In this document: one piece after another, positions 1-64,000 of the stretch
How positions within the stretch are numbered: the first letter of the stretch is position 1
How the letters are laid out: every line of letters begins with the position of its first letter
Source: Acidimicrobiia bacterium
GTDB lineage: Bacteria; Actinomycetota; Acidimicrobiia; UBA2766
Direction of reading: 5' to 3'
Assembly: GCA_020850945.1 (NCBI GenBank)
Contig: JADZDR010000061.1
Coordinates: 62,001-126,000 of the forward strand
DNA length: 64,000 bases
Program-made: the position numbers and the translations under genes
Notes under the pieces: model-generated
Databases searched by the model: none
What the model saw: the letters and a program-made list of their open reading frames with translations, nothing else
What the model was told of the DNA's origin: nothing

Positions 1-710
1 GCCCCCGCCGCCCAGAGGTCGTCGGGATGCCCCGTCCTGTCGACACCGATGACGAGACGGAACCCGCCCCGCTGGCCGGCCTCGACACCCGAGATCGCGT
101 CCTCGACCACGGCCGCCTCACCCGGCGTGAGCCCCACCGCGCCCGCCGATTCGACGAACATCGCCGGGTCGGGCTTGCCGGGGAGGTCCCGCGCCTCGAG
201 ATCGGTGCCGTCGACAACCGCTTCGAAGAGGTCTGCGATGTCCGCCGCCTGCAGGATCGCCCGGCAGTTCTTGCTCGACGACGCGACCGTCGCGTGCAGG
301 CCGAGGCTGCGCAGGCGTCGCACGAAGGCCACGGTCGTCTCGTAGACGTCGACACCCTCCTCTTCGAGGCGCCGGTTGAACGCGACGTTCTTCTCGTTGC
401 CGAGGCCGCAGATCGTCTCGGTACCCGGGGCGTCGGCCGGGTCACCGCGGGGCAGGGAGATCCCGCGGGACGCGAGGAAACTCGCCACGCCGTCGTAGCG
501 GGGTTTGCCGTCTACGTAGGCCCGGTAGTCGGTGTCGGCGTCGAACGGCGTCCAGGCCGTGGCTGTGCGTTCCGCCCGCCGCGCGAGATACCCGTCGAAG
601 AGGTCCTTCCACGCGGACGCGTGGACGCGGGCCGTGTCGGTGATGACACCGTCGAGGTCGAAGACGAACCCGCGCACGCCTTCGAAGTGGAGCCGGGGCG
701 GGTTCGGCAC
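1..710 (-). CDS. HAD-superfamily hydrolase, beta-phosphoglucomutase-like (partial)
   Basis: About 236 residues are visible; the C-terminus lies outside the window. Reading the minus strand from a GTG at 710 gives an open frame to the window edge. It carries the HAD signatures in order: the nucleophile loop FDLDGVITD (Asp18, Asp20), the motif II region TVASSSKNC, the motif III lysine in GKPDPAMF, and the acidic motif IV VVEDAISGVEAG. The cap-type insertion is that of beta-phosphoglucomutase-like HADs, which act on sugar phosphates in the cytoplasm. The GTG start lies 2 nt after the ppdK stop, so the two are very likely one transcript. Related HADs often sit beside, or are fused to, GH65 disaccharide phosphorylases. 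Such a gene would lie beyond the edge and cannot be seen. The exact substrate is unknown. Confidence 0.88.
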   Translation of the reverse strand, partial: MPNPPRLHFEGVRGFVFDLDGVITDTARVHASAWKDLFDGYLARRAERTATAWTPFDADTDYRAYVDGKPRYDGVASFLASRGISLPRGDPADAPGTETICGLGNEKNVAFNRRLEEEGVDVYETTVAFVRRLRSLGLHATVASSSKNCRAILQAADIADLFEAVVDGTDLEARDLPGKPDPAMFVESAGAVGLTPGEAAVVEDAISGVEAGQRGGFRLVIGVDRTGHPDDLWAAG

Positions 711-712
711 GG

Positions 713-3340
713 TCAGTCCTCGTCCCGGGCGTTCTCACCCTCCTGCATGGCGGCCTGGGCGGCGGCGAGGCGGGCGGCGGGAACCCGGAACGGCGAACAG
801 CTCACGTAGTCGAGACCGACCTGCTCGAAGAACCGGATCGAGGCGGAGTCACCGCCGTGCTCGCCGCAGATGCCGAGGCTGATGTCGGGGCGGGCCTGCC
901 GTCCCTTCTCCACGGCCATCTCGACGAGTTGCCCGACACCGGCCACGTCGATCGTCTCGAACGGGTTGAACGGCAGGATCCCCTGCTCGAGGTAGTCGCC
1001 GAGGAAGTGCGCCTCGGCGTCGTCGCGGCTGAAGGCCCACGTCATCTGGGTGAGGTCGTTCGTCCCGAAGCTGAAGAACTCGGCGTCCACCGCGATCGTG
1101 TCGGCCAGGAGGGCAGCCCGCGGAACCTCGATCATCGTGCCGATCGTCGGGGCGAGGTCCAGACCCGCGGCCGCCATCACCTCGTGCCAGGCCGCCTCTG
1201 CGTCGCGGCGGAGGAACGCGAGCTCGCTGTCGTTCGCGACGAGCGGGATCATGATCTCGGCGTGCGGGTTCCCGCCCGCCGCGACCCTGTCCGCCACGGC
1301 ATCGGCGATCGCCGCCACCTGCATGCGGTAGAGGTCGGGGTGGCCGATCCCGAGGCGACACCCGCGGAAGCCGAGCATCGGGTTCTCCTCGTGCAGGCCA
1401 CGCACGATCGGGAGGTCGGCCGACTCCTCAGCGGTCGCACGGCCCGTGGCCTCACGCACGAGGAGATCCGCGAGCGGCGGCAGGAACTCGTGGAGGGGCG
1501 GGTCGAGGAGCCGGATGGTGACGGGCAGCCCGTCCATCGCCTCGAGGATGTCCACGAAGTCCGTGCGCTGCTGCGCGCGGATCTCGTCGAGACAGGCAGA
1601 GGCCTCGGCCGCGTCGGCCGCCATGATGTAGCGGCGCAGGAGGGGGAGACGCTCGCCGAGGAACATGTGCTCGGTGCGGCACAGGCCCACGCCCGTCGCC
1701 CCGAACTCGCGGGCGCGCCGGCAGTCCTCCCCGAGATCCGCGTTCGCACGCACGCCGAGGCGGGCGCGGGCGTCGGCCCACTCGAGGAGCTCGCCGAACT
1801 GCTCCCCGCCCTCGGGCACGATCACGGGGACCTCACCCAGGCTCACCTCACCCAGAGTGCCGTCGATCGAGATCACGTCACCGTCGTTGACGACGACACC
1901 ACCCACGTGGAAGCTCCTCCCGCCTTCGTCGATCTCGATGTCGGCGCCGCACACGGCGGGGAGACCCATGCTCTTGGCGACGATCGCCGCGTGCGAGAGG
2001 TTCCCGCCCTGGGCCGTGAGGATGCCCTGGGACACCGCCATGCCGTGCAGGTCCTCGGGACTCGTCATCTCCCGCACGAGGATGATCTTCTCCCCCGCCT
2101 TGCCGCGGGTGGCGGCCTCGTCGGTGTCGAAGAGGGCGACACCACTCGCCGCGCCCGGGGACGCGGCGACGCCGTGGGCGATCGCGTCGTGGTCGACGTC
2201 GGGGTCGAAACGCGGATGCAGGAGGAGGTCGAGCTGCTCGGGCGTGACACGCATGAGCGCCTCGTCCTCGCTGATACGGCCCTCGTGCACGAGCTCCTGG
2301 GCGATCCGGACCGCGGCAAGAGCCGTGCGCTTCGCCCGCCGCACCTGGAGGAGATAGAGCGTGCCCTTCTCGATCGTGAACTCGAGGTCGCAGGCATCGC
2401 GCTCGTGCTCGTCGAGGAGAGCCATGGTTTCGACGAGCTGGGCGTGCTGGGCGGGGAAGGCGGCAGCGAACGCCGCTCCGTCCTCTGTCTTGCGGATACC
2501 GGCGACGACATCCTCACCCTGGGCGTTGGGGAGGAAGTCGATGAGAGGCTCGTTCTCGCCCGTGTTCGGGTCCCGCGTGAACGCGACGCCCGTGCCCGAG
2601 TCCGATCCCATGTTGCCGAAGACCATCGTCTGCACGTTCACCGCCGTGCCGAGCTCGTCCGAGATCGAGTTGAGTGAGCGGTACTCGCGGGCGGGCCGCC
2701 CGTTCCAGGAGCGGAAGACCGCCTCGATCGCGACGCGGAGCTGGTCCGCCGGGTCACGCGGGAAGGGCTCCCCCGCCTCCTTCTCGTAGAGGGCGCGGAA
2801 GTCGGCGACGATCGCCTCGAGGGCGGTCACGTCGAGATCGGAGTCGCTCTCGACACCCGCGTCGTCGCGCGCTGTCGCGAGACGCCGTTCGAACCCGCCG
2901 CCGGGGATGTCGCGTGCGGTCGTGGCGAACATCTGGATGAAGCGCCTGTAGGAGTCGAGGGCGAACCTGCGATCCCCGGTCTCCGTGGCGAGGCCCTCGA
3001 CGGTCTCGTCGTTGAGGCCGAGGTCGAGGATGGTGTCCATCATGCCCGGCATCGAGATCGGCGCCCCCGACCGCACCGACACGAGGAGGGGGGCGGCCTG
3101 GTCTCCGAAGCGCCTCCCGAGGCGTTCCTCGAGCAGGTGGGCATGCTCCGTGACCTCGGCCATGAGGTCGGCGGGGAACTCGCCCGTGTGGAAGTAGTGC
3201 TTGCACGCGTCGGTGGTGACGGTGAAGCCCGGCGGCACGGGCAGGCCGAGGCGTGTCATCTCGGCGAGGTTGGCGCCCTTGCCGCCCAGGAGGGCCTTCT
3301 GGTCCCGGTTTCCCTCTTCGAAGTCGTATACCCAGGTCAC
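713..3340 (-). CDS. ppdK: Pyruvate, phosphate dikinase
   Basis: 875 residues, the usual length for PPDK, which interconverts pyruvate, ATP and Pi with PEP, AMP and PPi in the cytoplasm. The N-terminal ATP-grasp region begins with the typical LLGGKGANLAEM block. The central swivelling domain has the phosphohistidine site GGNLSHAAIVAKSMG. The C-terminal PEP/pyruvate barrel ends with LGICGEHGGD and SCSPFRVPAARLAAAQA. A consensus SD (GGAGG) lies just before the ATG at 3340. The HAD gene follows after 2 nt, suggesting cotranscription. No regulatory Ser/Thr kinase gene is seen nearby. The reading frame looks intact. Confidence 0.97.
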   Translation of the reverse strand: MTWVYDFEEGNRDQKALLGGKGANLAEMTRLGLPVPPGFTVTTDACKHYFHTGEFPADLMAEVTEHAHLLEERLGRRFGDQAAPLLVSVRSGAPISMPGMMDTILDLGLNDETVEGLATETGDRRFALDSYRRFIQMFATTARDIPGGGFERRLATARDDAGVESDSDLDVTALEAIVADFRALYEKEAGEPFPRDPADQLRVAIEAVFRSWNGRPAREYRSLNSISDELGTAVNVQTMVFGNMGSDSGTGVAFTRDPNTGENEPLIDFLPNAQGEDVVAGIRKTEDGAAFAAAFPAQHAQLVETMALLDEHERDACDLEFTIEKGTLYLLQVRRAKRTALAAVRIAQELVHEGRISEDEALMRVTPEQLDLLLHPRFDPDVDHDAIAHGVAASPGAASGVALFDTDEAATRGKAGEKIILVREMTSPEDLHGMAVSQGILTAQGGNLSHAAIVAKSMGLPAVCGADIEIDEGGRSFHVGGVVVNDGDVISIDGTLGEVSLGEVPVIVPEGGEQFGELLEWADARARLGVRANADLGEDCRRAREFGATGVGLCRTEHMFLGERLPLLRRYIMAADAAEASACLDEIRAQQRTDFVDILEAMDGLPVTIRLLDPPLHEFLPPLADLLVREATGRATAEESADLPIVRGLHEENPMLGFRGCRLGIGHPDLYRMQVAAIADAVADRVAAGGNPHAEIMIPLVANDSELAFLRRDAEAAWHEVMAAAGLDLAPTIGTMIEVPRAALLADTIAVDAEFFSFGTNDLTQMTWAFSRDDAEAHFLGDYLEQGILPFNPFETIDVAGVGQLVEMAVEKGRQARPDISLGICGEHGGDSASIRFFEQVGLDYVSCSPFRVPAARLAAAQAAMQEGENARDED

Positions 3341-3489
3341 TCCATGCCTCCTGTCGGGCGCTCGCGGGGCGCCGGCCGCTTCTCGCAGCCCCCATGATGG
3401 CGCGAATCGCCGCGGGCCGGGGAGATCCCGGGGTCGCGATCGGTGCCGGGGACTGTGGGGTTCTCACCCCGACTAGCACGCCTCACCGG

Positions 3490-6126
3490 TCACTTATGGG
3501 CCGGCGTGTCGAATGTGCCGGCAGTCCCGTCCGGGACGGTCTCGCCGGTCGACGTCCTGTCCTCGAGTGCCACACCCAGATCGTTCCGGCCCTCGATCCC
3601 GAGCTTGGCATACACGGAACCCAGGTGGTTGTCGACTGTGCGCACGGACAGGCACAGAGCATCGGCTATCTCGGGACTGGTCCGGCCCACCGCCGCCATT
3701 CGGGCGACCTCGAGCTCGCGTGCCGTCAGGTCCCTGGGTCTGACCGCCAGGGCGGGTGTGGCGGCATGGGTGCAGCGGGCGGCGAGCTTCGAGGCGAGAC
3801 GGCGAGCTTCCTGCGCGGCCTTGCGTCGCCCGTCGGCTTCGAGGACCATGCCCGCCTGGCCTGCGGCCTCGGCCGCGTAGAGCTGATATCCCAGTTCCTC
3901 GAACCGCCGGCTCACCCCCATCAGCTCCGAAGGCCACCCCCGGCCGAGTGCCTCGGCATGGTCGGCTGCAGCGACGGCGAAGGCACCCCCATACGTGCTC
4001 TTCAGTTGCAGCAGGGGTTCGATCGAGCCTTCGGCGTATCCGATCCTGACCGCGTCGTGGAGAAGGACGAGTGGCCAGGCGAGGACGGCCTCTTCTTCGA
4101 TGCTCGTGGTCGCACTCGATGTGCACAGGTCGGCGGCGGAGCTCAGCTCCCCGTCTAGAACGAGGCGCCATGCGTGGGCCCGAACCGTGGTGGCGGCGGA
4201 GATCCGTACACCGGGCGCGTCGAGAAGCTCCAGGCATTCCCGGAGGCCTTCCCTGTCACCGGCCATCCCGCACGTGCTTGCGAGACGCGTGAGCGCGAGC
4301 TGTTGGAATCCCATCGGATCGGCCGTCCCTAGGGCACGGCACGCGAAGCGCAACAGCTCTCTCGACTCCCCGAGCAGACCCCGGTACTGCTGAAGTGCAC
4401 CCGCCCCGAGGGCCACTGCGCCGCAGAACATGTTGTGGGCCGCGTTCTGCATCAGCTCGTCCAACGCGGACAGGACGGACGCCGTTGCCTCACGCAGGAA
4501 TCCCCCGTAGATGCCGAAGGAGTAGGCCACATAGAGCCGCCAGAAACCGAGGTCGTCCCTGACCCGTATCGGTTCTGCGTAGATCTGTCCGACCGCCCTC
4601 TCGTGAGCCTCGACGGGACCGGTCATCGACGCGACGACCAGGCACATCGTCTCGGCCCGCCTCCGAACCTCCTCGTAACCCCCGTCCTCACCGAGGATCC
4701 GCCCGCTGATCTGCATGGCCTCGGCCCAGTCCCGTGCATAACCGCACAGCTCGAGCTGGGTAGTGCGGATCCGGGCGCGTGCCTCCGGCGAGTCGAAGTG
4801 CTCGTCGGCACCTCGCAGGAGGTCCATCGCCTGGTCCGTTGCCCCCGAGTCGAAGAGGATCCCGGCACGTCTCGTGAGAATCTCCGCCGAAGTCGACTCG
4901 TCTGGGAGTGTCGCGATGTCGTCGAGCGCTTCCAGCGCTCCCACTGTGTCCCCTCGTGCTGTCTTGACCGATGCCATGAGAAAGCGTGCCTCGACCCCCG
5001 TCCCGACATCGATGAGCCTGCCTGCAAGACGATCGGCGTCGTCGAGGTGGCCCGCCTCGACAGCGGACAGCGCGGCGCGCTCGAGGAGTGAGGTCGCCGG
5101 CTCGACTCTGGCCGCATCGAAGAGCTGCATGAGTACCGCCGGATCGCCGGTCTCCAACATCTCGTCGTGAGCACAGGCCGCTTCGAGGAGTCCTGTCGCG
5201 AGGACGCGCCGTCGCGCCGGCTTCATCTCCCTGCGCACGAGCATGGTCACGAGGGGTGAGGCCAGCGACACCGTATCGGGTCCATCGTGCTCGCGGACCT
5301 CGACAAGCCCGGCCGCTTCCAGCGCAACGAGCGATTCGAGGCCGACGAGAGGCGCGAGGACCTCCCACACCATGCCCCCGCCGAGGGCAATGAGGTCCAA
5401 TCCGTGCCGGTCCGGCTCGGCGAGACCCTCGACACTTCGCAGCACCTCGTCCGCCATCTCCTCGGACGGATTCAGATCGGCGATGCGTCGCCACGCATCT
5501 CGTCCCCGCACCAGGCTCCCCTCCTGCACACCCGTGCTCAGGACGTCGACGGCTATGCCGGGAACGCCGCGTGAGATGCCGTACACGGCCGACAGGACGT
5601 CCATCTCGACAGGCCCGCCGAGAGCCTCCTCCACCAGTGACTGCGTTTCCGGCACGCTGAGCGGCCCCACGCGCAGCGTGCCCATGCGGTGTGATCCGAC
5701 GAAGGAGCGAACGGACTCTTGGATGCCCTGCCTCGATCGGCCACAGACGATCACGAAGGCACTCGTGAGGCGCGCATCCTGCAGGGATGTATCCAACGAA
5801 TCCGCCAGGTGTGTGGTCGCCGGGTCCTCGTCTACCACGATCGTGCACGACCGGCTGCGTTGCGAGCCGCCCTGCGCGATCTCGTCACGCACATCCAGCT
5901 CGGACACCGCTTCCCGGCGGCTGCCTTCACGGCCGGGATGCAGGATCGGGTGTTCCCGCGAACCGACGATTCCGGTGAACTCCCGGACGAGGCGTGACTT
6001 GCCGACTCCCGGCATTCCGAGGACGAAGGTCCCGTCGAAGCGTTTGTCCCTGAAGTACCCGAGGAGGCGGGCCAGCTCTGCTGTTCGCCCCACGAAGAGG
6101 TTTCGGTTGGGGATGCTTCCCGCCAT
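3490..6126 (-). CDS. LAL-type LuxR transcriptional regulator with ATPase domain
   Basis: 878 residues. The N-terminus is a STAND/AAA-type ATPase with P-loop GMPGVGKS (about residues 37-44) and a Walker B-like CTIVVDEDP. A long helical, TPR-like middle follows. The C-terminus (about 810-865) is a LuxR/GerE helix-turn-helix: LTARELEVARMAAVGRTSPE, then LSVRTVDNHL. This is the LAL architecture of large ATP-dependent activators. SD GGGAGG lies 6 nt before the ATG. The gene is divergent from a secreted SGNH hydrolase, and the 204-bp gap holds a tandem direct repeat (6184-6220) that could be its binding site. Target and inducer are inferred only. It looks less GC-biased at third codon positions than its neighbours. 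Confidence 0.9.
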   Translation of the reverse strand: MAGSIPNRNLFVGRTAELARLLGYFRDKRFDGTFVLGMPGVGKSRLVREFTGIVGSREHPILHPGREGSRREAVSELDVRDEIAQGGSQRSRSCTIVVDEDPATTHLADSLDTSLQDARLTSAFVIVCGRSRQGIQESVRSFVGSHRMGTLRVGPLSVPETQSLVEEALGGPVEMDVLSAVYGISRGVPGIAVDVLSTGVQEGSLVRGRDAWRRIADLNPSEEMADEVLRSVEGLAEPDRHGLDLIALGGGMVWEVLAPLVGLESLVALEAAGLVEVREHDGPDTVSLASPLVTMLVRREMKPARRRVLATGLLEAACAHDEMLETGDPAVLMQLFDAARVEPATSLLERAALSAVEAGHLDDADRLAGRLIDVGTGVEARFLMASVKTARGDTVGALEALDDIATLPDESTSAEILTRRAGILFDSGATDQAMDLLRGADEHFDSPEARARIRTTQLELCGYARDWAEAMQISGRILGEDGGYEEVRRRAETMCLVVASMTGPVEAHERAVGQIYAEPIRVRDDLGFWRLYVAYSFGIYGGFLREATASVLSALDELMQNAAHNMFCGAVALGAGALQQYRGLLGESRELLRFACRALGTADPMGFQQLALTRLASTCGMAGDREGLRECLELLDAPGVRISAATTVRAHAWRLVLDGELSSAADLCTSSATTSIEEEAVLAWPLVLLHDAVRIGYAEGSIEPLLQLKSTYGGAFAVAAADHAEALGRGWPSELMGVSRRFEELGYQLYAAEAAGQAGMVLEADGRRKAAQEARRLASKLAARCTHAATPALAVRPRDLTARELEVARMAAVGRTSPEIADALCLSVRTVDNHLGSVYAKLGIEGRNDLGVALEDRTSTGETVPDGTAGTFDTPAHK

Positions 6127-6183
6127 CTCGACCTCCCAGCCAGACCACCCAGGCTACGTCTCCGTGGCACACCACGGCCAATC

Positions 6184-6220
6184 CGTGTCTGAGTAGGTGT
6201 CGGTCCGAGTCTGAGTAGGT
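6184..6220. promoter_or_regulatory. Tandem 15-bp direct repeat, candidate operator
   Basis: Two copies of CGWGTCTGAGTAGGT (14 of 15 identical) lie at 6184-6198 and 6206-6220, exactly 22 bp apart (two helical turns). They sit in the gap between the LAL regulator (start 6126, minus) and the SGNH hydrolase (start 6331, plus). Same-face tandem sites suggest binding by an oligomeric activator, most simply the adjacent LuxR-type protein. The rest of the 6127-6330 gap shows no gene; a possible GTG extension of the hydrolase frame is not favoured. Confidence 0.45.
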
Positions 6221-6330
6221 CCGCTGTGAGATCGAGTACCGATTGCTCTGGTGCCGGTCCGGGTCTCCGAGGAACCTGGAACACGCCAGGACCGCTTGTT
6301 CGGACTGCAGCGGAAAGGGAGACGAGCGAG

Positions 6331-7992
6331 ATGGCTGTGGGACGACACCCGAAGCGGCGCCGCGTGGTGCGCGTCTCGTCCTTCGCCCTGGTTGCCGGCC
6401 TGGTCTTGGGCACGATGGCCGGGGTCGATCCCGCCGAAGGCGCAGCTCCCCCCGACGAGGGGCCTGTCGTCGTCAACCCGTCGGACGACTCGCATGTGCG
6501 CTACTCGAAGTTCCTGAAGTACTGGTACACCTACTACGGCGGCGAAGCCGCCATCCGCGCGGACGGGTGGGTGGATCTCCTCTGGAACCGGAAAGACCGT
6601 GCGGGGTTGATCTTCCCTCTCGGTTCACTGAACCCGACGGTGGACGTGGGCAGGGCCACACTCCGGCTCTACGTGACCGATCCGAGTAGCTCCGGAGGCC
6701 AGGTCTATCCGATCGCAACCCGCTGGAACGAGGAGATGTCGGGAAGGTTCGACAGCTCGCTCGCAGCCATGCTCACTTCGGATTCGATCGCAACGCTCGG
6801 GCCCGTGACCGCGGGTTCGTGGGTGGAGATAGATGTGACGGATGCGGTCCGCGCACACGCGAGCGGTGGCAAGATCGGCTTCGGCATCCTCTCGACGGTC
6901 GCCGACGAGGTCGGGTACGCGTCCAAGGAGCACCCCGGATCACTTGCTCCCGAATTGAGGATCTGGGGTTCCGAGTCCCGTGACCTGTTCGTCATCGGGG
7001 ACTCGTATGCGGCCTTTGCCGCTGGTCGATGCCGCGACCTCCGATCCGATTCGGACACCGAGATCGACTCCATCACAAATCCTCTGACAGGCGAAACCAC
7101 GACATGCAGGCACTGGCGGGTGCTTCCGTCTCGCGGGCTCCTGGGCATCCTGGGCTACTGGCGCTGGAACCTGTATCAGGGTTATGGATCGATGGACCTT
7201 GCCCTTCGAAACGACGACCATGGGTTGGGCCCTGTATCGGTACATCCGTATGCCGTGGCTGGATCGACTGCATACGCGTGGGCGAGCACCAGCAACGCGA
7301 CAGTAGACAGGCTCTGTACGAATGACGGAAGTCCAATCGACATCTCCGGCAATCCGCTTGTGGGTGGGATTGCCATTGCTTCACTTCTCTACTGGTACGA
7401 CTGCCCGGCGCTGCTCGGGCGTGTCTTGCAGCAGATCTCCGACTCGGCGAATCCCATCGTCTGGCTACAGCTCGGGGGCAACGATCTCCATCTCCGCCTG
7501 TCCACGGGGCAGGACTACGACTCCCCCGACGACGGCTCCAACTGGGATTCGTTCTTCTCGGAATACGAAGAGGGTATTCGATCTCTGATCAACAGGATCA
7601 ATGCTGCATCACAGGGTACAGCCACGATAATCCTCCCCAGCTACGCGCCACTCCCGGGTAGATCCGACTGGGAGTCGTGCCATGCAAGCAACCCGGAGGT
7701 CGATCCCGTCCACTGGCTAAACCCTGAGGCTGACTGGTCCACTGCAACCGCCACTGAACAGGCAGCGGCTGTAGCGAAGCTGGACGAGCTTGCCGGAACG
7801 GGAAACCAGACCGAGAGTGTTCCCGGCTTCGCCGGTGTGATCGCCGGAATCGCCGCCGACTACCCGAATGTCGAGTATGTGGACATGCGCCAGTTCAGTG
7901 CCGCTTATCAGCCGCCGGACTGCTTCCATCCCACGATGGAGTCCTTCGACTTCTACGTGAGAGAGGTCCTGCACCGGGTGTTCGATCAGTGA
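6331..7992 (+). CDS. Secreted SGNH/GDSL hydrolase with N-terminal DNRLRE-like domain
   Basis: 553 residues from the ATG at 6331, which directly precedes a classic signal peptide (basic MAVGRHPKRRR, then a hydrophobic stretch ending near PAEGA). About residues 45-215 resemble the DNRLRE beta-sandwich of secreted proteins (ATLRLYVTDPSS, WVEIDVTDAVRAH). Then come SGNH blocks: FVIGDSYAAF (nucleophile Ser), LQLGGNDLHLR (block III Gly/Asn) and a C-terminal DCFHPTMESF (Asp and His). It is probably an extracellular esterase, lipase or carbohydrate deacetylase; the substrate is unknown. The frame could extend upstream to a GTG at 6226, but that adds a non-signal-like tail. The 3' half is visibly AT-richer than surrounding genes, so horizontal transfer is possible. 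Confidence 0.85.
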   Translation: MAVGRHPKRRRVVRVSSFALVAGLVLGTMAGVDPAEGAAPPDEGPVVVNPSDDSHVRYSKFLKYWYTYYGGEAAIRADGWVDLLWNRKDRAGLIFPLGSLNPTVDVGRATLRLYVTDPSSSGGQVYPIATRWNEEMSGRFDSSLAAMLTSDSIATLGPVTAGSWVEIDVTDAVRAHASGGKIGFGILSTVADEVGYASKEHPGSLAPELRIWGSESRDLFVIGDSYAAFAAGRCRDLRSDSDTEIDSITNPLTGETTTCRHWRVLPSRGLLGILGYWRWNLYQGYGSMDLALRNDDHGLGPVSVHPYAVAGSTAYAWASTSNATVDRLCTNDGSPIDISGNPLVGGIAIASLLYWYDCPALLGRVLQQISDSANPIVWLQLGGNDLHLRLSTGQDYDSPDDGSNWDSFFSEYEEGIRSLINRINAASQGTATIILPSYAPLPGRSDWESCHASNPEVDPVHWLNPEADWSTATATEQAAAVAKLDELAGTGNQTESVPGFAGVIAGIAADYPNVEYVDMRQFSAAYQPPDCFHPTMESFDFYVREVLHRVFDQ

Positions 7993-8050
7993 GAAGTCCT
8001 AGGGCGGTCGGCTGCTCCGGGGCACACGTGCCGAGTCACGGGAGGGGATC

Positions 8051-10273
8051 ATGGTGATCAGATGGACGATGTCTGCTCGAAGGGCGGTTGCGATCGCCTC
8101 GACAGTCCTGCTCGCCACGGGGCTCGTGGGGACCGCCGAAGCGGACCCGCCGGCTCCGACAGGCGGAACAGAGGTGATCACATCTCGTGGCCTGAGGCCC
8201 GCGATCTCCGCCGACGGACGGCACGTCGCCTACGCCGGGCTGGGTCACCCCGAGTCGACCGACTCGCAGGTCGAGATGGACATCGTCGTCGCCGACCGCC
8301 AGACCGGAACGACGGAGCGGATCGACCTCTCCCACGACGGGTCGAGGACAGTCGGGGTCTGGGGCAGCTCGAATCCCGAGATGACGCCCGACGCACGCTT
8401 CGTAGCCTTCGTCTCGGACAAGGTGAACCTCGTGACAGACGACACGAACGGCCTGCCCGACGTGTTCGTACACGACCGCCAGACCGGCACGACCGAACGC
8501 GTCAGTGTCGCAAGCGATGCCACCGAGGCAAACGGCTCCGACGTGATGTCGTTCTCCGAACCGGCGATATCCGCGGACGGACGCTTCGTTGCATTCACCT
8601 CCGATGCCACGAACCTGACCGCTGATGACGACATGGACGGACTGACCGACGTGTTCGTGCACGACCGTCAGACCGCCACGACAGACCGCATAGAGGGAGC
8701 GGGAGCCGGCCTCGACCCGGCGATCTCGGCCGACGGGAGGTACGTCGCCTTCGACTCCTGGGCCGACGACCTGGTCGGCGGTGACACCAACGAGGCGCCA
8801 GACGTCTTCGTACACGACCGCGAGACCGGGGAGACCGAACGCGTCAGCATCGCCGGCGACGGCGCCGAGGCGGACGGCATGTCGATCCACGCCGCCATCT
8901 CCGCAGACGGTCGACATCTTGCGTTCATCTCGTCCGCAACGAACCTCGTCACGGACGACACCAACGGCGTCTTGGACGCCTTCGTGCACGACCGCGAGAC
9001 CGGGGAGACCGAACGCGTCAGCATCGCCGGTGACGGCACACAGGCGGATGCCGGCTTCGACCTGGAGGGAATCGCGATCACCCCGGACGGACGCAGCGTC
9101 GCCTTCTCGTCGGATGCCACGAACCTCGTCGCCGACGACACCAACGAGGAGCCAGACGTATTCGTGCACGACCGCGAGACCGGGGAGACCGAACGCGTCA
9201 GCATCGCCGATGACGGTTCGCAGGCAAATGGGTGGCACCCGGCGGTCTCAGCGGACGCGCAGCAGGTTGCATTCGAGACATGGGCGGGTGTCGACGGATG
9301 TGACCCAGAAGGCGCCGCCCCCGTGGCGGTACGTGACCGTGAATCCGCAGGCGCCTCTCCGGGGACGAAGGCCTGTGACGACATGTACGGGCCGGTCACA
9401 CCGGACAGTCCCTACGAGATGGCTGCCCCCGGAGTCCTTGCGAACGACGTATCCGACGGTGACGGGACGCTCTCCGTCCTCACCGCCTCGGCTCCGCAGT
9501 TCGGTTCCGTCGACGTCGACGGCGATGGGCGCTTCGTCTACACGCCAGATGCCGGCTTCACGGGCTTCGACTCGTTCACGTACGAGATCTCGGACGGCGA
9601 AGGCCACACGGACACCGCTTCGGCCGTCGTCGCCGTCTTCCCCGATCCGAACGCAGCCGACGACGCGTTCACGACTCCCGCAGGCAACCCGGGGACGATC
9701 GACGTGCTGAGGAACGACTCCCCGAATGCGTTCGATCTCACGATCGTGGAAGTCACCGACCCGGCCTTCGGCACGGCTGAGAACCAGGGCTCGGAGGTCT
9801 TCTACTGGCCGGATCCGGAGTTCGCCGGGACCGACACCTTCGTGTACACGGTCATGGACTCCACCGGCAACACCGACACCGCCGAAGTGACCGTGACGGT
9901 CAAGCCGGCCGAAGAGCCCGACACGGTGCAGGTCAGCGTGAGTGGACGCACCGACCTCGCAGTCGCGGGACCCATAACGAGCGGTGACCTCACGATCGGA
10001 CGTGACACCCTCGGCGTCACGGCAGTGTCGGGAACCGCCACCCTGGCCGGGGGTACCGTGGCGATGGATGTGCGCCGGCTCTGGATCCTGCCGCTCTACC
10101 TGGGCTCCGTGACCGTCAGGGCACCCGGGGCCACGGTCAAGGCTCCCGTCTTCTTCGCCACGCTCCGCACGGCCGGCCCGGCCTCGGTATCGAGCTCGTC
10201 GGCATGGCTCGACATAAGTAGCTGGCCGTGGATGGTCAACCGGATCGCCTGGACCGTGACGGACAGGAGCTGA
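8051..10273 (+). CDS. Secreted TolB-like beta-propeller protein with Ig/cadherin-like repeats
   Basis: 740 residues with a Sec signal peptide ending near GTAEA; SD GGAGGGG precedes the ATG. Residues ~45-420 hold about seven PD40/WD40-like blades of the form AISADGR-VAF-S-ATNLV-DDTN, each followed by VFVHDRETGETERVS. Residues ~440-620 hold two tandem cadherin-like/VCBS-type domains (VLANDVSDGDG, FVYTPDAGFTGFDSFTYEIS, then a second copy ending in DTAEVTVTV). The tail of ~115 residues is unassigned. No catalytic site is seen. It probably acts outside the cell in binding or surface display. Three blades are nearly identical at DNA level (see repeat entry), so some duplication was recent. The gene lies 58 bp after the SGNH hydrolase and may be cotranscribed. 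Confidence 0.85.
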   Translation: MVIRWTMSARRAVAIASTVLLATGLVGTAEADPPAPTGGTEVITSRGLRPAISADGRHVAYAGLGHPESTDSQVEMDIVVADRQTGTTERIDLSHDGSRTVGVWGSSNPEMTPDARFVAFVSDKVNLVTDDTNGLPDVFVHDRQTGTTERVSVASDATEANGSDVMSFSEPAISADGRFVAFTSDATNLTADDDMDGLTDVFVHDRQTATTDRIEGAGAGLDPAISADGRYVAFDSWADDLVGGDTNEAPDVFVHDRETGETERVSIAGDGAEADGMSIHAAISADGRHLAFISSATNLVTDDTNGVLDAFVHDRETGETERVSIAGDGTQADAGFDLEGIAITPDGRSVAFSSDATNLVADDTNEEPDVFVHDRETGETERVSIADDGSQANGWHPAVSADAQQVAFETWAGVDGCDPEGAAPVAVRDRESAGASPGTKACDDMYGPVTPDSPYEMAAPGVLANDVSDGDGTLSVLTASAPQFGSVDVDGDGRFVYTPDAGFTGFDSFTYEISDGEGHTDTASAVVAVFPDPNAADDAFTTPAGNPGTIDVLRNDSPNAFDLTIVEVTDPAFGTAENQGSEVFYWPDPEFAGTDTFVYTVMDSTGNTDTAEVTVTVKPAEEPDTVQVSVSGRTDLAVAGPITSGDLTIGRDTLGVTAVSGTATLAGGTVAMDVRRLWILPLYLGSVTVRAPGATVKAPVFFATLRTAGPASVSSSSAWLDISSWPWMVNRIAWTVTDRS
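8813..9209 (+). repeat. Three perfect 43-bp repeats inside the beta-propeller gene
   Basis: The identical 43-bp segments are 8813-8855, 8987-9029 and 9167-9209, encoding HDRETGETERVSIA with no synonymous change. Spacing is 174 then 180 bp, so the unit is one propeller blade. Earlier blades (near 8285 and 8465) encode the same motif with different codons, so only the last three were recently duplicated or homogenised. Confidence 0.9.
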
Positions 10274-10383
10274 GTGACTCTTCGGTCGGGTGACGCCGGC
10301 TCGTCCCCTGCCCGGGACGGGACCGGCGACTTCGCGGCACCACCAGGCCGGGCCAGGCGATGGCCCGATCCGACCAGCCCGAT

Positions 10384-10439
10384 CTCGACTCTTCGAGCAG
10401 TTCGGGGAGTTCAGGACCCGGAGGGACTTTCGGCCCTCC
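10384..10439 (+). terminator. Candidate hairpins after the beta-propeller gene
   Basis: Two short stem-loops follow the beta-propeller gene: CTCGA-CTCT-TCGAG (10384-10397), and GGAGGG-8 nt-CCCTCC (10420-10439). There is no U-run, so termination is only a guess. Confidence 0.3.
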
Positions 10440-10466
10440 AGCTCCCGGGCTGACCCGTGGGATAGT

Positions 10467-10484
10467 GAATAACGAACGTTATCC
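10467..10484. promoter_or_regulatory. Palindrome GAATAACGAACGTTATCC upstream of the diiron operon
   Basis: The arms ATAACG (10469-10474) and CGTTAT (10477-10482) flank AA, and one further pair on each side also nearly matches. It lies 33-49 bp before the ATG at 10516 in an otherwise GC-rich gap. Its size and spacing are typical of a TetR/MarR-type operator. No regulator gene is adjacent. Confidence 0.45.
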
Positions 10485-10515
10485 ATCGTCCGGCCCGGAG
10501 AGAGCGGGGGATCGC

Positions 10516-11643
10516 ATGACCGAACTGACGATCGACTTCGACTACATCGACCGCGTGGGGGAGGGGAAGCTCGACCTCGAGTGGCTGCACTCCTGGAACC
10601 ACGAGGTGGGCGAGAAGGTCACGCCCTCCCGCGTCGGGCTCACGATGAAGGACATCGCCGTCGGCCGGTACGGGGACATCCCCGACACGGCTCCGATGCG
10701 CACGATGGCCCCCCGGGGCGGCGAACGCGAGGACGTGATGCCCGACATGGGCTACCTCCTCAACACGAAGGCGGACGTGTGGGCAGAGAACGTCATGGAC
10801 CTCTACGAGGAGGCCGTGAGCCGGCAGTGGTCTGCGACTCGTGACATCGACTGGAGCTCCATCCCCGACCTCCCGCCCGATCTCGAGCACGCCCTCTGTC
10901 AGGTCTGCACCCTCCTCTCCGAGGTCGAGATGATCGCGTCGGACTTCCCGGCGAAGTGGATGTGGCAGATCAACCACGACTTCGTCGAGGTGAAGATGTT
11001 CCGCGCCACCCAGATCATGGACGAGTCCCGGCACACGGAGGTCTTCCGCAAGCGGGCCCTCGCCAAGGGAGGCGGGCTCGGCCGCTCCAAGGCCGTGACC
11101 GAGGAGTTCCTGCGCCTCATCCTCGACGCCGAGACGTACTCGGAGGGATCGGCCCTCATGCACCTGCTGGGCGAGGGCATGGTGCTCTCCCTCTTCCGGG
11201 CGGGGGAGCTCCTCTCGCCGAGCCCCGTCGAGAAGAAGATCTTCCGGCTCTGCATGCAGGACGAGGCCCGCCACGTCGCCTACGGCACGATGCACCTGCG
11301 CTACGCACTCGCTCAGGATCCCGACAAGGCGGAGGAGTACCACGAGTACCTCGACAAGGGGGAGCGGATCCTCGCCGCGCTCTTCACGATCCCCGAGGCC
11401 GTCGAGCCTCTCATGATCCTCGCCGCAGGCGGTGAGGAGGAGGCCGCAGCCCTGGGTGCGATGGCAGCGGGCATGCTCCAGACACGCGTGATCGAGGAGT
11501 ACCTCGCCCGCTGTGACAGGGCGGGCATCGACCGCCGCTCCCGCATCCAGATCCCGGGTGTGATCGGTGGCTACGACCCGGTGGAACAGGGCGTGACGAG
11601 CGACGCCGCCCTCGCCGGCTCGGCCGGAACAGGGGGTGCCTGA
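10516..11643 (+). CDS. Ferritin-like diiron protein (R2/AurF-like oxygenase candidate)
   Basis: 375 residues. The likely metal ligands are spaced as in four-helix diiron carboxylate proteins: Glu136 (LLSEVEMIASDF), Glu170/His173 (IMDESRHTEVF), Glu220 (LLGEGMVL) and Glu250/His253 (QDEARHVAYG). This two-fold E...ExxH pattern fits R2-like oxygenases or oxidases such as AurF rather than storage ferritin. The ATG at 10516 is chosen over an upstream in-frame ATG at 10360, because the added 52 residues are low-complexity and would cross the palindrome at 10467. The stop overlaps the next ATG (TGATG), so translation is coupled to the SCP2-like gene; a ferredoxin follows. The context suggests an oxygen-using reaction on a lipid or steroid with a dedicated electron donor. 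The substrate is unknown. Confidence 0.8.
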   Translation: MTELTIDFDYIDRVGEGKLDLEWLHSWNHEVGEKVTPSRVGLTMKDIAVGRYGDIPDTAPMRTMAPRGGEREDVMPDMGYLLNTKADVWAENVMDLYEEAVSRQWSATRDIDWSSIPDLPPDLEHALCQVCTLLSEVEMIASDFPAKWMWQINHDFVEVKMFRATQIMDESRHTEVFRKRALAKGGGLGRSKAVTEEFLRLILDAETYSEGSALMHLLGEGMVLSLFRAGELLSPSPVEKKIFRLCMQDEARHVAYGTMHLRYALAQDPDKAEEYHEYLDKGERILAALFTIPEAVEPLMILAAGGEEEAAALGAMAAGMLQTRVIEEYLARCDRAGIDRRSRIQIPGVIGGYDPVEQGVTSDAALAGSAGTGGA

Positions 11644-12089
11644 TGGCGGAGTTCCCCTCGGGCGAGTGGTTCGACCTCCTCGCCGCCAAGGCAAACGAGC
11701 ATGCAGACGAGTTGGAGGCCTTCGGCTTCTCCAACATCCGCCTCGCATGTCGCGTGAACGGACTGCCCGACGGTGACCGCACCTTCGGGATCGGCATCGA
11801 CGGCTACGACGTGTTCAGCGGTGGCGAGATCGACCCCGCCACCTGGAACGCCGACTGCACGCTGGAAGGCCCCACCGTCGCCTGGTGCGAGATGGTGTCG
11901 AACATCGGTGCGAACGGCGGTGCCGACCTCCAGCACACGCTGAACGCGCTCAGCCTCGCCGAGCTCCCGATGCGTGTCGTCGCCGACGACCCGATGGGAC
12001 GGGACCTCTTCTTCCGTTTCAACCAGACCCTGCAGGAGATCTTCGACCTCGCGGCAGAGATCCCGACGGAGATCGTCGCCACCGCGTAG
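11643..12089 (+). CDS. SCP2-like (sterol carrier fold) protein
   Basis: 148 residues with no signal peptide or membrane segment. The pattern resembles SCP2-type hydrophobic-ligand proteins: an N-terminal helix, a beta-rich middle ([28 protein letters not shown]), then helices with [19 protein letters not shown] and a C-terminal amphipathic helix. The ATG overlaps the diiron gene's stop by one base. A role in presenting or holding a hydrophobic substrate for the diiron protein is inferred from this coupling. The assignment is by pattern only; it could instead be an uncharacterised small actinobacterial family. Confidence 0.6.
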
Positions 12090-12109
12090 AAGTAGGCTCG
12101 GGAGCAGGT

Positions 12110-12514
12110 ATGAGCGTTCAGATCCTGCCCGACTGCCTCGGTTGCGGGGCATGTGAGTTCGCATGTGACCGCGGCGCGATCACGCAGGGGACGGACTTCC
12201 GCGTCGCGTACGTCGTCGATCCCCTCCTCTGCAACGACTGCGGGGACTGCCTCCCTGTCTGTCCCGTGGACGTGATCGTCGAGAACACGGAATGGGCTGT
12301 CTGCTACGCGCGGGGCTGTCCCCTCAGCAGCTCGAGGTACGAGGGCTGGGAATGCACGCGGGGTGAGCAGTACTGCCCGCGCTGCAGCACGATGCTGTGG
12401 CGGGAACCGGGCGGCACCGAGTGGCGCTGCCCGCGCTGCGACGACGCCCGCAAGGTCGCCTGCCCCAAGATCCGCAAGGCTCTGACCCTCGGCCTGCCCC
12501 TCGTCCCGGACTGA
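12110..12514 (+). CDS. 2[4Fe-4S] ferredoxin with C-terminal zinc-ribbon-like domain
   Basis: 134 residues from the ATG at 12110 (SD GGAG 6 nt before). Two ferredoxin motifs are visible: C9-x2-C12-x2-C15-x3-C19, and C41-x2-C44-x2-C47-x3-C51 followed by Pro. After a linker containing Cys65, Cys70 and Cys82 come two CPRC knuckles (C89/C92 and C107/C110), as in a zinc ribbon or rubredoxin-like site. The extra metal site makes it longer than a plain bacterial ferredoxin. Third gene of the diiron/SCP2 operon (20-nt gap) and its likely electron donor. A strong hairpin follows at 12529-12579. An upstream in-frame extension is rejected because it overlaps the SCP2 gene. Confidence 0.85.
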
Positions 12515-12528
12515 CCTCAGTCTCCCCA

Positions 12529-12579
12529 CCACGTGGGCGTACCCAGCCACATCCAGTGTGGTTGAGTACGCCCACGTGG
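12529..12579. repeat. 23-bp-stem palindromic element (dispersed family, copy A)
   Basis: A long inverted repeat with arms 12529-12551 and 12557-12579 around a 5-nt loop. The outer 14 bp (CCACGTGGGCGTAC and its complement) are perfect; the two inner mismatches become G-U pairs in RNA. It sits just after the ferredoxin gene and could terminate or protect the transcript. The right arm is identical over 23 bp, in inverse orientation, to an element at 51574-51596, so this is a mobile or repeated unit rather than a private terminator. Confidence 0.8.
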
Positions 12580-12624
12580 CAACCCTCGGGGACTCGGCCG
12601 CGAGCCCCTAGCCTGTTCCCGTCC

Positions 12625-13257
12625 ATGACGTTCCGCAAGAAGACCTACAGCCTCCGCCGGTTCGCCGGCGACGTCACCGGCCTCTTCGGCCGCCTCGGTG
12701 AGCTGCGCCGCATCCAGTCCGGCGCGGCGATCGACCCCGCATTCCGCGAGGAGATCATGGTCGCCGTCGCACGTGCGAACGAGTGCCGCTACTGCATCTT
12801 CGCGCACGAGACGGCGGCACGCGAGGAAGGCGTCGCACAGGCAACCCTCGACGCGCTCGCCCGCGGAGAGCTGACGGCAACCGACCTCGAGCCACGCGTC
12901 ACCGTGGCCCTGGAATATGCAAGTGCGCTCGCCGCGTGCGACTTCGGGCCGGTCGACCCCGTCCTCGAGGGAGAAGTCGTCGCCCTGCACGGAGAGGACG
13001 GGCGCCGCACGATCGAGACCGTGGCACGCCTCATGACCGTGATGAACCTCACAGGCAACACCGTCGACGCCCTGTTCTCGCGCCTCGGGGGCGATCCCGC
13101 ACCCGACAGCCGGATCTGCGACGAGCTCGTCCTCACCTACGTGTGGGCCTGGGGAGCAGCCCTCACGTCGTTGAACCTGATGCGAGCCCGCGACGAATCC
13201 CCCACGCGGCTGTTCGAGTCCTTCCGGGAGTTCGCGGCCGAGACCGAGGGGGCGTGA
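12625..13257 (+). CDS. AhpD/carboxymuconolactone decarboxylase-family protein
   Basis: 210 residues from the ATG at 12625. The AhpD-like redox motif is clear: ANECRYCIFAHETAAREEGV holds the Cys-x2-Cys pair and the following His. All-helical family; members are alkylhydroperoxidase-like or decarboxylases. An antioxidant role in thiol-dependent peroxide reduction is plausible beside oxygenase genes, but the partner is unknown. There is no strong SD. The 5' part lies just after the palindromic element, so expression is probably separate from the diiron operon. Confidence 0.8.
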   Translation: MTFRKKTYSLRRFAGDVTGLFGRLGELRRIQSGAAIDPAFREEIMVAVARANECRYCIFAHETAAREEGVAQATLDALARGELTATDLEPRVTVALEYASALAACDFGPVDPVLEGEVVALHGEDGRRTIETVARLMTVMNLTGNTVDALFSRLGGDPAPDSRICDELVLTYVWAWGAALTSLNLMRARDESPTRLFESFREFAAETEGA

Positions 13258-13262
13258 CCCGC

Positions 13263-13380
13263 ATGCCGAAGCGCCTCGTCGCTGTCATCGCCCTCCTGTG
13301 CGACGTCGCCGCGTGCGGGTCCGGCACCCGAGAACGGAGAGGAATCCGAGACCCTCACGTTCCACGTCGAAGTCGACTGA
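13263..13380 (+). pseudogene. Possible frameshifted lipoprotein remnant
   Basis: The ATG at 13263 opens with MPKRLVAVIALL and a lipobox-like VAAC, a convincing lipoprotein leader. Its own frame then continues as Arg-rich nonsense. The other frame, from 13321, reads PENGEESETLTFHVEVD and stops at 13378. Joined by one frameshift they would give a ~38-residue secreted fragment. It could be a gene remnant, a sequencing error or chance. It starts 3 nt after the AhpD-like stop. Confidence 0.3.
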
Positions 13381-13459
13381 GCCGCGCGGCAGGTCGCGCC
13401 CACCCCCGGACCGAATCTTTCATCATCGGACTTGGTGGACTTCCGACAGGGAGGCTGAG

Positions 13460-15022
13460 GTGGGAATCTCGAGACGCAAACTCCTCCGCGCCGGCGCGGC
13501 GCTCGGAACGGTCGCAGCCGGCGCGGCTGTGTTCGACTGGTCGCAGGGCCCCGCAGCCCTCGGCGTGCGGGAAGTCCCCCAGCCCCGCCTGATCGACCCG
13601 GCCGACTGCCCGATCGACCACATCGTCGTCCTCATGATGGAGAACCGCTCCTACGACCATGTGCTCGGGCGGCTGCCCGGCACCCACGGCCTCACCCGCG
13701 ACATGTCCTGTGGCGACGACGACGGCATCCCGATCCACGTGCACCGCGTGAAGGACATGACGTGCACCGTCGGGGACCTCCCGCACGGCTTCGAGGACGG
13801 CATGCTCTGTTACAACGAGGGACGCAACGACGGGTTCGTACGCTCGAACGGCACTCAGTCAATGGGATACATGTCGCCCCTCGAAGTCCCCTGGATGTAC
13901 TCGCTGGCCCTCGAGTACACGGTATTCGACCACTGGCACTGCTCACTCCTCGCCGGCACGTGGCCGAACCGCCGCTACCTCTGCGCGGGCACGACCGGCG
14001 GGAGCCGCACGGACGACTTCGCGCCGGGCAAGTTCGGCTACTGGGAGCGGACCGTCTTCCATCAGCTCGCCGCCGCCGGGATCAGCTGGGGCGTCTACTA
14101 CACGGACGTGCCCTTCCCCGCCCTGTACCCGGATCTCCTCCTGCGCCATGCGCGCAACTTCAAGCCGGTGCGCGAGCTGTACCGGGACCTCGCGGCGGGA
14201 CGCCTCCCCCAGGTCGTGATGATCGAGCCCGGCTACCTCGTCGGCACGGACGACCATCCACCCCGCAACACGCAGCCGGCCCAGAGGTTCATGCACGACG
14301 TCGTGGAGGCGGTCCGCCTCTCGCCCCTCTGGCCCCGCACCGCCCTCGTGATCACCTACGACGAATGGGGCGGCTTCTTCGACCACGTGCCGCCACCCGA
14401 ACTGGCCGACGACCATCCGGATCTGGGCCGGCCGGTCGGCTTTCGCGTGCCCGCCCTCATGGTGAGCCCGTGGGCGCACCGTGGCGCCGTGTCCCACCGG
14501 GTCAAGGACCACACGTCATGGCTCAAGTTCGTGCAGTGGCGCTTCGGCCTTCCCGCCCTCACGACCCGCAACGAGACTGCGGACAACCTGCTCGAGGCGC
14601 TCGACTTCTCCTCTCCCATGCGCACCGATCTCGCACCGCTGCCGACTCCGCGCGTCGACAAGAGCCTGAGCGCCCTGTGCGAGCTCGCCCAGTACCTCCG
14701 TCCCGAGGACGACTACGAGTTCGACCTCCCCGGCGGTGAGGGGCCTGAGTCGGAGGCCGCCTGGAATCTGGGGAGCGTGCGGGGGGAGGTCTTCGAGATC
14801 GCCCACGCGATGGGGCGCGCGCCGGGTGCGCCGGACATGGCCGTGATCGAAGCCGCCGCCAGGAACGAGCAGGTGAGTGGACCCCAGTTCCTCGCGAAGT
14901 CGGTGTCGGCCGGCGTGATCCCCGCCGAACTCGACCTGCGCGGGGCGGAGAACGGCGCAACCCCCAGCCCCTACCTCGCCGAGGGAGACGTCCCCGCCTC
15001 ACCGGCGTGGCTCGACGCGTGA
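13460..15022 (+). CDS. Tat-exported phosphoesterase (phospholipase C / acid phosphatase family)
   Basis: 520 residues. The GTG at 13460, with SD GGGAGG 6 nt before, gives [12 protein letters not shown], a twin-arginine signal followed by a hydrophobic run. The mature part starts with [19 protein letters not shown], the metal-binding N-terminal signature of the PF04185 phosphoesterases. Later come [18 protein letters not shown] and [10 protein letters not shown], which supply further metal ligands. The family includes mycobacterial phospholipases C and AcpA-type phosphatases, acting outside the membrane on phospholipids or phosphate esters. The ORF runs further upstream, but that region is Arg/Pro-rich and unlike a signal. 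The substrate cannot be told from sequence. Confidence 0.9.
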
Positions 15023-15077
15023 CGACACCGGGCCGGTGTCACCGTATGCTGGTCGCGTCTCGAGGGGAGGCAGGGGG

Positions 15078-16349
15078 ATGAGCGAACAGACACCGGCCAC
15101 GACTGCGGACCCGTCCGCTACGCCCGCCATGTTCAATCCGTTCGAACCGGGGTTCTTCGACGATCCGTATCGCCAGTACGCGCGCCTGCGGGAGCAGACG
15201 CCGGTCCTCCAGACGCCCTTCGACATGTGGATGCTGTTCCGCTGGGAGGACTGCAACGCCCTCCTCCGCGATGCCTCCCTGTCCGTCGAGGTCGACAAGG
15301 CCCGCGCTCTCAACCCCGGCATGCGCTCGCTGCGTGCCAACCAGTTCGAGACGCTCTTCCCCGGCATCGAGAACCGCTTCGACCGTTCGATCCTCAACAT
15401 CGACCCCCCGGATCACACCCGCCTCCGCCGCCTCGTGTCGTCGGTGTTCACACCCCGGAGGATCGAGTCACTCCGACCGACGGTGCGGGGCCTCGTCGAC
15501 TCCGCCCTCGACGCCGCGGCCGAGCGGGGCGAGATGGACGTCATCTCGGATCTCGCATTCCCCCTGCCCTTCGCCGTCATCTCGGAGATGCTCGGCATGC
15601 CCGACTCCGACCGCGACCAGTTGCGCGAATGGTCCCACCATGCCGTGAAGCTGCTCGACCCCATCCTCTCCGACGCCGACGTGCGGGCGGGGGTCGAATC
15701 CGCCATGGCCATGTACGTGCACTGCGCCGGTGTGATCGAGTGGAAGCGCCGCAACCTCGCCGACGACCTCCTCTCCGCCCTCATCACGGCGGAAGACGAA
15801 GGCGACCGGCTCAGCGCCGACGAGCTCATGGATCAGGTCGTGCTCCTCTTCATCGCCGGGCACGAGACGACGGTCAACCTCATCGGGAACGGCACCTTGC
15901 GCCTCCTCCAGGACCGGGCCGCATGCGAGAGGCTCCGGGCCGATCCCGAGCTCGACCGCAACGCCGTCGAGGAACTGCTCCGCTTCGACTCCCCCGTCCA
16001 GTTCTCGAGACGCATCACCCTCGTGGACCACCCGATCGACGGCCACACGATCGCCCCCGGCGCATTCGTGATGACATGCCTCGGGTCGGCGAACCGCGAC
16101 CCGGCTGTGTTCGGGGAGGATGCCGACGTCCTCGACCTCACGCGGTCGACGGCCGGCCATCACCTGTCCTTCGGCAGTGGCATCCACCACTGCCTCGGCG
16201 CCGCCCTCGCCCGCCTCGAGGGCCAGGAGGCGATCCCGCGCCTCCTACGCCGCTTCCCCGACCTCGAGCTCGCCTCGGACGCGCCCGACTGGAACGGGCG
16301 TATCGTGCTGCGCGGCCTCGAATCTCTGCCCGTCGTGACGGGTGCCTGA
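15078..16349 (+). CDS. Cytochrome P450
   Basis: 423 residues, a soluble bacterial class. The I-helix oxygen-activation motif is AGHETTVN, the ExxR motif is in EELLRFDSP, and the heme ligand loop is [17 protein letters not shown] with the axial Cys. The ATG at 15078 has a purine-rich SD (GGGG) just before it; an upstream ATG at 15036 adds an unlikely leader. It hydroxylates a small hydrophobic substrate using ferredoxin-delivered electrons. The ferredoxin 2.5 kb upstream could serve it, though it is not in the same operon. Converges with corA, with 4 bp between stops. Confidence 0.95.
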
Positions 16350-16353
16350 ACGG

Positions 16354-17325
16354 TCAGAGCCAGCCGCTGCTCCGGAAACCCCGCCAGATGAAGAAGCAGA
16401 CGGTGGCCATGAGGCCGAGGACGACCACCCACGCCCACGGGTGGTCGAGCCAGAGGATGTGCGAGAAGTTCATCCCGAAGAATCCCGTGACGACAGTTGG
16501 TACGGCTGCGATCGCCACCCAGGCGGAGATCTTGCGCATGTCCTCGTTCTGGCGCACGCTCACACGCGTGAGGTTCGCCTCGAGGATGCTGTTGAGGAGA
16601 TCGCGGGAGGTGTCGACACGCCCCGCGATTCGCAGGAGGTGGTCCTCGACGTCCCTGAAGTACGCGACTGCGGGTCCGGAGACGAAGGGCAGCGGCTGGC
16701 GGGCGAGGCGCTCCAGGGGTTCCGTGAGTGGGGCGACGGCACTGTGGAGCTCGAGCACCTCCCGCTTGAGCCTGTAGATACGCTCCACCGGGTTCCCGTG
16801 TGACTCGGAGAAGACCTCGAACTCCACCTCGCTCACGTCGTTGTCGAGGGCCTCCACGACCGGCATGTAGTCGTCCACCACCCGGTCCGTGATCGCGTGC
16901 ACGACGGCGGCGGGGCCGCGGCGCAGGCGGTCGGGGCGGGACTCGATCTCACGTCGCACGCTGCTCAGGGCCGTCGCCTCACCGTGGCGCACGTGGACGA
17001 CGAAGTGCGCGCCGGCGAAGATCATGATCTCGCCGAGCTCGACGAGCTCCTTCTCCTCGGCGTAGCGGGTCGTCTTGAGGACGAGGAAGAGGGTGTCGCC
17101 GTAGATCTCCAGCTTGGGCCGCTGGTGCGCCTTGACCGCGTCCTCGACGGCGAGCTCGTGCAGGCCGAACTCGTGGCGGACAGAATCGAACTCGTCCTCC
17201 GACGGTTCGTAGAGGCCTATCCACACGAAAGCGTCGGGGATGCGACAGGCATCGGCCACGTCTTCCAGAGCGAGGCGCCCCCCTTGGCGGACTCCGTTCT
17301 CGTAGAGGGCGCAGTCGACGATCAT
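16354..17325 (-). CDS. corA: CorA-family magnesium/cobalt transporter
   Basis: 323 residues from the ATG at 17325, with consensus SD AGGAGG 9 nt before it. An acidic, helical cytoplasmic domain leads to two C-terminal membrane helices. The selectivity motif is FFGMNF (GMN) at the end of the first helix, followed by the periplasmic loop and a basic C-terminus WRGFRSSGWL. CorA forms a pentameric Mg2+ channel in the inner membrane. It lies 35 bp downstream of the APC permease gene on the same strand, so a cation-transport transcript is likely. The larger upstream ORF extension is rejected. Confidence 0.95.
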   Translation of the reverse strand: MIVDCALYENGVRQGGRLALEDVADACRIPDAFVWIGLYEPSEDEFDSVRHEFGLHELAVEDAVKAHQRPKLEIYGDTLFLVLKTTRYAEEKELVELGEIMIFAGAHFVVHVRHGEATALSSVRREIESRPDRLRRGPAAVVHAITDRVVDDYMPVVEALDNDVSEVEFEVFSESHGNPVERIYRLKREVLELHSAVAPLTEPLERLARQPLPFVSGPAVAYFRDVEDHLLRIAGRVDTSRDLLNSILEANLTRVSVRQNEDMRKISAWVAIAAVPTVVTGFFGMNFSHILWLDHPWAWVVVLGLMATVCFFIWRGFRSSGWL

Positions 17326-17360
17326 GTGGGGGATCCTCCTGTTCGCCCGATGCGCGCAGC

Positions 17361-19736
17361 TCAGTGCGCGGCCGGGATCAGTGTGTACCGCGGATTGAGG
17401 ATGGCGAGATGGCCGCGGTGCTCGGCGACGACTCCCTCGACCGTCATGCGGGTCCCGAGCGCGATCCCCGGGATGCGGCGGCGGCCGGAGAACACGACGA
17501 GGAGTCGGCCTGTGTCGTCCTCGATCGTGCACTCGAGGTAGGCGGACTGCTTCCAGGGGCGTACGCGCATGGCGTGGACCTTGCCCGTCACCTTCACGCG
17601 GTCCCGCCACACGACGTCCTTGACGGGCGTGACCCCTGTCCCCTCCGTGGCCGCCGGCGCTGTCTCGCCTTCGAGGGCATCGGACTCACCTCGTAGCTCC
17701 GGTTGGTCGGGTTGGATGGGCACGCGATCCGGTTTGCCGTCGGCGTCGATGTCGGTGAAGTGGAAGGGGACGAACGTCACGTTCGCATGTGGGACACGTG
17801 CGATCGCACGGGCGATGTTGTCCGACGTCCTGTCATGGAGGAGGCGGTGCCAGAACCGCGCGTATTCACGCCGTGGGATCAGGATCGAGACCTCGGTCTC
17901 GCCGTCGGCGACCTCCGAGATGACGAGCTCGAGCACGGTTGCCTCGATCCGGCGGTCGGGGCACTCGACGAGCTCGAGCGGCATGCGGCTCAAGGCGAGG
18001 CGCGACCACTCCTCGGCGAGCTCGTCCGCCTCCTCCGGGTCGACGGCCACGTGCACGGCCCGCAGCTCGTCGGGTGTGAGCGTGCGGGCGTACTGGATCG
18101 CCCGCGCGGATGCCCGCGTGATGTCGTCGACGAGGACGAGGACGGTGTGGCGGGGCAGGATCGGCGCCTCCGCCGCCGCCTTCGCGTCCTCCTCGAGGAC
18201 GTCGATCTCCCCCTCGTACTGCTTGTTGAGCCGGAGCAGGAGGAGGACGAGGATCGGAACGAGCACGAGGATGAGCCATGCGCCGTCGAGGAACTTGGTG
18301 CTCGCCACGATGATGAGGACGACGAAGGACAGGAGGCCCCCGAAGGCATTGATGACGAGACCGCGCCTCCAGCCCTCCTCCTTCTTGCGCACGTGATGGC
18401 GGGCCATGCCCGCCTGACTGAGCGTGAAGCCGGTGAACACGCCGATCGCGTAGAGCGGGATGAGCCGCGACACCACCGCCCCCGTGAGCACGACGAGGAG
18501 CGCGGCGAGGGCGGAGAGCATGAAGATGCCGTTGGAGTAGACGAGTCGGTGGCCGCGCTTGGTGAGCTGGCGCGGCATGAAGTAGTCACCGGCCGCGAAC
18601 GCGGCGAGGCGGGGGAAGTCCGCATAGCTCGTGTTCGCCGCGAGGACGAGGATGAGCATCGTCCCTGCCTGCAGGGAGAAGTAGAGGATGCGGCCGAACC
18701 CCTCGCCGCCTCCGAAGATGACGTATCCGATCTGTGAGATCACGGTCGGGTAGTTGTCCTCGTACGGCGCCACCTGCATGACGTGGGCGAAGTAGGACAG
18801 GGCGAGGAACATGACGCCGAGCAGCGACCCCATGATCACGAGTGTCGTGCGCGCGTTCCTCCACTCGGGTGGCCGGAACGCGGGCACACCGTTCGAGATC
18901 GCCTCGACACCGGACAAGGCCGCCCCCCCGGACGCGAATGCATGCAGGACCAGGAAGACGAAGGCGAACCCGGTGAGCGTTTCCTCGAGTTCCACGGCGT
19001 GGGCACCCGCAGGCGCGGTGAAGACCGTCGAGGCAAGCGGCAGGCCCGCACCGGCGAATTCCCTGAAGAGGCCGATACCGATGAGGAGGGCCATGTTGAG
19101 GATGAAGAAGTAGGTGGGTACGGCGAAGACGGCACCGGACTCCTTCACCCCCCGCAGGTTGCCGAAGGCGATGATCCCGATGAAGACGAGCGCGATCGGC
19201 ACTGTGAACGGCCGCAGGGCCGGTACCGCAGAGACGAGCGCGCCCGTACCGGCTGAGACGGACACGGCGACGGTGAGGATGTAGTCGGTGAGGAGCGCGA
19301 CGCCCGCCACCTGGGCCGGGACCGCCCCGAAGTTGTCCTTGGTGACGATGTACGCGCCACCCGCCGACGGGTACTCCTTGATCGTCTGGCGATAGCTGAG
19401 GATCAGGAAGAAGAGGACGACGAGCATTGCGACCGTGACCGGCACGACATAGCTGAACGCCACGCTCAGAAGTGCACCTGCGACGAGAACGTGCAGGATC
19501 TCCTCCGTCGCATAGGCAGCGGACGAGAGGTTGTCGGACGCGAAGACGGCGAGAGCCGTCGGCTTGCCGAGGCGCTCGTGCTTGAGCTGGTCCGTGTGAA
19601 GCGGTTTGCCGAGCAGCCTGCTCTTCACGCGAAAGGCGAGCGGCTCGGGGATGTCCGGGATGCGGCCGAGCTTGGGGCCGGCCGGGGCGGGGCCTGACGT
19701 GGGCTTCATCCCGGCCTGCGTGTCCGTTTGCGCCAC
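17361..19736 (-). CDS. APC-superfamily (KimA-like) permease fused to a C-terminal OB-fold domain
   Basis: 791 residues. The GTG at 19736 is preceded by SD GAGG. Residues ~40-490 form about 12 membrane helices with the KimA/APC opening ASDNLSSAAYATEEILHVL. Residues ~510-660 are a soluble USP-like alpha/beta domain (LVLVDDITRASARAIQYART). After a linker, residues ~690-791 form an OB-fold-like unit (VKVTGKVHAMRV, LECTIEDDTGRLLVVFSGRR, HLAILNP). KimA proteins import K+, and related actinobacterial permeases (Rv2690c type) lie divergent from the TrkA pair, as here. In mycobacteria the similar OB-fold protein is a separate gene, so this looks like a fusion. A CTCGTG/CACGAG hairpin lies at the ribosome-binding site. 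Confidence 0.88.
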   Translation of the reverse strand: MAQTDTQAGMKPTSGPAPAGPKLGRIPDIPEPLAFRVKSRLLGKPLHTDQLKHERLGKPTALAVFASDNLSSAAYATEEILHVLVAGALLSVAFSYVVPVTVAMLVVLFFLILSYRQTIKEYPSAGGAYIVTKDNFGAVPAQVAGVALLTDYILTVAVSVSAGTGALVSAVPALRPFTVPIALVFIGIIAFGNLRGVKESGAVFAVPTYFFILNMALLIGIGLFREFAGAGLPLASTVFTAPAGAHAVELEETLTGFAFVFLVLHAFASGGAALSGVEAISNGVPAFRPPEWRNARTTLVIMGSLLGVMFLALSYFAHVMQVAPYEDNYPTVISQIGYVIFGGGEGFGRILYFSLQAGTMLILVLAANTSYADFPRLAAFAAGDYFMPRQLTKRGHRLVYSNGIFMLSALAALLVVLTGAVVSRLIPLYAIGVFTGFTLSQAGMARHHVRKKEEGWRRGLVINAFGGLLSFVVLIIVASTKFLDGAWLILVLVPILVLLLLRLNKQYEGEIDVLEEDAKAAAEAPILPRHTVLVLVDDITRASARAIQYARTLTPDELRAVHVAVDPEEADELAEEWSRLALSRMPLELVECPDRRIEATVLELVISEVADGETEVSILIPRREYARFWHRLLHDRTSDNIARAIARVPHANVTFVPFHFTDIDADGKPDRVPIQPDQPELRGESDALEGETAPAATEGTGVTPVKDVVWRDRVKVTGKVHAMRVRPWKQSAYLECTIEDDTGRLLVVFSGRRRIPGIALGTRMTVEGVVAEHRGHLAILNPRYTLIPAAH

Positions 19737-19904
19737 AATTCCTCGTGTCGTCTGGGAGGCACGAGCCTAGAGCGCAGGTGGGGGCGGATGGCACACCGGG
19801 CGCGGGGTGCCGTCCTTTCCCGGGCCCCGGGACCACGGTGATAACCTCGACCGTCATCCACACGACGGCGACCGACAGCGCATGTCGGTCCCACAGGAGA
19901 TGTC

Positions 19905-20576
19905 TTGCACGTCGTCATCGTCGGTTGCGGTCGCGTCGGGATCGAGCTCGCCGGCGCACTCGAGGCAGCCGGACATTCCGTCAGCGTCATCGACAAGAAC
20001 AGGCGCTCGTTCCGGAACCTGCCGTCGAACTTCGCGGGCAGCACGTTCGTGGGCCTCGGCTTCGACCGCGACATCCTCGTCGAGGCCGGAATCGAGAGAG
20101 CAGAGGCCCTGGCCGCGGTGACGAACGGCGACAACTCGAACATCCTCACCGTCCGCATCGCACGTGAGACCTTCGGCATCGAGCATGTCGCGGCCCGGAT
20201 CTACGACCCGCGGCGCGCGGTCCTCTACCAGCGTCTCGGGATCGCGACGGTCGCGACGGTGGCGTGGGCGACGGAGCAGATCCTGCGTCGCCTCCTCCCG
20301 AGCGAGGCACATCCGGAGTGGGTGGATCCGACAGGTCAGATCAAGCTCGTCGAGGTCGCCCTGCCGGATGCCTGGGCGGGCGAACCCCTCGACCGCCTCG
20401 ACGAGCCCGGCCGCTTCTGGCTCGTCGGTCTCACGCGCCTCGGTCAGGCACAGCTCACGACGTACGGTCTCGCCGGCCAGGACGGCGACATCGTGCACAT
20501 CATGGTGGCAGCGGACGCGATGGACGAGCTCGACGCGCGCCTCGAGAAGGTCGGCGAAGGAGACCCGCGGGTATGA
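19905..20576 (+). CDS. trkA: TrkA-type potassium uptake regulatory subunit (CeoB-like)
   Basis: 223 residues. The TTG start at 19905 is favoured by SD AGGAG 5 nt before and by a Rossmann fold beginning at once: MHVVIVGCGRVGIELAGALE. A TrkA-N (RCK) domain is followed by TrkA-C. These subunits bind NAD(H)/nucleotide and gate a K+ transporter at the membrane's inner face. The stop overlaps the second TrkA gene (ATGA), so the two are translated together and probably form a hetero-oligomeric ring. Divergent from the APC permease across a 168-bp gap, matching the order permease-ceoB-ceoC in mycobacteria. Confidence 0.93.
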   Translation: MHVVIVGCGRVGIELAGALEAAGHSVSVIDKNRRSFRNLPSNFAGSTFVGLGFDRDILVEAGIERAEALAAVTNGDNSNILTVRIARETFGIEHVAARIYDPRRAVLYQRLGIATVATVAWATEQILRRLLPSEAHPEWVDPTGQIKLVEVALPDAWAGEPLDRLDEPGRFWLVGLTRLGQAQLTTYGLAGQDGDIVHIMVAADAMDELDARLEKVGEGDPRV

Positions 20577-21241
20577 GGGTTGCGATAGCAGGTGCCGGAA
20601 ACGTGGGGCTCGACATCGCGAACAAGCTCGCCGTCAATGAACACGAAGTCCTCCTCATCGAGCAGGACCCTGACGTCGTCGAGCTGCAGAGCGCACGCAC
20701 GGTGGAGGGTGTGAACTGGTTCTGCGCCGACGCCTGCGAAGTGTCGTCGCTGCACGAGTGCGAGCTCGAGAAGGCCGATGTCCTCGTGGCCGTCACGGGA
20801 GACGACGAGGACAACCTCGTCATCTCCCTCCTTGCCAAGATGGAGTTCGCGATCGGGCGTGTGATCGCCCGCGTGAACCACCCGAAGAACGAGTGGCTCT
20901 TCAACGAGACGTGGGGCGTCGACATCCCGGTTTCGACACCCCAACTCATCACGGCTTTCGTCGAGGAGGCCGTATCGGTCGGCACGCTCGTGCGCCTCCT
21001 CCAGCTCGAGGGTGGACAGGCCCGCCTCGTCGAGATCACCCTCGCCCCCGACAGCCCCGCCATCGGCCAGGCCGTGGCAGACCTCGACACCCCTCGCGAC
21101 TCCACGTTCGTCGCCATCGTGCGTGACGATCACGTCGTCGTGCCCCGTGGAGACACCGTGTTCGCGGTCGGCGACGAGGTCCTCGCCCTGGTCACGCCCG
21201 ACTCCGAGGACGCCATCCGCACGGTCCTCGCCCACGACTGA
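20573..21241 (+). CDS. trkA: TrkA-type potassium uptake regulatory subunit (CeoC-like)
   Basis: 222 residues, starting in the ATGA overlap with the preceding gene. The N-terminus MRVAIAGAGNVGLDIANKLA is an RCK Rossmann motif; DVLVAVTGDDEDNLVISLLA is the typical second half. Residues ~140-222 are a TrkA-C domain (ITLAPDSPAIGQAVADL). It is the partner of the first subunit; paired paralogues in tandem are typical of actinobacteria. No Trk/Ktr pore gene is seen here, so the divergent APC permease is the natural transporter partner. Confidence 0.93.
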   Translation: MRVAIAGAGNVGLDIANKLAVNEHEVLLIEQDPDVVELQSARTVEGVNWFCADACEVSSLHECELEKADVLVAVTGDDEDNLVISLLAKMEFAIGRVIARVNHPKNEWLFNETWGVDIPVSTPQLITAFVEEAVSVGTLVRLLQLEGGQARLVEITLAPDSPAIGQAVADLDTPRDSTFVAIVRDDHVVVPRGDTVFAVGDEVLALVTPDSEDAIRTVLAHD

Positions 21242-21323
21242 CTCTGCCGGGAGGCCATAATTGGAGTGGGAAGCCGGGGGGTAGTCGGAGTTCGAGTCCA
21301 GACGAGGTGGGGCGGAGGTCACG

Positions 21324-23303
21324 GTGGCGGAATCGCAGCCGGGCGGGCCGGATGTGGAGCTGCGGCGGTCACACATGGTCGTCGCCCTCACGATCATCGC
21401 CGCCATCTGCCTCGTCTTCACCGTGATCAACGGCTATCTCGGCCACATCCGCTCCACAGCGCTTCTCGCTGCGTCCTGCATCACTGCCCTCCTCCTGTGC
21501 TTCGCCGCGCGACGGGTGTCCGACGTCCATGTCAGCCGTGTCGGCCACGCCGCGGTGGGAATCCTCGTCTTCGTCGTGACGGTCATCGCTCTCCTGCGCG
21601 GGCAGGCCGAGTCGTATGCATTGCTCGCATACATCATCGTGCCTCTGCTCGCCGCCCATCTCCTCGACGTGCGCGCCGCCGTCGCCTGGACCGTGGTAGC
21701 CGCCATGTGCGTCATTGGCGTCTACGCGAGCGAGGCCTTCGTCGAGCTCAGGCCGGACGGCCCGCCCCCCACGCGCTTCGACAAGCTCTACGTGCTCCTC
21801 ATCGTGCTCGCGACAGCGTGCGCTCTCGCATCCGCCGCCCGCCGGGTCTCCGATCGGCACCAGAATGCGCTACACGAACGAGAGCAGACGATCAGGCGCC
21901 AGACCGACGAGCTCGAGTACCGCGTCTCCCAGCGCACGGCCGAGCTCGCCCGCCTCAACTCCGCCCTCACCCATCAGGCACTCCACGACGAGCTGACAGG
22001 CCTCGCGAACCGGGCCCTCTTCCTCGACCATCTCGCCCACGCGCACGCCCGGCGCGGGCGTTCCGGGAGAAGTGTCTCGGTCCTGTTCATCGACCTCGAC
22101 CGTTTCAAGGTCATCAACGACAGCCTCGGCCACGCCGCCGGGGATTCGGTCCTCCGCGAAGTCGGGACACGGCTGCACAGAGGCCTCCGCCCCACCGATG
22201 TGATCGCCCGCCTCGGCGGCGACGAGTTCGCCGTCCTCGTCGAGGATCTCGAGCAGCCGGGCGAGGCTCTGAACGTCGCGGCTCGGATCCATGCCCTCTT
22301 CCACCAGCCCTTCCAACTCGAGGGCCAGGCGGTCTTCGTGACGGCGAGCGTCGGCATTGCCGTGACGACGGAGAGCGACGACGCCACAGAGGATCTGCTC
22401 CGCCATGCCGATCTCGCCATGTACCGGGCGAAGCGGCACGGCCGAAACCGCTCCGAGATCTACGACGAGCACATGCGAGTTGCCGCTGTGCGCCGTATGC
22501 AGGTCGAGAGCGCACTGCACGGAGCCATCGACCATCGCGAGCTGCGGGTCGTGTACCAGCCGATAGTGGACGTGCGGACAGGGGACTGGGTGAGCTTCGA
22601 GGCACTCCTCCGCTGGCAGCGTCGAGACGGCGAGCTCGTCGGCGCGGGTGACTTCGTCGGCGTTGCCGAGGAGACCGGCCTCATCGTGCCGATGGGTGAC
22701 TGGATCCTGCACGAAGCCTGCCGACAGGTGGTGGCGTGGCGCGAGGCGACGGGTCGCGACCTGGGCATCCACGTGAACCTGTCACCGCGCCAGCTCGACG
22801 AGGAGGATCTGCGGAGTGTGGTGGCCGACGCGATCGGCGGGAGCCTCGATCCGACGCGGCTCTGCCTCGAGCTCACCGAAACGGCACTCACGCAGAGCAC
22901 GGCCGCATCCCGCGCGCAGCTCGACGACATCAAGGCGATGGGTGTCCGTCTCGGGCTCGACGACTTCGGCACGGGCTACTCGTCGTTGAGCCACCTGCGC
23001 AGCTTCCCCATCGACGTCCTGAAGGTGGACAAGATGTTCATAGACGGACTCGGCAGCGATGGCGAGAGCACCACCCTCGTGGCAGCGATCATCGGCCTCG
23101 CCCACTCTCTCGATCTCACCGTCATCGCCGAGGGTGTCGAGCACGCCTCCCAGGCCGAAGCACTGCAAGCCCTCGACTGCGATCTCGCCCAGGGCTTCCA
23201 CTTCGGCAAGCCCGCCTCGCAGTGGGAGTTCCCCGGGGACGAGGCGGGTGCAGGCGGGCCGGCGGCGCCGGAACCGGAAGGTGCTGTCCCCGGTACCTCC
23301 TGA
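21324..23303 (+). CDS. Membrane GGDEF-EAL protein (diguanylate cyclase/phosphodiesterase)
   Basis: 659 residues; GTG start with SD GGAGGT. Six membrane helices (~residues 15-175) form a MASE-like sensor, followed by a short coiled coil. The GGDEF domain is complete: LFIDLDRFKVINDSLGHAAG and the catalytic RLGGDEF, with an inhibitory I-site RPTD five residues before it. The EAL domain also keeps its key residues: SFEALLRW, LELTET, DDFGTGYSS, KVDKMFIDG, AEGVE and QGFHFGKP. So both synthesis and breakdown of c-di-GMP are possible. The stimulus is unknown. It stands as a single gene after the TrkA pair. Confidence 0.95.
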   Translation: MAESQPGGPDVELRRSHMVVALTIIAAICLVFTVINGYLGHIRSTALLAASCITALLLCFAARRVSDVHVSRVGHAAVGILVFVVTVIALLRGQAESYALLAYIIVPLLAAHLLDVRAAVAWTVVAAMCVIGVYASEAFVELRPDGPPPTRFDKLYVLLIVLATACALASAARRVSDRHQNALHEREQTIRRQTDELEYRVSQRTAELARLNSALTHQALHDELTGLANRALFLDHLAHAHARRGRSGRSVSVLFIDLDRFKVINDSLGHAAGDSVLREVGTRLHRGLRPTDVIARLGGDEFAVLVEDLEQPGEALNVAARIHALFHQPFQLEGQAVFVTASVGIAVTTESDDATEDLLRHADLAMYRAKRHGRNRSEIYDEHMRVAAVRRMQVESALHGAIDHRELRVVYQPIVDVRTGDWVSFEALLRWQRRDGELVGAGDFVGVAEETGLIVPMGDWILHEACRQVVAWREATGRDLGIHVNLSPRQLDEEDLRSVVADAIGGSLDPTRLCLELTETALTQSTAASRAQLDDIKAMGVRLGLDDFGTGYSSLSHLRSFPIDVLKVDKMFIDGLGSDGESTTLVAAIIGLAHSLDLTVIAEGVEHASQAEALQALDCDLAQGFHFGKPASQWEFPGDEAGAGGPAAPEPEGAVPGTS

Positions 23304-23326
23304 GACCCCTCGAGGTGGATCCAGCC

Positions 23327-24070
23327 ATGACGCGGGCGAACGTGGCAGGGAAGGGCGGGGTCCGTCGGCCCCGGTACTTCGCAACCGTCCTCCTCGTGTG
23401 CGGCCTGTGCGCTCTCCCGGCATGCGCGAGCGGGAGCGTGGTCGATCGTGCCTCCCCCGCCCCGGCGACGCGCACTCCCCCATCCCCCTCTGCGTCTGAA
23501 CCCCCGTCGGAAACCCCGCAGGAGTCACTGCCACCTCCCGTGACTCCGACGACCGCCCCGCCGCGGGTCGTCGTCCCCTATCGCGTGGAAGTCCGCGTCC
23601 CGGACGTGTCCCCCTCGGACTTCGCGGCGACGGTACGGGCGACGCTCGCGGATCCCCGCGGGTGGACCGGAGCCGGGTTCGACCTCGTCGAGACACCCGA
23701 TGCCCCGCATGTGATCGTCCTCGCCGAAGGAGCCGAGGTCGATGTGCTCTGCCTCCCGTACGAGACGTACGGCGCCTACTCGTGTCAGAACGGTCCCGTT
23801 GTCGCACTCAACGCGGATCGGTGGCGCGTCGCGACCCCGGAGTGGACAGGCGACCTCGGGACTTACAGGCAGATGCTGGTGAATCACGAGGTGGGTCATC
23901 TCCTCGGCCAGCGCCATGTCGAGTGCGCGAAGCCGGGCAGCCTCGCGGCCGTCATGGTCCAGCAGAGCACGGAGCTGAAGGGATGCCTACCCAACGCCTG
24001 GCCTCTTCCCGAAGAGATCGGTGACGCAGCCCGACACGACCAACCGATCGCACCCGGCCCGGGCGAGTGA
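23327..24070 (+). CDS. DUF3152 lipoprotein with metzincin-like motif
   Basis: 247 residues with a lipoprotein signal (hydrophobic run ending LPACAS) and then a Pro/Ser/Thr-rich linker to about residue 85. The C-terminal domain has the DUF3152 pattern: ATLADPRGWTGAGF, LNADRWR, VNHEVGHLLGQRH and LKGCLPNAWP. HEVGHLLGQRH is an HExxHxxGxxH zinc site, so a membrane-anchored extracytoplasmic protease is likely; activity for this family is not established. The ATG at 23327 follows the GGDEF-EAL stop by 23 bp. Confidence 0.88.
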   Translation: MTRANVAGKGGVRRPRYFATVLLVCGLCALPACASGSVVDRASPAPATRTPPSPSASEPPSETPQESLPPPVTPTTAPPRVVVPYRVEVRVPDVSPSDFAATVRATLADPRGWTGAGFDLVETPDAPHVIVLAEGAEVDVLCLPYETYGAYSCQNGPVVALNADRWRVATPEWTGDLGTYRQMLVNHEVGHLLGQRHVECAKPGSLAAVMVQQSTELKGCLPNAWPLPEEIGDAARHDQPIAPGPGE

Positions 24071-24128
24071 GACCGGTGCGTGCCGCTCCGTCCCGTGCGC
24101 ACCCCCCGCCAGGAAGTAGCTTGCCGGC

Positions 24129-24722
24129 ATGGACGAGACAGCCGAGCCGGCGGAGGACAACGAGCAGGAGCTGCTCCGAAGCCGCCTCGGCCTCGGGCCC
24201 GACGAGCCCTGCCCGTCACCCGCCTGCTACGAATACGCCGAGCGCGTGACGCCGCGACGCGGATACATCGAGGTCGAGGAGGGCGTGATCGGCGTCTACG
24301 ACCGCAAGGGCGAGATCGTCACGGCACTCCCGCTGGACTTCGATCCGTACGACCCCGTGCCGTGCGAGAGCTGCTCCGAATCCACGTTACCCATGGATCT
24401 CCGTTGCGAGGCATGCGGCGAGAAGATCGATCCCGCCTGGGTGTGGTCGTTCTGGTACGGCGATTCGCAGGACGAGGAGCACGATGAAGGAGACGAGGCG
24501 GCAGAGTCCGCCAGCGCGGTCCCGGACCGAGTGCGCCTTGCAGCCTTCGGGGACAGATCCGACGCGATAGAGATGGCTCGGACACTCCGGGACGCCGGTG
24601 TCCCGTTCGAACTCGCCGACGAAGAGGACGACGCGGGCGGCGAGGTCACCGCAGTCTGGATCGACAGGATTCACCTCGGTACGGCCCAGAACGCGATCGC
24701 GAGGCCGGGTGTGGAGGGCTGA
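24129..24722 (+). CDS. Zinc-ribbon protein with C-terminal DUF2007-like domain
   Basis: 197 residues, cytoplasmic and acidic. A central CxxC...CxxC pair (CESC and CEAC, about residues 78-97) suggests a zinc ribbon; an earlier CPSPAC precedes it. The C-terminal ~65 residues (FGDRSDAIEMARTLRDAGVP, FELADEE) resemble the DUF2007 putative signal-transducing domain. Function is unknown. Stands alone, converging with the GMC oxidoreductase 13 bp away. Confidence 0.7.
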   Translation: MDETAEPAEDNEQELLRSRLGLGPDEPCPSPACYEYAERVTPRRGYIEVEEGVIGVYDRKGEIVTALPLDFDPYDPVPCESCSESTLPMDLRCEACGEKIDPAWVWSFWYGDSQDEEHDEGDEAAESASAVPDRVRLAAFGDRSDAIEMARTLRDAGVPFELADEEDDAGGEVTAVWIDRIHLGTAQNAIARPGVEG

Positions 24723-24735
24723 ACGCCGCCGATCC

Positions 24736-26421
24736 TCACGCGGGTGAGGGTGGTCGTGTCCGCCCACTCAGAAGACCCACCGGTTGGTACGCGGACCCGA
24801 GTGGTGGTCGCAGGTCGTCGTCCCCCTTGGCCGGCCACATCGACATCGCCCGCTCCGTCATCGCCGTGATCGTGAGGGACGGGTTCACGCCCAGGTTCGC
24901 GCTCACAGCCGACCCGTCGGCGACGTGGAGACCCGGATGGCCGAACACCCTGTGGTAGGCGTCGATCACGCCGGACTGCGGGTCGGCGCCGATGCAGGCA
25001 CCGCCGAGGATGTGAGCCGTCATCGGCACGTCGAGGAGCACTTCGTTCACAGTGCTGCCCGCGTCACCACCGATGACCTCCGCCGTGAGGCGGGCCGCTT
25101 CGTTCGCCGCGGGGATCCACCGCGGGTTCTCGGCCCCGTGGCCCGGCTCCGTCGTGAGGCGAGCCCCCACTCCCCGCCCATGCGGCTGCGACTCCTTCGG
25201 CACGATCCGCAGGCTGTTGTCGAGGCTCTGCATGACGAGAAGGATGATCGTGCGTTCGGACCAGTGCCGCACGGAGAGGCTGCGCGCGAACACCGCAGGG
25301 TGGCGCAGGGCCGTGAGGAGGAACCTGAGCGGGCGGGGCAGGGAACCACCACCGTCCACGGCGACCGTGGCGAGGAGGCCCATCGAGTTCGACCCCTTCG
25401 GGTACCGGACGGGCTCGATGTGGGTGTGCTCCTCGGGGTACATGGACGACGTGATCGCGACCCCGGTCGAGTAGTCGACGTGCGTGGAGCGTGCTGTCGC
25501 CGAGACGATCGCCTCCGAGTTCGTGCGCACCATGTGTCCGAGGCGGTCCGAGAGGAGCGGCAGGCGTCCTGCCATCCTGAGACCGTGCAGGAGGCGCATC
25601 GTGCCCAGGACACCGGCTGAGAAGACGACGTGCTCGGCCCTGAAGCTCCGTCTCGCCCTGCGCACCCACGCGCCCGGCCGCTCTGTGACCACCTCGTAGG
25701 CGGATCGACCGGGATCCGCGGAGAGGGGTACGACGTCGACGACCTCGCGCTCGGGATGGATCTCGGCACCCTTCGCTTCGGCGAGATACAGGTAGTTCCG
25801 GTCGAGCGTGTTCTTCGCGTCGTAGCGGCATCCGACCATGCAGCCGCCGCATTCCCGGCAGCCGCTGCGGTCGGGACCCTCACCCCCGAAGTAGGGGTCG
25901 GGCACCTCGACTCCGGGCTCCCCGAAGAACACCCCCACCTGGGTCGGCCTGCGGGTCGCCGCCACGCCCATGCGCATGGCGACGACGTCGAGCACCTCGT
26001 CGGCCGGAGTCGGGTGGGGCATGGTCGTCGCCCCGAGCATCCGCGTGGCCGTCGCGTAGAACGGGGCGAGCTCACGACGCCAGTCCGTCAGGCTCGCCCA
26101 CTGCGGATCGTCGTAGAAGCCGGCGAGAGGCTCGTAGAGCGTGTTGCCGTAGACGAGCGACCCGCCTCCGACACCGGCGCCGGACAGGACCATCACGTCC
26201 TTGAGGAGGTCCAGACGCTGGATGCCGCGCAGGCCGAGACTCGGCATCCAGATGAACTTGCGCAGGTTCCAGTTGGTGGCGGGGAACGAGTCGGAGCTCC
26301 AGCGTCTGCCCGCTTCGAGAACTCCCACCCGATAGCCCTTCTCGGTGAGTCTCAGCGCCGTGACACTGCCACCGAAGCCGGAGCCCACGACGAGGACGTC
26401 GTAGTCGAGGTGCCTGGACAT
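24736..26421 (-). CDS. GMC oxidoreductase, cholesterol-oxidase-like
   Basis: 561 residues from the ATG at 26421. The N-terminus YDVLVVGSGFGGSVTALRL is the FAD-binding dinucleotide fold. GAGVGGGSLVYGN is the second flavin contact, and the C-terminal ANLGVNPSLTITAMTERAM closes the FAD site. The overall pattern matches the ChoD-like branch that oxidises sterols or other alcohols to ketones. It contains CRECGGCMVGC, a ferredoxin-like Cys-x2-Cys-x2-Cys-x3-Cys spacing. There is no signal peptide. Divergent from a Baeyer-Villiger-type monooxygenase with only 52 bp between starts, so co-regulation is likely. The longer upstream frame overlaps that gene and is rejected. Confidence 0.9.
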   Translation of the reverse strand: MSRHLDYDVLVVGSGFGGSVTALRLTEKGYRVGVLEAGRRWSSDSFPATNWNLRKFIWMPSLGLRGIQRLDLLKDVMVLSGAGVGGGSLVYGNTLYEPLAGFYDDPQWASLTDWRRELAPFYATATRMLGATTMPHPTPADEVLDVVAMRMGVAATRRPTQVGVFFGEPGVEVPDPYFGGEGPDRSGCRECGGCMVGCRYDAKNTLDRNYLYLAEAKGAEIHPEREVVDVVPLSADPGRSAYEVVTERPGAWVRRARRSFRAEHVVFSAGVLGTMRLLHGLRMAGRLPLLSDRLGHMVRTNSEAIVSATARSTHVDYSTGVAITSSMYPEEHTHIEPVRYPKGSNSMGLLATVAVDGGGSLPRPLRFLLTALRHPAVFARSLSVRHWSERTIILLVMQSLDNSLRIVPKESQPHGRGVGARLTTEPGHGAENPRWIPAANEAARLTAEVIGGDAGSTVNEVLLDVPMTAHILGGACIGADPQSGVIDAYHRVFGHPGLHVADGSAVSANLGVNPSLTITAMTERAMSMWPAKGDDDLRPPLGSAYQPVGLLSGRTRPPSPA

Positions 26422-26473
26422 GTCCCGCCAGGATACGATCATCTCTCGCACGGGGGAGCCAACGGGAGGTCTC

Positions 26474-27955
26474 ATGCCGGACCAAGAGAACAGGGACGAG
26501 CAGGAGCGGCCCGCACCGCGGTTCGTCGTCATCGGCGCCGGCATGGCGGGCATTCTGAGCGCGATCAAGCTGCAGGAGGCGGGCCTCACGGACTTCACGG
26601 TCTACGAGAAGGCCGACCGGTTGGGGGGCACGTGGCGCGAGAACACCTATCCCGGTGTCGGCTGCGACGTCCCGTCGCATCTCTACCGCTATTCGTTCGC
26701 CCCGAATCCCGACTGGAGCCATCTCTTCTCACCGGGTGCCGAGATCCTCGCGTACCTCGAGGAGGTCGCCGATCGCCATGGGATCATGGACACGATCCGC
26801 TTCGGCCACGAGATCGTGCGGTGCGACTTCGAGGGGGGACGCTGGGCGATCGAGACGGCGGACGGTGCGACGGACACCGCCGACTTCGTGATCGCGGCCA
26901 CCGGAGTCCTTCACCACCCTGCCTACCCCCACATCGACGGGCTCGACTCGTTCACGGGCGCCGTGTTCCACTCCGCCCGCTGGGATCACACCGTGCCGAC
27001 GGAGGGAAGGCGCATCGGCATAATCGGCACCGGCTCGTCCGCGGTGCAGATCGTGTCGGCACTCGTGGACTCCGTAGGCGAACTGGCGCTCTTCCAGCGC
27101 ACCGCGCAATGGATCTTCCCGCAGGAGAACTCGCAGTTCTCCGAGGAGGACAGAGCCCGCTTCCGGGCCGACCCCCAACTCCTCCAGAGCATGCACGAGG
27201 GGCTGTCCCGCACGTTTGCCGATCACTTCGCCAATGCCGTCGTGAACGCGGAATCGCCGGAGATGCAGGCGATCGAACAGCTCTGCCTCTTCAACCTCGA
27301 GTCGAATGTGGAGGACCCCGGCCTGCGGGAGCGGCTCCGCCCCACCTACCGGGCGGCATGCAAGCGACTCGTCGTCTCCCCCGACTTCTACCAGGCCATC
27401 CAGCGGCCCAATGCCCACCTCGTGACGGAGGAGATCGACCGCATAGAGCCCCAGGGGATCCGCACACGTGACGGTGTCCTCCACGAGCTCGACGTCATCG
27501 TGCTCGCCACGGGTTTTCGCGTCGACCGCTTCCTGCGACCGATGCAGGTGACGGGTCGAAACGGGGTCTCCCTCGACGCGGTCTGGGAGAAGCGGCCGTC
27601 GGCGTACCTCTCGATCTCGATTCCCGAGTTCCCGAACCTGTTCATGCTCAACGGTCCCAACGGCCCGGTCGGGAACTTCTCGCTCATCGAGGTGGCCGAG
27701 CTCCAGTTCGCCTACATAATGCAGCTCGTCGAGCTCGCACTCTCCGGACAGTGCCGCGAGATCTCGGCCACAACCGAGGCCTTGGGCCGATTCGACGAAG
27801 AAAGAGCCGAAGCCGCGAAGAGGACCGTCTGGATGACGGGCTGCAGCAGCTGGTACCTCGACGACCGCGGGGTACCGGCAGCGTGGCCGTGGAACTTCGA
27901 CCGCTTCCGCGAAGTCATGGCTGCCCCCGACCTCGACGACTACGAGCTCGCCTAG
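26474..27955 (+). CDS. Baeyer-Villiger-type flavin monooxygenase
   Basis: 493 residues from the ATG at 26474 (SD GGGAGG). FAD site FVVIGAGMAGILSAIKL, then the family block GGTWRENTYPGVGCDVPSHL. The BVMO fingerprint FxGxxxHxxxW is present as FTGAVFHSARW (about residues 160-170), followed by the NADPH-binding GIIGTGSSAVQ. Such enzymes insert oxygen next to a ketone to give an ester or lactone, using NADPH and O2 in the cytoplasm. The alpha/beta hydrolase follows 11 bp downstream and could open the product. The divergent GMC oxidase could supply the ketone. Confidence 0.93.
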   Translation: MPDQENRDEQERPAPRFVVIGAGMAGILSAIKLQEAGLTDFTVYEKADRLGGTWRENTYPGVGCDVPSHLYRYSFAPNPDWSHLFSPGAEILAYLEEVADRHGIMDTIRFGHEIVRCDFEGGRWAIETADGATDTADFVIAATGVLHHPAYPHIDGLDSFTGAVFHSARWDHTVPTEGRRIGIIGTGSSAVQIVSALVDSVGELALFQRTAQWIFPQENSQFSEEDRARFRADPQLLQSMHEGLSRTFADHFANAVVNAESPEMQAIEQLCLFNLESNVEDPGLRERLRPTYRAACKRLVVSPDFYQAIQRPNAHLVTEEIDRIEPQGIRTRDGVLHELDVIVLATGFRVDRFLRPMQVTGRNGVSLDAVWEKRPSAYLSISIPEFPNLFMLNGPNGPVGNFSLIEVAELQFAYIMQLVELALSGQCREISATTEALGRFDEERAEAAKRTVWMTGCSSWYLDDRGVPAAWPWNFDRFREVMAAPDLDDYELA

Positions 27956-27966
27956 GACTCGGAGGG

Positions 27967-28830
27967 ATGGGAACGCCACCCACACGCCCCCGCTCGGTAC
28001 CCGCGTCCCCCTACCCGCAGCAGGATGTCCAGGTGCTCGGGAACCGCATCCGCTTCGTCGACATCGGCCCCACCACCCCGCGGCCCGGTGGAGAGGCGGG
28101 TGACCCCCTCCTCGTCGTGCCGGGACACACGGCCCGCATCGAGGGCTTCGACACCTTCCTCGCCGACCTCATACCGTCGCATCGGGTGCTCGTCCTCGAC
28201 CTGCCCGGCAGCGGCTACTCGGACAGGCCTGACCGCATGTACACCCTCGACTTCTACGAGGAAACGATCCTCTCGTTCCTCGACGCCCTCGACGTCTCCA
28301 CGGCGACCCCGGTCGGGGGGAGCCTCGGCGGGAACCTCGTACTTCGCCTCGGCCACCGGGCACGGGAGCGATTCCCCCGCCTCGTCGTGTGGGCACCCGG
28401 CAGCGCGTGGCGGGCACGGCCCTGGCTCGGCCGCCTCACGCGGACGCTGGGCGGTCGCCTCACCTTCTGGCCGAGCGTGCTCGTGCAATCCCGCTTCTGG
28501 TACTCGCCCGACTACCCGGGTCGCCGCGCGGCCCTCGACGAGACCTTCGCCTACTACCGCGAGGTGATGTGCCCCGGTTTCGTGCGCATGTACTGGGGGA
28601 TCGCCGCCGACCAGGTGGCCACGAGCCTCTTCGACATCGCCCCGGCCATAACCCAGCCCGTCCTCCTCATGTGGGGGGACCTGGACAACGGGGCGGGCAT
28701 GCGGGAGGGCGTCGCCCACCTGCGCGACCTCCTGCCGGACTGCGAGTTCCACGTGTTCGAGGGAGCGCGTCACTCCCTCGAGACGGAGATCCCCACCGAC
28801 CTCGCCCGCGTCATCGAGGATTTCCTGTAG
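27967..28830 (+). CDS. Alpha/beta hydrolase (esterase/lactonase candidate)
   Basis: 287 residues from the ATG at 27967 (SD GGAGGG). Nucleophile elbow GGSLGGN, acid region MWGDLDNGAGM and catalytic His in GARHSLETE complete the triad. The oxyanion region is LLVVPGHTARIEGF. There is no signal peptide, so it acts in the cytoplasm. It lies 11 bp behind the Baeyer-Villiger enzyme and is almost certainly cotranscribed. Cleavage of the ester or lactone made by that enzyme is the simplest role. The true substrate is unknown. Confidence 0.9.
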   Translation: MGTPPTRPRSVPASPYPQQDVQVLGNRIRFVDIGPTTPRPGGEAGDPLLVVPGHTARIEGFDTFLADLIPSHRVLVLDLPGSGYSDRPDRMYTLDFYEETILSFLDALDVSTATPVGGSLGGNLVLRLGHRARERFPRLVVWAPGSAWRARPWLGRLTRTLGGRLTFWPSVLVQSRFWYSPDYPGRRAALDETFAYYREVMCPGFVRMYWGIAADQVATSLFDIAPAITQPVLLMWGDLDNGAGMREGVAHLRDLLPDCEFHVFEGARHSLETEIPTDLARVIEDFL

Positions 28831-28851
28831 CAGGTCGGCGGACCTGCGGTC

Positions 28852-30030
28852 TCAGCCTCCCGAGTCGCGGTACTCGTTCGCCATCTCCTGGTAGTCGGCG
28901 TACGCCGCGTTGAACTCGTCGAGCGTCGCGTTGAACTGGTCGGCGAGCTGGTTGAACGTGGTGGCGTCACCTGAAGCGGCGACCATCTGGTTCGCGAGGT
29001 CGAGGAGAGTGGCCGCGGTCGCAGCCACCTGCGCCGGGCTCGAGGACGAGTCGAGGTCCGATGCCAGATCCTGCATACCGGCCACGGACTCGGTCATGCT
29101 CGCGAGCATGGGCTGCGTCGCACCGGGGATTCCGGCCGGATTCGTGTTGATGAGGCTGTTCATCGTGTCGAGGAAGGACTGCGCCGAGGCGACGAAGGCG
29201 TCCGCGTAGGTGTCGAACGCGCCCACGAAGTCGGCAACCACCGCCTTCTGCTGGTCTTCGAGCGTGCGCTGCGCGAAGCCGGCGACGTCCGCCCACGCGT
29301 CCTCGAGCTCCGTCAGCTCGAGGTCGCTCGACTTGTCGACGGAGTCGAGGCCGTTCCACTTGCCGACGAGCTCGTTGTACTTCACCGACGACTCGGACAG
29401 CTTGGTCGTCAACTGGTTGATCGGGTCGAGGTCGTACTCGAGGTCGTCGGATGCGACGAAGGCCTCGAGCTCGGTCTGGAGTGACGTCATGTCCTTCGCG
29501 ATCGCCGATGCGTCGGCCGCGAGGTCCTTGCCCGTGTTCACCTCGTCACCGCTCAGCTTCACCGCCGCCTTGTCCATCGACGACGCCGCCGACGTGCTCT
29601 CCTCGACGAGAGGCCCGGTCTTGTCGACGGTCTCCTGCCAGTCGAGCTCGGTGTCGTTGGCGGCCGCGAGGACGTCGTTGTAGGACTTGGCGAAGTCGTT
29701 CCCGGCATCGGCGAAGTCTTCACGGGCCTTGGCCGCGTCCTGGTTCTTCTTGAACATGTAGGCGCCTGCGCCGACGACACCGAGGAGAACGACGCCGAGG
29801 ACCACGAACGTGACGATGAGCCCCGTCTTCTTCTTCTTCTTCGGCTCGGTCGGGAGACCGGGTGGTTGGGGCGGCATCGGCGTCGACTGCTGGTACTGCG
29901 GATACTGCTGCGTCATGTCCGTCGCAGGGGTCACAGGCTGCTGCGTCTGGTACTGGCCGGGGGGAGGCGGCGGACCGCCCGGTGTGCTCCCGGCTGCTGG
30001 ATCGGGCCCTGGGCCCATTGGGGTGCTCAT
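28852..30030 (-). CDS. Proline-rich single-pass membrane protein of unknown function
   Basis: 392 residues from the ATG at 30030. The N-terminal ~85 residues are Pro/Gln/Gly-rich and low-complexity, ending in PKKKKK. One membrane helix follows (GLIVTFVVLGVVLLGVVGAG), so the N-tail is cytoplasmic and the bulk is outside. The outer ~280 residues are helical and Ala/Asp-rich with coiled-coil-like character, and lack Cys. No family is recognised. The layout suits an envelope or surface-anchored protein. An upstream in-frame extension to 30099 is not favoured. Confidence 0.7.
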   Translation of the reverse strand: MSTPMGPGPDPAAGSTPGGPPPPPGQYQTQQPVTPATDMTQQYPQYQQSTPMPPQPPGLPTEPKKKKKTGLIVTFVVLGVVLLGVVGAGAYMFKKNQDAAKAREDFADAGNDFAKSYNDVLAAANDTELDWQETVDKTGPLVEESTSAASSMDKAAVKLSGDEVNTGKDLAADASAIAKDMTSLQTELEAFVASDDLEYDLDPINQLTTKLSESSVKYNELVGKWNGLDSVDKSSDLELTELEDAWADVAGFAQRTLEDQQKAVVADFVGAFDTYADAFVASAQSFLDTMNSLINTNPAGIPGATQPMLASMTESVAGMQDLASDLDSSSSPAQVAATAATLLDLANQMVAASGDATTFNQLADQFNATLDEFNAAYADYQEMANEYRDSGG

Positions 30031-30111
30031 GGGCGGGAGGATAGCCCGGTGGAACCGAACCGCAGGGTCAGGAGGGTGCGGAGTTCGAGAGCGGCGCATG
30101 TGCGTTGAGCC

Positions 30112-32655
30112 TCAGACCGCAGCCACCGACTCGAGCACGTCGAGACGGGCGGCCCGGCGTGCGGGGAGGACTGCCGCGACGACGCCTGCCACTGCCGCAA
30201 CCACGACGACCCCGCCGACGAGCCCGAAGGGAACGACGAGACGCGTGAGGCCTGAGGACTCCATCGCGGTCACAGCCGCCCAGCTCAGGACGAGGCCGGT
30301 TGCGACTCCGAGCACGGCGCCGTACACGGCCACGATCACGGCTTCCCAGCGGACCATGGCTCGCACCTGGCGCCGCCCCATCCCCACGGCACGCATGAGA
30401 CCGATCTCACGTGTCCGCTCGAACACGGCCAGGGCGAGCGTCGTGACGATCCCGAGGGTGGCGATCACGATCGCGAGGGTGAGGAGCACGAACACGAGAC
30501 CGAGCATCTGGTCGAGCCGGCTTCCCATCTCGTCGACGAACTCGTCGAGCGTGAGGAGCCTCACGTTCGGGAACGCGGCCAGAGTCGCTCCCGTGTCGCC
30601 TCGGGCGCCTGACCCTGCGCGGGAGCTGAAGAATATACCGAGGTTGCGGGGGTCCGAGAAGTTAGCGTCGTACGCCGATGTCGAGACGACGTAGTCGCCC
30701 ACCATGTCGCCGACGTCCTCGGAGTAGATGCCGACGACCGTGAAGTCCACGATCCCGGTCTTGGCGAACTCCATCGGGATTGTCTCGCCGACCGACCAGC
30801 CGTGGGCCTCGGCTTCACCGGTGTGGACGAGGACACCGGTGTCGGTGAGTGCCCCGAAGCTGCCCTCCACGACGTCGAGGTCGATGGCCGCGTCTCCGTC
30901 TGCGGGGAGTCCGACGACGGACTTCTCCACTCCGTCGAGGCGCCAGAGGGCCCCTTCGGGTCTGCCCCGTAGGGGGACGACGCCTTCGACAGCGGCGGTG
31001 TCACGGATTCGATCGGTGACGTCGTCGCCGAACGTGACCCCGACCGACTGGCCGACGACCACGAAGTCGGACCTGACGGCCGACCTGATGGCACCGGTCG
31101 TCGAGGCCTTGAGGGACTGCGCGAAGACGGACGCGAAGGTGACGAGTGCGATTCCGACGACGAGTCCCGCCGCGGTGGCCGCTGTGCGTCGTGGATCCCT
31201 CTGTGCGTTCTCCTTCGCGAGGTGTCCCGGGACACCTCGCAGGAGGGCTATCGGCCGGCCGAGGACCCCGGCGACAGGGCGGGCGACGAGTGGGCTCAGG
31301 GCGGCAACCGCGAGGAACACGAGCACGGCTCCCCCGCCGACGGCGCTGAGTGCCCAGTCCCCACCGGCGACGAGGCCGGCCGCGACGAGTCCCGCACCGA
31401 CTGCACCTGCACCGGCCCCGAATGCGTACCGCGTGGCCGGCGACCGCTCCCCGGTTGCGGCATCGCCTGTCATGGCGGCGATCGGCGACACCTTCGCCGC
31501 CCGCCTCGCGGGGACGACGGCCGCGAGGACGGTTACGACCAGGGCGAGACCGAATCCGACGTAGACCGTCCCGGGTTCGAGGCGCAGGTCAGTGCTGGGC
31601 AGGGAGATCCCGATCAGGTCGAATACGGCGAGGAGGGCGTGGGCGACGGCCAGGCCGAAGAGGACACCGAGACCGGCTCCGAGCACTGCCATCACGACTG
31701 CCTCGACGATCACCGAGACCATGATCTGGCGTCGTCCCGCTCCGATCGCCCGCAGCACGCCTATCTCCCGGGAACGCTGGGCGACGACCATCGAGAACGT
31801 GTTGAAGATGATGAACCCGGCGACGAAGAGCGAGACCCCGGCGAAGACGAGGAGGCCGGTCTCGAAGATCCCGAAGCCGTCCGTCACCGCGGATGCGGTC
31901 TCCTCGGCGAGCTGCGCCGCAGTCACCGTCTCGAGGTTGTCCGGGAGGACCGCGTCGACGTCGTCCTGCAGTTCGGCCAAACCCCCACCTTCGACACCCT
32001 TGACCTGGACCGAGGAATAGCCGGCCCCCGCCGTGAGGATGCCGACGGCCGTCGCGGGGTCGAAGAGGGCCACCGTCGCGCCCGCGAGGTTGTCGGCCTC
32101 GCCGAACCGGGCCACACCGACGATCTCGAAGCTCTGCCTCGTGCCGGTGAGGAGGATGTCGATCCGCTCTCCCACGCCGAGACCGTGGTTGTCGGCCGTT
32201 CCGGCATCGACGACAACCTCGTCCGAGTCGCGCGGAGGCCGCCCGTCACGGATACGGAAGGCGTTGAACTCGGGCACGTCGGACCAGGACCAACCCAGGG
32301 CAGGTGCCCCTGGAGGCTGGATGGCCACACCGTCTCTGCCGACCATCTCGGCGTAGCCCTCGACCGATCCCTCTGCGACTTCGACCGAGTCGACAGCACG
32401 CACGGTGTCGACGATCGAGGCGTCGACGAGCTCACGGTCGCTGCCGTAGGCGTTGTTCTCGAAGGCGGTCTCTGCACGCACGGTGAGGTCCACGCCTCCG
32501 GAGACCTCATCGAACAGGTCGTCGAAGGTGGCGCGCACGGTGTCGGTGAGCACATGTGTGCCGGTGAGGAGCCCGACCCCGAGGACGATGGCGATGCAGG
32601 TCAGGAAGAACCGGACCTTGTGTGAAGCGAGGTTGCGAAACGTCGTCTTGAACAT
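30112..32655 (-). CDS. ABC transporter permease, FtsX/MacB-type (two FtsX domains)
   Basis: 847 residues. An N-terminal membrane helix (FFLTCIAIVLGVGLLTG) is followed by a large extracytoplasmic domain (~35-240). Then come a first FtsX core, four central helices and a second periplasmic domain. A second FtsX core ends with AVLPARRAARLDVLESVAAV. This double architecture is common in actinobacterial exporters of lipids or peptides. The ATP-binding gene lies 2 nt upstream on the same strand, forming a two-component exporter. The cargo is unknown. The frame looks intact. Confidence 0.93.
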   Translation of the reverse strand: MFKTTFRNLASHKVRFFLTCIAIVLGVGLLTGTHVLTDTVRATFDDLFDEVSGGVDLTVRAETAFENNAYGSDRELVDASIVDTVRAVDSVEVAEGSVEGYAEMVGRDGVAIQPPGAPALGWSWSDVPEFNAFRIRDGRPPRDSDEVVVDAGTADNHGLGVGERIDILLTGTRQSFEIVGVARFGEADNLAGATVALFDPATAVGILTAGAGYSSVQVKGVEGGGLAELQDDVDAVLPDNLETVTAAQLAEETASAVTDGFGIFETGLLVFAGVSLFVAGFIIFNTFSMVVAQRSREIGVLRAIGAGRRQIMVSVIVEAVVMAVLGAGLGVLFGLAVAHALLAVFDLIGISLPSTDLRLEPGTVYVGFGLALVVTVLAAVVPARRAAKVSPIAAMTGDAATGERSPATRYAFGAGAGAVGAGLVAAGLVAGGDWALSAVGGGAVLVFLAVAALSPLVARPVAGVLGRPIALLRGVPGHLAKENAQRDPRRTAATAAGLVVGIALVTFASVFAQSLKASTTGAIRSAVRSDFVVVGQSVGVTFGDDVTDRIRDTAAVEGVVPLRGRPEGALWRLDGVEKSVVGLPADGDAAIDLDVVEGSFGALTDTGVLVHTGEAEAHGWSVGETIPMEFAKTGIVDFTVVGIYSEDVGDMVGDYVVSTSAYDANFSDPRNLGIFFSSRAGSGARGDTGATLAAFPNVRLLTLDEFVDEMGSRLDQMLGLVFVLLTLAIVIATLGIVTTLALAVFERTREIGLMRAVGMGRRQVRAMVRWEAVIVAVYGAVLGVATGLVLSWAAVTAMESSGLTRLVVPFGLVGGVVVVAAVAGVVAAVLPARRAARLDVLESVAAV

Positions 32656-32657
32656 GA

Positions 32658-33413
32658 TCAGCCTCCCAGGGACTTCATCGTGTCGAGGATTCGGTCGGGC
32701 GTCGGATCGAACATGTCGCCGACGATGTACCCGTCGGCGAGGAACACCACCCTGTCGGCACGGCTCGCCGCGAGTGGGTCGTGCGTCACCATGACGATGG
32801 TCTGGCCCATCTCGTGCACGGCGTGGACGAGGAACCCGAGCACCGCTCCCGACGATCGTGAGTCGAGGGCGCCAGTCGGTTCGTCCGCGAAGACGACAGC
32901 GGGCCTGCCGACGAGGGCCCGCGCCATCGCCACACGTTGCTGCTGGCCGCCCGACATCTGCGCCGGCCTGTGACCGAGCCGGTCGGCGATGCCCAACGTG
33001 GACACGACTTCGCGATAGAAGCCAGGGTCGGGCCGGCGGCGGGCGAGCCTGCTCGGGAGGAGGATGTTCTCCTCTGCCGTGAGGGTGGGCACGAGGTTGT
33101 ATGCCTGGAAGACGAAGCCGAGACGGTCGCGGCGCAGGCGGGTCCGTTCTGCCTCTGACATCCTCGTGACGTCCTCGTCGCCGATTCGCACCTCGCCGCT
33201 CGTCGCACTGTCGAGACCGGCCATGCAGTGCAGGAGAGTCGACTTGCCGGATCCGGACGGGCCCATGATGGCCGTGAACCTGCCCCGTTCGATGCGGAGC
33301 GTCACGTCTGCGAGGGCGGGCACGGTGCTGTCCCCCCGGCCGTACGTCTTCACGAGACGGGTGACCGAGGCCGCGTCGGTGCTGACGCGGTCTTCGGCGA
33401 GTGTTGCGGTCAT
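32658..33413 (-). CDS. ABC transporter ATP-binding protein (MacB/LolD type)
   Basis: 251 residues from the ATG at 33413. Walker A GPSGSGKST, Q-loop VFQAYNLVPTLTAEEN, signature MSGGQQQRVAMARAL (M instead of the usual L), Walker B VVFADEPTGALD and H-loop MVTHDP are all present. It powers the adjacent FtsX-type permease, with a 2-nt gap. It lies 58 bp after the BTAD regulator on the same strand, so regulator and exporter may share a transcript. An upstream ORF extension is rejected. Confidence 0.95.
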   Translation of the reverse strand: MTATLAEDRVSTDAASVTRLVKTYGRGDSTVPALADVTLRIERGRFTAIMGPSGSGKSTLLHCMAGLDSATSGEVRIGDEDVTRMSEAERTRLRRDRLGFVFQAYNLVPTLTAEENILLPSRLARRRPDPGFYREVVSTLGIADRLGHRPAQMSGGQQQRVAMARALVGRPAVVFADEPTGALDSRSSGAVLGFLVHAVHEMGQTIVMVTHDPLAASRADRVVFLADGYIVGDMFDPTPDRILDTMKSLGG

Positions 33414-33471
33414 GGGCGCTCCTCCTTCGTCGGTCGTGGTGCCACCATGGCCGGGAGGGCTTGAGATGCGC

Positions 33472-36400
33472 TTACGTGCCGCTGACGATCGACTGAACGA
33501 CCTGGTCGGAAGGGGTGTCCATGCCCTTGGTGAAGGCGGACGCGAAGTCGGACGGACCGGCGAGCCCGCGGGCGTGGGTCTCGATGCGGTCGATGTCGGC
33601 CCGGGCGACCGGGTCGGGCGGCATGCCAGCGGCCTCACGCACGCCACGGGCGGCACCGAGGAGGAAGGCCGCCTGCTCCCCGTTCCCCTGGGCTGCCTGC
33701 ACTCCCGCCAGACCTTCCAAGGCATGGGCGACGCAGCGGGCGACGCCGAAGAGATGCGCTGACGCGCCGAGGACACGTCGGTGCATGGCCTCCGCCGCGT
33801 CCATGTCGCCTGACGTCTCAGCCAGGAAGCCCATCTGGCTGTACGCGGGGATGACGAGGAACGTCATGGCCGACTTCGCAGTCCGCGTGGGGACTTCGAG
33901 AGCGGCAACGGCCGCTCTCGTGTCGCCCCGGCCGCGGGCGAGGACTGCCTGCGTGATGTAGGCACACGACGCGAGCTCGGGGGATCCGACGGACTCGGCC
34001 AGCCTGATCGCCACCTCGGCCTCGGCGACAGCGGCAGCGGTGTCTCCCGTGAGGAGGAGAAGCCAGGCGAGCCGGCCATGGTGGAACGCCTGCCACGTGT
34101 CGTGGCCGTCACGCGGCCCGACCAGGTCCGCGTGGCGGATGCGGCAGGCGAGCGCGTCCTCGACCCGCCCGCGCAGCTCGGCTGCGAACTCGATCGCCTG
34201 CAGGACCTGCAGCAACCCCCATGGATTACCTGCACGTTCGAATGCCGACCGGCTCTCCTCCGCCACCCAGTCGAACTCGTCCCAGTTCCCCTCGAGCATG
34301 TGTATGAAGGCGAACATGAACAGGCCGAGGCCCACGGCCCAGTCGTCTCGTATGGCGTGTGCTCGTGTCAACCCGGCTACGACGAGGGGCATCGCCCGCT
34401 CGGGGTCGATCAGGCCCCGCGGCGAGGCGTAGAACGGGTAGAGGAGCTCGGCGTACGTCTTCGCGCGCGCGTCGTCCCCGGCGTCGGCCTTCCGCAGGGA
34501 AGCCTCGCTGCGCAGGACGGCTGCGTCGAGGCGACCCAGGTCGGCGAGCCCGAACCCGAGCCAGGCGAGGCATTCGGCCTCCAACGACGGTGGGATGTCG
34601 GCACCGGGAGCCAATGCCTCCTCCGCCAACTCGACGGCTTCCTCGAGGCGCCCCACATAGCCCCATCCCCAGGCGAGGTCGGCCCACATGCGCAGAGCAG
34701 ATGCGATGTCGGCCCGCGCCACGTGGTGGCGAAACGCCTCTGTGAGGTTCTCGCTCTCCAGCTCGAGCTCGTCGAGTGCGCCGTGTTGGGCGGGCCCGCG
34801 TGTCTGGGGGCCGAGCCTGCCCGCCACGTCGGCAAACCGTCGCGCGTGCGCGAGGCGGATCGTTTCGCACGCCGGGTCCCCTCGCAGCCGGTCCGCCGCG
34901 AAGACCCGCAGCGTCTCGAGCATCCGGTACCGCCCTTCAGCAGATGCATCGAGGGTCACGAGGGACTTGTCGACGAGACGGCCGAGCACGTCGATCAGAG
35001 GCGCACGTCCGGGAATCACGTCCGCGCACACGTGCTCGACCGATTCCAACGTCGCGCCGCCCGCGAAGACGGAGAGCGCCCCGACGAGTGCCCTCTCGTC
35101 CTTGTCGAGGAGGTCGTAGCTCCACTCGATGACGGCCTGAAGGGTCCGGTGCCGCGGCAACTCGGTGCGGGCACCGCCCGTGAGGAGGGCGAACCTGTCG
35201 TCGAGGCGAGCCGCGATCGCGCCCGGCGCGAGCGTCTTCACGCGGGCGGCTGCGAGCTCGATGGCCAGCGGGAGGCCGTCGAGACGCCGGCAGATGTCGA
35301 CGACCGCCCCGGCCGTCCCCTCCATGAGAGAGAACTGGGGTCTGACCGCGGACGCCCGCTCCACGAAGAGCTGGACGCTCGCGTACTCCGCGAACTCGTC
35401 GAGCGCCGTGCCCGGGGGAGGTACCGGCAGAGGGCCGATCGGCCACTGGTGCTCACCGGGCACTGCCAGCGGCTCGCGGCTCGTCGCGAGGACGGTCACG
35501 CCTCGGCAACGCGCCAGGATCGACATGACAACGCGCCGGGCGGATTCGAGGACGTGCTCGCAGTTGTCCATGACGACGAGCGCCGTCCGCCCCTCGAGGT
35601 GGTCGAGGACGCGGTCGAGGTCACCGGCCGGATCGTCGGATCCGGCCATGCTGGGCCCAGGTGCCGCAGCCACACTGAGCGCCGCCGCGAGAGCACCGGC
35701 TACCTGGCTGTCGGGGCGGAGTGGGGCGAGGTCGACGAACCAGACCCCACCCCCGAATCCGGGGGTGAGCGACTCGGCGACCTCGAGTCCGAGACGGGTC
35801 TTGCCGGCCCCGCCCGGACCGACGATCGTCACGAGCCTCTGGCTCGAGACGAGCGCCTCGAGCTCGCGCCGCTCCTCGACCCTCCCCACGAAGGACGTGA
35901 GGGTCACAGGCAGGTTGGACCGTGGCACCACCTGTTCCGTGGGGTGGGGACGGAGTGAGCCGTCGTGACGGAGGATCGCGGCTTCGATCTCCCGCAGCTC
36001 GGGGCCGGGATCGAGTCCGAGCTCCTCGAACCCGACGCGTGCCGCCTCGAACTCCCGCAGAGCCTCGGCATGGCGACCCGATCTGTACAGGGCGAGCATG
36101 AGCTGGCGCCGGAATCCCTCCCGGTACGGGTGGTCGGCTACGTGGGTGCGCAGCTCACCCACGAGGTCGTCGTGACGGCCGGCTCCGAGATCCGCCTCGA
36201 TGCGCTGCTCCAATGTCGTGAGGCGGAGCTCCTCGAGCCGCGTGATCTCGGGCCGTGCCCAGTCCTCGTCGGCGACGTCCGCGAGCACCGGGCCACGCCA
36301 CAGAGCGAGGCTCCCCGCCGCGTCGACCTCACGGCGCACCTCGAACTCGGCCACGTCGAACGTCGTGTCCTCGACCCGGAGGCGATATCCCGGACCGCTG

Positions 36401-36660
36401 GTCACGATGATGTTCCGGTCGGCGCCGAATGCGCGCCGCAACTGCGAGACGCGGACTTGGAGGGCGTTCTCGGGATCGGCGGGAGGACTCCCGCCCCAGA
36501 GACGCTCGACGAGACTGTCCGTGGGAACGACGTCACCGCCGGCGACGAGGAGCGCGAGGAGGAGGCTCCGTGTCTTGCCCGACGGGACCTCGACGGGGGC
36601 GCCGGCCGAGTCGACGACTTCGAGAGGACCGAGGATCCGGAATTCCATCCCCATCAGCAT
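33472..36660 (-). CDS. BTAD/SARP-like regulator with STAND ATPase and TPR region (AfsR-like)
   Basis: 1062 residues. An OmpR-like winged helix (~1-90: EFRILGPLEVVDSAG, ENALQVRVSQLRRAFG) is followed by a BTAD domain (~95-240). Next is a nucleotide-binding NB-ARC/STAND module with P-loop GPGGAGKT (~285) and VVMDNCEHVLE. A long helical repeat C-terminus reaches the end. This is the AfsR-type layout of pathway regulators of secondary metabolism or transport. Start codons at 36660, 36654 and 36648 are all possible; the last begins directly at the conserved MEFRILGPLEV. It sits between an aminotransferase and an ABC exporter, all on one strand. Confidence 0.92.
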   Translation of the reverse strand: MLMGMEFRILGPLEVVDSAGAPVEVPSGKTRSLLLALLVAGGDVVPTDSLVERLWGGSPPADPENALQVRVSQLRRAFGADRNIIVTSGPGYRLRVEDTTFDVAEFEVRREVDAAGSLALWRGPVLADVADEDWARPEITRLEELRLTTLEQRIEADLGAGRHDDLVGELRTHVADHPYREGFRRQLMLALYRSGRHAEALREFEAARVGFEELGLDPGPELREIEAAILRHDGSLRPHPTEQVVPRSNLPVTLTSFVGRVEERRELEALVSSQRLVTIVGPGGAGKTRLGLEVAESLTPGFGGGVWFVDLAPLRPDSQVAGALAAALSVAAAPGPSMAGSDDPAGDLDRVLDHLEGRTALVVMDNCEHVLESARRVVMSILARCRGVTVLATSREPLAVPGEHQWPIGPLPVPPPGTALDEFAEYASVQLFVERASAVRPQFSLMEGTAGAVVDICRRLDGLPLAIELAAARVKTLAPGAIAARLDDRFALLTGGARTELPRHRTLQAVIEWSYDLLDKDERALVGALSVFAGGATLESVEHVCADVIPGRAPLIDVLGRLVDKSLVTLDASAEGRYRMLETLRVFAADRLRGDPACETIRLAHARRFADVAGRLGPQTRGPAQHGALDELELESENLTEAFRHHVARADIASALRMWADLAWGWGYVGRLEEAVELAEEALAPGADIPPSLEAECLAWLGFGLADLGRLDAAVLRSEASLRKADAGDDARAKTYAELLYPFYASPRGLIDPERAMPLVVAGLTRAHAIRDDWAVGLGLFMFAFIHMLEGNWDEFDWVAEESRSAFERAGNPWGLLQVLQAIEFAAELRGRVEDALACRIRHADLVGPRDGHDTWQAFHHGRLAWLLLLTGDTAAAVAEAEVAIRLAESVGSPELASCAYITQAVLARGRGDTRAAVAALEVPTRTAKSAMTFLVIPAYSQMGFLAETSGDMDAAEAMHRRVLGASAHLFGVARCVAHALEGLAGVQAAQGNGEQAAFLLGAARGVREAAGMPPDPVARADIDRIETHARGLAGPSDFASAFTKGMDTPSDQVVQSIVSGT

Positions 36661-36705
36661 GTCATGCCTGTGGGGATCGGGCCGGGTGCCTACGTCGCGG
36701 ACCGG

Positions 36706-37941
36706 TCAGGCGAGGGCGGCGAGGGACGCCTCCATGCGATCGGCGAAGGTGTCCACCTGTTCGGACTCGAGGATCAGCGGGGGGTAGAGCTTCATGACGT
36801 CGAAGCGCTGGCTCGACGGCACGATGAGCACACCGCGCAGGAACAGCTCGTCGAAGAACTGGAGACCGATCTCGACGTTCGGGAGCTCCATCGCGAACAT
36901 CATCCCCGCGCGACGCACGTCGAGGAGGACCGTGGGGTGGGCCTTCTGGAGCGCGAGGAGGCGTTCCTCGATCTGGTCGCCGAGGGTGGCGAGCCCCGGC
37001 AGGAGGCGCTGCGTCTCGTCGAGAGCGGCGGTGCTCACGCGTGCCCCGAGGTTCGACCACGCGAATGACGAGATCTGGCGGAACGGCGACTCCCCGAAGA
37101 AGTCGAGGCACTCTGGTCTGGTGACGAGGGCCGACATCGGGTAGACGCCGCCGCTGAATCCTTTGGCTGTGACGAGCATGTCGGGCTCGACGTCCCAGTA
37201 CTCGCAGCCCCACAGGTTTCCGAGCCGGCCCATGCCGCACACGACTTCGTCGATGACGAGCTTGGCGCCGTGTTCGTCGCAGAGACGGCGCACTTCGGAG
37301 AAGTAGCCGGCAGGTGGGATCGCCATGTCGGCGTCCGTCCGCACGGGCTCGAGGACGACGGCCGCCGTCCGCTCCGAGATCTTGGCGGCGATGTCCTCGG
37401 CGTCCCCGTAGCGGACCTCCGTGAAGTCCGGGACGAGCGGTTCGGCGTAGTCACGCATGTCGCCCGGAGCCATCATCGAGAGGGCGAAGCCGGTGCAACC
37501 GTGATACGCCTGGTCTGCGTAGAGGATCTCCGTGCGCTTCGTCGCCCCCCGCGCGACCTTGATCGCGAGATCGATCGCCTCGCCGCCCGTCACGACGGGG
37601 TGCGTCGTCTCGAGCCGCCCCGGCGTGCAGTCGGCGAGCCTGCGGGCGAGCTCGCCCTTCGCCTCGCTGAAGAAGAAGAGGCTGCCGAAGTCCTCGTCCG
37701 CCATCGCGGCCTCGGCGGCGGAGACGACGGCGGGGTTGCGGTGCCCGAGGCTGAAGGTCCCTCCCATGCACCACATGTCGAGGTACTGCTTGCCTGTGCT
37801 GTCGTAGAAGTACGGGCCTTCGGCGCTCCCCTCGACGAAGAGGAAGTCGAGGTTCTGGATGCACTCGATGCGCTTGCTGTTGAAGTAGCGACCGTACTGC
37901 TCGACGAAGCGTTCCGGGGTGAGGGGAGAATCAGTGCTCAT
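36706..37941 (-). CDS. Class III aminotransferase (PLP)
   Basis: 411 residues from the ATG at 37941. The PLP fold is clear: the phosphate-binding HPVVTGGEAIDLAIKVARG, the central VVLEPV and DEVVCGMGR (Asp to pyridine N), and the PLP lysine in TAKGFSGG. The family includes ornithine, 4-aminobutyrate and omega-amino acid transaminases; the substrate cannot be fixed. It lies 45 bp upstream of the BTAD regulator on the same strand and may head an operon that also holds the ABC exporter. The upstream ORF extension is Cys/Ser-rich and rejected. Confidence 0.92.
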   Translation of the reverse strand: MSTDSPLTPERFVEQYGRYFNSKRIECIQNLDFLFVEGSAEGPYFYDSTGKQYLDMWCMGGTFSLGHRNPAVVSAAEAAMADEDFGSLFFFSEAKGELARRLADCTPGRLETTHPVVTGGEAIDLAIKVARGATKRTEILYADQAYHGCTGFALSMMAPGDMRDYAEPLVPDFTEVRYGDAEDIAAKISERTAAVVLEPVRTDADMAIPPAGYFSEVRRLCDEHGAKLVIDEVVCGMGRLGNLWGCEYWDVEPDMLVTAKGFSGGVYPMSALVTRPECLDFFGESPFRQISSFAWSNLGARVSTAALDETQRLLPGLATLGDQIEERLLALQKAHPTVLLDVRRAGMMFAMELPNVEIGLQFFDELFLRGVLIVPSSQRFDVMKLYPPLILESEQVDTFADRMEASLAALA

Positions 37942-38057
37942 GCGACGGCACTCTAACCCGTCACAGCAGCCGCATGCGGAGGAGGTGGCCGACCCGGCGG
38001 ATCCACTACGTTCCACCCTGTGGAGCTGTCGTTGCCGGGATTCGTACAGGAGCGCTG

Positions 38058-39215
38058 ATGCGGGGTGCGAGCGCGGTCGTCGGTGTGGGGGAATCCGCCT
38101 ACTACAGGTGGGGCGAGGCGCCGGACACGGAGTTCCAGCTCGCGTGCGCGGCGATTCGTCGCGCCGTGGCCGACGCCGGTCTCGAGCTCACCGACGTGGA
38201 CGGACTGGTCTCGTACATGGAACCCCGCAACGATCCACTGCGTCTCAGCGCCGCCCTCGACACCGGTCCCCTCGCCTTCACGGCGCAGACCTTCGGCGGG
38301 GGAGGCAACGGCGCCGGGGCGGCTGTCACCCTCGCCGATGCTGCCGTCACGGCGGGGTATGCAGGGTGCGTCGTCGTGTTCCGGGCACTCGCCCAGGGCC
38401 AGTTCGGACGATTCGGGGTCGGTCGGAGCGAGACCCGTGTCGGCGGCAATGCCGCGTTCACCGCCCCGTACGGCTTGAAGACCCCGGCGCACGTCACTGC
38501 CCTGCAGACGGCGGCGTACATGCACGACCACGGGGTCGGCCAGGACAGCCTCGCAGAGGTCGCGCTCGCGTCGTATGCCCACGCGCAGCGCAACCCGCGC
38601 GCCGTCGCGTACGGCGAGCCGCTCACGCGTGAGATGTACCACGCATCGAGATGGATAGCGGAGCCGTTCCACCTCTACGACTGCTGCCGCGAGACCGACG
38701 GCGCAGCCGCGATCGTGGTCGTCGCGGCCGACCGGGCACGCGACTGCCCGCACGTGCCGGTCTCGATCGTCGCCGGCGCGCACGGGCTCGAACGACGCGG
38801 TGGGGTCGCCGCATTCTGCGACCCGGACTTCCCCACGGCGCACTACGGGCACGTGGCGGAACAACTCTGGACGCGGGCGGGGGTATCCCCCCGGGATGTC
38901 GGGGTCGCCCAGTTCTACGAGAACTTCACAGGCCCCGTCCTCATGGCAATCGCCGAGATGGGCTTCTGCGAACCCGACGGCCTCGACGAGTTCGTGGGTG
39001 GTGGGAACCTGCAGTGGCCGCACGGAGGGCTACCACTGAACACGAGTGGGGGGAACCTCGCCGAGGCCTACGTGCACGGCATGGGGAACGTGGTCGAGGC
39101 CGTGCGTCAGAACCGGGGCGAGTCGACGTGCCAGGTCGAGGATGTCGAGCTGAGCCTCCTCGTGTCCGGTCCCGGCTATGCGCCGGGAAGTGCCGTCCTC
39201 TTCGGAAGGATGTGA
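38058..39215 (+). CDS. SCP-x/Ltp-type thiolase-like protein
   Basis: 385 residues from the ATG at 38058 (SD AGGAG). The thiolase fold features of the lipid-transfer branch are visible: GVGESAYYRWG at the start, GGGGNGAGAAVTLADAAV, FHLYDCCRETDGAAAIVV and NTSGGNLAEAYVHGM. This branch often lacks classic thiolase activity and instead acts as a retro-aldolase or acyl-CoA carbon-carbon lyase in steroid side-chain breakdown. It needs a DUF35 partner, and one follows 1 bp downstream. The reaction here is inferred from the pair. The cytoplasmic substrate is probably an acyl-CoA. Confidence 0.9.
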   Translation: MRGASAVVGVGESAYYRWGEAPDTEFQLACAAIRRAVADAGLELTDVDGLVSYMEPRNDPLRLSAALDTGPLAFTAQTFGGGGNGAGAAVTLADAAVTAGYAGCVVVFRALAQGQFGRFGVGRSETRVGGNAAFTAPYGLKTPAHVTALQTAAYMHDHGVGQDSLAEVALASYAHAQRNPRAVAYGEPLTREMYHASRWIAEPFHLYDCCRETDGAAAIVVVAADRARDCPHVPVSIVAGAHGLERRGGVAAFCDPDFPTAHYGHVAEQLWTRAGVSPRDVGVAQFYENFTGPVLMAIAEMGFCEPDGLDEFVGGGNLQWPHGGLPLNTSGGNLAEAYVHGMGNVVEAVRQNRGESTCQVEDVELSLLVSGPGYAPGSAVLFGRM

Positions 39216-39216
39216 C

Positions 39217-39630
39217 GTGCGCGAGATCGTCGAGGCGGGCGGCCTCCCTCTCCTCACCCCCGTGAACGAGGCGTGGTTCACGTCCGGCGAGGTGGCGATC
39301 CAGTGCTGCGCCTCGTGCACGACGCTCCAGCATCCCCCCGAGGAGGTCTGCCACGCGTGCGGAGGCACGGAGTTCGAGATCCGAGTGCTCCGCCCGCGGG
39401 GGACGGTGGTGAGCCACACGGTCGTGCACCACGCCCCCTCGCCTGCGCTCGCCGCTTTCGTCCCGTACACGATCGTCCTCGTGAGTCTCGACGACGCCCC
39501 CCACATCCGCGTCGTGGGGAACATCGACGGCCCGGTGTCGATCGGCATGCGCGTGGCGGCGCACTGGGAGGAGTTCCCCACGGACGAGGGACCCACGATC
39601 CGCCTCATCCAGTGGCACCGCATGGCGTGA
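39217..39630 (+). CDS. DUF35 zinc-ribbon/OB-fold partner protein
   Basis: 137 residues. The GTG at 39217 follows the thiolase stop by 1 nt. A rubredoxin-like zinc ribbon (CCASC and CHAC, about residues 27-46) leads to an OB fold (GTVVSHTVVHHAP, PYTIVLVSLDDAPH). DUF35 proteins bind acyl-CoA and form complexes with Ltp-type thiolases or MaoC hydratases. Its tight coupling to the thiolase gene shows they are a unit. The alternative start in the thiolase frame overlap is rejected. Confidence 0.9.
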   Translation: MREIVEAGGLPLLTPVNEAWFTSGEVAIQCCASCTTLQHPPEEVCHACGGTEFEIRVLRPRGTVVSHTVVHHAPSPALAAFVPYTIVLVSLDDAPHIRVVGNIDGPVSIGMRVAAHWEEFPTDEGPTIRLIQWHRMA

Positions 39631-39645
39631 GGACACCCCCCCAGC

Positions 39646-39756
39646 CAAGTGGGCAGTCCTGACCCGCATGGGTGAGGCTGATTCCTACCCACATGTCGAG
39701 ATTCACGCATGTGGGCAGTGCCAGCCTCGCTGGGCGAGGGCGAGACTGCCCACATG
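39646..39756. repeat. Two adjacent palindromes with CATGTGGGCAGT core (family variant C)
   Basis: An outer perfect pair, CATGTGGGCAGT (39708-39719) and ACTGCCCACATG (39745-39756), encloses a second pair CCTCG/CGAGG and a short loop. Just upstream, CAAGTGGGCAGT (39646-39657) faces CTACCCACATG (39685-39695) as a weaker hairpin. It lies after the DUF35 gene. The cores resemble, but are not identical to, the CACGTGGGCGTAC elements at 12529 and 51574. Confidence 0.6.
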
Positions 39757-39857
39757 GAGGGTGAGGAGCGCGACGGGCGGCGATGTCCCGCAGGGTGTAT
39801 ACAGATGCGATCCCTAGGTCGGGGGTGGGTTGCCCCTGGGGAACGCTGGAGGGTGCA

Positions 39858-40805
39858 ATGGTCAAGCGACGCCTGGGTCTGGCCGCGGTCGCGGTCATAT
39901 CTGCCCTGTTGCTGTCGAGTTGCTGGACGACCTACGCCACGCCGTACGTGTTGCGGTCCGACGTCAACTTCGCCGACCCGGGCGGGCTGGTCGCCGAGGG
40001 TCGCTACTGGATGTTCGCCACGAACTGGGCGTTCTGGCGGATCCCCGTGCTCTCGTCCTCCTCACCTACCTCGGGCTGGACAGGCACACCGACCGAGGCG
40101 CTGCCCAGCCCGCCCGCAAAGGCACTCGGCCACTTCTGGGGGCCCGAGGTGCAGTACATGGACGGCTGGTACTACATGTACTACGGCGCCACAGTCGCCT
40201 GGGACGGCTCGCCGTACGGCGAGCACGCCATCTTCGTCGCCCGCTCGAGTCGCGCGGCCGGTCCCTACACCCCGGTGGGCCCACAGCCTCTGTACCGGGA
40301 CCCGTGGCGACGGGGAGTGATCGACCCGGACGTGGTGCAGGCGGCCGACGGCAGCCGCTACCTGCTCTGGAGCGTGGACTGGGGTCCAGGCGGCCGCGGC
40401 AGTTCGGTGACCCGGGCGATCCAGGGATGCCGGCTGAACAACCCGACGAGCGTGTCCGGCACCTGCGGCACGCTCATCACGGCGAACCGCAGCAACTGGG
40501 AACGGGGCACGGTCGAAGCGCCCGCCCTGCTCCAAGGCCCGGACGGCTACTCCCTCGTCTACTCGGGAGGGAACTTCGAGGGTCCGTATGCGACCGGTGT
40601 GGCTTCGTGTGGCTCGAACCCACTCGGACCGTGCACGAAATGGAACACCGCCAACCCCTACATCGGAACCGGCTGGAACGGTACGGTGAACCCGGGTGGT
40701 GCCGACTTCGTGCCGTACTACTGGGGTGTCTACGCGGCCTTCTTCCATGCCAACAGAGGTTCGGTACGCGCCCCACACGTCCAGTTCGTCGTCTGGCGGG
40801 ACTGA
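39858..40805 (+). CDS. GH43-like glycoside hydrolase lipoprotein
   Basis: 315 residues from the ATG at 39858 (SD GGAGGG). Signal with lipobox LLSSC. The five-blade propeller residues of clan GH-F are suggested by FADPGGLVAEGRYWMF (general base Asp), GVIDPDVVQA (pKa-modulating Asp) and GTVEAPALL (general acid Glu). Such enzymes cut arabinan or xylan side chains outside the cell. The exact specificity is unknown. A short palindrome TGTATACA (39796-39803) and the palindromic repeats lie upstream; a perfect hairpin follows the stop. Confidence 0.85.
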   Translation: MVKRRLGLAAVAVISALLLSSCWTTYATPYVLRSDVNFADPGGLVAEGRYWMFATNWAFWRIPVLSSSSPTSGWTGTPTEALPSPPAKALGHFWGPEVQYMDGWYYMYYGATVAWDGSPYGEHAIFVARSSRAAGPYTPVGPQPLYRDPWRRGVIDPDVVQAADGSRYLLWSVDWGPGGRGSSVTRAIQGCRLNNPTSVSGTCGTLITANRSNWERGTVEAPALLQGPDGYSLVYSGGNFEGPYATGVASCGSNPLGPCTKWNTANPYIGTGWNGTVNPGGADFVPYYWGVYAAFFHANRGSVRAPHVQFVVWRD

Positions 40806-40874
40806 ACCCGCCGACTCATCCGGTGCCGTTCCCACCCATCCAAGTGGAATGGTCGGCTTTGCCTGTGAGGGAAG

Positions 40875-40915
40875 GGCTCCTGTGACACACCCCGTCAACG
40901 TGTGTCACAGGAGCC
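40875..40915 (+). terminator. Perfect 16-bp hairpin after the GH43-like gene
   Basis: The arms GGCTCCTGTGACACAC (40875-40890) and its exact complement (40900-40915) flank a 9-nt loop. It has no U-run but is very stable and lies 70 bp after the GH43 stop. The remaining gap to 41053 shows no gene; it has a locally AT-rich stretch near 40950-40970 that could be a promoter for the next small gene. Confidence 0.6.
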
Positions 40916-41053
40916 TCCAGTCCACCCACGAACCACCTCGCACAACACCATGGATAACGTACTATGTCTATCGTTTGGGGTCAAGCGCCCCGAACTGCGG
41001 AAAGTCGCACCGTCATTTGACCCGGTGAGTCCTTCCGGTCGAGTCTGGTGACC

Positions 41054-41323
41054 ATGACCGGACTCCTGATCACGATCGCCCTCCTCTACGCAGCCATCGC
41101 CGTCCCCGTGTGCGGGCGCATCGGCTACGAGATGACCGGCCGACGTGGCCTCGCGCTCGGCGTCCTGTTCGGCCCTCTCGGCCTCATGATCTGCGTGTTG
41201 ATTCGCCTGTCCGACCAGCTCGCATCGGATCTGCAGCGCCTCGAAGACTCCATCGGCCATCTCGACCGGGCGATGTCGACGCTGCTTCCGTGGGGTCGAC
41301 CGAAGCGCCGTCCTCCGGCGTGA
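41054..41323 (+). CDS. Small two-helix membrane protein
   Basis: 89 residues from the ATG at 41054 (an in-frame GTG lies 6 bp earlier). Two membrane segments (LLITIALLYAAIAVPVCG and GLALGVLFGPLGLMICVLI) are followed by an amphipathic tail, ending in basic PKRRPPA. The family is not recognised. It lies 37 bp before the FKBP gene, and no SD is convincing. Third-position GC is high, so it looks real. Confidence 0.55.
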   Translation: MTGLLITIALLYAAIAVPVCGRIGYEMTGRRGLALGVLFGPLGLMICVLIRLSDQLASDLQRLEDSIGHLDRAMSTLLPWGRPKRRPPA

Positions 41324-41360
41324 ACCAGGCCGGGATAGGTGCCCCGGGTAAGGTGTGCTT

Positions 41361-41741
41361 GTGAGCAACGAAGAGAAGCCCCACGTCTACGTGCCCGCAG
41401 GTGAAACTCCACCGACCGAACTCGTCATCGAGGACATCGAGGTCGGTTCCGGCGCGGAGGCCACTCCCGGTTCCACCGTCGAGGTCCACTACGCCGGCCA
41501 CGCCTGGTCGACACGCCGGCAGTTCGACGCGTCCTGGGATCGGGGTGAGACGTTCTCGTTCACTCTCGGGTCCGGCCAGGTCATCTCCGGCTGGGACCAG
41601 GGCGTCGCAGGCATGCGGGTGGGCGGACGCCGACACCTCGTGATCCCGCCCCGACTCGGCTACGGGTCCCGTGGTGCGGGTGCCGCCATCAAGCCGAACG
41701 AGACCCTGGTCTTCGTGGTCGACCTCCTCGGTGTCGGCTGA
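41361..41741 (+). CDS. FKBP-type peptidyl-prolyl isomerase
   Basis: 126 residues from the GTG at 41361. It is a complete FKBP domain: VEVHYAGHAW, RQFDASWDRGETFSFTLG, VISGWDQGVAGMRVGGRRHL, IPPRLGYGSRGAG and NETLVFVVDLLG. These include the active-site Tyr, Phe, Asp, Trp and Tyr positions typical of the family. It is cytoplasmic, with no signal. It catalyses cis-trans isomerisation at proline and helps folding. An upstream GTG at 41355 is also possible. Confidence 0.95.
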   Translation: MSNEEKPHVYVPAGETPPTELVIEDIEVGSGAEATPGSTVEVHYAGHAWSTRRQFDASWDRGETFSFTLGSGQVISGWDQGVAGMRVGGRRHLVIPPRLGYGSRGAGAAIKPNETLVFVVDLLGVG

Positions 41742-41849
41742 GCTCCGAGGGAGCAGCTCGCGGGGGAACAGGAGGTTCGACGGCCTGGTCAGCCAGGGTC
41801 GACTGTCGGAAAGCTCGTCGTGGGTCTGCTCACGGGTGAGTTGCTTCGC

Positions 41850-42656
41850 CTACCAGAGTTGGCGACTCGCGACGTCTGCCGTGGCGGCAGGGTCTGGCGG
41901 GTCGTTGCCGTCGGCGACCGCGAGTGTCTCCAATAAGGTCTCATATTCGGGGTGGTGCATCCCCTCCAGACGCGCGGGACGGAACAGGTCGCCGAACTCG
42001 AGGGGAACGCCGGCGGTGAGAAGGCGCTGCACTGCCCGTGATCTCCCCAGTTCGACCGCCCACTGCAGGGCGAAGACCGCACCGACCGAGGTCACGACAC
42101 CGGGGACCTGGAGCAGCATGTCGACGACCTCCGGGAAGCCACCAGGTGCTGCGAAGCACAGTGCCGTGGCAGCAGCGTCCGCGCTGGCGCCATCGGCGAC
42201 CAGGCGCCGCACGCAGACGGCGTCGCCGGTGCCGGCCGCCTGCGCCAAGGCGGCCTCCATCGCAAAGCCGTGGGGGACGGCAGCCGGACCCGTGACCCAA
42301 GGCGTCGGCCGTTCACAGGGGGGGACGACGTTGACGATGCGCACAGTATCCGGGAAGGCGCGGACCCCGGCGAAGCCGTAGCCGATCGCTGCGACACCGT
42401 CGTCTTCGACGCGCAGCAGCCAGCGGTCCGGCTCGAACGGGTCCTGTTCACCGTAGGCGGCCAGTGTGCCCGAGAGCCGATGGTGTGGACGGAGCGCCGT
42501 CACAGCCGCGGCCATGTCGGCGAGAGCCCCATAGAACTTTTCGCCACCACCCCAGACGATGGCGTCATCGACGATCTTCCATCCCCGACTCTCCAACATG
42601 AGCTGGGTGCCTGGTTCGATCTTGATTCGCCCCTCGAAGTGAGTGCTGTATCCCAC
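41850..42656 (-). CDS. Ankyrin-like protein with N-terminal MGYST-type domain
   Basis: 268 residues. The GTG at 42656 has SD GAGG upstream and lies 4 nt after the stop of the large protein, so the two are coupled. Residues 1-95 (GYSTHFEGRIKIEP, WKIVDDAIVWGGGEKFYGAL, HRLSGTLAAYGEQ) resemble a small family of unknown function by memory. Residues ~130-235 read as ankyrin-like helix pairs (EAALAQAAGTGDAVCVRRLV, ALQWAVELGRSRAVQRLL). Function is unknown. It could be a cognate binding or immunity-type partner of its neighbour, but nothing proves that. Confidence 0.6.
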   Translation of the reverse strand: MGYSTHFEGRIKIEPGTQLMLESRGWKIVDDAIVWGGGEKFYGALADMAAAVTALRPHHRLSGTLAAYGEQDPFEPDRWLLRVEDDGVAAIGYGFAGVRAFPDTVRIVNVVPPCERPTPWVTGPAAVPHGFAMEAALAQAAGTGDAVCVRRLVADGASADAAATALCFAAPGGFPEVVDMLLQVPGVVTSVGAVFALQWAVELGRSRAVQRLLTAGVPLEFGDLFRPARLEGMHHPEYETLLETLAVADGNDPPDPAATADVASRQLW

Positions 42657-42660
42657 AGCT

Positions 42661-44664
42661 TCAGTCCTCCCTCACACGCTGCCACGCGGTGCGGAACAGC
42701 TCGGCCAGCGGCCGCACCGGCAAGAGACGCCCGAGCGGCAACGACGGCCGGCCGTCTGCAGCCAGAATTCCACCGTAGAGCTCGAAACTCGACCGCGCGA
42801 TGCGTTGGCCGCTCTCCGGGAGTTGGAGCACCGGACCCGGCGCCATGAACGTGCCGACATCCCTGCGTCGCGAGAACCGGATGAGTCCAACGGCATCCAA
42901 CGCGTCCGCGGCAGCCACCACACGATCAGCTTCCCAGCCATTCCAGCGGCACACCCACGTGTCGGTCACGGACGGCAGCGCGAGCACCTGCAGCCACAGC
43001 ACAGTCGTATCGGGCGACAACCCTGTGGCAGCGGACGCCTCATCCACGATGTCGGGAGCTGACATCGTCGGATCCGCCAGATACCGGCCCGAGGGTAAGT
43101 CCGCGGCGGCACTCTCCGCGGCCAGCGCCATGTAGCTGGTCTGGCGGACGGCCCGGACCACGCGGGCGAGATCGTCGGACTTGGGGTCGCCTACGCCACC
43201 TTTGCCCACCGCGGCCGGCCGCAGGAAGATCGCCCCGGCACCGCCAAAGCCACTTCGGGCAAGCACTCGTGCGCCGACATCGACCCGCTCTCCCCGTCCG
43301 TCGGCGAACTGCTGTATGGGCCCGAACTCAGACAGCGGCTCGGTCAGCGCGGTCGTCACGCCGACATCGAGCATCAAGCCGGGCTCACCCAAACAGGCCA
43401 CAAGGGCAGCGACGTGTTCCGGCAGACGCCGCAGGGCTGTTGCCTCCCCCGGCAACAGCAACGTCAACGCAGAGACCGCACGCGCGAGGCTCACGATGTC
43501 CTCCACCGTTGGCCCACCGGACACGGCCGGCCACAAGCCGCCGCGCAACACGAGTTCGCTCATCCGATCCCCTCGCAGGACCGGCCCGGCCGTCATCCGC
43601 TCGAGAAGACTTGCAGCACTGGTCTGGTGGTATGTCGGTCCGAACACGAGCTGATCGAGTGTGTCGACGACCGCTCCATCAAATGGCGTCCGGGTACCCA
43701 CGACAGCTGCCCAGACCGCAGCGAACCTGGCGACCGGCGAGGGCTTGCCCTGGAGAGGATCCCACAGCTCCTCGGGGGATCTCCCGAATGCGAGGTCGGT
43801 GATCGTGAGCCGTTCGAACACGCCGAGCGCGGCTGTCGTGCGGTCGACCCGATCGCCTGCCGTCTCGGAGATCCCCAGACGGTCCCGCAACCCAGCCCGC
43901 CGGGTGGGACCAGCCGCGACATGGACCTCCTCGCCACCTGCGATCGCGAACGCCACCTCGACGGCGTCCGACTCCGTTGGACGGGCCGTCACCGCCGGCA
44001 TCCCCACCCAGGCAACGACCGCCTCCTCGGAAGTCATCCCGGTCAGGGTCGCCAGCGAGTGCGCGACGGCCGAGCCAGCCGGGACCTCGCCCCGCAACTC
44101 GGCCAACTGCAGGAAAGCTCGGATCTCTGTTGCCGGCCACACGCGGACGGCGTTCGTGGTCTGCGCCGTCCAACCCACCGGGAGCCGATCACCCCGGCCG
44201 ATCCCCAGCACCCACGCCGTGGCGCTCCCATGCAGTGGCCGGCAGAAGAAGACGCTGTCCGCGACACGTCTGACTCCTCCCACGATCGGCGTCTCGGCCG
44301 CGACCGTCAGGAAGCGCACACTGCGGGTGTGATCAGCAAAGACCGTGTCCGCCAGGATCGCGAGGAACCGCCGGAGCACAACACGATCTGCAGGCGGCGT
44401 GCCCGCAGCGCAGGCCGCCCAACCGACCGCGCGCGGCCAGCCCACCAACAGCTCCCAGGGCAGGTTTCCCACCGGGACTGCCGGCACCTCCTCCCCACGT
44501 ACGGCCGCATCCACCGCCCGCAACTGGCCGACGGGATCACCCCAATATTCCGGGGAGTGCGTAACCGCATGCGTCGCGAGCGCGGCGACCCGGACCACCG
44601 AACCGAAGATTCCACCAACGGATCGGGCCAACTCCATTCCGCCGACCGTTTCTGTACCCGGCAT
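42661..44664 (-). CDS. Large protein of unknown function
   Basis: 667 residues from the ATG at 44664, which has SD GGGAG 8 nt before; a longer frame from 44721 lacks an SD. There is no signal peptide or membrane helix. It is rich in Ala, Val and Trp, with a helical middle and a C-terminal part containing LWLQVLALPSVTDTWVCRW and LLPVRPLAELFRTAWQRV. I do not recognise the family, and no catalytic motif is evident. It is followed at once by the ankyrin-like gene. Codon use is slightly less GC-extreme than its neighbours. It may be an island, but no integrase or repeat marks an edge. Confidence 0.65.
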   Translation of the reverse strand: MPGTETVGGMELARSVGGIFGSVVRVAALATHAVTHSPEYWGDPVGQLRAVDAAVRGEEVPAVPVGNLPWELLVGWPRAVGWAACAAGTPPADRVVLRRFLAILADTVFADHTRSVRFLTVAAETPIVGGVRRVADSVFFCRPLHGSATAWVLGIGRGDRLPVGWTAQTTNAVRVWPATEIRAFLQLAELRGEVPAGSAVAHSLATLTGMTSEEAVVAWVGMPAVTARPTESDAVEVAFAIAGGEEVHVAAGPTRRAGLRDRLGISETAGDRVDRTTAALGVFERLTITDLAFGRSPEELWDPLQGKPSPVARFAAVWAAVVGTRTPFDGAVVDTLDQLVFGPTYHQTSAASLLERMTAGPVLRGDRMSELVLRGGLWPAVSGGPTVEDIVSLARAVSALTLLLPGEATALRRLPEHVAALVACLGEPGLMLDVGVTTALTEPLSEFGPIQQFADGRGERVDVGARVLARSGFGGAGAIFLRPAAVGKGGVGDPKSDDLARVVRAVRQTSYMALAAESAAADLPSGRYLADPTMSAPDIVDEASAATGLSPDTTVLWLQVLALPSVTDTWVCRWNGWEADRVVAAADALDAVGLIRFSRRRDVGTFMAPGPVLQLPESGQRIARSSFELYGGILAADGRPSLPLGRLLPVRPLAELFRTAWQRVRED

Positions 44665-44803
44665 CGTCGAATCTCCCAAGCCCCATGCGTACCAGAGAAC
44701 GTAGCCCATCTGCGACATCACACACCCGGACAGATCCGCAGGTGCGTCGCTGTCGACGATCGCCGGAGACGAACCGGGTACCCCACGGAGGACCCAGAGG
44801 CTT

Positions 44804-44823
44804 GAAACCGACCGGTTGGTATG
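44804..44823. promoter_or_regulatory. TetR-type palindrome (GAAACCGACC/GGTTGGTATG)
   Basis: The arms match in 7 of 10 positions around a centre at 44813/44814, with core ACCGACCGGTTGGT. It overlaps a possible -10 region (TATGTT) and ends 13 bp before the TetR ATG. It resembles autoregulatory elements of TetR or butyrolactone-receptor-like proteins. It may also act on the divergent large-protein gene. Confidence 0.55.
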
Positions 44824-44836
44824 TTAGTCTGGAGAC

Positions 44837-45448
44837 ATGGCTCACCAGCAGGCACGGGCGCAGGCAACCCGGCTGAAGATCCTCGAGGCGGCGGCCGCCG
44901 CGTTCGCCCGCAACGGCCTCGGGGGCACCTCGCTCAACGCGCTCGTCCGTGAGAGCGGGCTCACGAAGGGGGCCTTCTACTTCCACTTCGACTCGAAGGA
45001 GGATCTCGCCCTCGCCGCGTTCAGGCTCAAGCAGGAACAGCTCGTCGCAGGCATGCAGGCGGCCGTCCCGGCCGACGCGGACGCGCTCGAGACGCTCGTG
45101 GCCATGCTGCGGGCCAGGGTCAGGCTCCTCGAGGAGGACCGCTCCCTGCGCTGCGTGCTCACCCTCGGTCAGGAGTTGCGCGTGGATGCCGATCCCACCG
45201 ATCAGTACGCGGGGTTCCAGGAGCTCGCGCTCGGGACGTTCACCGATCTGATCGCCCGCGGCCGCGGGGACGGGTCGATTCGGGACGACATCGACCCCCC
45301 TCGGTACGCGTGGCTCGCATTCGCGGCGCTGATCGGCATGGACGCCCTGTCGGAGCTCATGACCGGCGGGAAGGACCTCGAGGCACGCAACGAGGATCTC
45401 ATCGAGCTGCTCGAAGGTGCGCTCGGACCGCGACGACATCACCTCTAG
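44837..45448 (+). CDS. TetR-family transcriptional regulator (butyrolactone-receptor-like N-terminus)
   Basis: 203 residues from the ATG at 44837. The N-terminal helix-turn-helix reads ILEAAAAAFARNGLGGTSLN, then VRESGLTKGAFYFHFDSKED, a pattern shared with ScbR/ArpA-like proteins. The C-terminal ligand domain is divergent, so the ligand is unknown. Its own promoter carries a palindrome. The hemerythrin-like gene follows 49 bp downstream on the same strand and is the likely target or operon mate. Confidence 0.9.
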   Translation: MAHQQARAQATRLKILEAAAAAFARNGLGGTSLNALVRESGLTKGAFYFHFDSKEDLALAAFRLKQEQLVAGMQAAVPADADALETLVAMLRARVRLLEEDRSLRCVLTLGQELRVDADPTDQYAGFQELALGTFTDLIARGRGDGSIRDDIDPPRYAWLAFAALIGMDALSELMTGGKDLEARNEDLIELLEGALGPRRHHL

Positions 45449-45497
45449 ATCTTGCACCGGCACAGGGCCGGGCAGGTGACGACACAGGAGAAGGAAC

Positions 45498-46211
45498 ATG
45501 GTGACGACAACCGAGCTGAACACGCGCGCCGCGACACCGGATGGTGACCCGGGCGAGGCCGCGCGCGACGACCTGTTGGTGCTCATCCACAAGGCACTGC
45601 GTTACGGCCTGTTCCAGGTGGTGATCGAGGCAGGCGCGACCGACTGGACCGATGCTGGCAGCGTCGCGGTCCTACGAGTGCGCTGGGACACCGTCGAGCA
45701 CCTCATCCACACACATGCCGGGCACGAAGACCGCCACATCTTCGCCCTCCTCGAAACCAAGCAGCCGGGAAGCGTGGGGCGTCTCGGTATCGGCCACACC
45801 GTGGTCGAGCACGATCTCGACCGCGCATCGGCGGCCATGCACAAGGCCTTCGACGCACGGACTCCGCAAGCCGGGCTCACCGCATACCGAGTGTTGAACA
45901 GCTTCGTGGCAACGGCGATGTCCCACTTCGCCGACGAGGAACCCGCCGTCATGGAGGAAATCTGGAGCACGTGCACGGACGAGGAGATCGCGGCCTGCCG
46001 GGCCGCGTTCATGGCCGAGATAACACCGGATGACGCCATCTCGACCTACGAGCTCATGTTCCCCGCCGTCCCCGTCGCCGAACTCGCCGAGCTGCTCGGT
46101 ACCGTGCAGGCGGCAGCTCCGGCACCACTGTTCGACTCATTGCTCGATGTCGCCGAGCGCACCCTGACCCCGTCTGCATGGAAGCGACTCCGGAACCGCC
46201 TCGACCGCTGA
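45498..46211 (+). CDS. Hemerythrin-like (HHE) domain protein
   Basis: 237 residues; SD GGAG precedes the ATG. It is helical, with spaced His/Glu/Asp suggestive of a diiron hemerythrin: LIHKALRYGL, HLIHTHAGHEDRHIFALLE, HTVVEHDLDR and SHFADEEPAVMEEIW. Cytoplasmic; it could sense or store O2 or iron. The assignment is by motif, and the exact ligands need a model. It follows the TetR gene in the same direction. Its stop lies 6 bp before the 3' end of the convergent tRNA. Confidence 0.72.
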   Translation: MVTTTELNTRAATPDGDPGEAARDDLLVLIHKALRYGLFQVVIEAGATDWTDAGSVAVLRVRWDTVEHLIHTHAGHEDRHIFALLETKQPGSVGRLGIGHTVVEHDLDRASAAMHKAFDARTPQAGLTAYRVLNSFVATAMSHFADEEPAVMEEIWSTCTDEEIAACRAAFMAEITPDDAISTYELMFPAVPVAELAELLGTVQAAAPAPLFDSLLDVAERTLTPSAWKRLRNRLDR

Positions 46212-46217
46212 CACGGG

Positions 46218-46291
46218 TGGGGCTGCAGGGACTCGAACCCTGGACCGACGGATTATGAGTCCGCTGCTCTGACCAACTGAGCTACAGCCCC
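46218..46291 (-). tRNA. tRNA with CAU anticodon (elongator Met or Ile2)
   Basis: 74 nt, minus strand. Acceptor GGGGCTG pairs with CAGCCCC; D-stem GCTC/GAGC; anticodon stem GCGGA/TCCGT around loop CTCATAA; T-stem CAGGG/CCCTG around TTCGAGT; discriminator A. CCA is not encoded. CAU may be read as Met (elongator) or, after lysidine modification, Ile. The anticodon stem lacks the three G-C pairs of an initiator, so initiator Met is excluded. Choosing between Met and Ile2 needs an identity model. Confidence 0.92.
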
Positions 46292-46341
46292 AGGGCCCAG
46301 ACCCTACTCCCGCACCCACCCACGACTCCTGCGGCCCCCCG

Positions 46342-46428
46342 TTCTTGCGCGCGAACCGCGTCCCTGCGCGCGAACTGCCATCAGCGGGACGCGAATCGCG
46401 CGCAAGGTCGCGATCCGCGCGCAAGAAG
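46342..46428. repeat. Nested palindrome of four TGCGCGCGA-type units
   Basis: Four related units lie at 46342-46360 and 46362-46379 (forward), and 46391-46407 and 46410-46428 (inverted). The outer pair shares a perfect TTCTTGCGCGCG arm; GCGGCCCC blocks also pair outside it (46331 and 46437 ends). It lies between the tRNA and the 3' end of the GH5 gene. It could terminate GH5 or bind a protein. The rest of the gap shows no gene. Confidence 0.65.
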
Positions 46429-46478
46429 GACGGGGCCGCTCTGGGCCGTGGCACGCAAGGCCGAGCTCGATTCGAAGC

Positions 46479-47888
46479 TCAGTTCGGAGTGATCGTGATC
46501 GTGTGCTCGGCCTGGGCCGGGTCCGTCGTCACCTCGAGGATCTGACGTGCGGCGTCCCAGACCGACGACCACGAGCCGTCGGGATCGCTGCACGAGACCG
46601 TGAACCCCTCCGGGTAGTGGCGCGCCTCGGGAACGAAGATCTCCGTGGGGGCGGTGACACCCGTCTCGGCGAAGCTGACCTCGAACACCCGCGTCGCCAC
46701 GTCGTAGTCACGGTGCAGGGGTCGGCCCGCGATGGCGCGGGCGTACGTGCGCACGAGTGTGCCGACCACCTCATGCTCCTCGCGGTCGGTGCCGACGAGG
46801 CCCCAGCAGCCGTCGCAGATCTCGTAGCTCCACCACGTCCAGCCGCTCGTCACGTCCTCGGCCATGTCGAGCACGTCCGAGGTCCACGGCGGTGCGCTCG
46901 AACCTCCGCGGCCGAACTCGCCGATGAGCATCGGCATCGGGCCCCGGTTGATCTCGGACACCCGGCTCTGCGCCCAGAAGTCGATGAACGTCGTGTCGCC
47001 GTTGTACTCGCCCCCCAGATCGACGTCGGGTGTGTAGAGATGCGGGTAGTACGCGACGCGGGCCTCACCCTCCCGCGGGTCGACCAGGGTGCCGAGGCGA
47101 AGTGACGACTTCACACCCTGGTTCGCCCCGAACGACTTCGGCTCGACGAAGACCCAGCCGTCCATGTCGACCTCACGGATCGCGTCGATCACGTCCTGGT
47201 AGAAGGGCGTGAGGACGTTGTTCTCGAAACCTGCCCAGCTGCCACCCGGGTACGGCTCGTTGAGGATGTCGTAGCCGAGCAGGGCAGGGTCACCCGCGAA
47301 GCGGTCGGCGACATGGCGCCACATCGCCACGAAGTGCTCGCGCACGTCGGCATTCGCACCCGCCGTCTTCCAGAAGTTGGCGAAGGCGATGTTCACGGCC
47401 GGCTGGAGGTAGTTGAGCCACCACGGCTCGAAGGGGGGCAGGACAGGCACCCCGTTCGTGCGCGTCGCCCACGCGGGCGCGCCGTTGCCGCCCACCGCCG
47501 GACCGTAGACGTCCTGGTGCATGTCGAGGATCACGTACACGCCGGCGTCCTCGAACCAGCGCATGCGCTCGGCCACGGCGTCGAGGTAGGCCTCGTCGTA
47601 CACGCCCGGCTCTGGCTCGATCGCGTCCCACTGCACGAGGACACGTGCGACGTTCATGCCCCAGTCGGCATACCCCATGCGGAGGACGTCGTCGCGGGTG
47701 TGGTCGGGCATGGGCAGCGAGCTGTTCTTCGCCCCGGACGACACGTTGGCACCGTGCAGGACGAGGGCACGACCCTCGCCGTCGGTGATGTAACGCATGT
47801 CCGTGGGGATCTCGTACTCGCAGGCGGACAGCAGCGTCGCTGCGAGAAGGATCGCTGCAAGAAGAGTTCCCAGTCGTCTCGGCCCCAC
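46479..47888 (-). CDS. GH5-family glycosidase lipoprotein (endoglycoceramidase-like)
   Basis: 469 residues. The GTG at 47888 gives a lipoprotein signal with lipobox LLSAC. A TIM-barrel GH5 is evident: VLHGANVSSGAK, NVARVLVQWDAIEP, ILDMHQDVYGP, general acid in DILNEPYPGG and nucleophile in MLIGEFGRGG. The insertions and a C-terminal beta-sandwich (~385-469) resemble endoglycoceramidases, which cut glycolipid sugars outside the cell. The specificity is inferred. A perfect CCCACGTGGG overlaps the start (47884-47893), sharing the core of the dispersed palindromes. Confidence 0.9.
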   Translation of the reverse strand: MGPRRLGTLLAAILLAATLLSACEYEIPTDMRYITDGEGRALVLHGANVSSGAKNSSLPMPDHTRDDVLRMGYADWGMNVARVLVQWDAIEPEPGVYDEAYLDAVAERMRWFEDAGVYVILDMHQDVYGPAVGGNGAPAWATRTNGVPVLPPFEPWWLNYLQPAVNIAFANFWKTAGANADVREHFVAMWRHVADRFAGDPALLGYDILNEPYPGGSWAGFENNVLTPFYQDVIDAIREVDMDGWVFVEPKSFGANQGVKSSLRLGTLVDPREGEARVAYYPHLYTPDVDLGGEYNGDTTFIDFWAQSRVSEINRGPMPMLIGEFGRGGSSAPPWTSDVLDMAEDVTSGWTWWSYEICDGCWGLVGTDREEHEVVGTLVRTYARAIAGRPLHRDYDVATRVFEVSFAETGVTAPTEIFVPEARHYPEGFTVSCSDPDGSWSSVWDAARQILEVTTDPAQAEHTITITPN

Positions 47889-47934
47889 GTGGGAACCCTA
47901 ACACGCAGTACCCGCCCAGATCACACCCGGATTC

Positions 47935-48768
47935 CTAGATGGCGAGCAGCTCCGAGACTCCGTAGACCACTGCTACGACGGCGAGAAAGCCTCCGAACAT
48001 GCGACGTACCGTGCCGGCACGGGCACCGATCGTGATGCGTGACCCGATACTCGCCCCGGGAACCGTCCCAAGCATGAGGAGCACCGCCCACACCCAGTCG
48101 ATGTGGCCGAGGGCGGCGTGCACGACGAGCGCAGGCAGGGCGAGGATGCCAACGGCGACGAGGCTCGATGCGACAGCGGTCTTCACCGGCACGCGCAGCA
48201 CGGTGACGAACGCGGGCACCATGAGGATCCCTCCCCCTACCCCGAGCAGTCCGGCGAGAGTGCCTGCGGCAGCACCGCTCGCGAGGATCGCCGGCAGGCC
48301 GATCCGCACACGGGCAGGAGCCCGCGTGGCGAGTCCGACCCCACCGGATACGGGGAGTGGGCCGGAGGCATCGTTCGCGTCGCCTTCCGGTTCCGCCGGC
48401 TCCGATGTCGGATCGCGCAACATGCGGACACCGCTGAACGCGAGAAGGCAGGCCGTCACAACCATCAGGACGTGGGCGTCGATCCACTTCGTGCTCCATG
48501 CGCCGAGGGCCGCGAAGACAGCGCCCGACGCACCGGCACCCAGGCCGAGCCGCCAGTCGACGAGCCCGGCACGGGCGTACCGGATCGATCCCGTGACGGC
48601 GCCGGGGATGATCGCCGGGATAGTCGTGCCGAGAGCCGTGGGAGCCGAGGCACCCATGGCTCGAATGCCGGGGGTCGTGATCGCGGCGCCGCCCACACCG
48701 AACATGCCCGAGAGCACCCCGGCCAGGACGCCGATGCCGACCACGCCCAGGATCGTGAGCACACTCAT
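47935..48768 (-). CDS. TauE/SafE-family membrane permease
   Basis: 277 residues from the ATG at 48768. About eight membrane helices, with the family start GIGVLAGVLSGMFGVGGAAI and the mid-protein repeat GTLAGLLGVGGGILMVPAF. These proteins move sulfite, sulfonates or small organic acids across the inner membrane. It is divergent from maleylacetate reductase, with a 149-bp gap holding AT-rich promoter-like sequence, so export or uptake linked to aromatic breakdown is possible. Substrate unknown. An upstream in-frame start at 48810 lacks an SD. Confidence 0.9.
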   Translation of the reverse strand: MSVLTILGVVGIGVLAGVLSGMFGVGGAAITTPGIRAMGASAPTALGTTIPAIIPGAVTGSIRYARAGLVDWRLGLGAGASGAVFAALGAWSTKWIDAHVLMVVTACLLAFSGVRMLRDPTSEPAEPEGDANDASGPLPVSGGVGLATRAPARVRIGLPAILASGAAAGTLAGLLGVGGGILMVPAFVTVLRVPVKTAVASSLVAVGILALPALVVHAALGHIDWVWAVLLMLGTVPGASIGSRITIGARAGTVRRMFGGFLAVVAVVYGVSELLAI

Positions 48769-48818
48769 GTGGACATCTTCGCCTGTCACCGGATATGCCG
48801 TCAAAGACATCTTGGATA

Positions 48819-48828
48819 GATCTGATAT
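48819..48828. promoter_or_regulatory. GATCTGATAT site in the TauE/maleylacetate reductase divergent gap
   Basis: The 10-mer GATCTGATAT lies in an AT-rich stretch 50 bp from the TauE start and 90 bp from the maleylacetate reductase start. The same 10-mer recurs at 50598-50607 before the LysR gene. It is a candidate half-site for that LysR protein. The site itself could be chance. Confidence 0.3.
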
Positions 48829-48917
48829 AACAGTACGGCATCTAAGCTGGTAACCGATCGGGAACACGCAACCTCGCGCGCGGTGACCGGCCGAGACCGA
48901 TCGTGTAGACATGCCCG

Positions 48918-49982
48918 ATGGAGTCCTTCGTCGAGGAGTCCGCCGGGGGGCGAGTCGTCTTCGGCGCCGGCCGCGTCGCCGACGTCGCAGACGAGGTGGA
49001 CAGGCTGGCCCTGCGGCGCGTGTTCCTGATCACGAGCCCGAGCAGCCGGCCGACGGGGGATCGGATCGGACTCCTCCTCGGAGACCGGGTTGCCGCACGA
49101 TGGAGCGAGGTGCGGGAACACGTTCCGGTCGCTCTCGCCGAGCAGGCCCGCCTGGCTGCCCGCGAGGTTCAGGCCGCCGGGATCGTCGCCGTAGGCGGTG
49201 GGTCCGCGATCGGACTCGCCAAAGCCGTCGCCCTCACCGAACATCTGCCGATCCTCGCCGTGCCGACGACGTACTCGGGATCCGAGATGACACCCATCTG
49301 GGGTCTGACCGGCGAACGCAAGACGACCGGGCGTGACCTCCGCGTGAAGCCTGCGACCGTCGTCTACGACCCCGAGACGACACTCACGCTGCCTGCAGGC
49401 GCGACGGCGACGAGCGCGTTCAACGCCCTCGCCCACTGCGTCGAGGCACTCTACGCACCCGCCGCGAATCCCCAGACGTCCCTTCTCGCCGGCGCGGGCA
49501 TCCGCGCCATCGTCTCCTCGCTTCCCGCGGCCGTGTCAGATCCCGGTGGCATCGAGGCCCGGTCCGAGCTCCTGTACGGCGCATGGCTCGCCGGCGCGAC
49601 GCTCGAACAGGCCGGTACGGCCCTCCATCACAAGCTCTGCCACATCCTCGGTGGATCACACGGCGTGGGTCACGGAGACGCGAACGCCGTCCTGCTCCCC
49701 CATGTCGTCGCGTTCAACGCCCAAGCCGCCGCCGCCGAGCTCGCCCCCCTGCGGGACGCGCTCCACACGGACGATGCGGCCGGGGCGCTCTGGGAACTGG
49801 CACGGACCGCCGGCACACCGGCGAGCCTGCAGGAGCTGGGGGTCGGGGCCGAGGATCTCGACTCCGTCGCGACCCGCGCTGTGGAGGAGACCACGGGGAA
49901 CCCGCGTCCCCTGTCAGTGCCCGCCGTCCGCGCGCTGCTCGACGACGCCTGGTCCGGCCGGCCGCCGCGGTTGCCCGACTGA
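48918..49982 (+). CDS. Maleylacetate reductase (iron-type ADH family)
   Basis: 354 residues. NAD-binding VAVGGGSAIGLAKAVAL and PTTYSGSEMTPIWGLT, then the metal-like region FNALAHCVEALYAP and HHKLCHILGGSHGVGHGDANA. These are the family blocks of maleylacetate reductase, which converts maleylacetate to 3-oxoadipate with NADH in hydroxyquinol, resorcinol or chloroaromatic breakdown. The VOC gene follows 44 bp downstream. No ring-cleaving hydroxyquinol dioxygenase is seen in the window. The ATG at 48918 is in frame and fits. Confidence 0.9.
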   Translation: MESFVEESAGGRVVFGAGRVADVADEVDRLALRRVFLITSPSSRPTGDRIGLLLGDRVAARWSEVREHVPVALAEQARLAAREVQAAGIVAVGGGSAIGLAKAVALTEHLPILAVPTTYSGSEMTPIWGLTGERKTTGRDLRVKPATVVYDPETTLTLPAGATATSAFNALAHCVEALYAPAANPQTSLLAGAGIRAIVSSLPAAVSDPGGIEARSELLYGAWLAGATLEQAGTALHHKLCHILGGSHGVGHGDANAVLLPHVVAFNAQAAAAELAPLRDALHTDDAAGALWELARTAGTPASLQELGVGAEDLDSVATRAVEETTGNPRPLSVPAVRALLDDAWSGRPPRLPD

Positions 49983-50026
49983 CCCATCGGGGGGAGACTG
50001 GTGTCCACGCAGACACGGGGGTTCCG

Positions 50027-50518
50027 ATGCACGACGCAGTCGACAGGTCGACCGAATGGGCGCAACTCCGGGAGCGCCACCTCCTCCCGCGGGCGGACCG
50101 GGCCGCGTCGTCAGCCCGCGGAGTCCACCATGTCGCCCTGCTCTCGGCGAACGTGGAACGCACCATCCACTTCTATCAGGACCTGCTCGAGTTCCCACTC
50201 ACCGAACTCTTCGAGAACCGCGACTACGAGGGCTCGACGCACTTCTTCTTCGATATCGGCAACGGCAACGCCCTCGCCTTCTTCGACTTCCCGGGTCTCG
50301 ATCTCGGACCGTACGAGGAGGTGCTGGGCGGCCTGCATCACCTCGCGATCTCGGTCGAGCCCGCGAGATGGGCTCACCTCAAGGCCAAGCTCGACACCGA
50401 AGGTATCGCCTACGCCCACGTCAGTGGGTCGTCCATCTACTTCCGGGGTCCCGACGGGGAGAGGCTCGAGCTCATCTCGGATCCGCTGGGCGAGATGTAC
50501 GGGTCGCCCGTGAACTGA
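50027..50518 (+). CDS. VOC-superfamily protein (dioxygenase/lyase-like)
   Basis: 163 residues from the ATG at 50027. It has one complete VOC module: ARGVHHVALLSANVERTIHF (first His), GGLHHLAIS (second His) and GERLELISDP (Glu), a typical 2-His-1-Glu metal site. A single module is short for extradiol dioxygenase, so isomerase, epimerase or an unclassified function is possible. Cotranscribed with maleylacetate reductase, it could process a ring-cleavage intermediate. LysR follows 125 bp downstream. Confidence 0.8.
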   Translation: MHDAVDRSTEWAQLRERHLLPRADRAASSARGVHHVALLSANVERTIHFYQDLLEFPLTELFENRDYEGSTHFFFDIGNGNALAFFDFPGLDLGPYEEVLGGLHHLAISVEPARWAHLKAKLDTEGIAYAHVSGSSIYFRGPDGERLELISDPLGEMYGSPVN

Positions 50519-50597
50519 TGCCGTTCAGTCAAGCCCTGCCTGGCAGACCTCCCGCCAGGACGACGATCCGGCAGCGTGGGTACCCCTGACCGGTGGG

Positions 50598-50607
50598 GAT
50601 CTGATAT
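50598..50607. promoter_or_regulatory. GATCTGATAT site upstream of the LysR gene
   Basis: Second copy of the 10-mer seen at 48819-48828, 36 bp before the LysR ATG. A CGAGT-7 nt-ACTCG inverted repeat (50619-50635) lies just after it and fits a LysR-type operator. A GATATA (50635-50640) immediately before the ATG suggests a leaderless transcript. Confidence 0.35.
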
Positions 50608-50643
50608 GCCCATAGAAGCGAGTCGGATACACTCGATATACAC

Positions 50644-51552
50644 ATGCGGCATGAAAGGGATCTCGGTCTCGAGACGCGCGACCTCGAGCTCATCATCGCG
50701 ATCGACGAAGCGGGATCCATCCTCGGGGCCGCAGGCACGCTCCACGTCGCCCAACCTGCTCTGAGCCGGCGTCTGCAACGCATCGAAGACGACCTCGGCC
50801 TCCGCCTCTTCGCACGAGACCGCCACGGTGCCGTGTCCACGGCAGCCGGACGCGCCGTGATCACCTCCGCCCGCGCCGCTCTCGGTGCCGTGCGGGGAGT
50901 GACGTCAACGGCCCGGGACGCGCGGGAGGGCATCCGCGGAGTCATCCGCCTCGGCACGACCCCGACACTCGGAGCGGACGTCCTGCCCGGGATACTCGCC
51001 GAGCACCACCGTTCGCATCCGGACCTCCGCATCGAGCTCGAGGTCTCGGGCAACTCGCCGGATCTCATCGGCAAGCTCGGTCGTGGCAGCCTCGACTGCG
51101 TCGTCGCCGTACGACCTCGCCTCGTCGCCCCGTACGTACGCATGGCGGCACAGGGCGGTCAGCCCTTTGCGGTGGTCTGCCCGTCCGACCTCCCGGCCGC
51201 GCGGCAGGACCCGATCCCTGGGCCCCTCCTGGCCGAGGTGGAGTTCGTCAGCGTCCCCACCGGCCAGGGACTGCGGGAGCTCCTCGACGAAGTCCTCGCA
51301 TCCGTGGGCGCAGTACCGCGCATCGGCATCGAGACATCCGAGCGTGAGATGCTCGTTCCCCTCGCCGCCGCCGGGTTCGGAGCGATCCTCGTCCCCCGCA
51401 CCTTCGCCGAACAACGGCGCGTTGAAGGCCTCGTCGTCCGGGACCTCGACCCCCCCGTGACACGGCCGATCGGCGTGTTCGTACGCAAGGGACGGCTCGA
51501 TCCCCTCGTGCGCACTCTCACCGACCTCTTCACCCCCGACGTCTGGATCTGA
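50644..51552 (+). CDS. LysR-family transcriptional regulator
   Basis: 302 residues. The N-terminal helix-turn-helix is DLELIIAIDEAGSILGAAGT, then VAQPALSRRLQRIEDDLGLRLF; the effector domain follows (IRLGTTPTLGADVLPGIL). It probably controls the maleylacetate reductase/VOC genes and the divergent TauE gene. No SD precedes the ATG, and an AT-rich GATATA lies 4 bp upstream, so translation may be leaderless. The inducer is unknown. Palindromic and hairpin elements follow its stop. Confidence 0.93.
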   Translation: MRHERDLGLETRDLELIIAIDEAGSILGAAGTLHVAQPALSRRLQRIEDDLGLRLFARDRHGAVSTAAGRAVITSARAALGAVRGVTSTARDAREGIRGVIRLGTTPTLGADVLPGILAEHHRSHPDLRIELEVSGNSPDLIGKLGRGSLDCVVAVRPRLVAPYVRMAAQGGQPFAVVCPSDLPAARQDPIPGPLLAEVEFVSVPTGQGLRELLDEVLASVGAVPRIGIETSEREMLVPLAAAGFGAILVPRTFAEQRRVEGLVVRDLDPPVTRPIGVFVRKGRLDPLVRTLTDLFTPDVWI

Positions 51553-51573
51553 CCTCCTCCGCCCGGACCCCCC

Positions 51574-51624
51574 CCACGTGGGCGTACTCAACCACAACAG
51601 GCGTGTTTCAGTACGCCCACGTAG
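51574..51624. repeat. Palindromic element (dispersed family, copy B)
   Basis: The left arm 51574-51596 is identical over 23 bp, as reverse complement, to the right arm at 12557-12579. Its own right arm (51604-51624) pairs over ACGTGGGCGTACT. It lies after the LysR gene and before the convergent sulfatase end. Confidence 0.75.
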
Positions 51625-51629
51625 CCCGG

Positions 51630-51661
51630 CGCCCCCCAATGTGGATCGAGCCTGGGGGGCG
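51630..51661. terminator. Hairpin between converging LysR and sulfatase
   Basis: CGCCCCCCA (51630-51638) pairs perfectly with TGGGGGGCG (51653-51661) across a 14-nt loop. Placed between two converging genes, it could end both transcripts, though it lacks a U-run. Confidence 0.5.
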
Positions 51662-51666
51662 AGGAT

Positions 51667-53223
51667 CTAGGCGAGGCCGATCACCTCGCCGTGCAGCGCC
51701 TTCCCCGGCTGGACCTCGACGAGGCGGTCGAGGAGGTCGGCCTTGAGCCCTGCCACGGCCGGATCGTCCCAGCGGTTCGTGATCTCGGCGGGGTCGTCGT
51801 CGAGGAGGTAGAGCTCCCCCAGGGCATCGAGCTGGGGGGCGTCGTCCCACGCGCACGTGAGCTTCGTCGTCTCCGTCACGATCGTACGCAGTGACTCGAC
51901 ACCCCCGCCGTCGGCCACCGCGGCCCGGCCCCATGCCGGCATGTCGTTCTCTACCACGACGCAGTCCCGTGCCGGCCCACCTCGCCCACCCAGGGCAGCC
52001 ACGAGGGAGTGGCCGTCCCGCTCGTACGGGTCGGGCAGTCCGGCCACGTCGAGGAACGTGCTCGCAAGGTCGGCGTGGCAGACGAGACCCGAGTGCACGG
52101 AGCCCGCTGTGATGCCGGGTCCCGACATGAGGAGGGGCACACGCACGAGACTCTCGTAGTGGATCGGCCCCTTGAGGACGCAGCCGTGGTCCCCGAGGAG
52201 CTCGCCGTGGTCGGTCGAGAAGACGACGAGCGTCTCGCCTGCGAGCCCGGTGTCATCGAGCACGTCGAGGATGCGACCGACCTCGTGGTCGACTCCCGCG
52301 ATCATGTCGTAGTAGGCGGCCATCATCTGGCGGCGCTGCCGGTCCGTCATGCCGAGCCAGCCCGGATTGAAATAGGACGGGACACCGAGGCTGTTCTCGG
52401 CCCACCCGCGCTGGAACGGAGGCTTCGCGTCGAGCTCCGCCTCGGTCGGCTCGGACGGGGGCAGGACGTCCGCGCCGTCGTATGTGCCCGCGAAGGGCGC
52501 GGGGGGATCGAAGGGGTGGTGGGGGTCGGCGAACGACGCCCACAGGAAGAACGGTCGGTCGGAGGCGGCCCGCCCCCGCAGGAAGTGCACAGCCGACTCT
52601 CCTGTGAAGTGGGTCTGGTGGTCCTCCCAGGCGAGGGCCGGGTACCACGTCTCGGGCGCGTCGACGTGGGGGGCGAGGTTGGACGCGGGTGCCATCGCCG
52701 CCACACGCTCCTGGCCGCGGTCGGTGCCGTCCCGGAAGACGTGGGCGGCATAGTGCATGCCCTGGGGCGGCTGGATCGTCGTGGCGGGATAGTGACCTCC
52801 GAGGACGAGCCTGTTCCAGCCGAAGCCCATGTACGGGCCGTCCCAGTCCGCGCCGTAGCCGCCCGAACCGGCGAGGTTCTCGGGGCGGGGTGTCGGCTTG
52901 AACGTCTGGAGCGACGAGAAGTGCGCCTTGCCGCAGAAGGCGGTGTCCCACGCCTCGTCTGCGAGCACGCTCGGAAAGAGAGTCGGGACGGTCTCGTCCG
53001 GGATGTCGACTCCGTTCCAGAACACGCCGTGTCGGCTCGGGAGGCGGCCGGTCACGATCGTGGCCCGCGACGGCTGGCAGAGCGGATGGTTCGTGTAGGC
53101 ACGGTCGAATCGCATGCCCGACGCCGCGATGCGGTCGATGTGCGGAGTCCGACAGACCGTCGAGCCGTACGCGCCGATCGTGTCGGCACGGTGCTGGTCC
53201 GTGGTGATGAAGAGGATGTTCAC
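51667..53223 (-). CDS. Sulfatase (Cys-type formylglycine arylsulfatase family)
   Basis: 518 residues. The start MNILFITTDQHRADTIGAYG carries the metal-binding Asp-Gln. The active-site signature is LCQPSRATIVTGRLPSRHG (Cys-x-Pro-x-Arg), whose Cys becomes formylglycine. Later WASFADPHHPF and FSTDHGELLGDHG complete the metal site. It has no clear signal peptide, so it may act in the cytoplasm on a sulfate ester or sulfonated sugar, or be exported otherwise. A TetR gene lies upstream on the same strand, with a perfect palindrome between them. Confidence 0.93.
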   Translation of the reverse strand: MNILFITTDQHRADTIGAYGSTVCRTPHIDRIAASGMRFDRAYTNHPLCQPSRATIVTGRLPSRHGVFWNGVDIPDETVPTLFPSVLADEAWDTAFCGKAHFSSLQTFKPTPRPENLAGSGGYGADWDGPYMGFGWNRLVLGGHYPATTIQPPQGMHYAAHVFRDGTDRGQERVAAMAPASNLAPHVDAPETWYPALAWEDHQTHFTGESAVHFLRGRAASDRPFFLWASFADPHHPFDPPAPFAGTYDGADVLPPSEPTEAELDAKPPFQRGWAENSLGVPSYFNPGWLGMTDRQRRQMMAAYYDMIAGVDHEVGRILDVLDDTGLAGETLVVFSTDHGELLGDHGCVLKGPIHYESLVRVPLLMSGPGITAGSVHSGLVCHADLASTFLDVAGLPDPYERDGHSLVAALGGRGGPARDCVVVENDMPAWGRAAVADGGGVESLRTIVTETTKLTCAWDDAPQLDALGELYLLDDDPAEITNRWDDPAVAGLKADLLDRLVEVQPGKALHGEVIGLA

Positions 53224-53254
53224 GTGCCCTCCGCGCCTGCCTGCCGATCTCCCA

Positions 53255-53266
53255 TGACTGCAGTCA
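53255..53266. promoter_or_regulatory. Perfect palindrome TGACTGCAGTCA before the sulfatase
   Basis: A 12-bp perfect palindrome lies 32 bp upstream of the sulfatase start, followed by a related AGTTTAGTC half-site. It lies between the TetR stop and the sulfatase start. It is a plausible operator for that TetR. Confidence 0.5.
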
Positions 53267-53298
53267 GTTTAGTCGGGAGTGGTGCCCGGTCCGGGCGG

Positions 53299-53901
53299 TC
53301 ACGTGCCCGAGGGTGCGAGTACCCCCTCGAGCACGAGCGTGACGACACGTCGCACACTCCTCTCGAGGTCCTCCTGGCTCTCGTCCGTCTGCGCCCACCG
53401 CAGGACGGTGGCGACGAAAGCGTTGTCCACGAAGCGGGCGAGCACCCGCGCCGGCATGTCGGACCGAAGGCGGCCCCGCGCCTGCGCGGCCTCGAAGAGA
53501 GGGACGAGGAGGTCGCTCACGTCCCCCGCCCCGCCGCTGTAGGCGAGGAAGTCGGCGCGGCGGGCGAGCATCTCGCGCATCGTGATCACGATCAGCTCCT
53601 TGGGGATGAGACCGAGCAGGAGGAGCCACCGCGTCGCCTCGAGCATCGCCTCGGCCGCGTCCCGGCCGGACATGTCGATCTCGCTGATGCGCTCTCGCGC
53701 CTCGCCGAGGAAGGCCGCGAGGGCGGCGAGGAGGACGTCCTCCTTGCGGCCGAAGTGCACGTAGAAGGTCCCCTTCGCCACACCCACCGACTCGCAGATC
53801 TCGTCGACGGTCACCGCATCGAAGCCGCGGACAGAGAAGAGCTCGAAGGACGTGGCTATGAGGTTGTCGCGTGTGCGGCGCCCGCGCTCGGTCTCGGCCA
53901 T
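53299..53901 (-). CDS. TetR-family transcriptional regulator
   Basis: 200 residues from the ATG at 53901; a longer GTG start at 53931 is possible, but its SD is too close. The helix-turn-helix reads SFELFSVRGFDAVTVDEICE, then SVGVAKGTFYVHFGRKEDVL. The C-terminal domain is typical of the family; the ligand is unknown. It lies 75 bp upstream of the sulfatase, so the two are probably cotranscribed or the sulfatase is its target. It is divergent from trpB2. Confidence 0.9.
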   Translation of the reverse strand: MAETERGRRTRDNLIATSFELFSVRGFDAVTVDEICESVGVAKGTFYVHFGRKEDVLLAALAAFLGEARERISEIDMSGRDAAEAMLEATRWLLLLGLIPKELIVITMREMLARRADFLAYSGGAGDVSDLLVPLFEAAQARGRLRSDMPARVLARFVDNAFVATVLRWAQTDESQEDLERSVRRVVTLVLEGVLAPSGT

Positions 53902-54026
53902 CCACGGAACGATACCCAGGGTGCCACCCACCCTCCCACGCCTGCCGCGCCCGTCTCACTTCAGCAGGACACGGCGCACATCTGTAGCCTTGCCTGCCAC
54001 GACGACAACTCGCCCCGGGAGGGAGC

Positions 54027-55325
54027 ATGACCGATAGATGGGTTCTGGACCAGTCCGCCATCCCGTCCGCCTGGTTCAACATCGCACCTTCGCTGCCAGA
54101 GCCCCTCAAGCCCCCCCTGCACCCCGCCACCGGGGAGCCGGCCGGGCCCGAGGACCTCGCCCCACTGTTCCCGATGGCGTTGATCGAGCAGGAGATGACC
54201 CCGCAGGAGTGGATCGACATTCCAGGTGAGGTGCTCGACGTCCTGCGCATCTGGCGACCGACCCCGCTCGTGCGCGCGACGCGCCTCGAGGCGGCACTCG
54301 GCACACCGGCCAAGATCTTCTTCAAGGACGAGAGCGTCTCTCCGGCCGGATCGCACAAGCCCAACACCGCCGTACCCCAGGCGTTCTACAACAAGGCCGA
54401 AGGCATCCCCCGCCTCTCCACGGAGACGGGTGCCGGCCAGTGGGGATCGGCGCTCTCCTTCGCCGGTTCGCAGTACGACCTCGAAGTACAGGTCTACATG
54501 GTCGCCGTCTCGTACAAGCAGAAGCCGTACCGGCGTGTGCTCATGGAGACATGGGGCGGCTCGGTCGTCCCGTCACCGTCGGACCTCACCGACGTGGGCA
54601 AGGCCGTCCTCGCAGAGAACCCCGACCATCCCGGCTCGCTCGGGCTCGCGATCAGCGAGGCGATCGAGGACGCCGTGAAGCGGGAGGACACGCACTACTC
54701 CCTCGGCTCGGTCCTGAACCACGTCATCCTCCACCAGACGGTCATCGGCCTAGAGGCCAAGGACCAGCTCCGCCTCGCCGGGATCGAGTCGCCCGACGTC
54801 GTCATCGGCGCCTGCGGCGGGGGCAGCAACCTCGGCGGGATCTCGCTGCCCTTCGCCAAGGACCGCATCGAGGGTGCCGACGTGCGGCTCCTCGCTGTCG
54901 AGCCCGAATCGTGCCCGACTCTCACGCAGGGACGGTACGAATACGACTTCGGCGATGTCGCCGGTATGACCCCCAAGCTAGAGATGTACACGCTCGGCCA
55001 CGACTTCGTGCCACCGCCCATCCACGCCGGCGGCCTGCGTTACCACGGCGACTCCCCCATCATCAGCAACCTCGTGAAGAACGGACTCATGGAGGCTGTC
55101 GCCTACCCCCAGGGCAAGGTGTTCGAGGCCGCCGTCCAGTTCGCGCGGACGGAGGGGCTCGTGCCCGCGCCCGAGACGAGCCATGCCGTGCGGGCGGCGA
55201 TCGACGAGGCGCTCGACGCCAAGGAGAAGGGCGAGGAACGCGTGATCCTCTTCAACTACTCCGGCCACGGTCTCCTCGACCTGAGCGCGTACGACGACTA
55301 CCTGAACGGCCGTCTCTCCGACTGA
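54027..55325 (+). CDS. trpB2: TrpB2-type tryptophan synthase beta-like protein
   Basis: 432 residues, longer than TrpB1 as is usual for TrpB2. [14 protein letters not shown], the PLP lysine in [32 protein letters not shown] and [13 protein letters not shown] (phosphate loop) are all present. It makes tryptophan from indole and serine, possibly as an indole salvage enzyme without TrpA. SD GGGAGG lies 4 nt before the ATG. No other trp gene is nearby. Confidence 0.95.
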
Positions 55326-55394
55326 CGACGCCTTCGGCATCGGCGCCCCATAACCCCACCGAAGCTGGACGGGCATGCGCGATAAGCTCTGCCT

Positions 55395-56348
55395 ATGGAG
55401 ATGCCTACCCTGACCCAGCTCAGATATGCGGTCGCGGTCGCGGACCAGGCGCACTTCGGACGCGCAGCCGCACAGTGCGGAGTGAGCCAGCCCGCCCTGT
55501 CCTCACAGATCAAACAGCTCGAGGAGCGCCTCGGCACGTCGGTCTTCGAGCGCACGTCGCGCCGCGTCCACCTCACACCGCGGGGACGCGAGATCGTCCT
55601 CCACGCCCGCCGCGTCCTGCGCGACGCGGACGAGCTCGTCGCCGTCGCCCGCGGGGAGACCGACCCCCTCACAGGCTCCCTGTACATGGGCGTCATCCCC
55701 ACCGTCGCCCCCTACGTCCTCCCACTCCTGCTGCCGGAGGTGCGCCGCCGGTACCCACATTTGCGCCTCTACCTCCGCGAGGACCAGACGGCACGTCTCG
55801 TCGAGCAACTGCGAGGTGACCGTCTCGACGTCCTCCTCCTCGCTCTCCCGCTCGACGAACCGGGCGTGAACGAGCACGCCGTGTTCACGGATCCGTTCGT
55901 GCTCGCGACACCACCTCACCATCCCCTCGCCGCACCCGACGCCGTAACGGAGAAGGAGCTCTCGGGCGCCGAGATCCTCCTCCTCGAGGAAGGCCATTGC
56001 CTGCGTGACCACGCGCTGGACGTGTGCAAGGAGAGCGGAGCGGCAGAAGCGGGCGCGACACGGGCCACGAGCCTCGGAACGCTCGTGCAGATGGTGGCGA
56101 ACGGCATCGGCATGACACTCCTCCCGTCGATCGCAGTCGGGGTGGAGGCTCGCGACCCCCGCGAGCTCGTCGTGCGCCCGTTCACCGATCCGCAGCCCTC
56201 GAGGACGATCGGCCTCGCGTGGCGCCAATCCGCCACGGATGTGCGGGACTACCTGCTCATCGGTGAGACACTCGCCGACATCGTCTCGGACGCGTTCCCG
56301 GCCGCCGGGATCCTCGAGGCGTCGCCGAGGTCGGTCAGCCCAGGATGA
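55395..56348 (+). CDS. oxyR: OxyR-like LysR-family peroxide sensor
   Basis: 317 residues. The N-terminal helix-turn-helix is AHFGRAAAQCGVSQPALSSQ. The redox site EEGHCLRDHALDVC places Cys202 and Cys211 nine apart, as in OxyR Cys199/Cys208, so peroxide sensing through a disulfide is likely. No ahpC or katG is beside it, so its targets are elsewhere. Its 3' end overlaps the convergent lipoprotein gene by 14 bp. Starts at 55395 and 55401 are both possible. Confidence 0.93.
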   Translation: MEMPTLTQLRYAVAVADQAHFGRAAAQCGVSQPALSSQIKQLEERLGTSVFERTSRRVHLTPRGREIVLHARRVLRDADELVAVARGETDPLTGSLYMGVIPTVAPYVLPLLLPEVRRRYPHLRLYLREDQTARLVEQLRGDRLDVLLLALPLDEPGVNEHAVFTDPFVLATPPHHPLAAPDAVTEKELSGAEILLLEEGHCLRDHALDVCKESGAAEAGATRATSLGTLVQMVANGIGMTLLPSIAVGVEARDPRELVVRPFTDPQPSRTIGLAWRQSATDVRDYLLIGETLADIVSDAFPAAGILEASPRSVSPG

Positions 56349-56979
56349 AGTCCGTGATCTCGCGGGCGAGTCCCGCTTCGTCGCTCTGCACCGTCATGTA
56401 GACGTTGTTGCAGAACTGGAAGGCGAACATCTTCTCGTCTTCAGAGCGGTAGACGAGAGCGCCGGCGACCGTATCCTTCTCGGCTGCACCGGCGGCGAAC
56501 ATCCCGCGCATCACGACGTCCGTACTGGCCGAGAGCAACCCTGCCATGCCGGGCTCGAACACCATCGAGACGACGGATCCGCCACTCGCACCGCGTTGGA
56601 TGTACGCGGCCCCGATGCTTTCGAGCCCCTTCTCCTCGGCGGGTCCGAGGTCGACCTCGGCACCTGCGGCGGAGATGTCCGCCGTCACCACCTCCCAACC
56701 GTCCCCGGATTCGGGAATGAACGAGTCGGCGGCACCGGCGCAGTTGCTCTCCTGGTTCGGCGACTTCCGAATGGACCGTGACCCGTCGACAGGTGCCGTC
56801 GTGGAGGGGAGCGTCACATCGGCAGTGCCGGCCTCGACGGTGACCTCTCCGTCGTCGCCAGGTGAGGTCGAGGCGGGCTTCGACAAGCGGCTCGTGTCGG
56901 ACGAGCCACATGCCACGGCCACGAGGGTGGCTACCAGGAGCAGAGCAAGAGAAGCCGCCCCCTTGGCCGCGACGTTCAT
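56335..56979 (-). CDS. Lipoprotein of unknown function
   Basis: 214 residues with a lipobox VAVAC after a clear signal. The mature part is Asp/Glu/Ser-rich, with a globular C-terminal half (GWEVVTADISAAGAEVDL, FAFQFCNNVYMTVQSDEAG). No family is recognised. The start overlaps the upstream lipoprotein's stop (ATGA), and the two share a similar layout, so they may act as a pair at the membrane. Confidence 0.75.
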   Translation of the reverse strand: MNVAAKGAASLALLLVATLVAVACGSSDTSRLSKPASTSPGDDGEVTVEAGTADVTLPSTTAPVDGSRSIRKSPNQESNCAGAADSFIPESGDGWEVVTADISAAGAEVDLGPAEEKGLESIGAAYIQRGASGGSVVSMVFEPGMAGLLSASTDVVMRGMFAAGAAEKDTVAGALVYRSEDEKMFAFQFCNNVYMTVQSDEAGLAREITDFILG

Positions 56980-57626
56980 TTCCCGCTCTCGATGGATGCC
57001 TTCGTGGCTGCGTCAGCCATCTCGCGACTCTCGGTGCTGAACACGACGACGACGACGTCCTTCTCGGGACTGAAGAACTGGATGGTGATCGTGGGGAGTG
57101 GAGGTGTGCCCTCCGGGAGCTGCTGTCCCTGGAGCTGCTGTGCCATGTCGAACGTGATCACGGTGACGTCCACGCCGTCGACCTTGACGGTCTCCTGGGT
57201 CGCGCCGGCCGCCGACTGACCGAGGCTCTTCTGGACGGCGTCGACACCCTCACTCGACTGGAGGGCACCAACGAACAGGGCCGGCATCTCCTGCCCGAAT
57301 GCGGCGTTCTCGCCCGTTGACGGGATCTCACCGACCGCGATCCCCTCGACCTTGGGGATCGACGAAGCGAGACTCTGTCCGAGTTGGGAGGTGTTCTTTG
57401 CGTCCTCACCCTCCGGAGGTGCCGTGGTGGTCGCGCCCTCCTCGCCCTCCTTGGGCACCGTGACCTCCTTGCGCTCGAGCTTCTGGCCGTTGACCTCCTC
57501 GGGGATCCACTTCTCGAGATCAGAGCTGGCACCCGATCCCCCGCCTCCGCCGTCGCCTCCGCAGGCGGCAACGAGGAACATCACTGAAAGTACGAACGCA
57601 ACTATGCGTATAGGACGGGCACGCAC
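56976..57626 (-). CDS. Lipoprotein of unknown function
   Basis: 216 residues; GTG at 57626 with SD GGAG 8 nt before. Signal with lipobox LVAAC, then a Gly/Ser linker. The mature part (VDGVDVTVITFDMAQQLQGQ, FSPEKDVVVVVFSTESREMA) has no known family match that I can see. It heads a two-gene lipoprotein unit. A perfect 13-bp palindrome (57680-57692) lies 54 bp upstream. Confidence 0.75.
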   Translation of the reverse strand: MRARPIRIVAFVLSVMFLVAACGGDGGGGGSGASSDLEKWIPEEVNGQKLERKEVTVPKEGEEGATTTAPPEGEDAKNTSQLGQSLASSIPKVEGIAVGEIPSTGENAAFGQEMPALFVGALQSSEGVDAVQKSLGQSAAGATQETVKVDGVDVTVITFDMAQQLQGQQLPEGTPPLPTITIQFFSPEKDVVVVVFSTESREMADAATKASIESGK

Positions 57627-57679
57627 GCCATTGTCTCCTCGGTTGGGTGAGTGGTGGTTCGGGCACAGTCGACCGGTGA

Positions 57680-57692
57680 ATCACCAGGTGAT
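57680..57692. promoter_or_regulatory. Perfect palindrome ATCACC-A-GGTGAT
   Basis: A 13-bp perfect inverted repeat 54 bp upstream of the lipoprotein gene. It may be an operator. A GGCGATCGCC palindrome follows at 57698-57707. The rest of the 224-bp gap has no gene. Confidence 0.35.
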
Positions 57693-57755
57693 CGGCTGGC
57701 GATCGCCCGCCAGACCTTGGCATCCATGCCTGAGAACTACCTTAGGGACCTCAGT

Positions 57756-57784
57756 GAGACCACAGGATACGGCTGTGCGGTCTC
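57756..57784 (-). terminator. Hairpin after the M24 peptidase gene
   Basis: GAGACCACAG (57756-57765) pairs with CTGTGCGGTCTC (57773-57784), with a two-base bulge. It follows the M24 stop by about 65 bp on the minus strand. No U-run. Confidence 0.4.
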
Positions 57785-57850
57785 AATTCGGCATTCCGGC
57801 GCGATTGGCCTCTTTCGGGCGGGGCGGGCCGTGACGGGCTCGGACGTCGC

Positions 57851-58957
57851 TCACACGTGGATGAGGTCGTGTGCAGCCGTGTTGAGGGGCTCGACACCCT
57901 CGTCTGTCACGGCCACGATGTCCTCGAGACGCAGGCCGAACACACCGGGCACGTAGATCCCGGGCTCGATCGAGAAGCACATCCCGGTCTCGAGGGGGCT
58001 GTTGTTGCCCGCAACGATGTATGGCGCCTCGTGCTCGTCCATGCCGATCCCGTGGCCGGTGCGGTGTATGAAGGCGTCTCCCCACCCCGTCTCGGCGAGC
58101 CCCGCACGGGCGACGGCATCCACGGACTCGGCAGACACGCCCGGATGCACGTGTGCGACCGCCGCCTCCTGCGCCGCCCGCAGGTTGCCGTAGGCACGTG
58201 CCACGTCGCCCCCGGGCTCACCCACGCAGACCACCCTCGTGATGTCCGAGCAGTAGCCGCCGAGTGTGCCGCCGACGTCGACGACGATCGCGTCGCCGGG
58301 TTCGATCACCCGCGCTCCCGCCGTGTGGTGGGGGGAGGCGGCGTTCGGACCTGATGCGACGATCACGAAGTTGACGCGGGCGTGGCCGGCGTCGCGCAGG
58401 AGGCCGGAGATCTCACGCGCCACGTCGGCCTCGGTCCGCCCGACCCACTCGACATCCGAGTAGGCGGATACGACCCGGTCCACCGCTGCGGCCGCCGCCT
58501 GCAACATGTCGAGTTCGACAGGCGACTTGACGACACGCAGCGGTTCCATCACCCGTCCTGCCGGTACGAAGCGGGCATGGCGGAAGGCATCCTGCACGGA
58601 GAGGAGGGTCCCTGCCCACATCCGCTCCGACACGGCGATGATCGGTGCCGGCGGACAGGCCCGGCGGAGCTCGGCTGCGACGACCTTGATCATGTCCTCG
58701 CCGTCCCGCCAGGCACGCAGCTCGACGAGCCCGTCGGGCATCTCGAGGCGTGGAGCTTCGAGCTCGGGCACGACGAGCGTCGGCGGGCCATACGTCCCGA
58801 TCACGAGGAGTGTGATGCGCTCGAGGGGCATGGCGTCGTAGCCGCAGAGATACGTGAGGTCGGATCCCGCGCTCAGGGCGAGACAGTCGATCGATCGGTC
58901 CTGCATGGCGGCAGTCGCCCGCGCGATGCGATCCGCGTACTCCTCGGGACCGATCAC
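57851..58957 (-). CDS. M24-family metallopeptidase (Xaa-Pro aminopeptidase-like)
   Basis: 368 residues from the GTG at 58957, which forms a GTGA overlap with the lipBA stop; a longer start at 58972 is also possible. The pita-bread fold's metal ligands are present in order: Asp in IVVDVGG, Asp in SDITRVV, His in TGHGIGMDEHE, Glu in FSIEPGIYV and Glu in LEDIVAV. It is cytoplasmic and cleaves N-terminal residues before proline, or acts on related amides. Overlap with lipBA suggests cotranscription, although no functional link is obvious. Confidence 0.92.
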   Translation of the reverse strand: MIGPEEYADRIARATAAMQDRSIDCLALSAGSDLTYLCGYDAMPLERITLLVIGTYGPPTLVVPELEAPRLEMPDGLVELRAWRDGEDMIKVVAAELRRACPPAPIIAVSERMWAGTLLSVQDAFRHARFVPAGRVMEPLRVVKSPVELDMLQAAAAAVDRVVSAYSDVEWVGRTEADVAREISGLLRDAGHARVNFVIVASGPNAASPHHTAGARVIEPGDAIVVDVGGTLGGYCSDITRVVCVGEPGGDVARAYGNLRAAQEAAVAHVHPGVSAESVDAVARAGLAETGWGDAFIHRTGHGIGMDEHEAPYIVAGNNSPLETGMCFSIEPGIYVPGVFGLRLEDIVAVTDEGVEPLNTAAHDLIHV

Positions 58958-60609
58958 TGGGCCGCCTCGCACGCGTTCTGGGCAGGGCGTGGCGGGCCGA
59001 GGGCACGGGCGGCGTGGAAACTCGAGCGGACCATCGGGCCCGCCTCGACGTACGCGAAACCGAGGCTCCGGCCGAGCTCGCCGAGCTCGTCGAACTCGGC
59101 GGGCTCGACCCAGCGTCGTACTGGGAGATGTCGGGCCGACGGTCGCAGGTACTGGCCCACGGTGAGGATCGAACAGCCGACCGCGGCGAGGTCACGCATG
59201 GTCGCGTGGACCTCGGCCGTGGTCTCGCCGAGACCGAGCATGATCCCGGACTTCGTGGTGAGGCCGGCCGCCCCCGCCCGCGCGAGGAGTGTGAGGCTGC
59301 GCGCGTAGCCCGCCTGCGGCCGCACGAGTCGCTGGAAGCGGGTGACGGTCTCGATGTTGTGGTTGAAGACATCGGGTGAGGCGGCAAAGACCGCGGCGGC
59401 GGCACCGGCATCCCCCTTGAAATCGGGCACGAGCACCTCGACCGTGCAGCGGGGTCGAAGTGCACGGATCGCATCGATCGCGGCCGCGAAGACCGACGCG
59501 CCCCCGTCGGGCAGGTCGTCCCGTGCCACGGACGTGAGCACGGCGTGCTCGAGACCCATGCGGGCCACGGCCTCGGCCACGCGTGCCGGCTCCTCGGTGT
59601 CGACAGGCAGCGGCCGTCGCGTGTCGACCTCGCAGAACCCGCATGACCGCGTGCAACGTCTCCCGAGCAGCATGAGCGTCGCGGTCCTCTCGGACCAGCA
59701 CTCGAAGATGTTCGGGCAGCCTGCCTCTTCGCACACTGTGTTCAGGTCGAGGTCGCGCATCATCGCCTTGATCTGCATGTAGCCACGGTCGCCGAGACGG
59801 GCCCTGTTCCGCAACCACGCCGGCCGCGTCCTCGCCTGGTCACGGACATCCGGCCCGGATGCGACCGCCGCGACCCGCAACGGGACCCCCCGACGCGCCG
59901 GCGCGCCTGGTTCTTCGGTGGTGATGTCGAGGCCCGGATCCGGACTGCGCGCGAAGACGTCGGCCGCGTGGCGGGCGAAGGCCTCGCCTACAGTCTCCAC
60001 GGTGGGCACCCGGGCACCGAGGAAATCCCGCATGCTCGTGACCGACCGGTCGGCGAGACCGCACGGCACGATGTGGCGCCAGTGCCCCATGTCAGGCGCC
60101 ACGTTCAACGCCGTGCCGTGCATCGTCACGCCCCGCGTGATGCGACACCCGACCGCAGCCACCTTGCCGCGTTCGGTCCAGACACCCGAGTAGCCCTCCT
60201 CGCGGAAGGCCGGGACACCGAAGTCGTCGAGGGTGCGGATGACGATCTCCTCGAGGTTCCGCACGTGGGCAACGACGTCAGGTGCCGGTCCGAGGTCCAG
60301 GATCGGATACGCCACGAGCTGGCCGGGGCCGTGGTAGGTGACGTCTCCACCCCGGTTCGTCTCCACGACACCGATCCCCGCCGCCTCGAGCTCCTCCCGG
60401 GGCGTGAGGACGTGCGCGGGTTCGGCATTGCGACCCAGCGTGAACACGGGCGGGTGTTCGAGGAGGAGAAGCCAGTCCTGGTCCTTGCCGGCCACGCGCC
60501 GTTCGAAGAGAGTGGTCTGGAGGTCGAGGGCCTCGAGGTACGGCACGCGGCCCAGCCGGCGCACTGCGAGCGGCGCGACGTCGTCGTCACGGTCGGACAT
60601 CTGCTCCAT
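58954..60609 (-). CDS. lipBA: LipB-LipA fusion: octanoyltransferase fused to lipoyl synthase
   Basis: 551 residues in one uninterrupted frame. Residues ~1-225 are LipB: RGGDVTYHGPGQLVAYP, Lys149 in GKVAAVGC and the acyl-binding Cys183 in HIVPCGLADRSV. A Pro/Arg linker (~226-265) leads to LipA. There the auxiliary cluster is C293-x4-C298-x5-C304, the radical-SAM cluster is C319-x3-C323-x2-C326, and the C-terminal RSSFHA motif is intact. It would transfer octanoate from ACP to E2/GcvH and then insert two sulfurs. Both halves keep all visible key residues. Dihydrolipoamide dehydrogenase lies 42 bp upstream. A fused LipBA is unusual. Confidence 0.95.
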   Translation of the reverse strand: MEQMSDRDDDVAPLAVRRLGRVPYLEALDLQTTLFERRVAGKDQDWLLLLEHPPVFTLGRNAEPAHVLTPREELEAAGIGVVETNRGGDVTYHGPGQLVAYPILDLGPAPDVVAHVRNLEEIVIRTLDDFGVPAFREEGYSGVWTERGKVAAVGCRITRGVTMHGTALNVAPDMGHWRHIVPCGLADRSVTSMRDFLGARVPTVETVGEAFARHAADVFARSPDPGLDITTEEPGAPARRGVPLRVAAVASGPDVRDQARTRPAWLRNRARLGDRGYMQIKAMMRDLDLNTVCEEAGCPNIFECWSERTATLMLLGRRCTRSCGFCEVDTRRPLPVDTEEPARVAEAVARMGLEHAVLTSVARDDLPDGGASVFAAAIDAIRALRPRCTVEVLVPDFKGDAGAAAAVFAASPDVFNHNIETVTRFQRLVRPQAGYARSLTLLARAGAAGLTTKSGIMLGLGETTAEVHATMRDLAAVGCSILTVGQYLRPSARHLPVRRWVEPAEFDELGELGRSLGFAYVEAGPMVRSSFHAARALGPPRPAQNACEAAQ

Positions 60610-60651
60610 CGACGCCGACCCTACTCCCCTCTACCCCCGAGGCGACCGGGA

Positions 60652-62043
60652 TCAGCCGTGCAGGCCACGCCCCGTCATCGAGAGGGCGGTCTCGCCGATC
60701 GCCTCACCCAGCGTGGGGTGGGCGTGGACCAGATGGCCGAGCTCGCCCACCGTCGCCTCCCAGTTCGTGGCCAGGTACCCCTCCGTGAGCTGCTCCGTCG
60801 CCCACGGGCCGACGATGTGGAAGCCGAGGAGCTGACCGGTCACGGCGTCGGCCACGACCTTCACGAACCCGCGCGTCTCACCCAGGATCACCGCCCGCGC
60901 CACACCCGCGTAGTTGTGCTTGGTGACCTCCACCTCGTAGCCCTGCGCCCGTGCCGCCTCCTCGGTGAGACCGCACCACGCCACCTCCGGATGCGTGTAC
61001 ACACACCACGGGACTCGGTCGTAGACGACACCGCGTGGGTCCTCGCCGAGGATGTCACGGATCGCGACCATGGCTTCGGCATAGCCGACGTGGGCGAGCG
61101 CCGGGGTGTCGACGACGTCCCCGACCGCGTAGACACCCGGTACCGCCGTCCGCATGTTCGCGGTGTCGACCTCGACGTGGCCGCGATCCGTCACACCGAC
61201 GCCGAGCTCCTCGAGGCCGAGCCCGGCCCCGGCCGGCCGCCTGCCCACGGCGACGAGGATCAGCTCGACGTCGGCCTCGAGGCCCTCACCCCCGTGCTCG
61301 AAGCTGACCGTCCGCATGCCGGGAGTCGCCGCCTCGGTGTGCCCCAGCACCTTCGCGCCCAGGCGGATGTCCGCCCCACGCCGGCGGAGCTGGTTCACGA
61401 GCTGCGTGCTGATCTCCTCGTCCGCACTGCCCAGAGCGGTGGGCATGAGCTCGAGCACGAGGACGTCGACACCCATGTCCACGAAGGCGGACGCGAACTC
61501 GCAGCCGATGACCCCCGCCCCGACGATGGCGACGCTCTCGGGAAGCTCATCGAGGAAGAGGGCGTGGTCACTCGACACGACAGTGCCGCCGTCGATCTCG
61601 AAACCCGGGATCGACGAAGGTGTGCTGCCGGTCGCGACGACGATCGCATCGGCCTCGATCCTCGTGCCGTCGACGTCCACGGTATCGGGTGCGGCGACGT
61701 GGCCACGTCCGCTCAGGACGGTGACGTTGCGGCCCTTGAGGAGACCGCTCACACCCTTCACGAGACGGTCGACGACGGCGGACTGGCGGGAGAGGACCTG
61801 GGTCCAGTCGAGCTCGTGCGCCGCCACCGTGACACCGAACTCCCCCGCGTCCCCCACCGTGCGCAGGACGTCTGCCGTCTGGAGGAGCTCTTTGGCCGGA
61901 ATGCAGCCCCGGTTCAGGCAGGTTCCGCCGACCTTGTCCGCCTCGACGAGGGCGACCTGCAGACCTGTCGCAGCCCCGTAGAGGGCGGCGGCGTAGCCGC
62001 CCGGTCCCGCCCCGACGACGGCCACATCGAATCGGTCGGGCAT
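60652..62043 (-). CDS. lpdA: Dihydrolipoamide dehydrogenase (E3)
   Basis: 463 residues from the ATG at 62043, with consensus SD AGGAGG. FAD site VAVVGAGPGGYAAALYG, redox disulfide GGTCLNRGCIP, NAD site VAIVGAGVIGCEFA and the C-terminal catalytic HAHPTLGEA (His-Glu). It reoxidises lipoyl groups of 2-oxoacid dehydrogenases and the glycine system. Followed 42 bp later by the LipB-LipA fusion, giving a lipoylation and E3 operon. An upstream frame to 62118 is not favoured. Confidence 0.97.
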   Translation of the reverse strand: MPDRFDVAVVGAGPGGYAAALYGAATGLQVALVEADKVGGTCLNRGCIPAKELLQTADVLRTVGDAGEFGVTVAAHELDWTQVLSRQSAVVDRLVKGVSGLLKGRNVTVLSGRGHVAAPDTVDVDGTRIEADAIVVATGSTPSSIPGFEIDGGTVVSSDHALFLDELPESVAIVGAGVIGCEFASAFVDMGVDVLVLELMPTALGSADEEISTQLVNQLRRRGADIRLGAKVLGHTEAATPGMRTVSFEHGGEGLEADVELILVAVGRRPAGAGLGLEELGVGVTDRGHVEVDTANMRTAVPGVYAVGDVVDTPALAHVGYAEAMVAIRDILGEDPRGVVYDRVPWCVYTHPEVAWCGLTEEAARAQGYEVEVTKHNYAGVARAVILGETRGFVKVVADAVTGQLLGFHIVGPWATEQLTEGYLATNWEATVGELGHLVHAHPTLGEAIGETALSMTGRGLHG

Positions 62044-62138
62044 CGCTCCTCCTGTCGTCTCGACCCTGCGACGATACGATCGGATCCTAGGACCCGGCTC
62101 CTCCCCGGTCAGGGGCACGTCCTACGATCAGAGCCGGC

Positions 62139-62228
62139 ATGCCGACCCGCTGGCTCATCCTCGCAGCTCTGCTCACCGGCCTCGCGATACTCGTCGCCGG
62201 GACCGTCTTCTTCCTGCGTGTGATCTGA
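62139..62228 (+). CDS. 29-residue single-pass membrane peptide
   Basis: The ATG at 62139 gives a 29-residue peptide with a basic start (MPTRW), one hydrophobic stretch (LILAALLTGLAILVAG), then FFLRVI and a stop. It lies in the gap between the lpdA start and the fabI stop. No SD is convincing. It may be real; nothing fixes its role. Confidence 0.4.
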   Translation: MPTRWLILAALLTGLAILVAGTVFFLRVI

Positions 62229-62237
62229 GTGTCGCCG

Positions 62238-63005
62238 TCACGCCCCCATCGCGTGATACCCGCCGTCGACGTGCAAGAGCTCACCCGTGACGGCCTGCGA
62301 CCAGTCGGAGAGCAGAACGCATGCCATCTTCGCGACCGGTGCGGGATCCGTGATGTCCCAGCCGAGCGGCGCCCGCTCCGACCACGCGTCCTCGAACCGC
62401 TCGAAGCCGGGGATCGACTTCGCCGCCATCGTGCGCAGCGGGCCGGCGGCGAGTGCGTTGACGCGAATCCCCCGTGGGCCGAGCTCACGGGCACAGTAAC
62501 GCGTGATCGACTCGAGCGCCGCCTTCGCCACACCCATCCAGTCGTAGCTCGGCCACGCGACCCGGGCGTCGAAGTCGAGGCTCACGATCGACGCCCCGTC
62601 CGCCAGCACGGGACCGAGCCCGCGCGCGATCGCGGCGAGCGAGTAGGCGCTCGTCTGCAGGGCGACGGCGACGCTCTCCCAGTCGGCGGCGAGGAAGTCG
62701 CCGCCGAGGCACTCGGCGGGGGCGAAGCCGATCGCATGCAACACACCGTCCACCTCACCCCATCGCGCCCGCAGGTCCTGCGCCACGGCAGCGATGTGGT
62801 CGGACGCGTTCACGTCCATCTCGAGCACGTCGGGCGCCTCCGGCAGGCGCTGCGCGACCTTCTGCGTGAGCGACAGCCCGCGGCCGGCCCCCGTGAGCAC
62901 GACGTGAGCACCCTCCTCGAGCGCCGTGCGTGCAACCGCGAACGCGATCGACTTGTCAGTCAGGACACCTGTGATCAGGAGGCGTTTGCCCTCCAGCAAA
63001 GTCAT
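62238..63005 (-). CDS. fabI: Enoyl-ACP reductase (InhA/FabI type)
   Basis: 255 residues from the ATG at 63005. The NADH site KRLLITGVLTDKSIAFAVA and the catalytic pair Tyr-x6-Lys in YDWMGVAKAA identify the FabI/InhA family. RVNALAAGPLRTMAAKSIPG is the substrate-loop region. It catalyses the last step of each FAS-II elongation cycle in the cytoplasm. The neighbours include a FabZ-like dehydratase and the end of a FabF-like synthase, so the locus is fatty acid synthesis. Divergent from an SCP2-like gene. Confidence 0.95.
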   Translation of the reverse strand: MTLLEGKRLLITGVLTDKSIAFAVARTALEEGAHVVLTGAGRGLSLTQKVAQRLPEAPDVLEMDVNASDHIAAVAQDLRARWGEVDGVLHAIGFAPAECLGGDFLAADWESVAVALQTSAYSLAAIARGLGPVLADGASIVSLDFDARVAWPSYDWMGVAKAALESITRYCARELGPRGIRVNALAAGPLRTMAAKSIPGFERFEDAWSERAPLGWDITDPAPVAKMACVLLSDWSQAVTGELLHVDGGYHAMGA

Positions 63006-63136
63006 TCCGGTCCTCTCGTCGCCTACCTGATCGACCCCACGGCCCCGCGTAGGGTTTCGCAGCCTGAATCTGGCGCCCCACACTGCCACACCGTTAGCGT
63101 GTGATGCGGATCCTGCCAGAAAGCGAAGGACCGAAC

Positions 63137-63514
63137 GTGCGCTTCCTCTCGACCGACTGGCTCGCTCAGGTGCGAAACGCCCTGGCCGAGGATGCGACCT
63201 TCGCAGAAGCCGCGAAGGACGCGTCGTTTCGCATGTCGATAGTGGCCGAGGATGCACCTCCGTGGGCAGGCGACCTCACGATCGTGCTCGAGGCAGGCCG
63301 GATCGAGCTCGAGGAGGGCAGCACCGGCAAACCCGACGCCGTCGGCAAGGCGGCATACACGGACTGGCTCGCCATCCTCCGCCACGAACTGCACCCGCGT
63401 GACGCCGTCCTCACCGGCAAGCTCCGCGGCAGCGGCCCCCTCACCGTGCTGCGCCACTACCGTGTCATCGACACGGCACTCGACGTCCTGCGCACGGTCC
63501 CCTGCGACGAATAG
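63137..63514 (+). CDS. SCP2-like protein in the FAS-II locus
   Basis: 125 residues. The GTG at 63137 has SD AAGGA 6 nt before and starts at the conserved-looking RFLSTDWLAQV; ATG at 63104 is an alternative. The alternation of LTIVLEAGRIELEEGS and a helical DWLAILRHELHPRDAVLTG resembles SCP2 lipid-binding domains. It lies between fabI and the FabZ-like gene, so a role in acyl handling is possible. The function is inferred. Confidence 0.6.
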   Translation: MRFLSTDWLAQVRNALAEDATFAEAAKDASFRMSIVAEDAPPWAGDLTIVLEAGRIELEEGSTGKPDAVGKAAYTDWLAILRHELHPRDAVLTGKLRGSGPLTVLRHYRVIDTALDVLRTVPCDE

Positions 63515-63547
63515 ACACGGCGCCGCTCCACACGGTTGAGTTCCGGT

Positions 63548-63952
63548 ATGGACCCAACCACCTGGCTGCCGCACAGACCACCCTTCCTTCTCGTGGACGA
63601 CGTGGAGCTGGGCGAGGACGGCCACACCGCCACCGGCGTGTGGACGCCCGGACCGGAACGATATGAAGGCCACTTCCCCGGTCGGCCCATGCTCCCCGGT
63701 GTCCTCCAGGTCGAATCGATCGCCCAGGTGGGAGCATGCGCCCTGCTCGCCGGTGGGACCGACGGACTTCCCGTCTTCTCCGGGCTCGAGAAGGTGCGCT
63801 GGCGGCGGCCCGTCGAACCGGGTGAGACCCTGCACATCGAGGTGACGCTCGACTCGTTCCGGCACGGGGTCGGCAAGGCGAGCGGCCACGCTTCCGTCGG
63901 TGACGAGCGCTGCTGCGAGGCCCGCCTCATGTTCTCCGTCGTGGCGGGCTGA
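63548..63952 (+). CDS. FabZ-like hotdog dehydratase
   Basis: 134 residues from the ATG at 63548. The hotdog fold carries the FabZ signature YEGHFPGRPMLPGVLQVESI (catalytic His; the Glu in the following helix is VES). FabZ dehydrates 3-hydroxyacyl-ACP in the cytoplasm. It lies 33 bp after the SCP2-like gene in the same direction and next to the FabF-like gene. Related HotDog proteins with other functions remain possible. Confidence 0.85.
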   Translation: MDPTTWLPHRPPFLLVDDVELGEDGHTATGVWTPGPERYEGHFPGRPMLPGVLQVESIAQVGACALLAGGTDGLPVFSGLEKVRWRRPVEPGETLHIEVTLDSFRHGVGKASGHASVGDERCCEARLMFSVVAG

Positions 63953-63963
63953 CGGGGCGACGC

Positions 63964-64000
63964 TCAGAACCTGCGGAACGCGACCACGGCGTTCTGGCCG
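63964..64000 (-). CDS. fabF: C-terminal end of a beta-ketoacyl-ACP synthase (partial)
   Basis: Only 12 codons are inside the window: GQNAVVAFRRF and a stop on the minus strand. This matches the C-terminal end (FGFGGxNxxLxF) of FabF-type condensing enzymes, and the FAS-II neighbours support it. Everything else lies past the edge. Confidence 0.6.
   Translation of the reverse strand, partial: GQNAVVAFRRF

Follow-up and report, generated by a model that had tools for sequence, protein, structure and literature searches.

A conserved pairing of a predicted diiron protein with an SCP2-fold protein, joined by a tailed two-cluster ferredoxin, in Acidimicrobiia and other bacteria

The window, by which we mean the whole 64,000-nucleotide stretch of DNA analyzed here, comes from a 3.9 Mb draft genome of an Acidimicrobiia bacterium and contains three consecutive forward-strand genes, which lie where an earlier sequence-only reading had placed them. 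They are P0001 (10516-11643), which codes for a 375-residue ferritin-like protein of the diiron oxygenase type, as assigned from its translation, orthologs, AlphaFold model and PDB matches; P0002 (11643-12089), which codes for a small SCP2-fold protein of 148 residues, as assigned from its translation, model and PDB matches; and P0004 (12110-12514), which codes for a 134-residue 2[4Fe-4S] ferredoxin with a Cys-rich tail, as assigned from translation, Pfam and alignment. The TGA stop of P0001 (11641-11643) shares one base with the ATG of P0002 (starting at 11643), which makes the translational coupling proposed in that reading plausible, and P0004 starts after a further gap of 20 nt. Directly 3' of its stop lies a strong hairpin (12528-12580; -50.6 kcal/mol, z -8.0), possibly the operon's 3' end (a terminator) or else a dispersed or mobile repeat element; the hairpin (CACGTGGGCGTAC...GTACGCCCACGTG) is found dispersed between genes, recurring at 51573-51625 of the window and near position 6600 of locus L105. 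The adjacent P0003 (CMD/AhpD-like, 12625-13257) was considered as a fourth member and rejected, as it accompanies the trio at only one other locus, there at a distance of nearly 3 kb. It is followed by genes for a protein resembling phosphocholine-type phospholipase C and acid phosphatases, with scores under the model cut-offs (13298-15022), and for a cytochrome P450 (15036-16349), whose top solved match is PksS and whose matches include CYP125/CYP142-type steroid enzymes.

The AlphaFold model of P0001 (pLDDT 86) places the predicted metal ligands on four consecutive long helices: E138 (10927-10929) on helix 121-149, E170 and H173 as an ExxH motif (11023-11034) on helix 154-183, E220 (11173-11175) on helix 208-233, and E250 with H253 as a second ExxH motif (11263-11274) on helix 237-267. 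This E, ExxH, E, ExxH succession along a four-helix bundle is that of ferritin-like diiron proteins, as expected from the sequence-only reading, which had named all of these residues except the first: it proposed E136, a position occupied by Met in subfamily B and by Gly in one relative, whereas position 138 is Glu wherever the site is intact. All six positions are invariant in an alignment of 28 relatives of P0001 and are kept in 54 distinct metal-site-intact sequences. Model and alignment thus support the prediction of a two-metal site within a ferritin-type bundle in P0001, presumably one of dinuclear iron, though by analogy with R2lox it could alternatively be a Mn/Fe site.

In structural comparisons with the PDB, the model best matches the cyanobacterial aldehyde-deformylating oxygenase ADO (Z 21.4, 2.2 A over 212 residues, covering P0001 residues 117-350), followed by VlmB (Z 19.7), R2lox (about 18.9) and methane monooxygenase (18.6). 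These matches leave uncovered an N-terminal extension (residues 1 to about 95), which is itself conserved and includes an invariant A65-P66-R67-G68 stretch. ADO is a ferredoxin-driven enzyme with a hydrophobic substrate; P0001 differs from it in this N-terminal extension, in an identity of about 12-16%, in its obligate SCP2-fold partner (see below) and in the absence of Ald_deCOase (PF11266) from the Pfam families reported for it at E-values up to 1. Searches against Pfam and NCBIfam recovered sub-threshold matches only (AurF, DUF455, R2, R2lox), among which the NCBIfam R2lox equivalog misses its cut-off by a wide margin (34.7 bits versus 194). To our knowledge, R2lox, which holds a lipid ligand, has neither an SCP2 nor a ferredoxin partner. 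In one case an R2lox has been linked to alkane oxidation (PMC10867098).

A profile search of PDB sequences singles out the azoxy synthase VlmB (6d9f/8wvr; E 3e-8) as the closest solved relative by sequence, with the two DExRH motifs aligned (DEARH in VlmB opposite E170-H173), and weak matches to the AurF Pfam family are seen in 22 of 28 family members. These similarities raise the alternative that P0001 works on a small polar metabolite as an N-oxygenase or oxidase, in the manner of AurF or VlmB, with the SCP2-like protein playing a structural part. We regard this as quite improbable: P0001 itself scores 17.4 bits against AurF (PF11583), below the gathering score of 29.6; its gene context differs from that of the VlmB/AurF-type enzymes and is devoid of conserved biosynthetic genes; by fold it matches ADO, which acts on fatty aldehydes, no less well; and the AurF-like paralogs of the window's own genome fall on a long branch separate from the P0001 family.

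For P0002, the kinship to SCP2 stands out in the fold but barely shows in the sequence. The predicted structure (pLDDT 96.3) finds the Thermus SCP2 protein 2cx7 as its top match (Z 14.0, 2.3 A over 124 residues), well above other families, with TT1886 next; lower matches are to SCP2 of eukaryotes, to alkylsulfatase SCP2 domains and to UbiJ (UbiJ-SCP2 Z 8.3). The label "SCP2-like" given from sequence thus holds at the level of fold; at the level of sequence neither Pfam nor NCBIfam offers a usable assignment of P0002, which has no match to SCP2 (PF02036), and a relative in L046 attains 15.6 bits against a gathering score of 21.3. With both P0001 and P0002 lying under the Pfam thresholds, annotation all but misses the system.

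P0004 is recognized by Pfam as a 4Fe-4S dicluster ferredoxin (Fer4_7, E 1.3e-8). It has the two-cluster and zinc-ribbon-tail organization ascribed to it earlier: two CxxCxxCxxxC motifs (C9-C12-C15-C19 and C41-C44-C47-C51; 12134-12262) are followed by a zinc-ribbon-like tail (12302-12463; Pfam, alignment) with a CxxC...CxxC pair (C89/C92 and C107/C110) and four more invariant cysteines (C65, C70, C82, C118). All 16 cysteines, eight of the clusters and eight of the tail, are kept in 15 of 15 aligned ferredoxins, and the unlinked paralogs of P0004 that were checked keep the same tail cysteines (for C118, going by the aligned CP motif).

When 84,980 species genomes were scanned, 24 orthologous loci were recovered, with P0001 orthologs of 51-86% identity, in metagenome-assembled genomes (MAGs) of Acidimicrobiia and Actinomycetes and in MAGs labeled Deltaproteobacteria; two further labels, the Acidobacteria of ATN2 and ATN3, are at odds with their proteins, which group with those of the window. 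The SCP2-like gene is present at all 24 loci and lies directly downstream of the diiron gene at 23. At the remaining one, L035, there are two divergent diiron genes, and the SCP2-like gene follows the other copy, such that the two may share it; both copies (L035:6485-9044, in a deltaproteobacterial MAG) have intact metal sites. The tailed ferredoxin is next in line at most actinobacterial loci and, where missing from the locus, was found elsewhere in the genome (G003, the genome of L020, and G278, in its second cluster). It is absent, as a full-length protein, from the seven deltaproteobacterial genomes searched. Apart from the trio, no family recurs in the flanks of most of the 25 loci compared, and the flanks differ from one another.

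Genome surveys give the same picture. In the class survey, relatives of P0001 are encoded by 24 of 296 genomes, and relatives of P0002 by those same 24 and one more with a marginal match (25 in all; Fisher p 2e-34), while the full-length tailed ferredoxin occurs in 22 of the 24 genomes with the diiron gene versus 1 of the 272 others (p 7e-30); in the deltaproteobacterial phylum the same nine of 297 genomes hold both partners (p 2e-17), all these p values treating genomes as independent, which shared ancestry contradicts. Both surveys together thus place P0001 relatives in 33 of 593 genomes and P0002 relatives in the same 33, with the one marginal extra. In the fragmented genomes G196 and G211, one diiron copy is on a different contig from the SCP2-like gene, and the gene after the SCP2-like gene codes for a ferredoxin without the tail. 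Since the presence of the system is patchy and its flanks differ, the linkage calls for more than common descent. Conservation of the trio in relatives, a check set in the sequence-only reading, is upheld beyond chance, with the strict linkage being that of the pair, whose members always occur together: as the ferredoxin is missing from the deltaproteobacterial relatives, the diiron/SCP2 pair is the core, obligate unit, and the ferredoxin is a feature of the actinobacterial branch, where it tracks the pair but is sometimes unlinked. A search for plasmid-borne relatives gave three weak partial matches (27-30%), annotated as "ferritin-like domain-containing protein".

Taken with the predicted folds, this co-occurrence makes it somewhat probable that the trio is a diiron oxygenase of the multicomponent type, acting on a hydrophobic substrate presented by the SCP2-fold protein. 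The P0002 cavity would bind the substrate and present it to P0001, a role suggested by its fold and its obligate co-occurrence; P0004 would deliver electrons, via a reductase, to reduce the P0001 site; O2 activation there would lead to hydroxylation or some other oxidation of the substrate. The lack of a reductase gene in the operon and the possibility of a Mn/Fe site weigh against this reading. The oxygenase, substrate carrier and electron donor proposed from the sequence thus still make the best reading of the genes, with a diiron/SCP2 core, several operon architectures and the operator links described below now added to it.

The operons fall into several architectures. Type A, that of the window, has the order diiron, SCP2, ferredoxin. 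Type B combines a diiron gene with two Amidohydro_2 genes, hydantoinase/acetophenone-carboxylase-like genes and the SCP2-like gene, with the ferredoxin in two cases; it is present also in the window's own genome (L043; G000:C22:112000-131000), where a diiron protein 43% identical to P0001 is encoded with two Amidohydro_2 proteins, an SCP2-like protein and divergently placed hydantoinase A/B genes. The deltaproteobacterial loci have the order diiron-SCP2 or SCP2-diiron-diiron. In six tandem operons of the latter kind (L082/L093, L083/L094, L084/L095, L085/L096, L091 and L092) the second copy lacks four to six of the six ligands, with SQAGAL, EHHGTQ, QALAAQ (twice), AQHNTQ or AGLAAQ in place of EEHEEH. 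Such joint loss of ligands is confined to duplicate copies, which lends indirect support to the predicted dinuclear site of the others, and in the tree the intact and metal-less copies (five each) form sister clades with 100/100 support, though long branches meet at this node, making the exact placement uncertain. By analogy, an intact copy beside a metal-less one suggests the alpha/beta pattern of diiron oxygenases and a dimeric oxygenase, in which case the metal-less second copies would be an independent instance of the split known from methane monooxygenase.

The comparison with methane monooxygenase and PaaABCDE extends to a diiron subunit, a small cofactor-free partner and an iron-sulfur protein, with the metal-less copies of the deltaproteobacterial relatives recalling the beta subunits of the former. 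It is limited by the SCP2 fold of the small partner and by the ferredoxin being a 2[4Fe-4S] protein with a Cys-rich tail. Furthermore, the window operon has one diiron-type gene, the beta-like copy being confined to the deltaproteobacterial relatives, and there is neither a reductase gene in the operon nor any other gene conserved around the trio. The same comparison suggests another role for P0002, namely that of a regulatory or effector subunit like MMOB or TmoD, which would dock on P0001 and gate O2 activation. P0002 is the strictest partner of P0001, present even without the ferredoxin, and the relatives have an alpha/beta-like duplicate, an arrangement that known effector proteins accompany; most solved relatives of P0002, however, are lipid-binding proteins, and we know of no effector protein of multicomponent monooxygenases with an SCP2 fold, those known to us having other folds. 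We therefore consider an effector role unlikely, while noting that carrier and effector roles are compatible with each other.

For the favored role of P0002 as a carrier, a precedent is presented by the SCP2 domain of UbiJ, which has been proposed to hold the hydrophobic intermediates of the Ubi complex, which has three hydroxylases among its members (PMC9499169). UbiJ carries a coiled-coil tail and is shared by several enzymes, whereas P0002 is a stand-alone protein tied to one enzyme family. The parts of the system belong to known superfamilies, while their combination and the subfamily match no named system tested. In line with the earlier impression that no named system has this trio, we found no description of a diiron/SCP2/ferredoxin system in the literature searched, which takes in few subscription journals.

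Hints as to the pathway come from an operator-like palindrome, ATAACG-AA-CGTTAT (10469-10482), which ends 33 nt before the ATG of the diiron gene. It is the sole match in the window, even with one mismatch allowed (0.00 by chance), and the 3.9 Mb genome has exactly four exact sites and no one-mismatch site, with none for the reversed-pattern control. The second site lies just before a gene for a 933-residue molybdenum enzyme, whose best solved relative is the alpha subunit of ethylbenzene dehydrogenase (E 2.5e-199) and which scores 813 bits with the NCBIfam model for type II DMSO reductases, under that model's cut-off. The third target is the gene of a CrtO/CrtI-like flavoprotein, and the fourth site (L105:5930-5943; G000:C77) lies between a mycothiol maleylpyruvate isomerase-like gene and uncharacterized sequence, with no clear target. 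The palindrome is also found upstream of the diiron gene at L019, L073 and, with one mismatch, L055; among the diiron loci it stands in front of that gene only in the window, its closest genus relative and L073/L055. At L020 it precedes a GntR/FCD gene adjoining the diiron gene, and no site was found at the related L042; the best matches of this GntR protein in the window's genome reach 32%, none of them near the four operator sites. A TetR protein was considered as a constant neighboring regulator and rejected, the nearby regulators being of different families (TetR, GntR/FCD, HTH_31, LuxR-type).

Paralogs of the ferredoxin are encoded near relatives of the 933-residue molybdenum enzyme at L062, L066, L067 and L068, with L067 additionally coding for a 77% relative of the CrtO-like protein, and at L040 a relative of the molybdenum enzyme is encoded about 6.5 kb after the trio. 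From the operator shared with the molybdenum and CrtO-like genes and from this context of the ferredoxin paralogs, we infer that the substrate is probably an isoprenoid, a sterol or another hydrocarbon-like lipid. Against this stand the basis of four sites, one of them (C77) targetless, the presence of the operator before the diiron gene in few relatives, and the location of subfamily B next to genes for amidohydrolases and hydantoinase/acetophenone-carboxylase-like proteins, a setting compatible with a different class of substrate as well. The stigmasterol pathway likewise combines a molybdenum hydroxylase with a flavin desaturase, but since that desaturase is stated to lack similarity to phytoene desaturases (PMC11061730), the pathway is not equated with the operator-linked genes.

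The operator also bears on a further reading, in which the trio is a metal-storage or oxidative-stress module formed by a ferritin-like protein and its own reductant. It would account for the ferritin superfamily fold, yet by sequence and structure P0001 matches the oxygenase branches rather than ferritins, and neither the SCP2 partner nor an operator common to a molybdenum-hydroxylase-type gene fits; we hold it to be very improbable indeed. Building on the favored oxygenase with a lipid carrier, we advance, tentatively and with some doubt, the proposal of an undescribed class of multicomponent diiron oxygenases, in which a stand-alone SCP2-fold lipid carrier takes the place of the small effector, which exists in single-copy and in intact/metal-less versions, and whose substrate, an isoprenoid, sterol or hydrocarbon, is also that of two enzymes of the same regulon, a molybdenum hydroxylase that uses water and a CrtO-like flavoprotein. 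Lipids oxidized by diiron oxygenases are insoluble in water and have to be brought to the enzyme, by a delivery step that is understood for only a minority of these oxygenases; a family constantly accompanied by an SCP2-fold protein would allow the hand-over of substrate to be tested directly, with just two small soluble proteins. The operator-linked genes of the molybdenum enzyme and the CrtO-like flavoprotein, in turn, suggest an unmapped pathway in uncultured Acidimicrobiia.

One branch of the type A operons carries an additional gene between those for the SCP2-like protein and the ferredoxin, coding for a Cys-containing protein of 75-80 residues. This small protein (L053:3937-4173, L054, L055, L070-L073) has the pattern CPxCG...PYGxWEW...PW...C...FHPQ and is without a Pfam family. 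Directly 5' of the ferredoxin gene of L065, there is an open reading frame (L065:5770-6288) in which the first 137 residues of the diiron protein run on into the small Cys protein's tail, and which looks like the remnant of an operon with an internal deletion.
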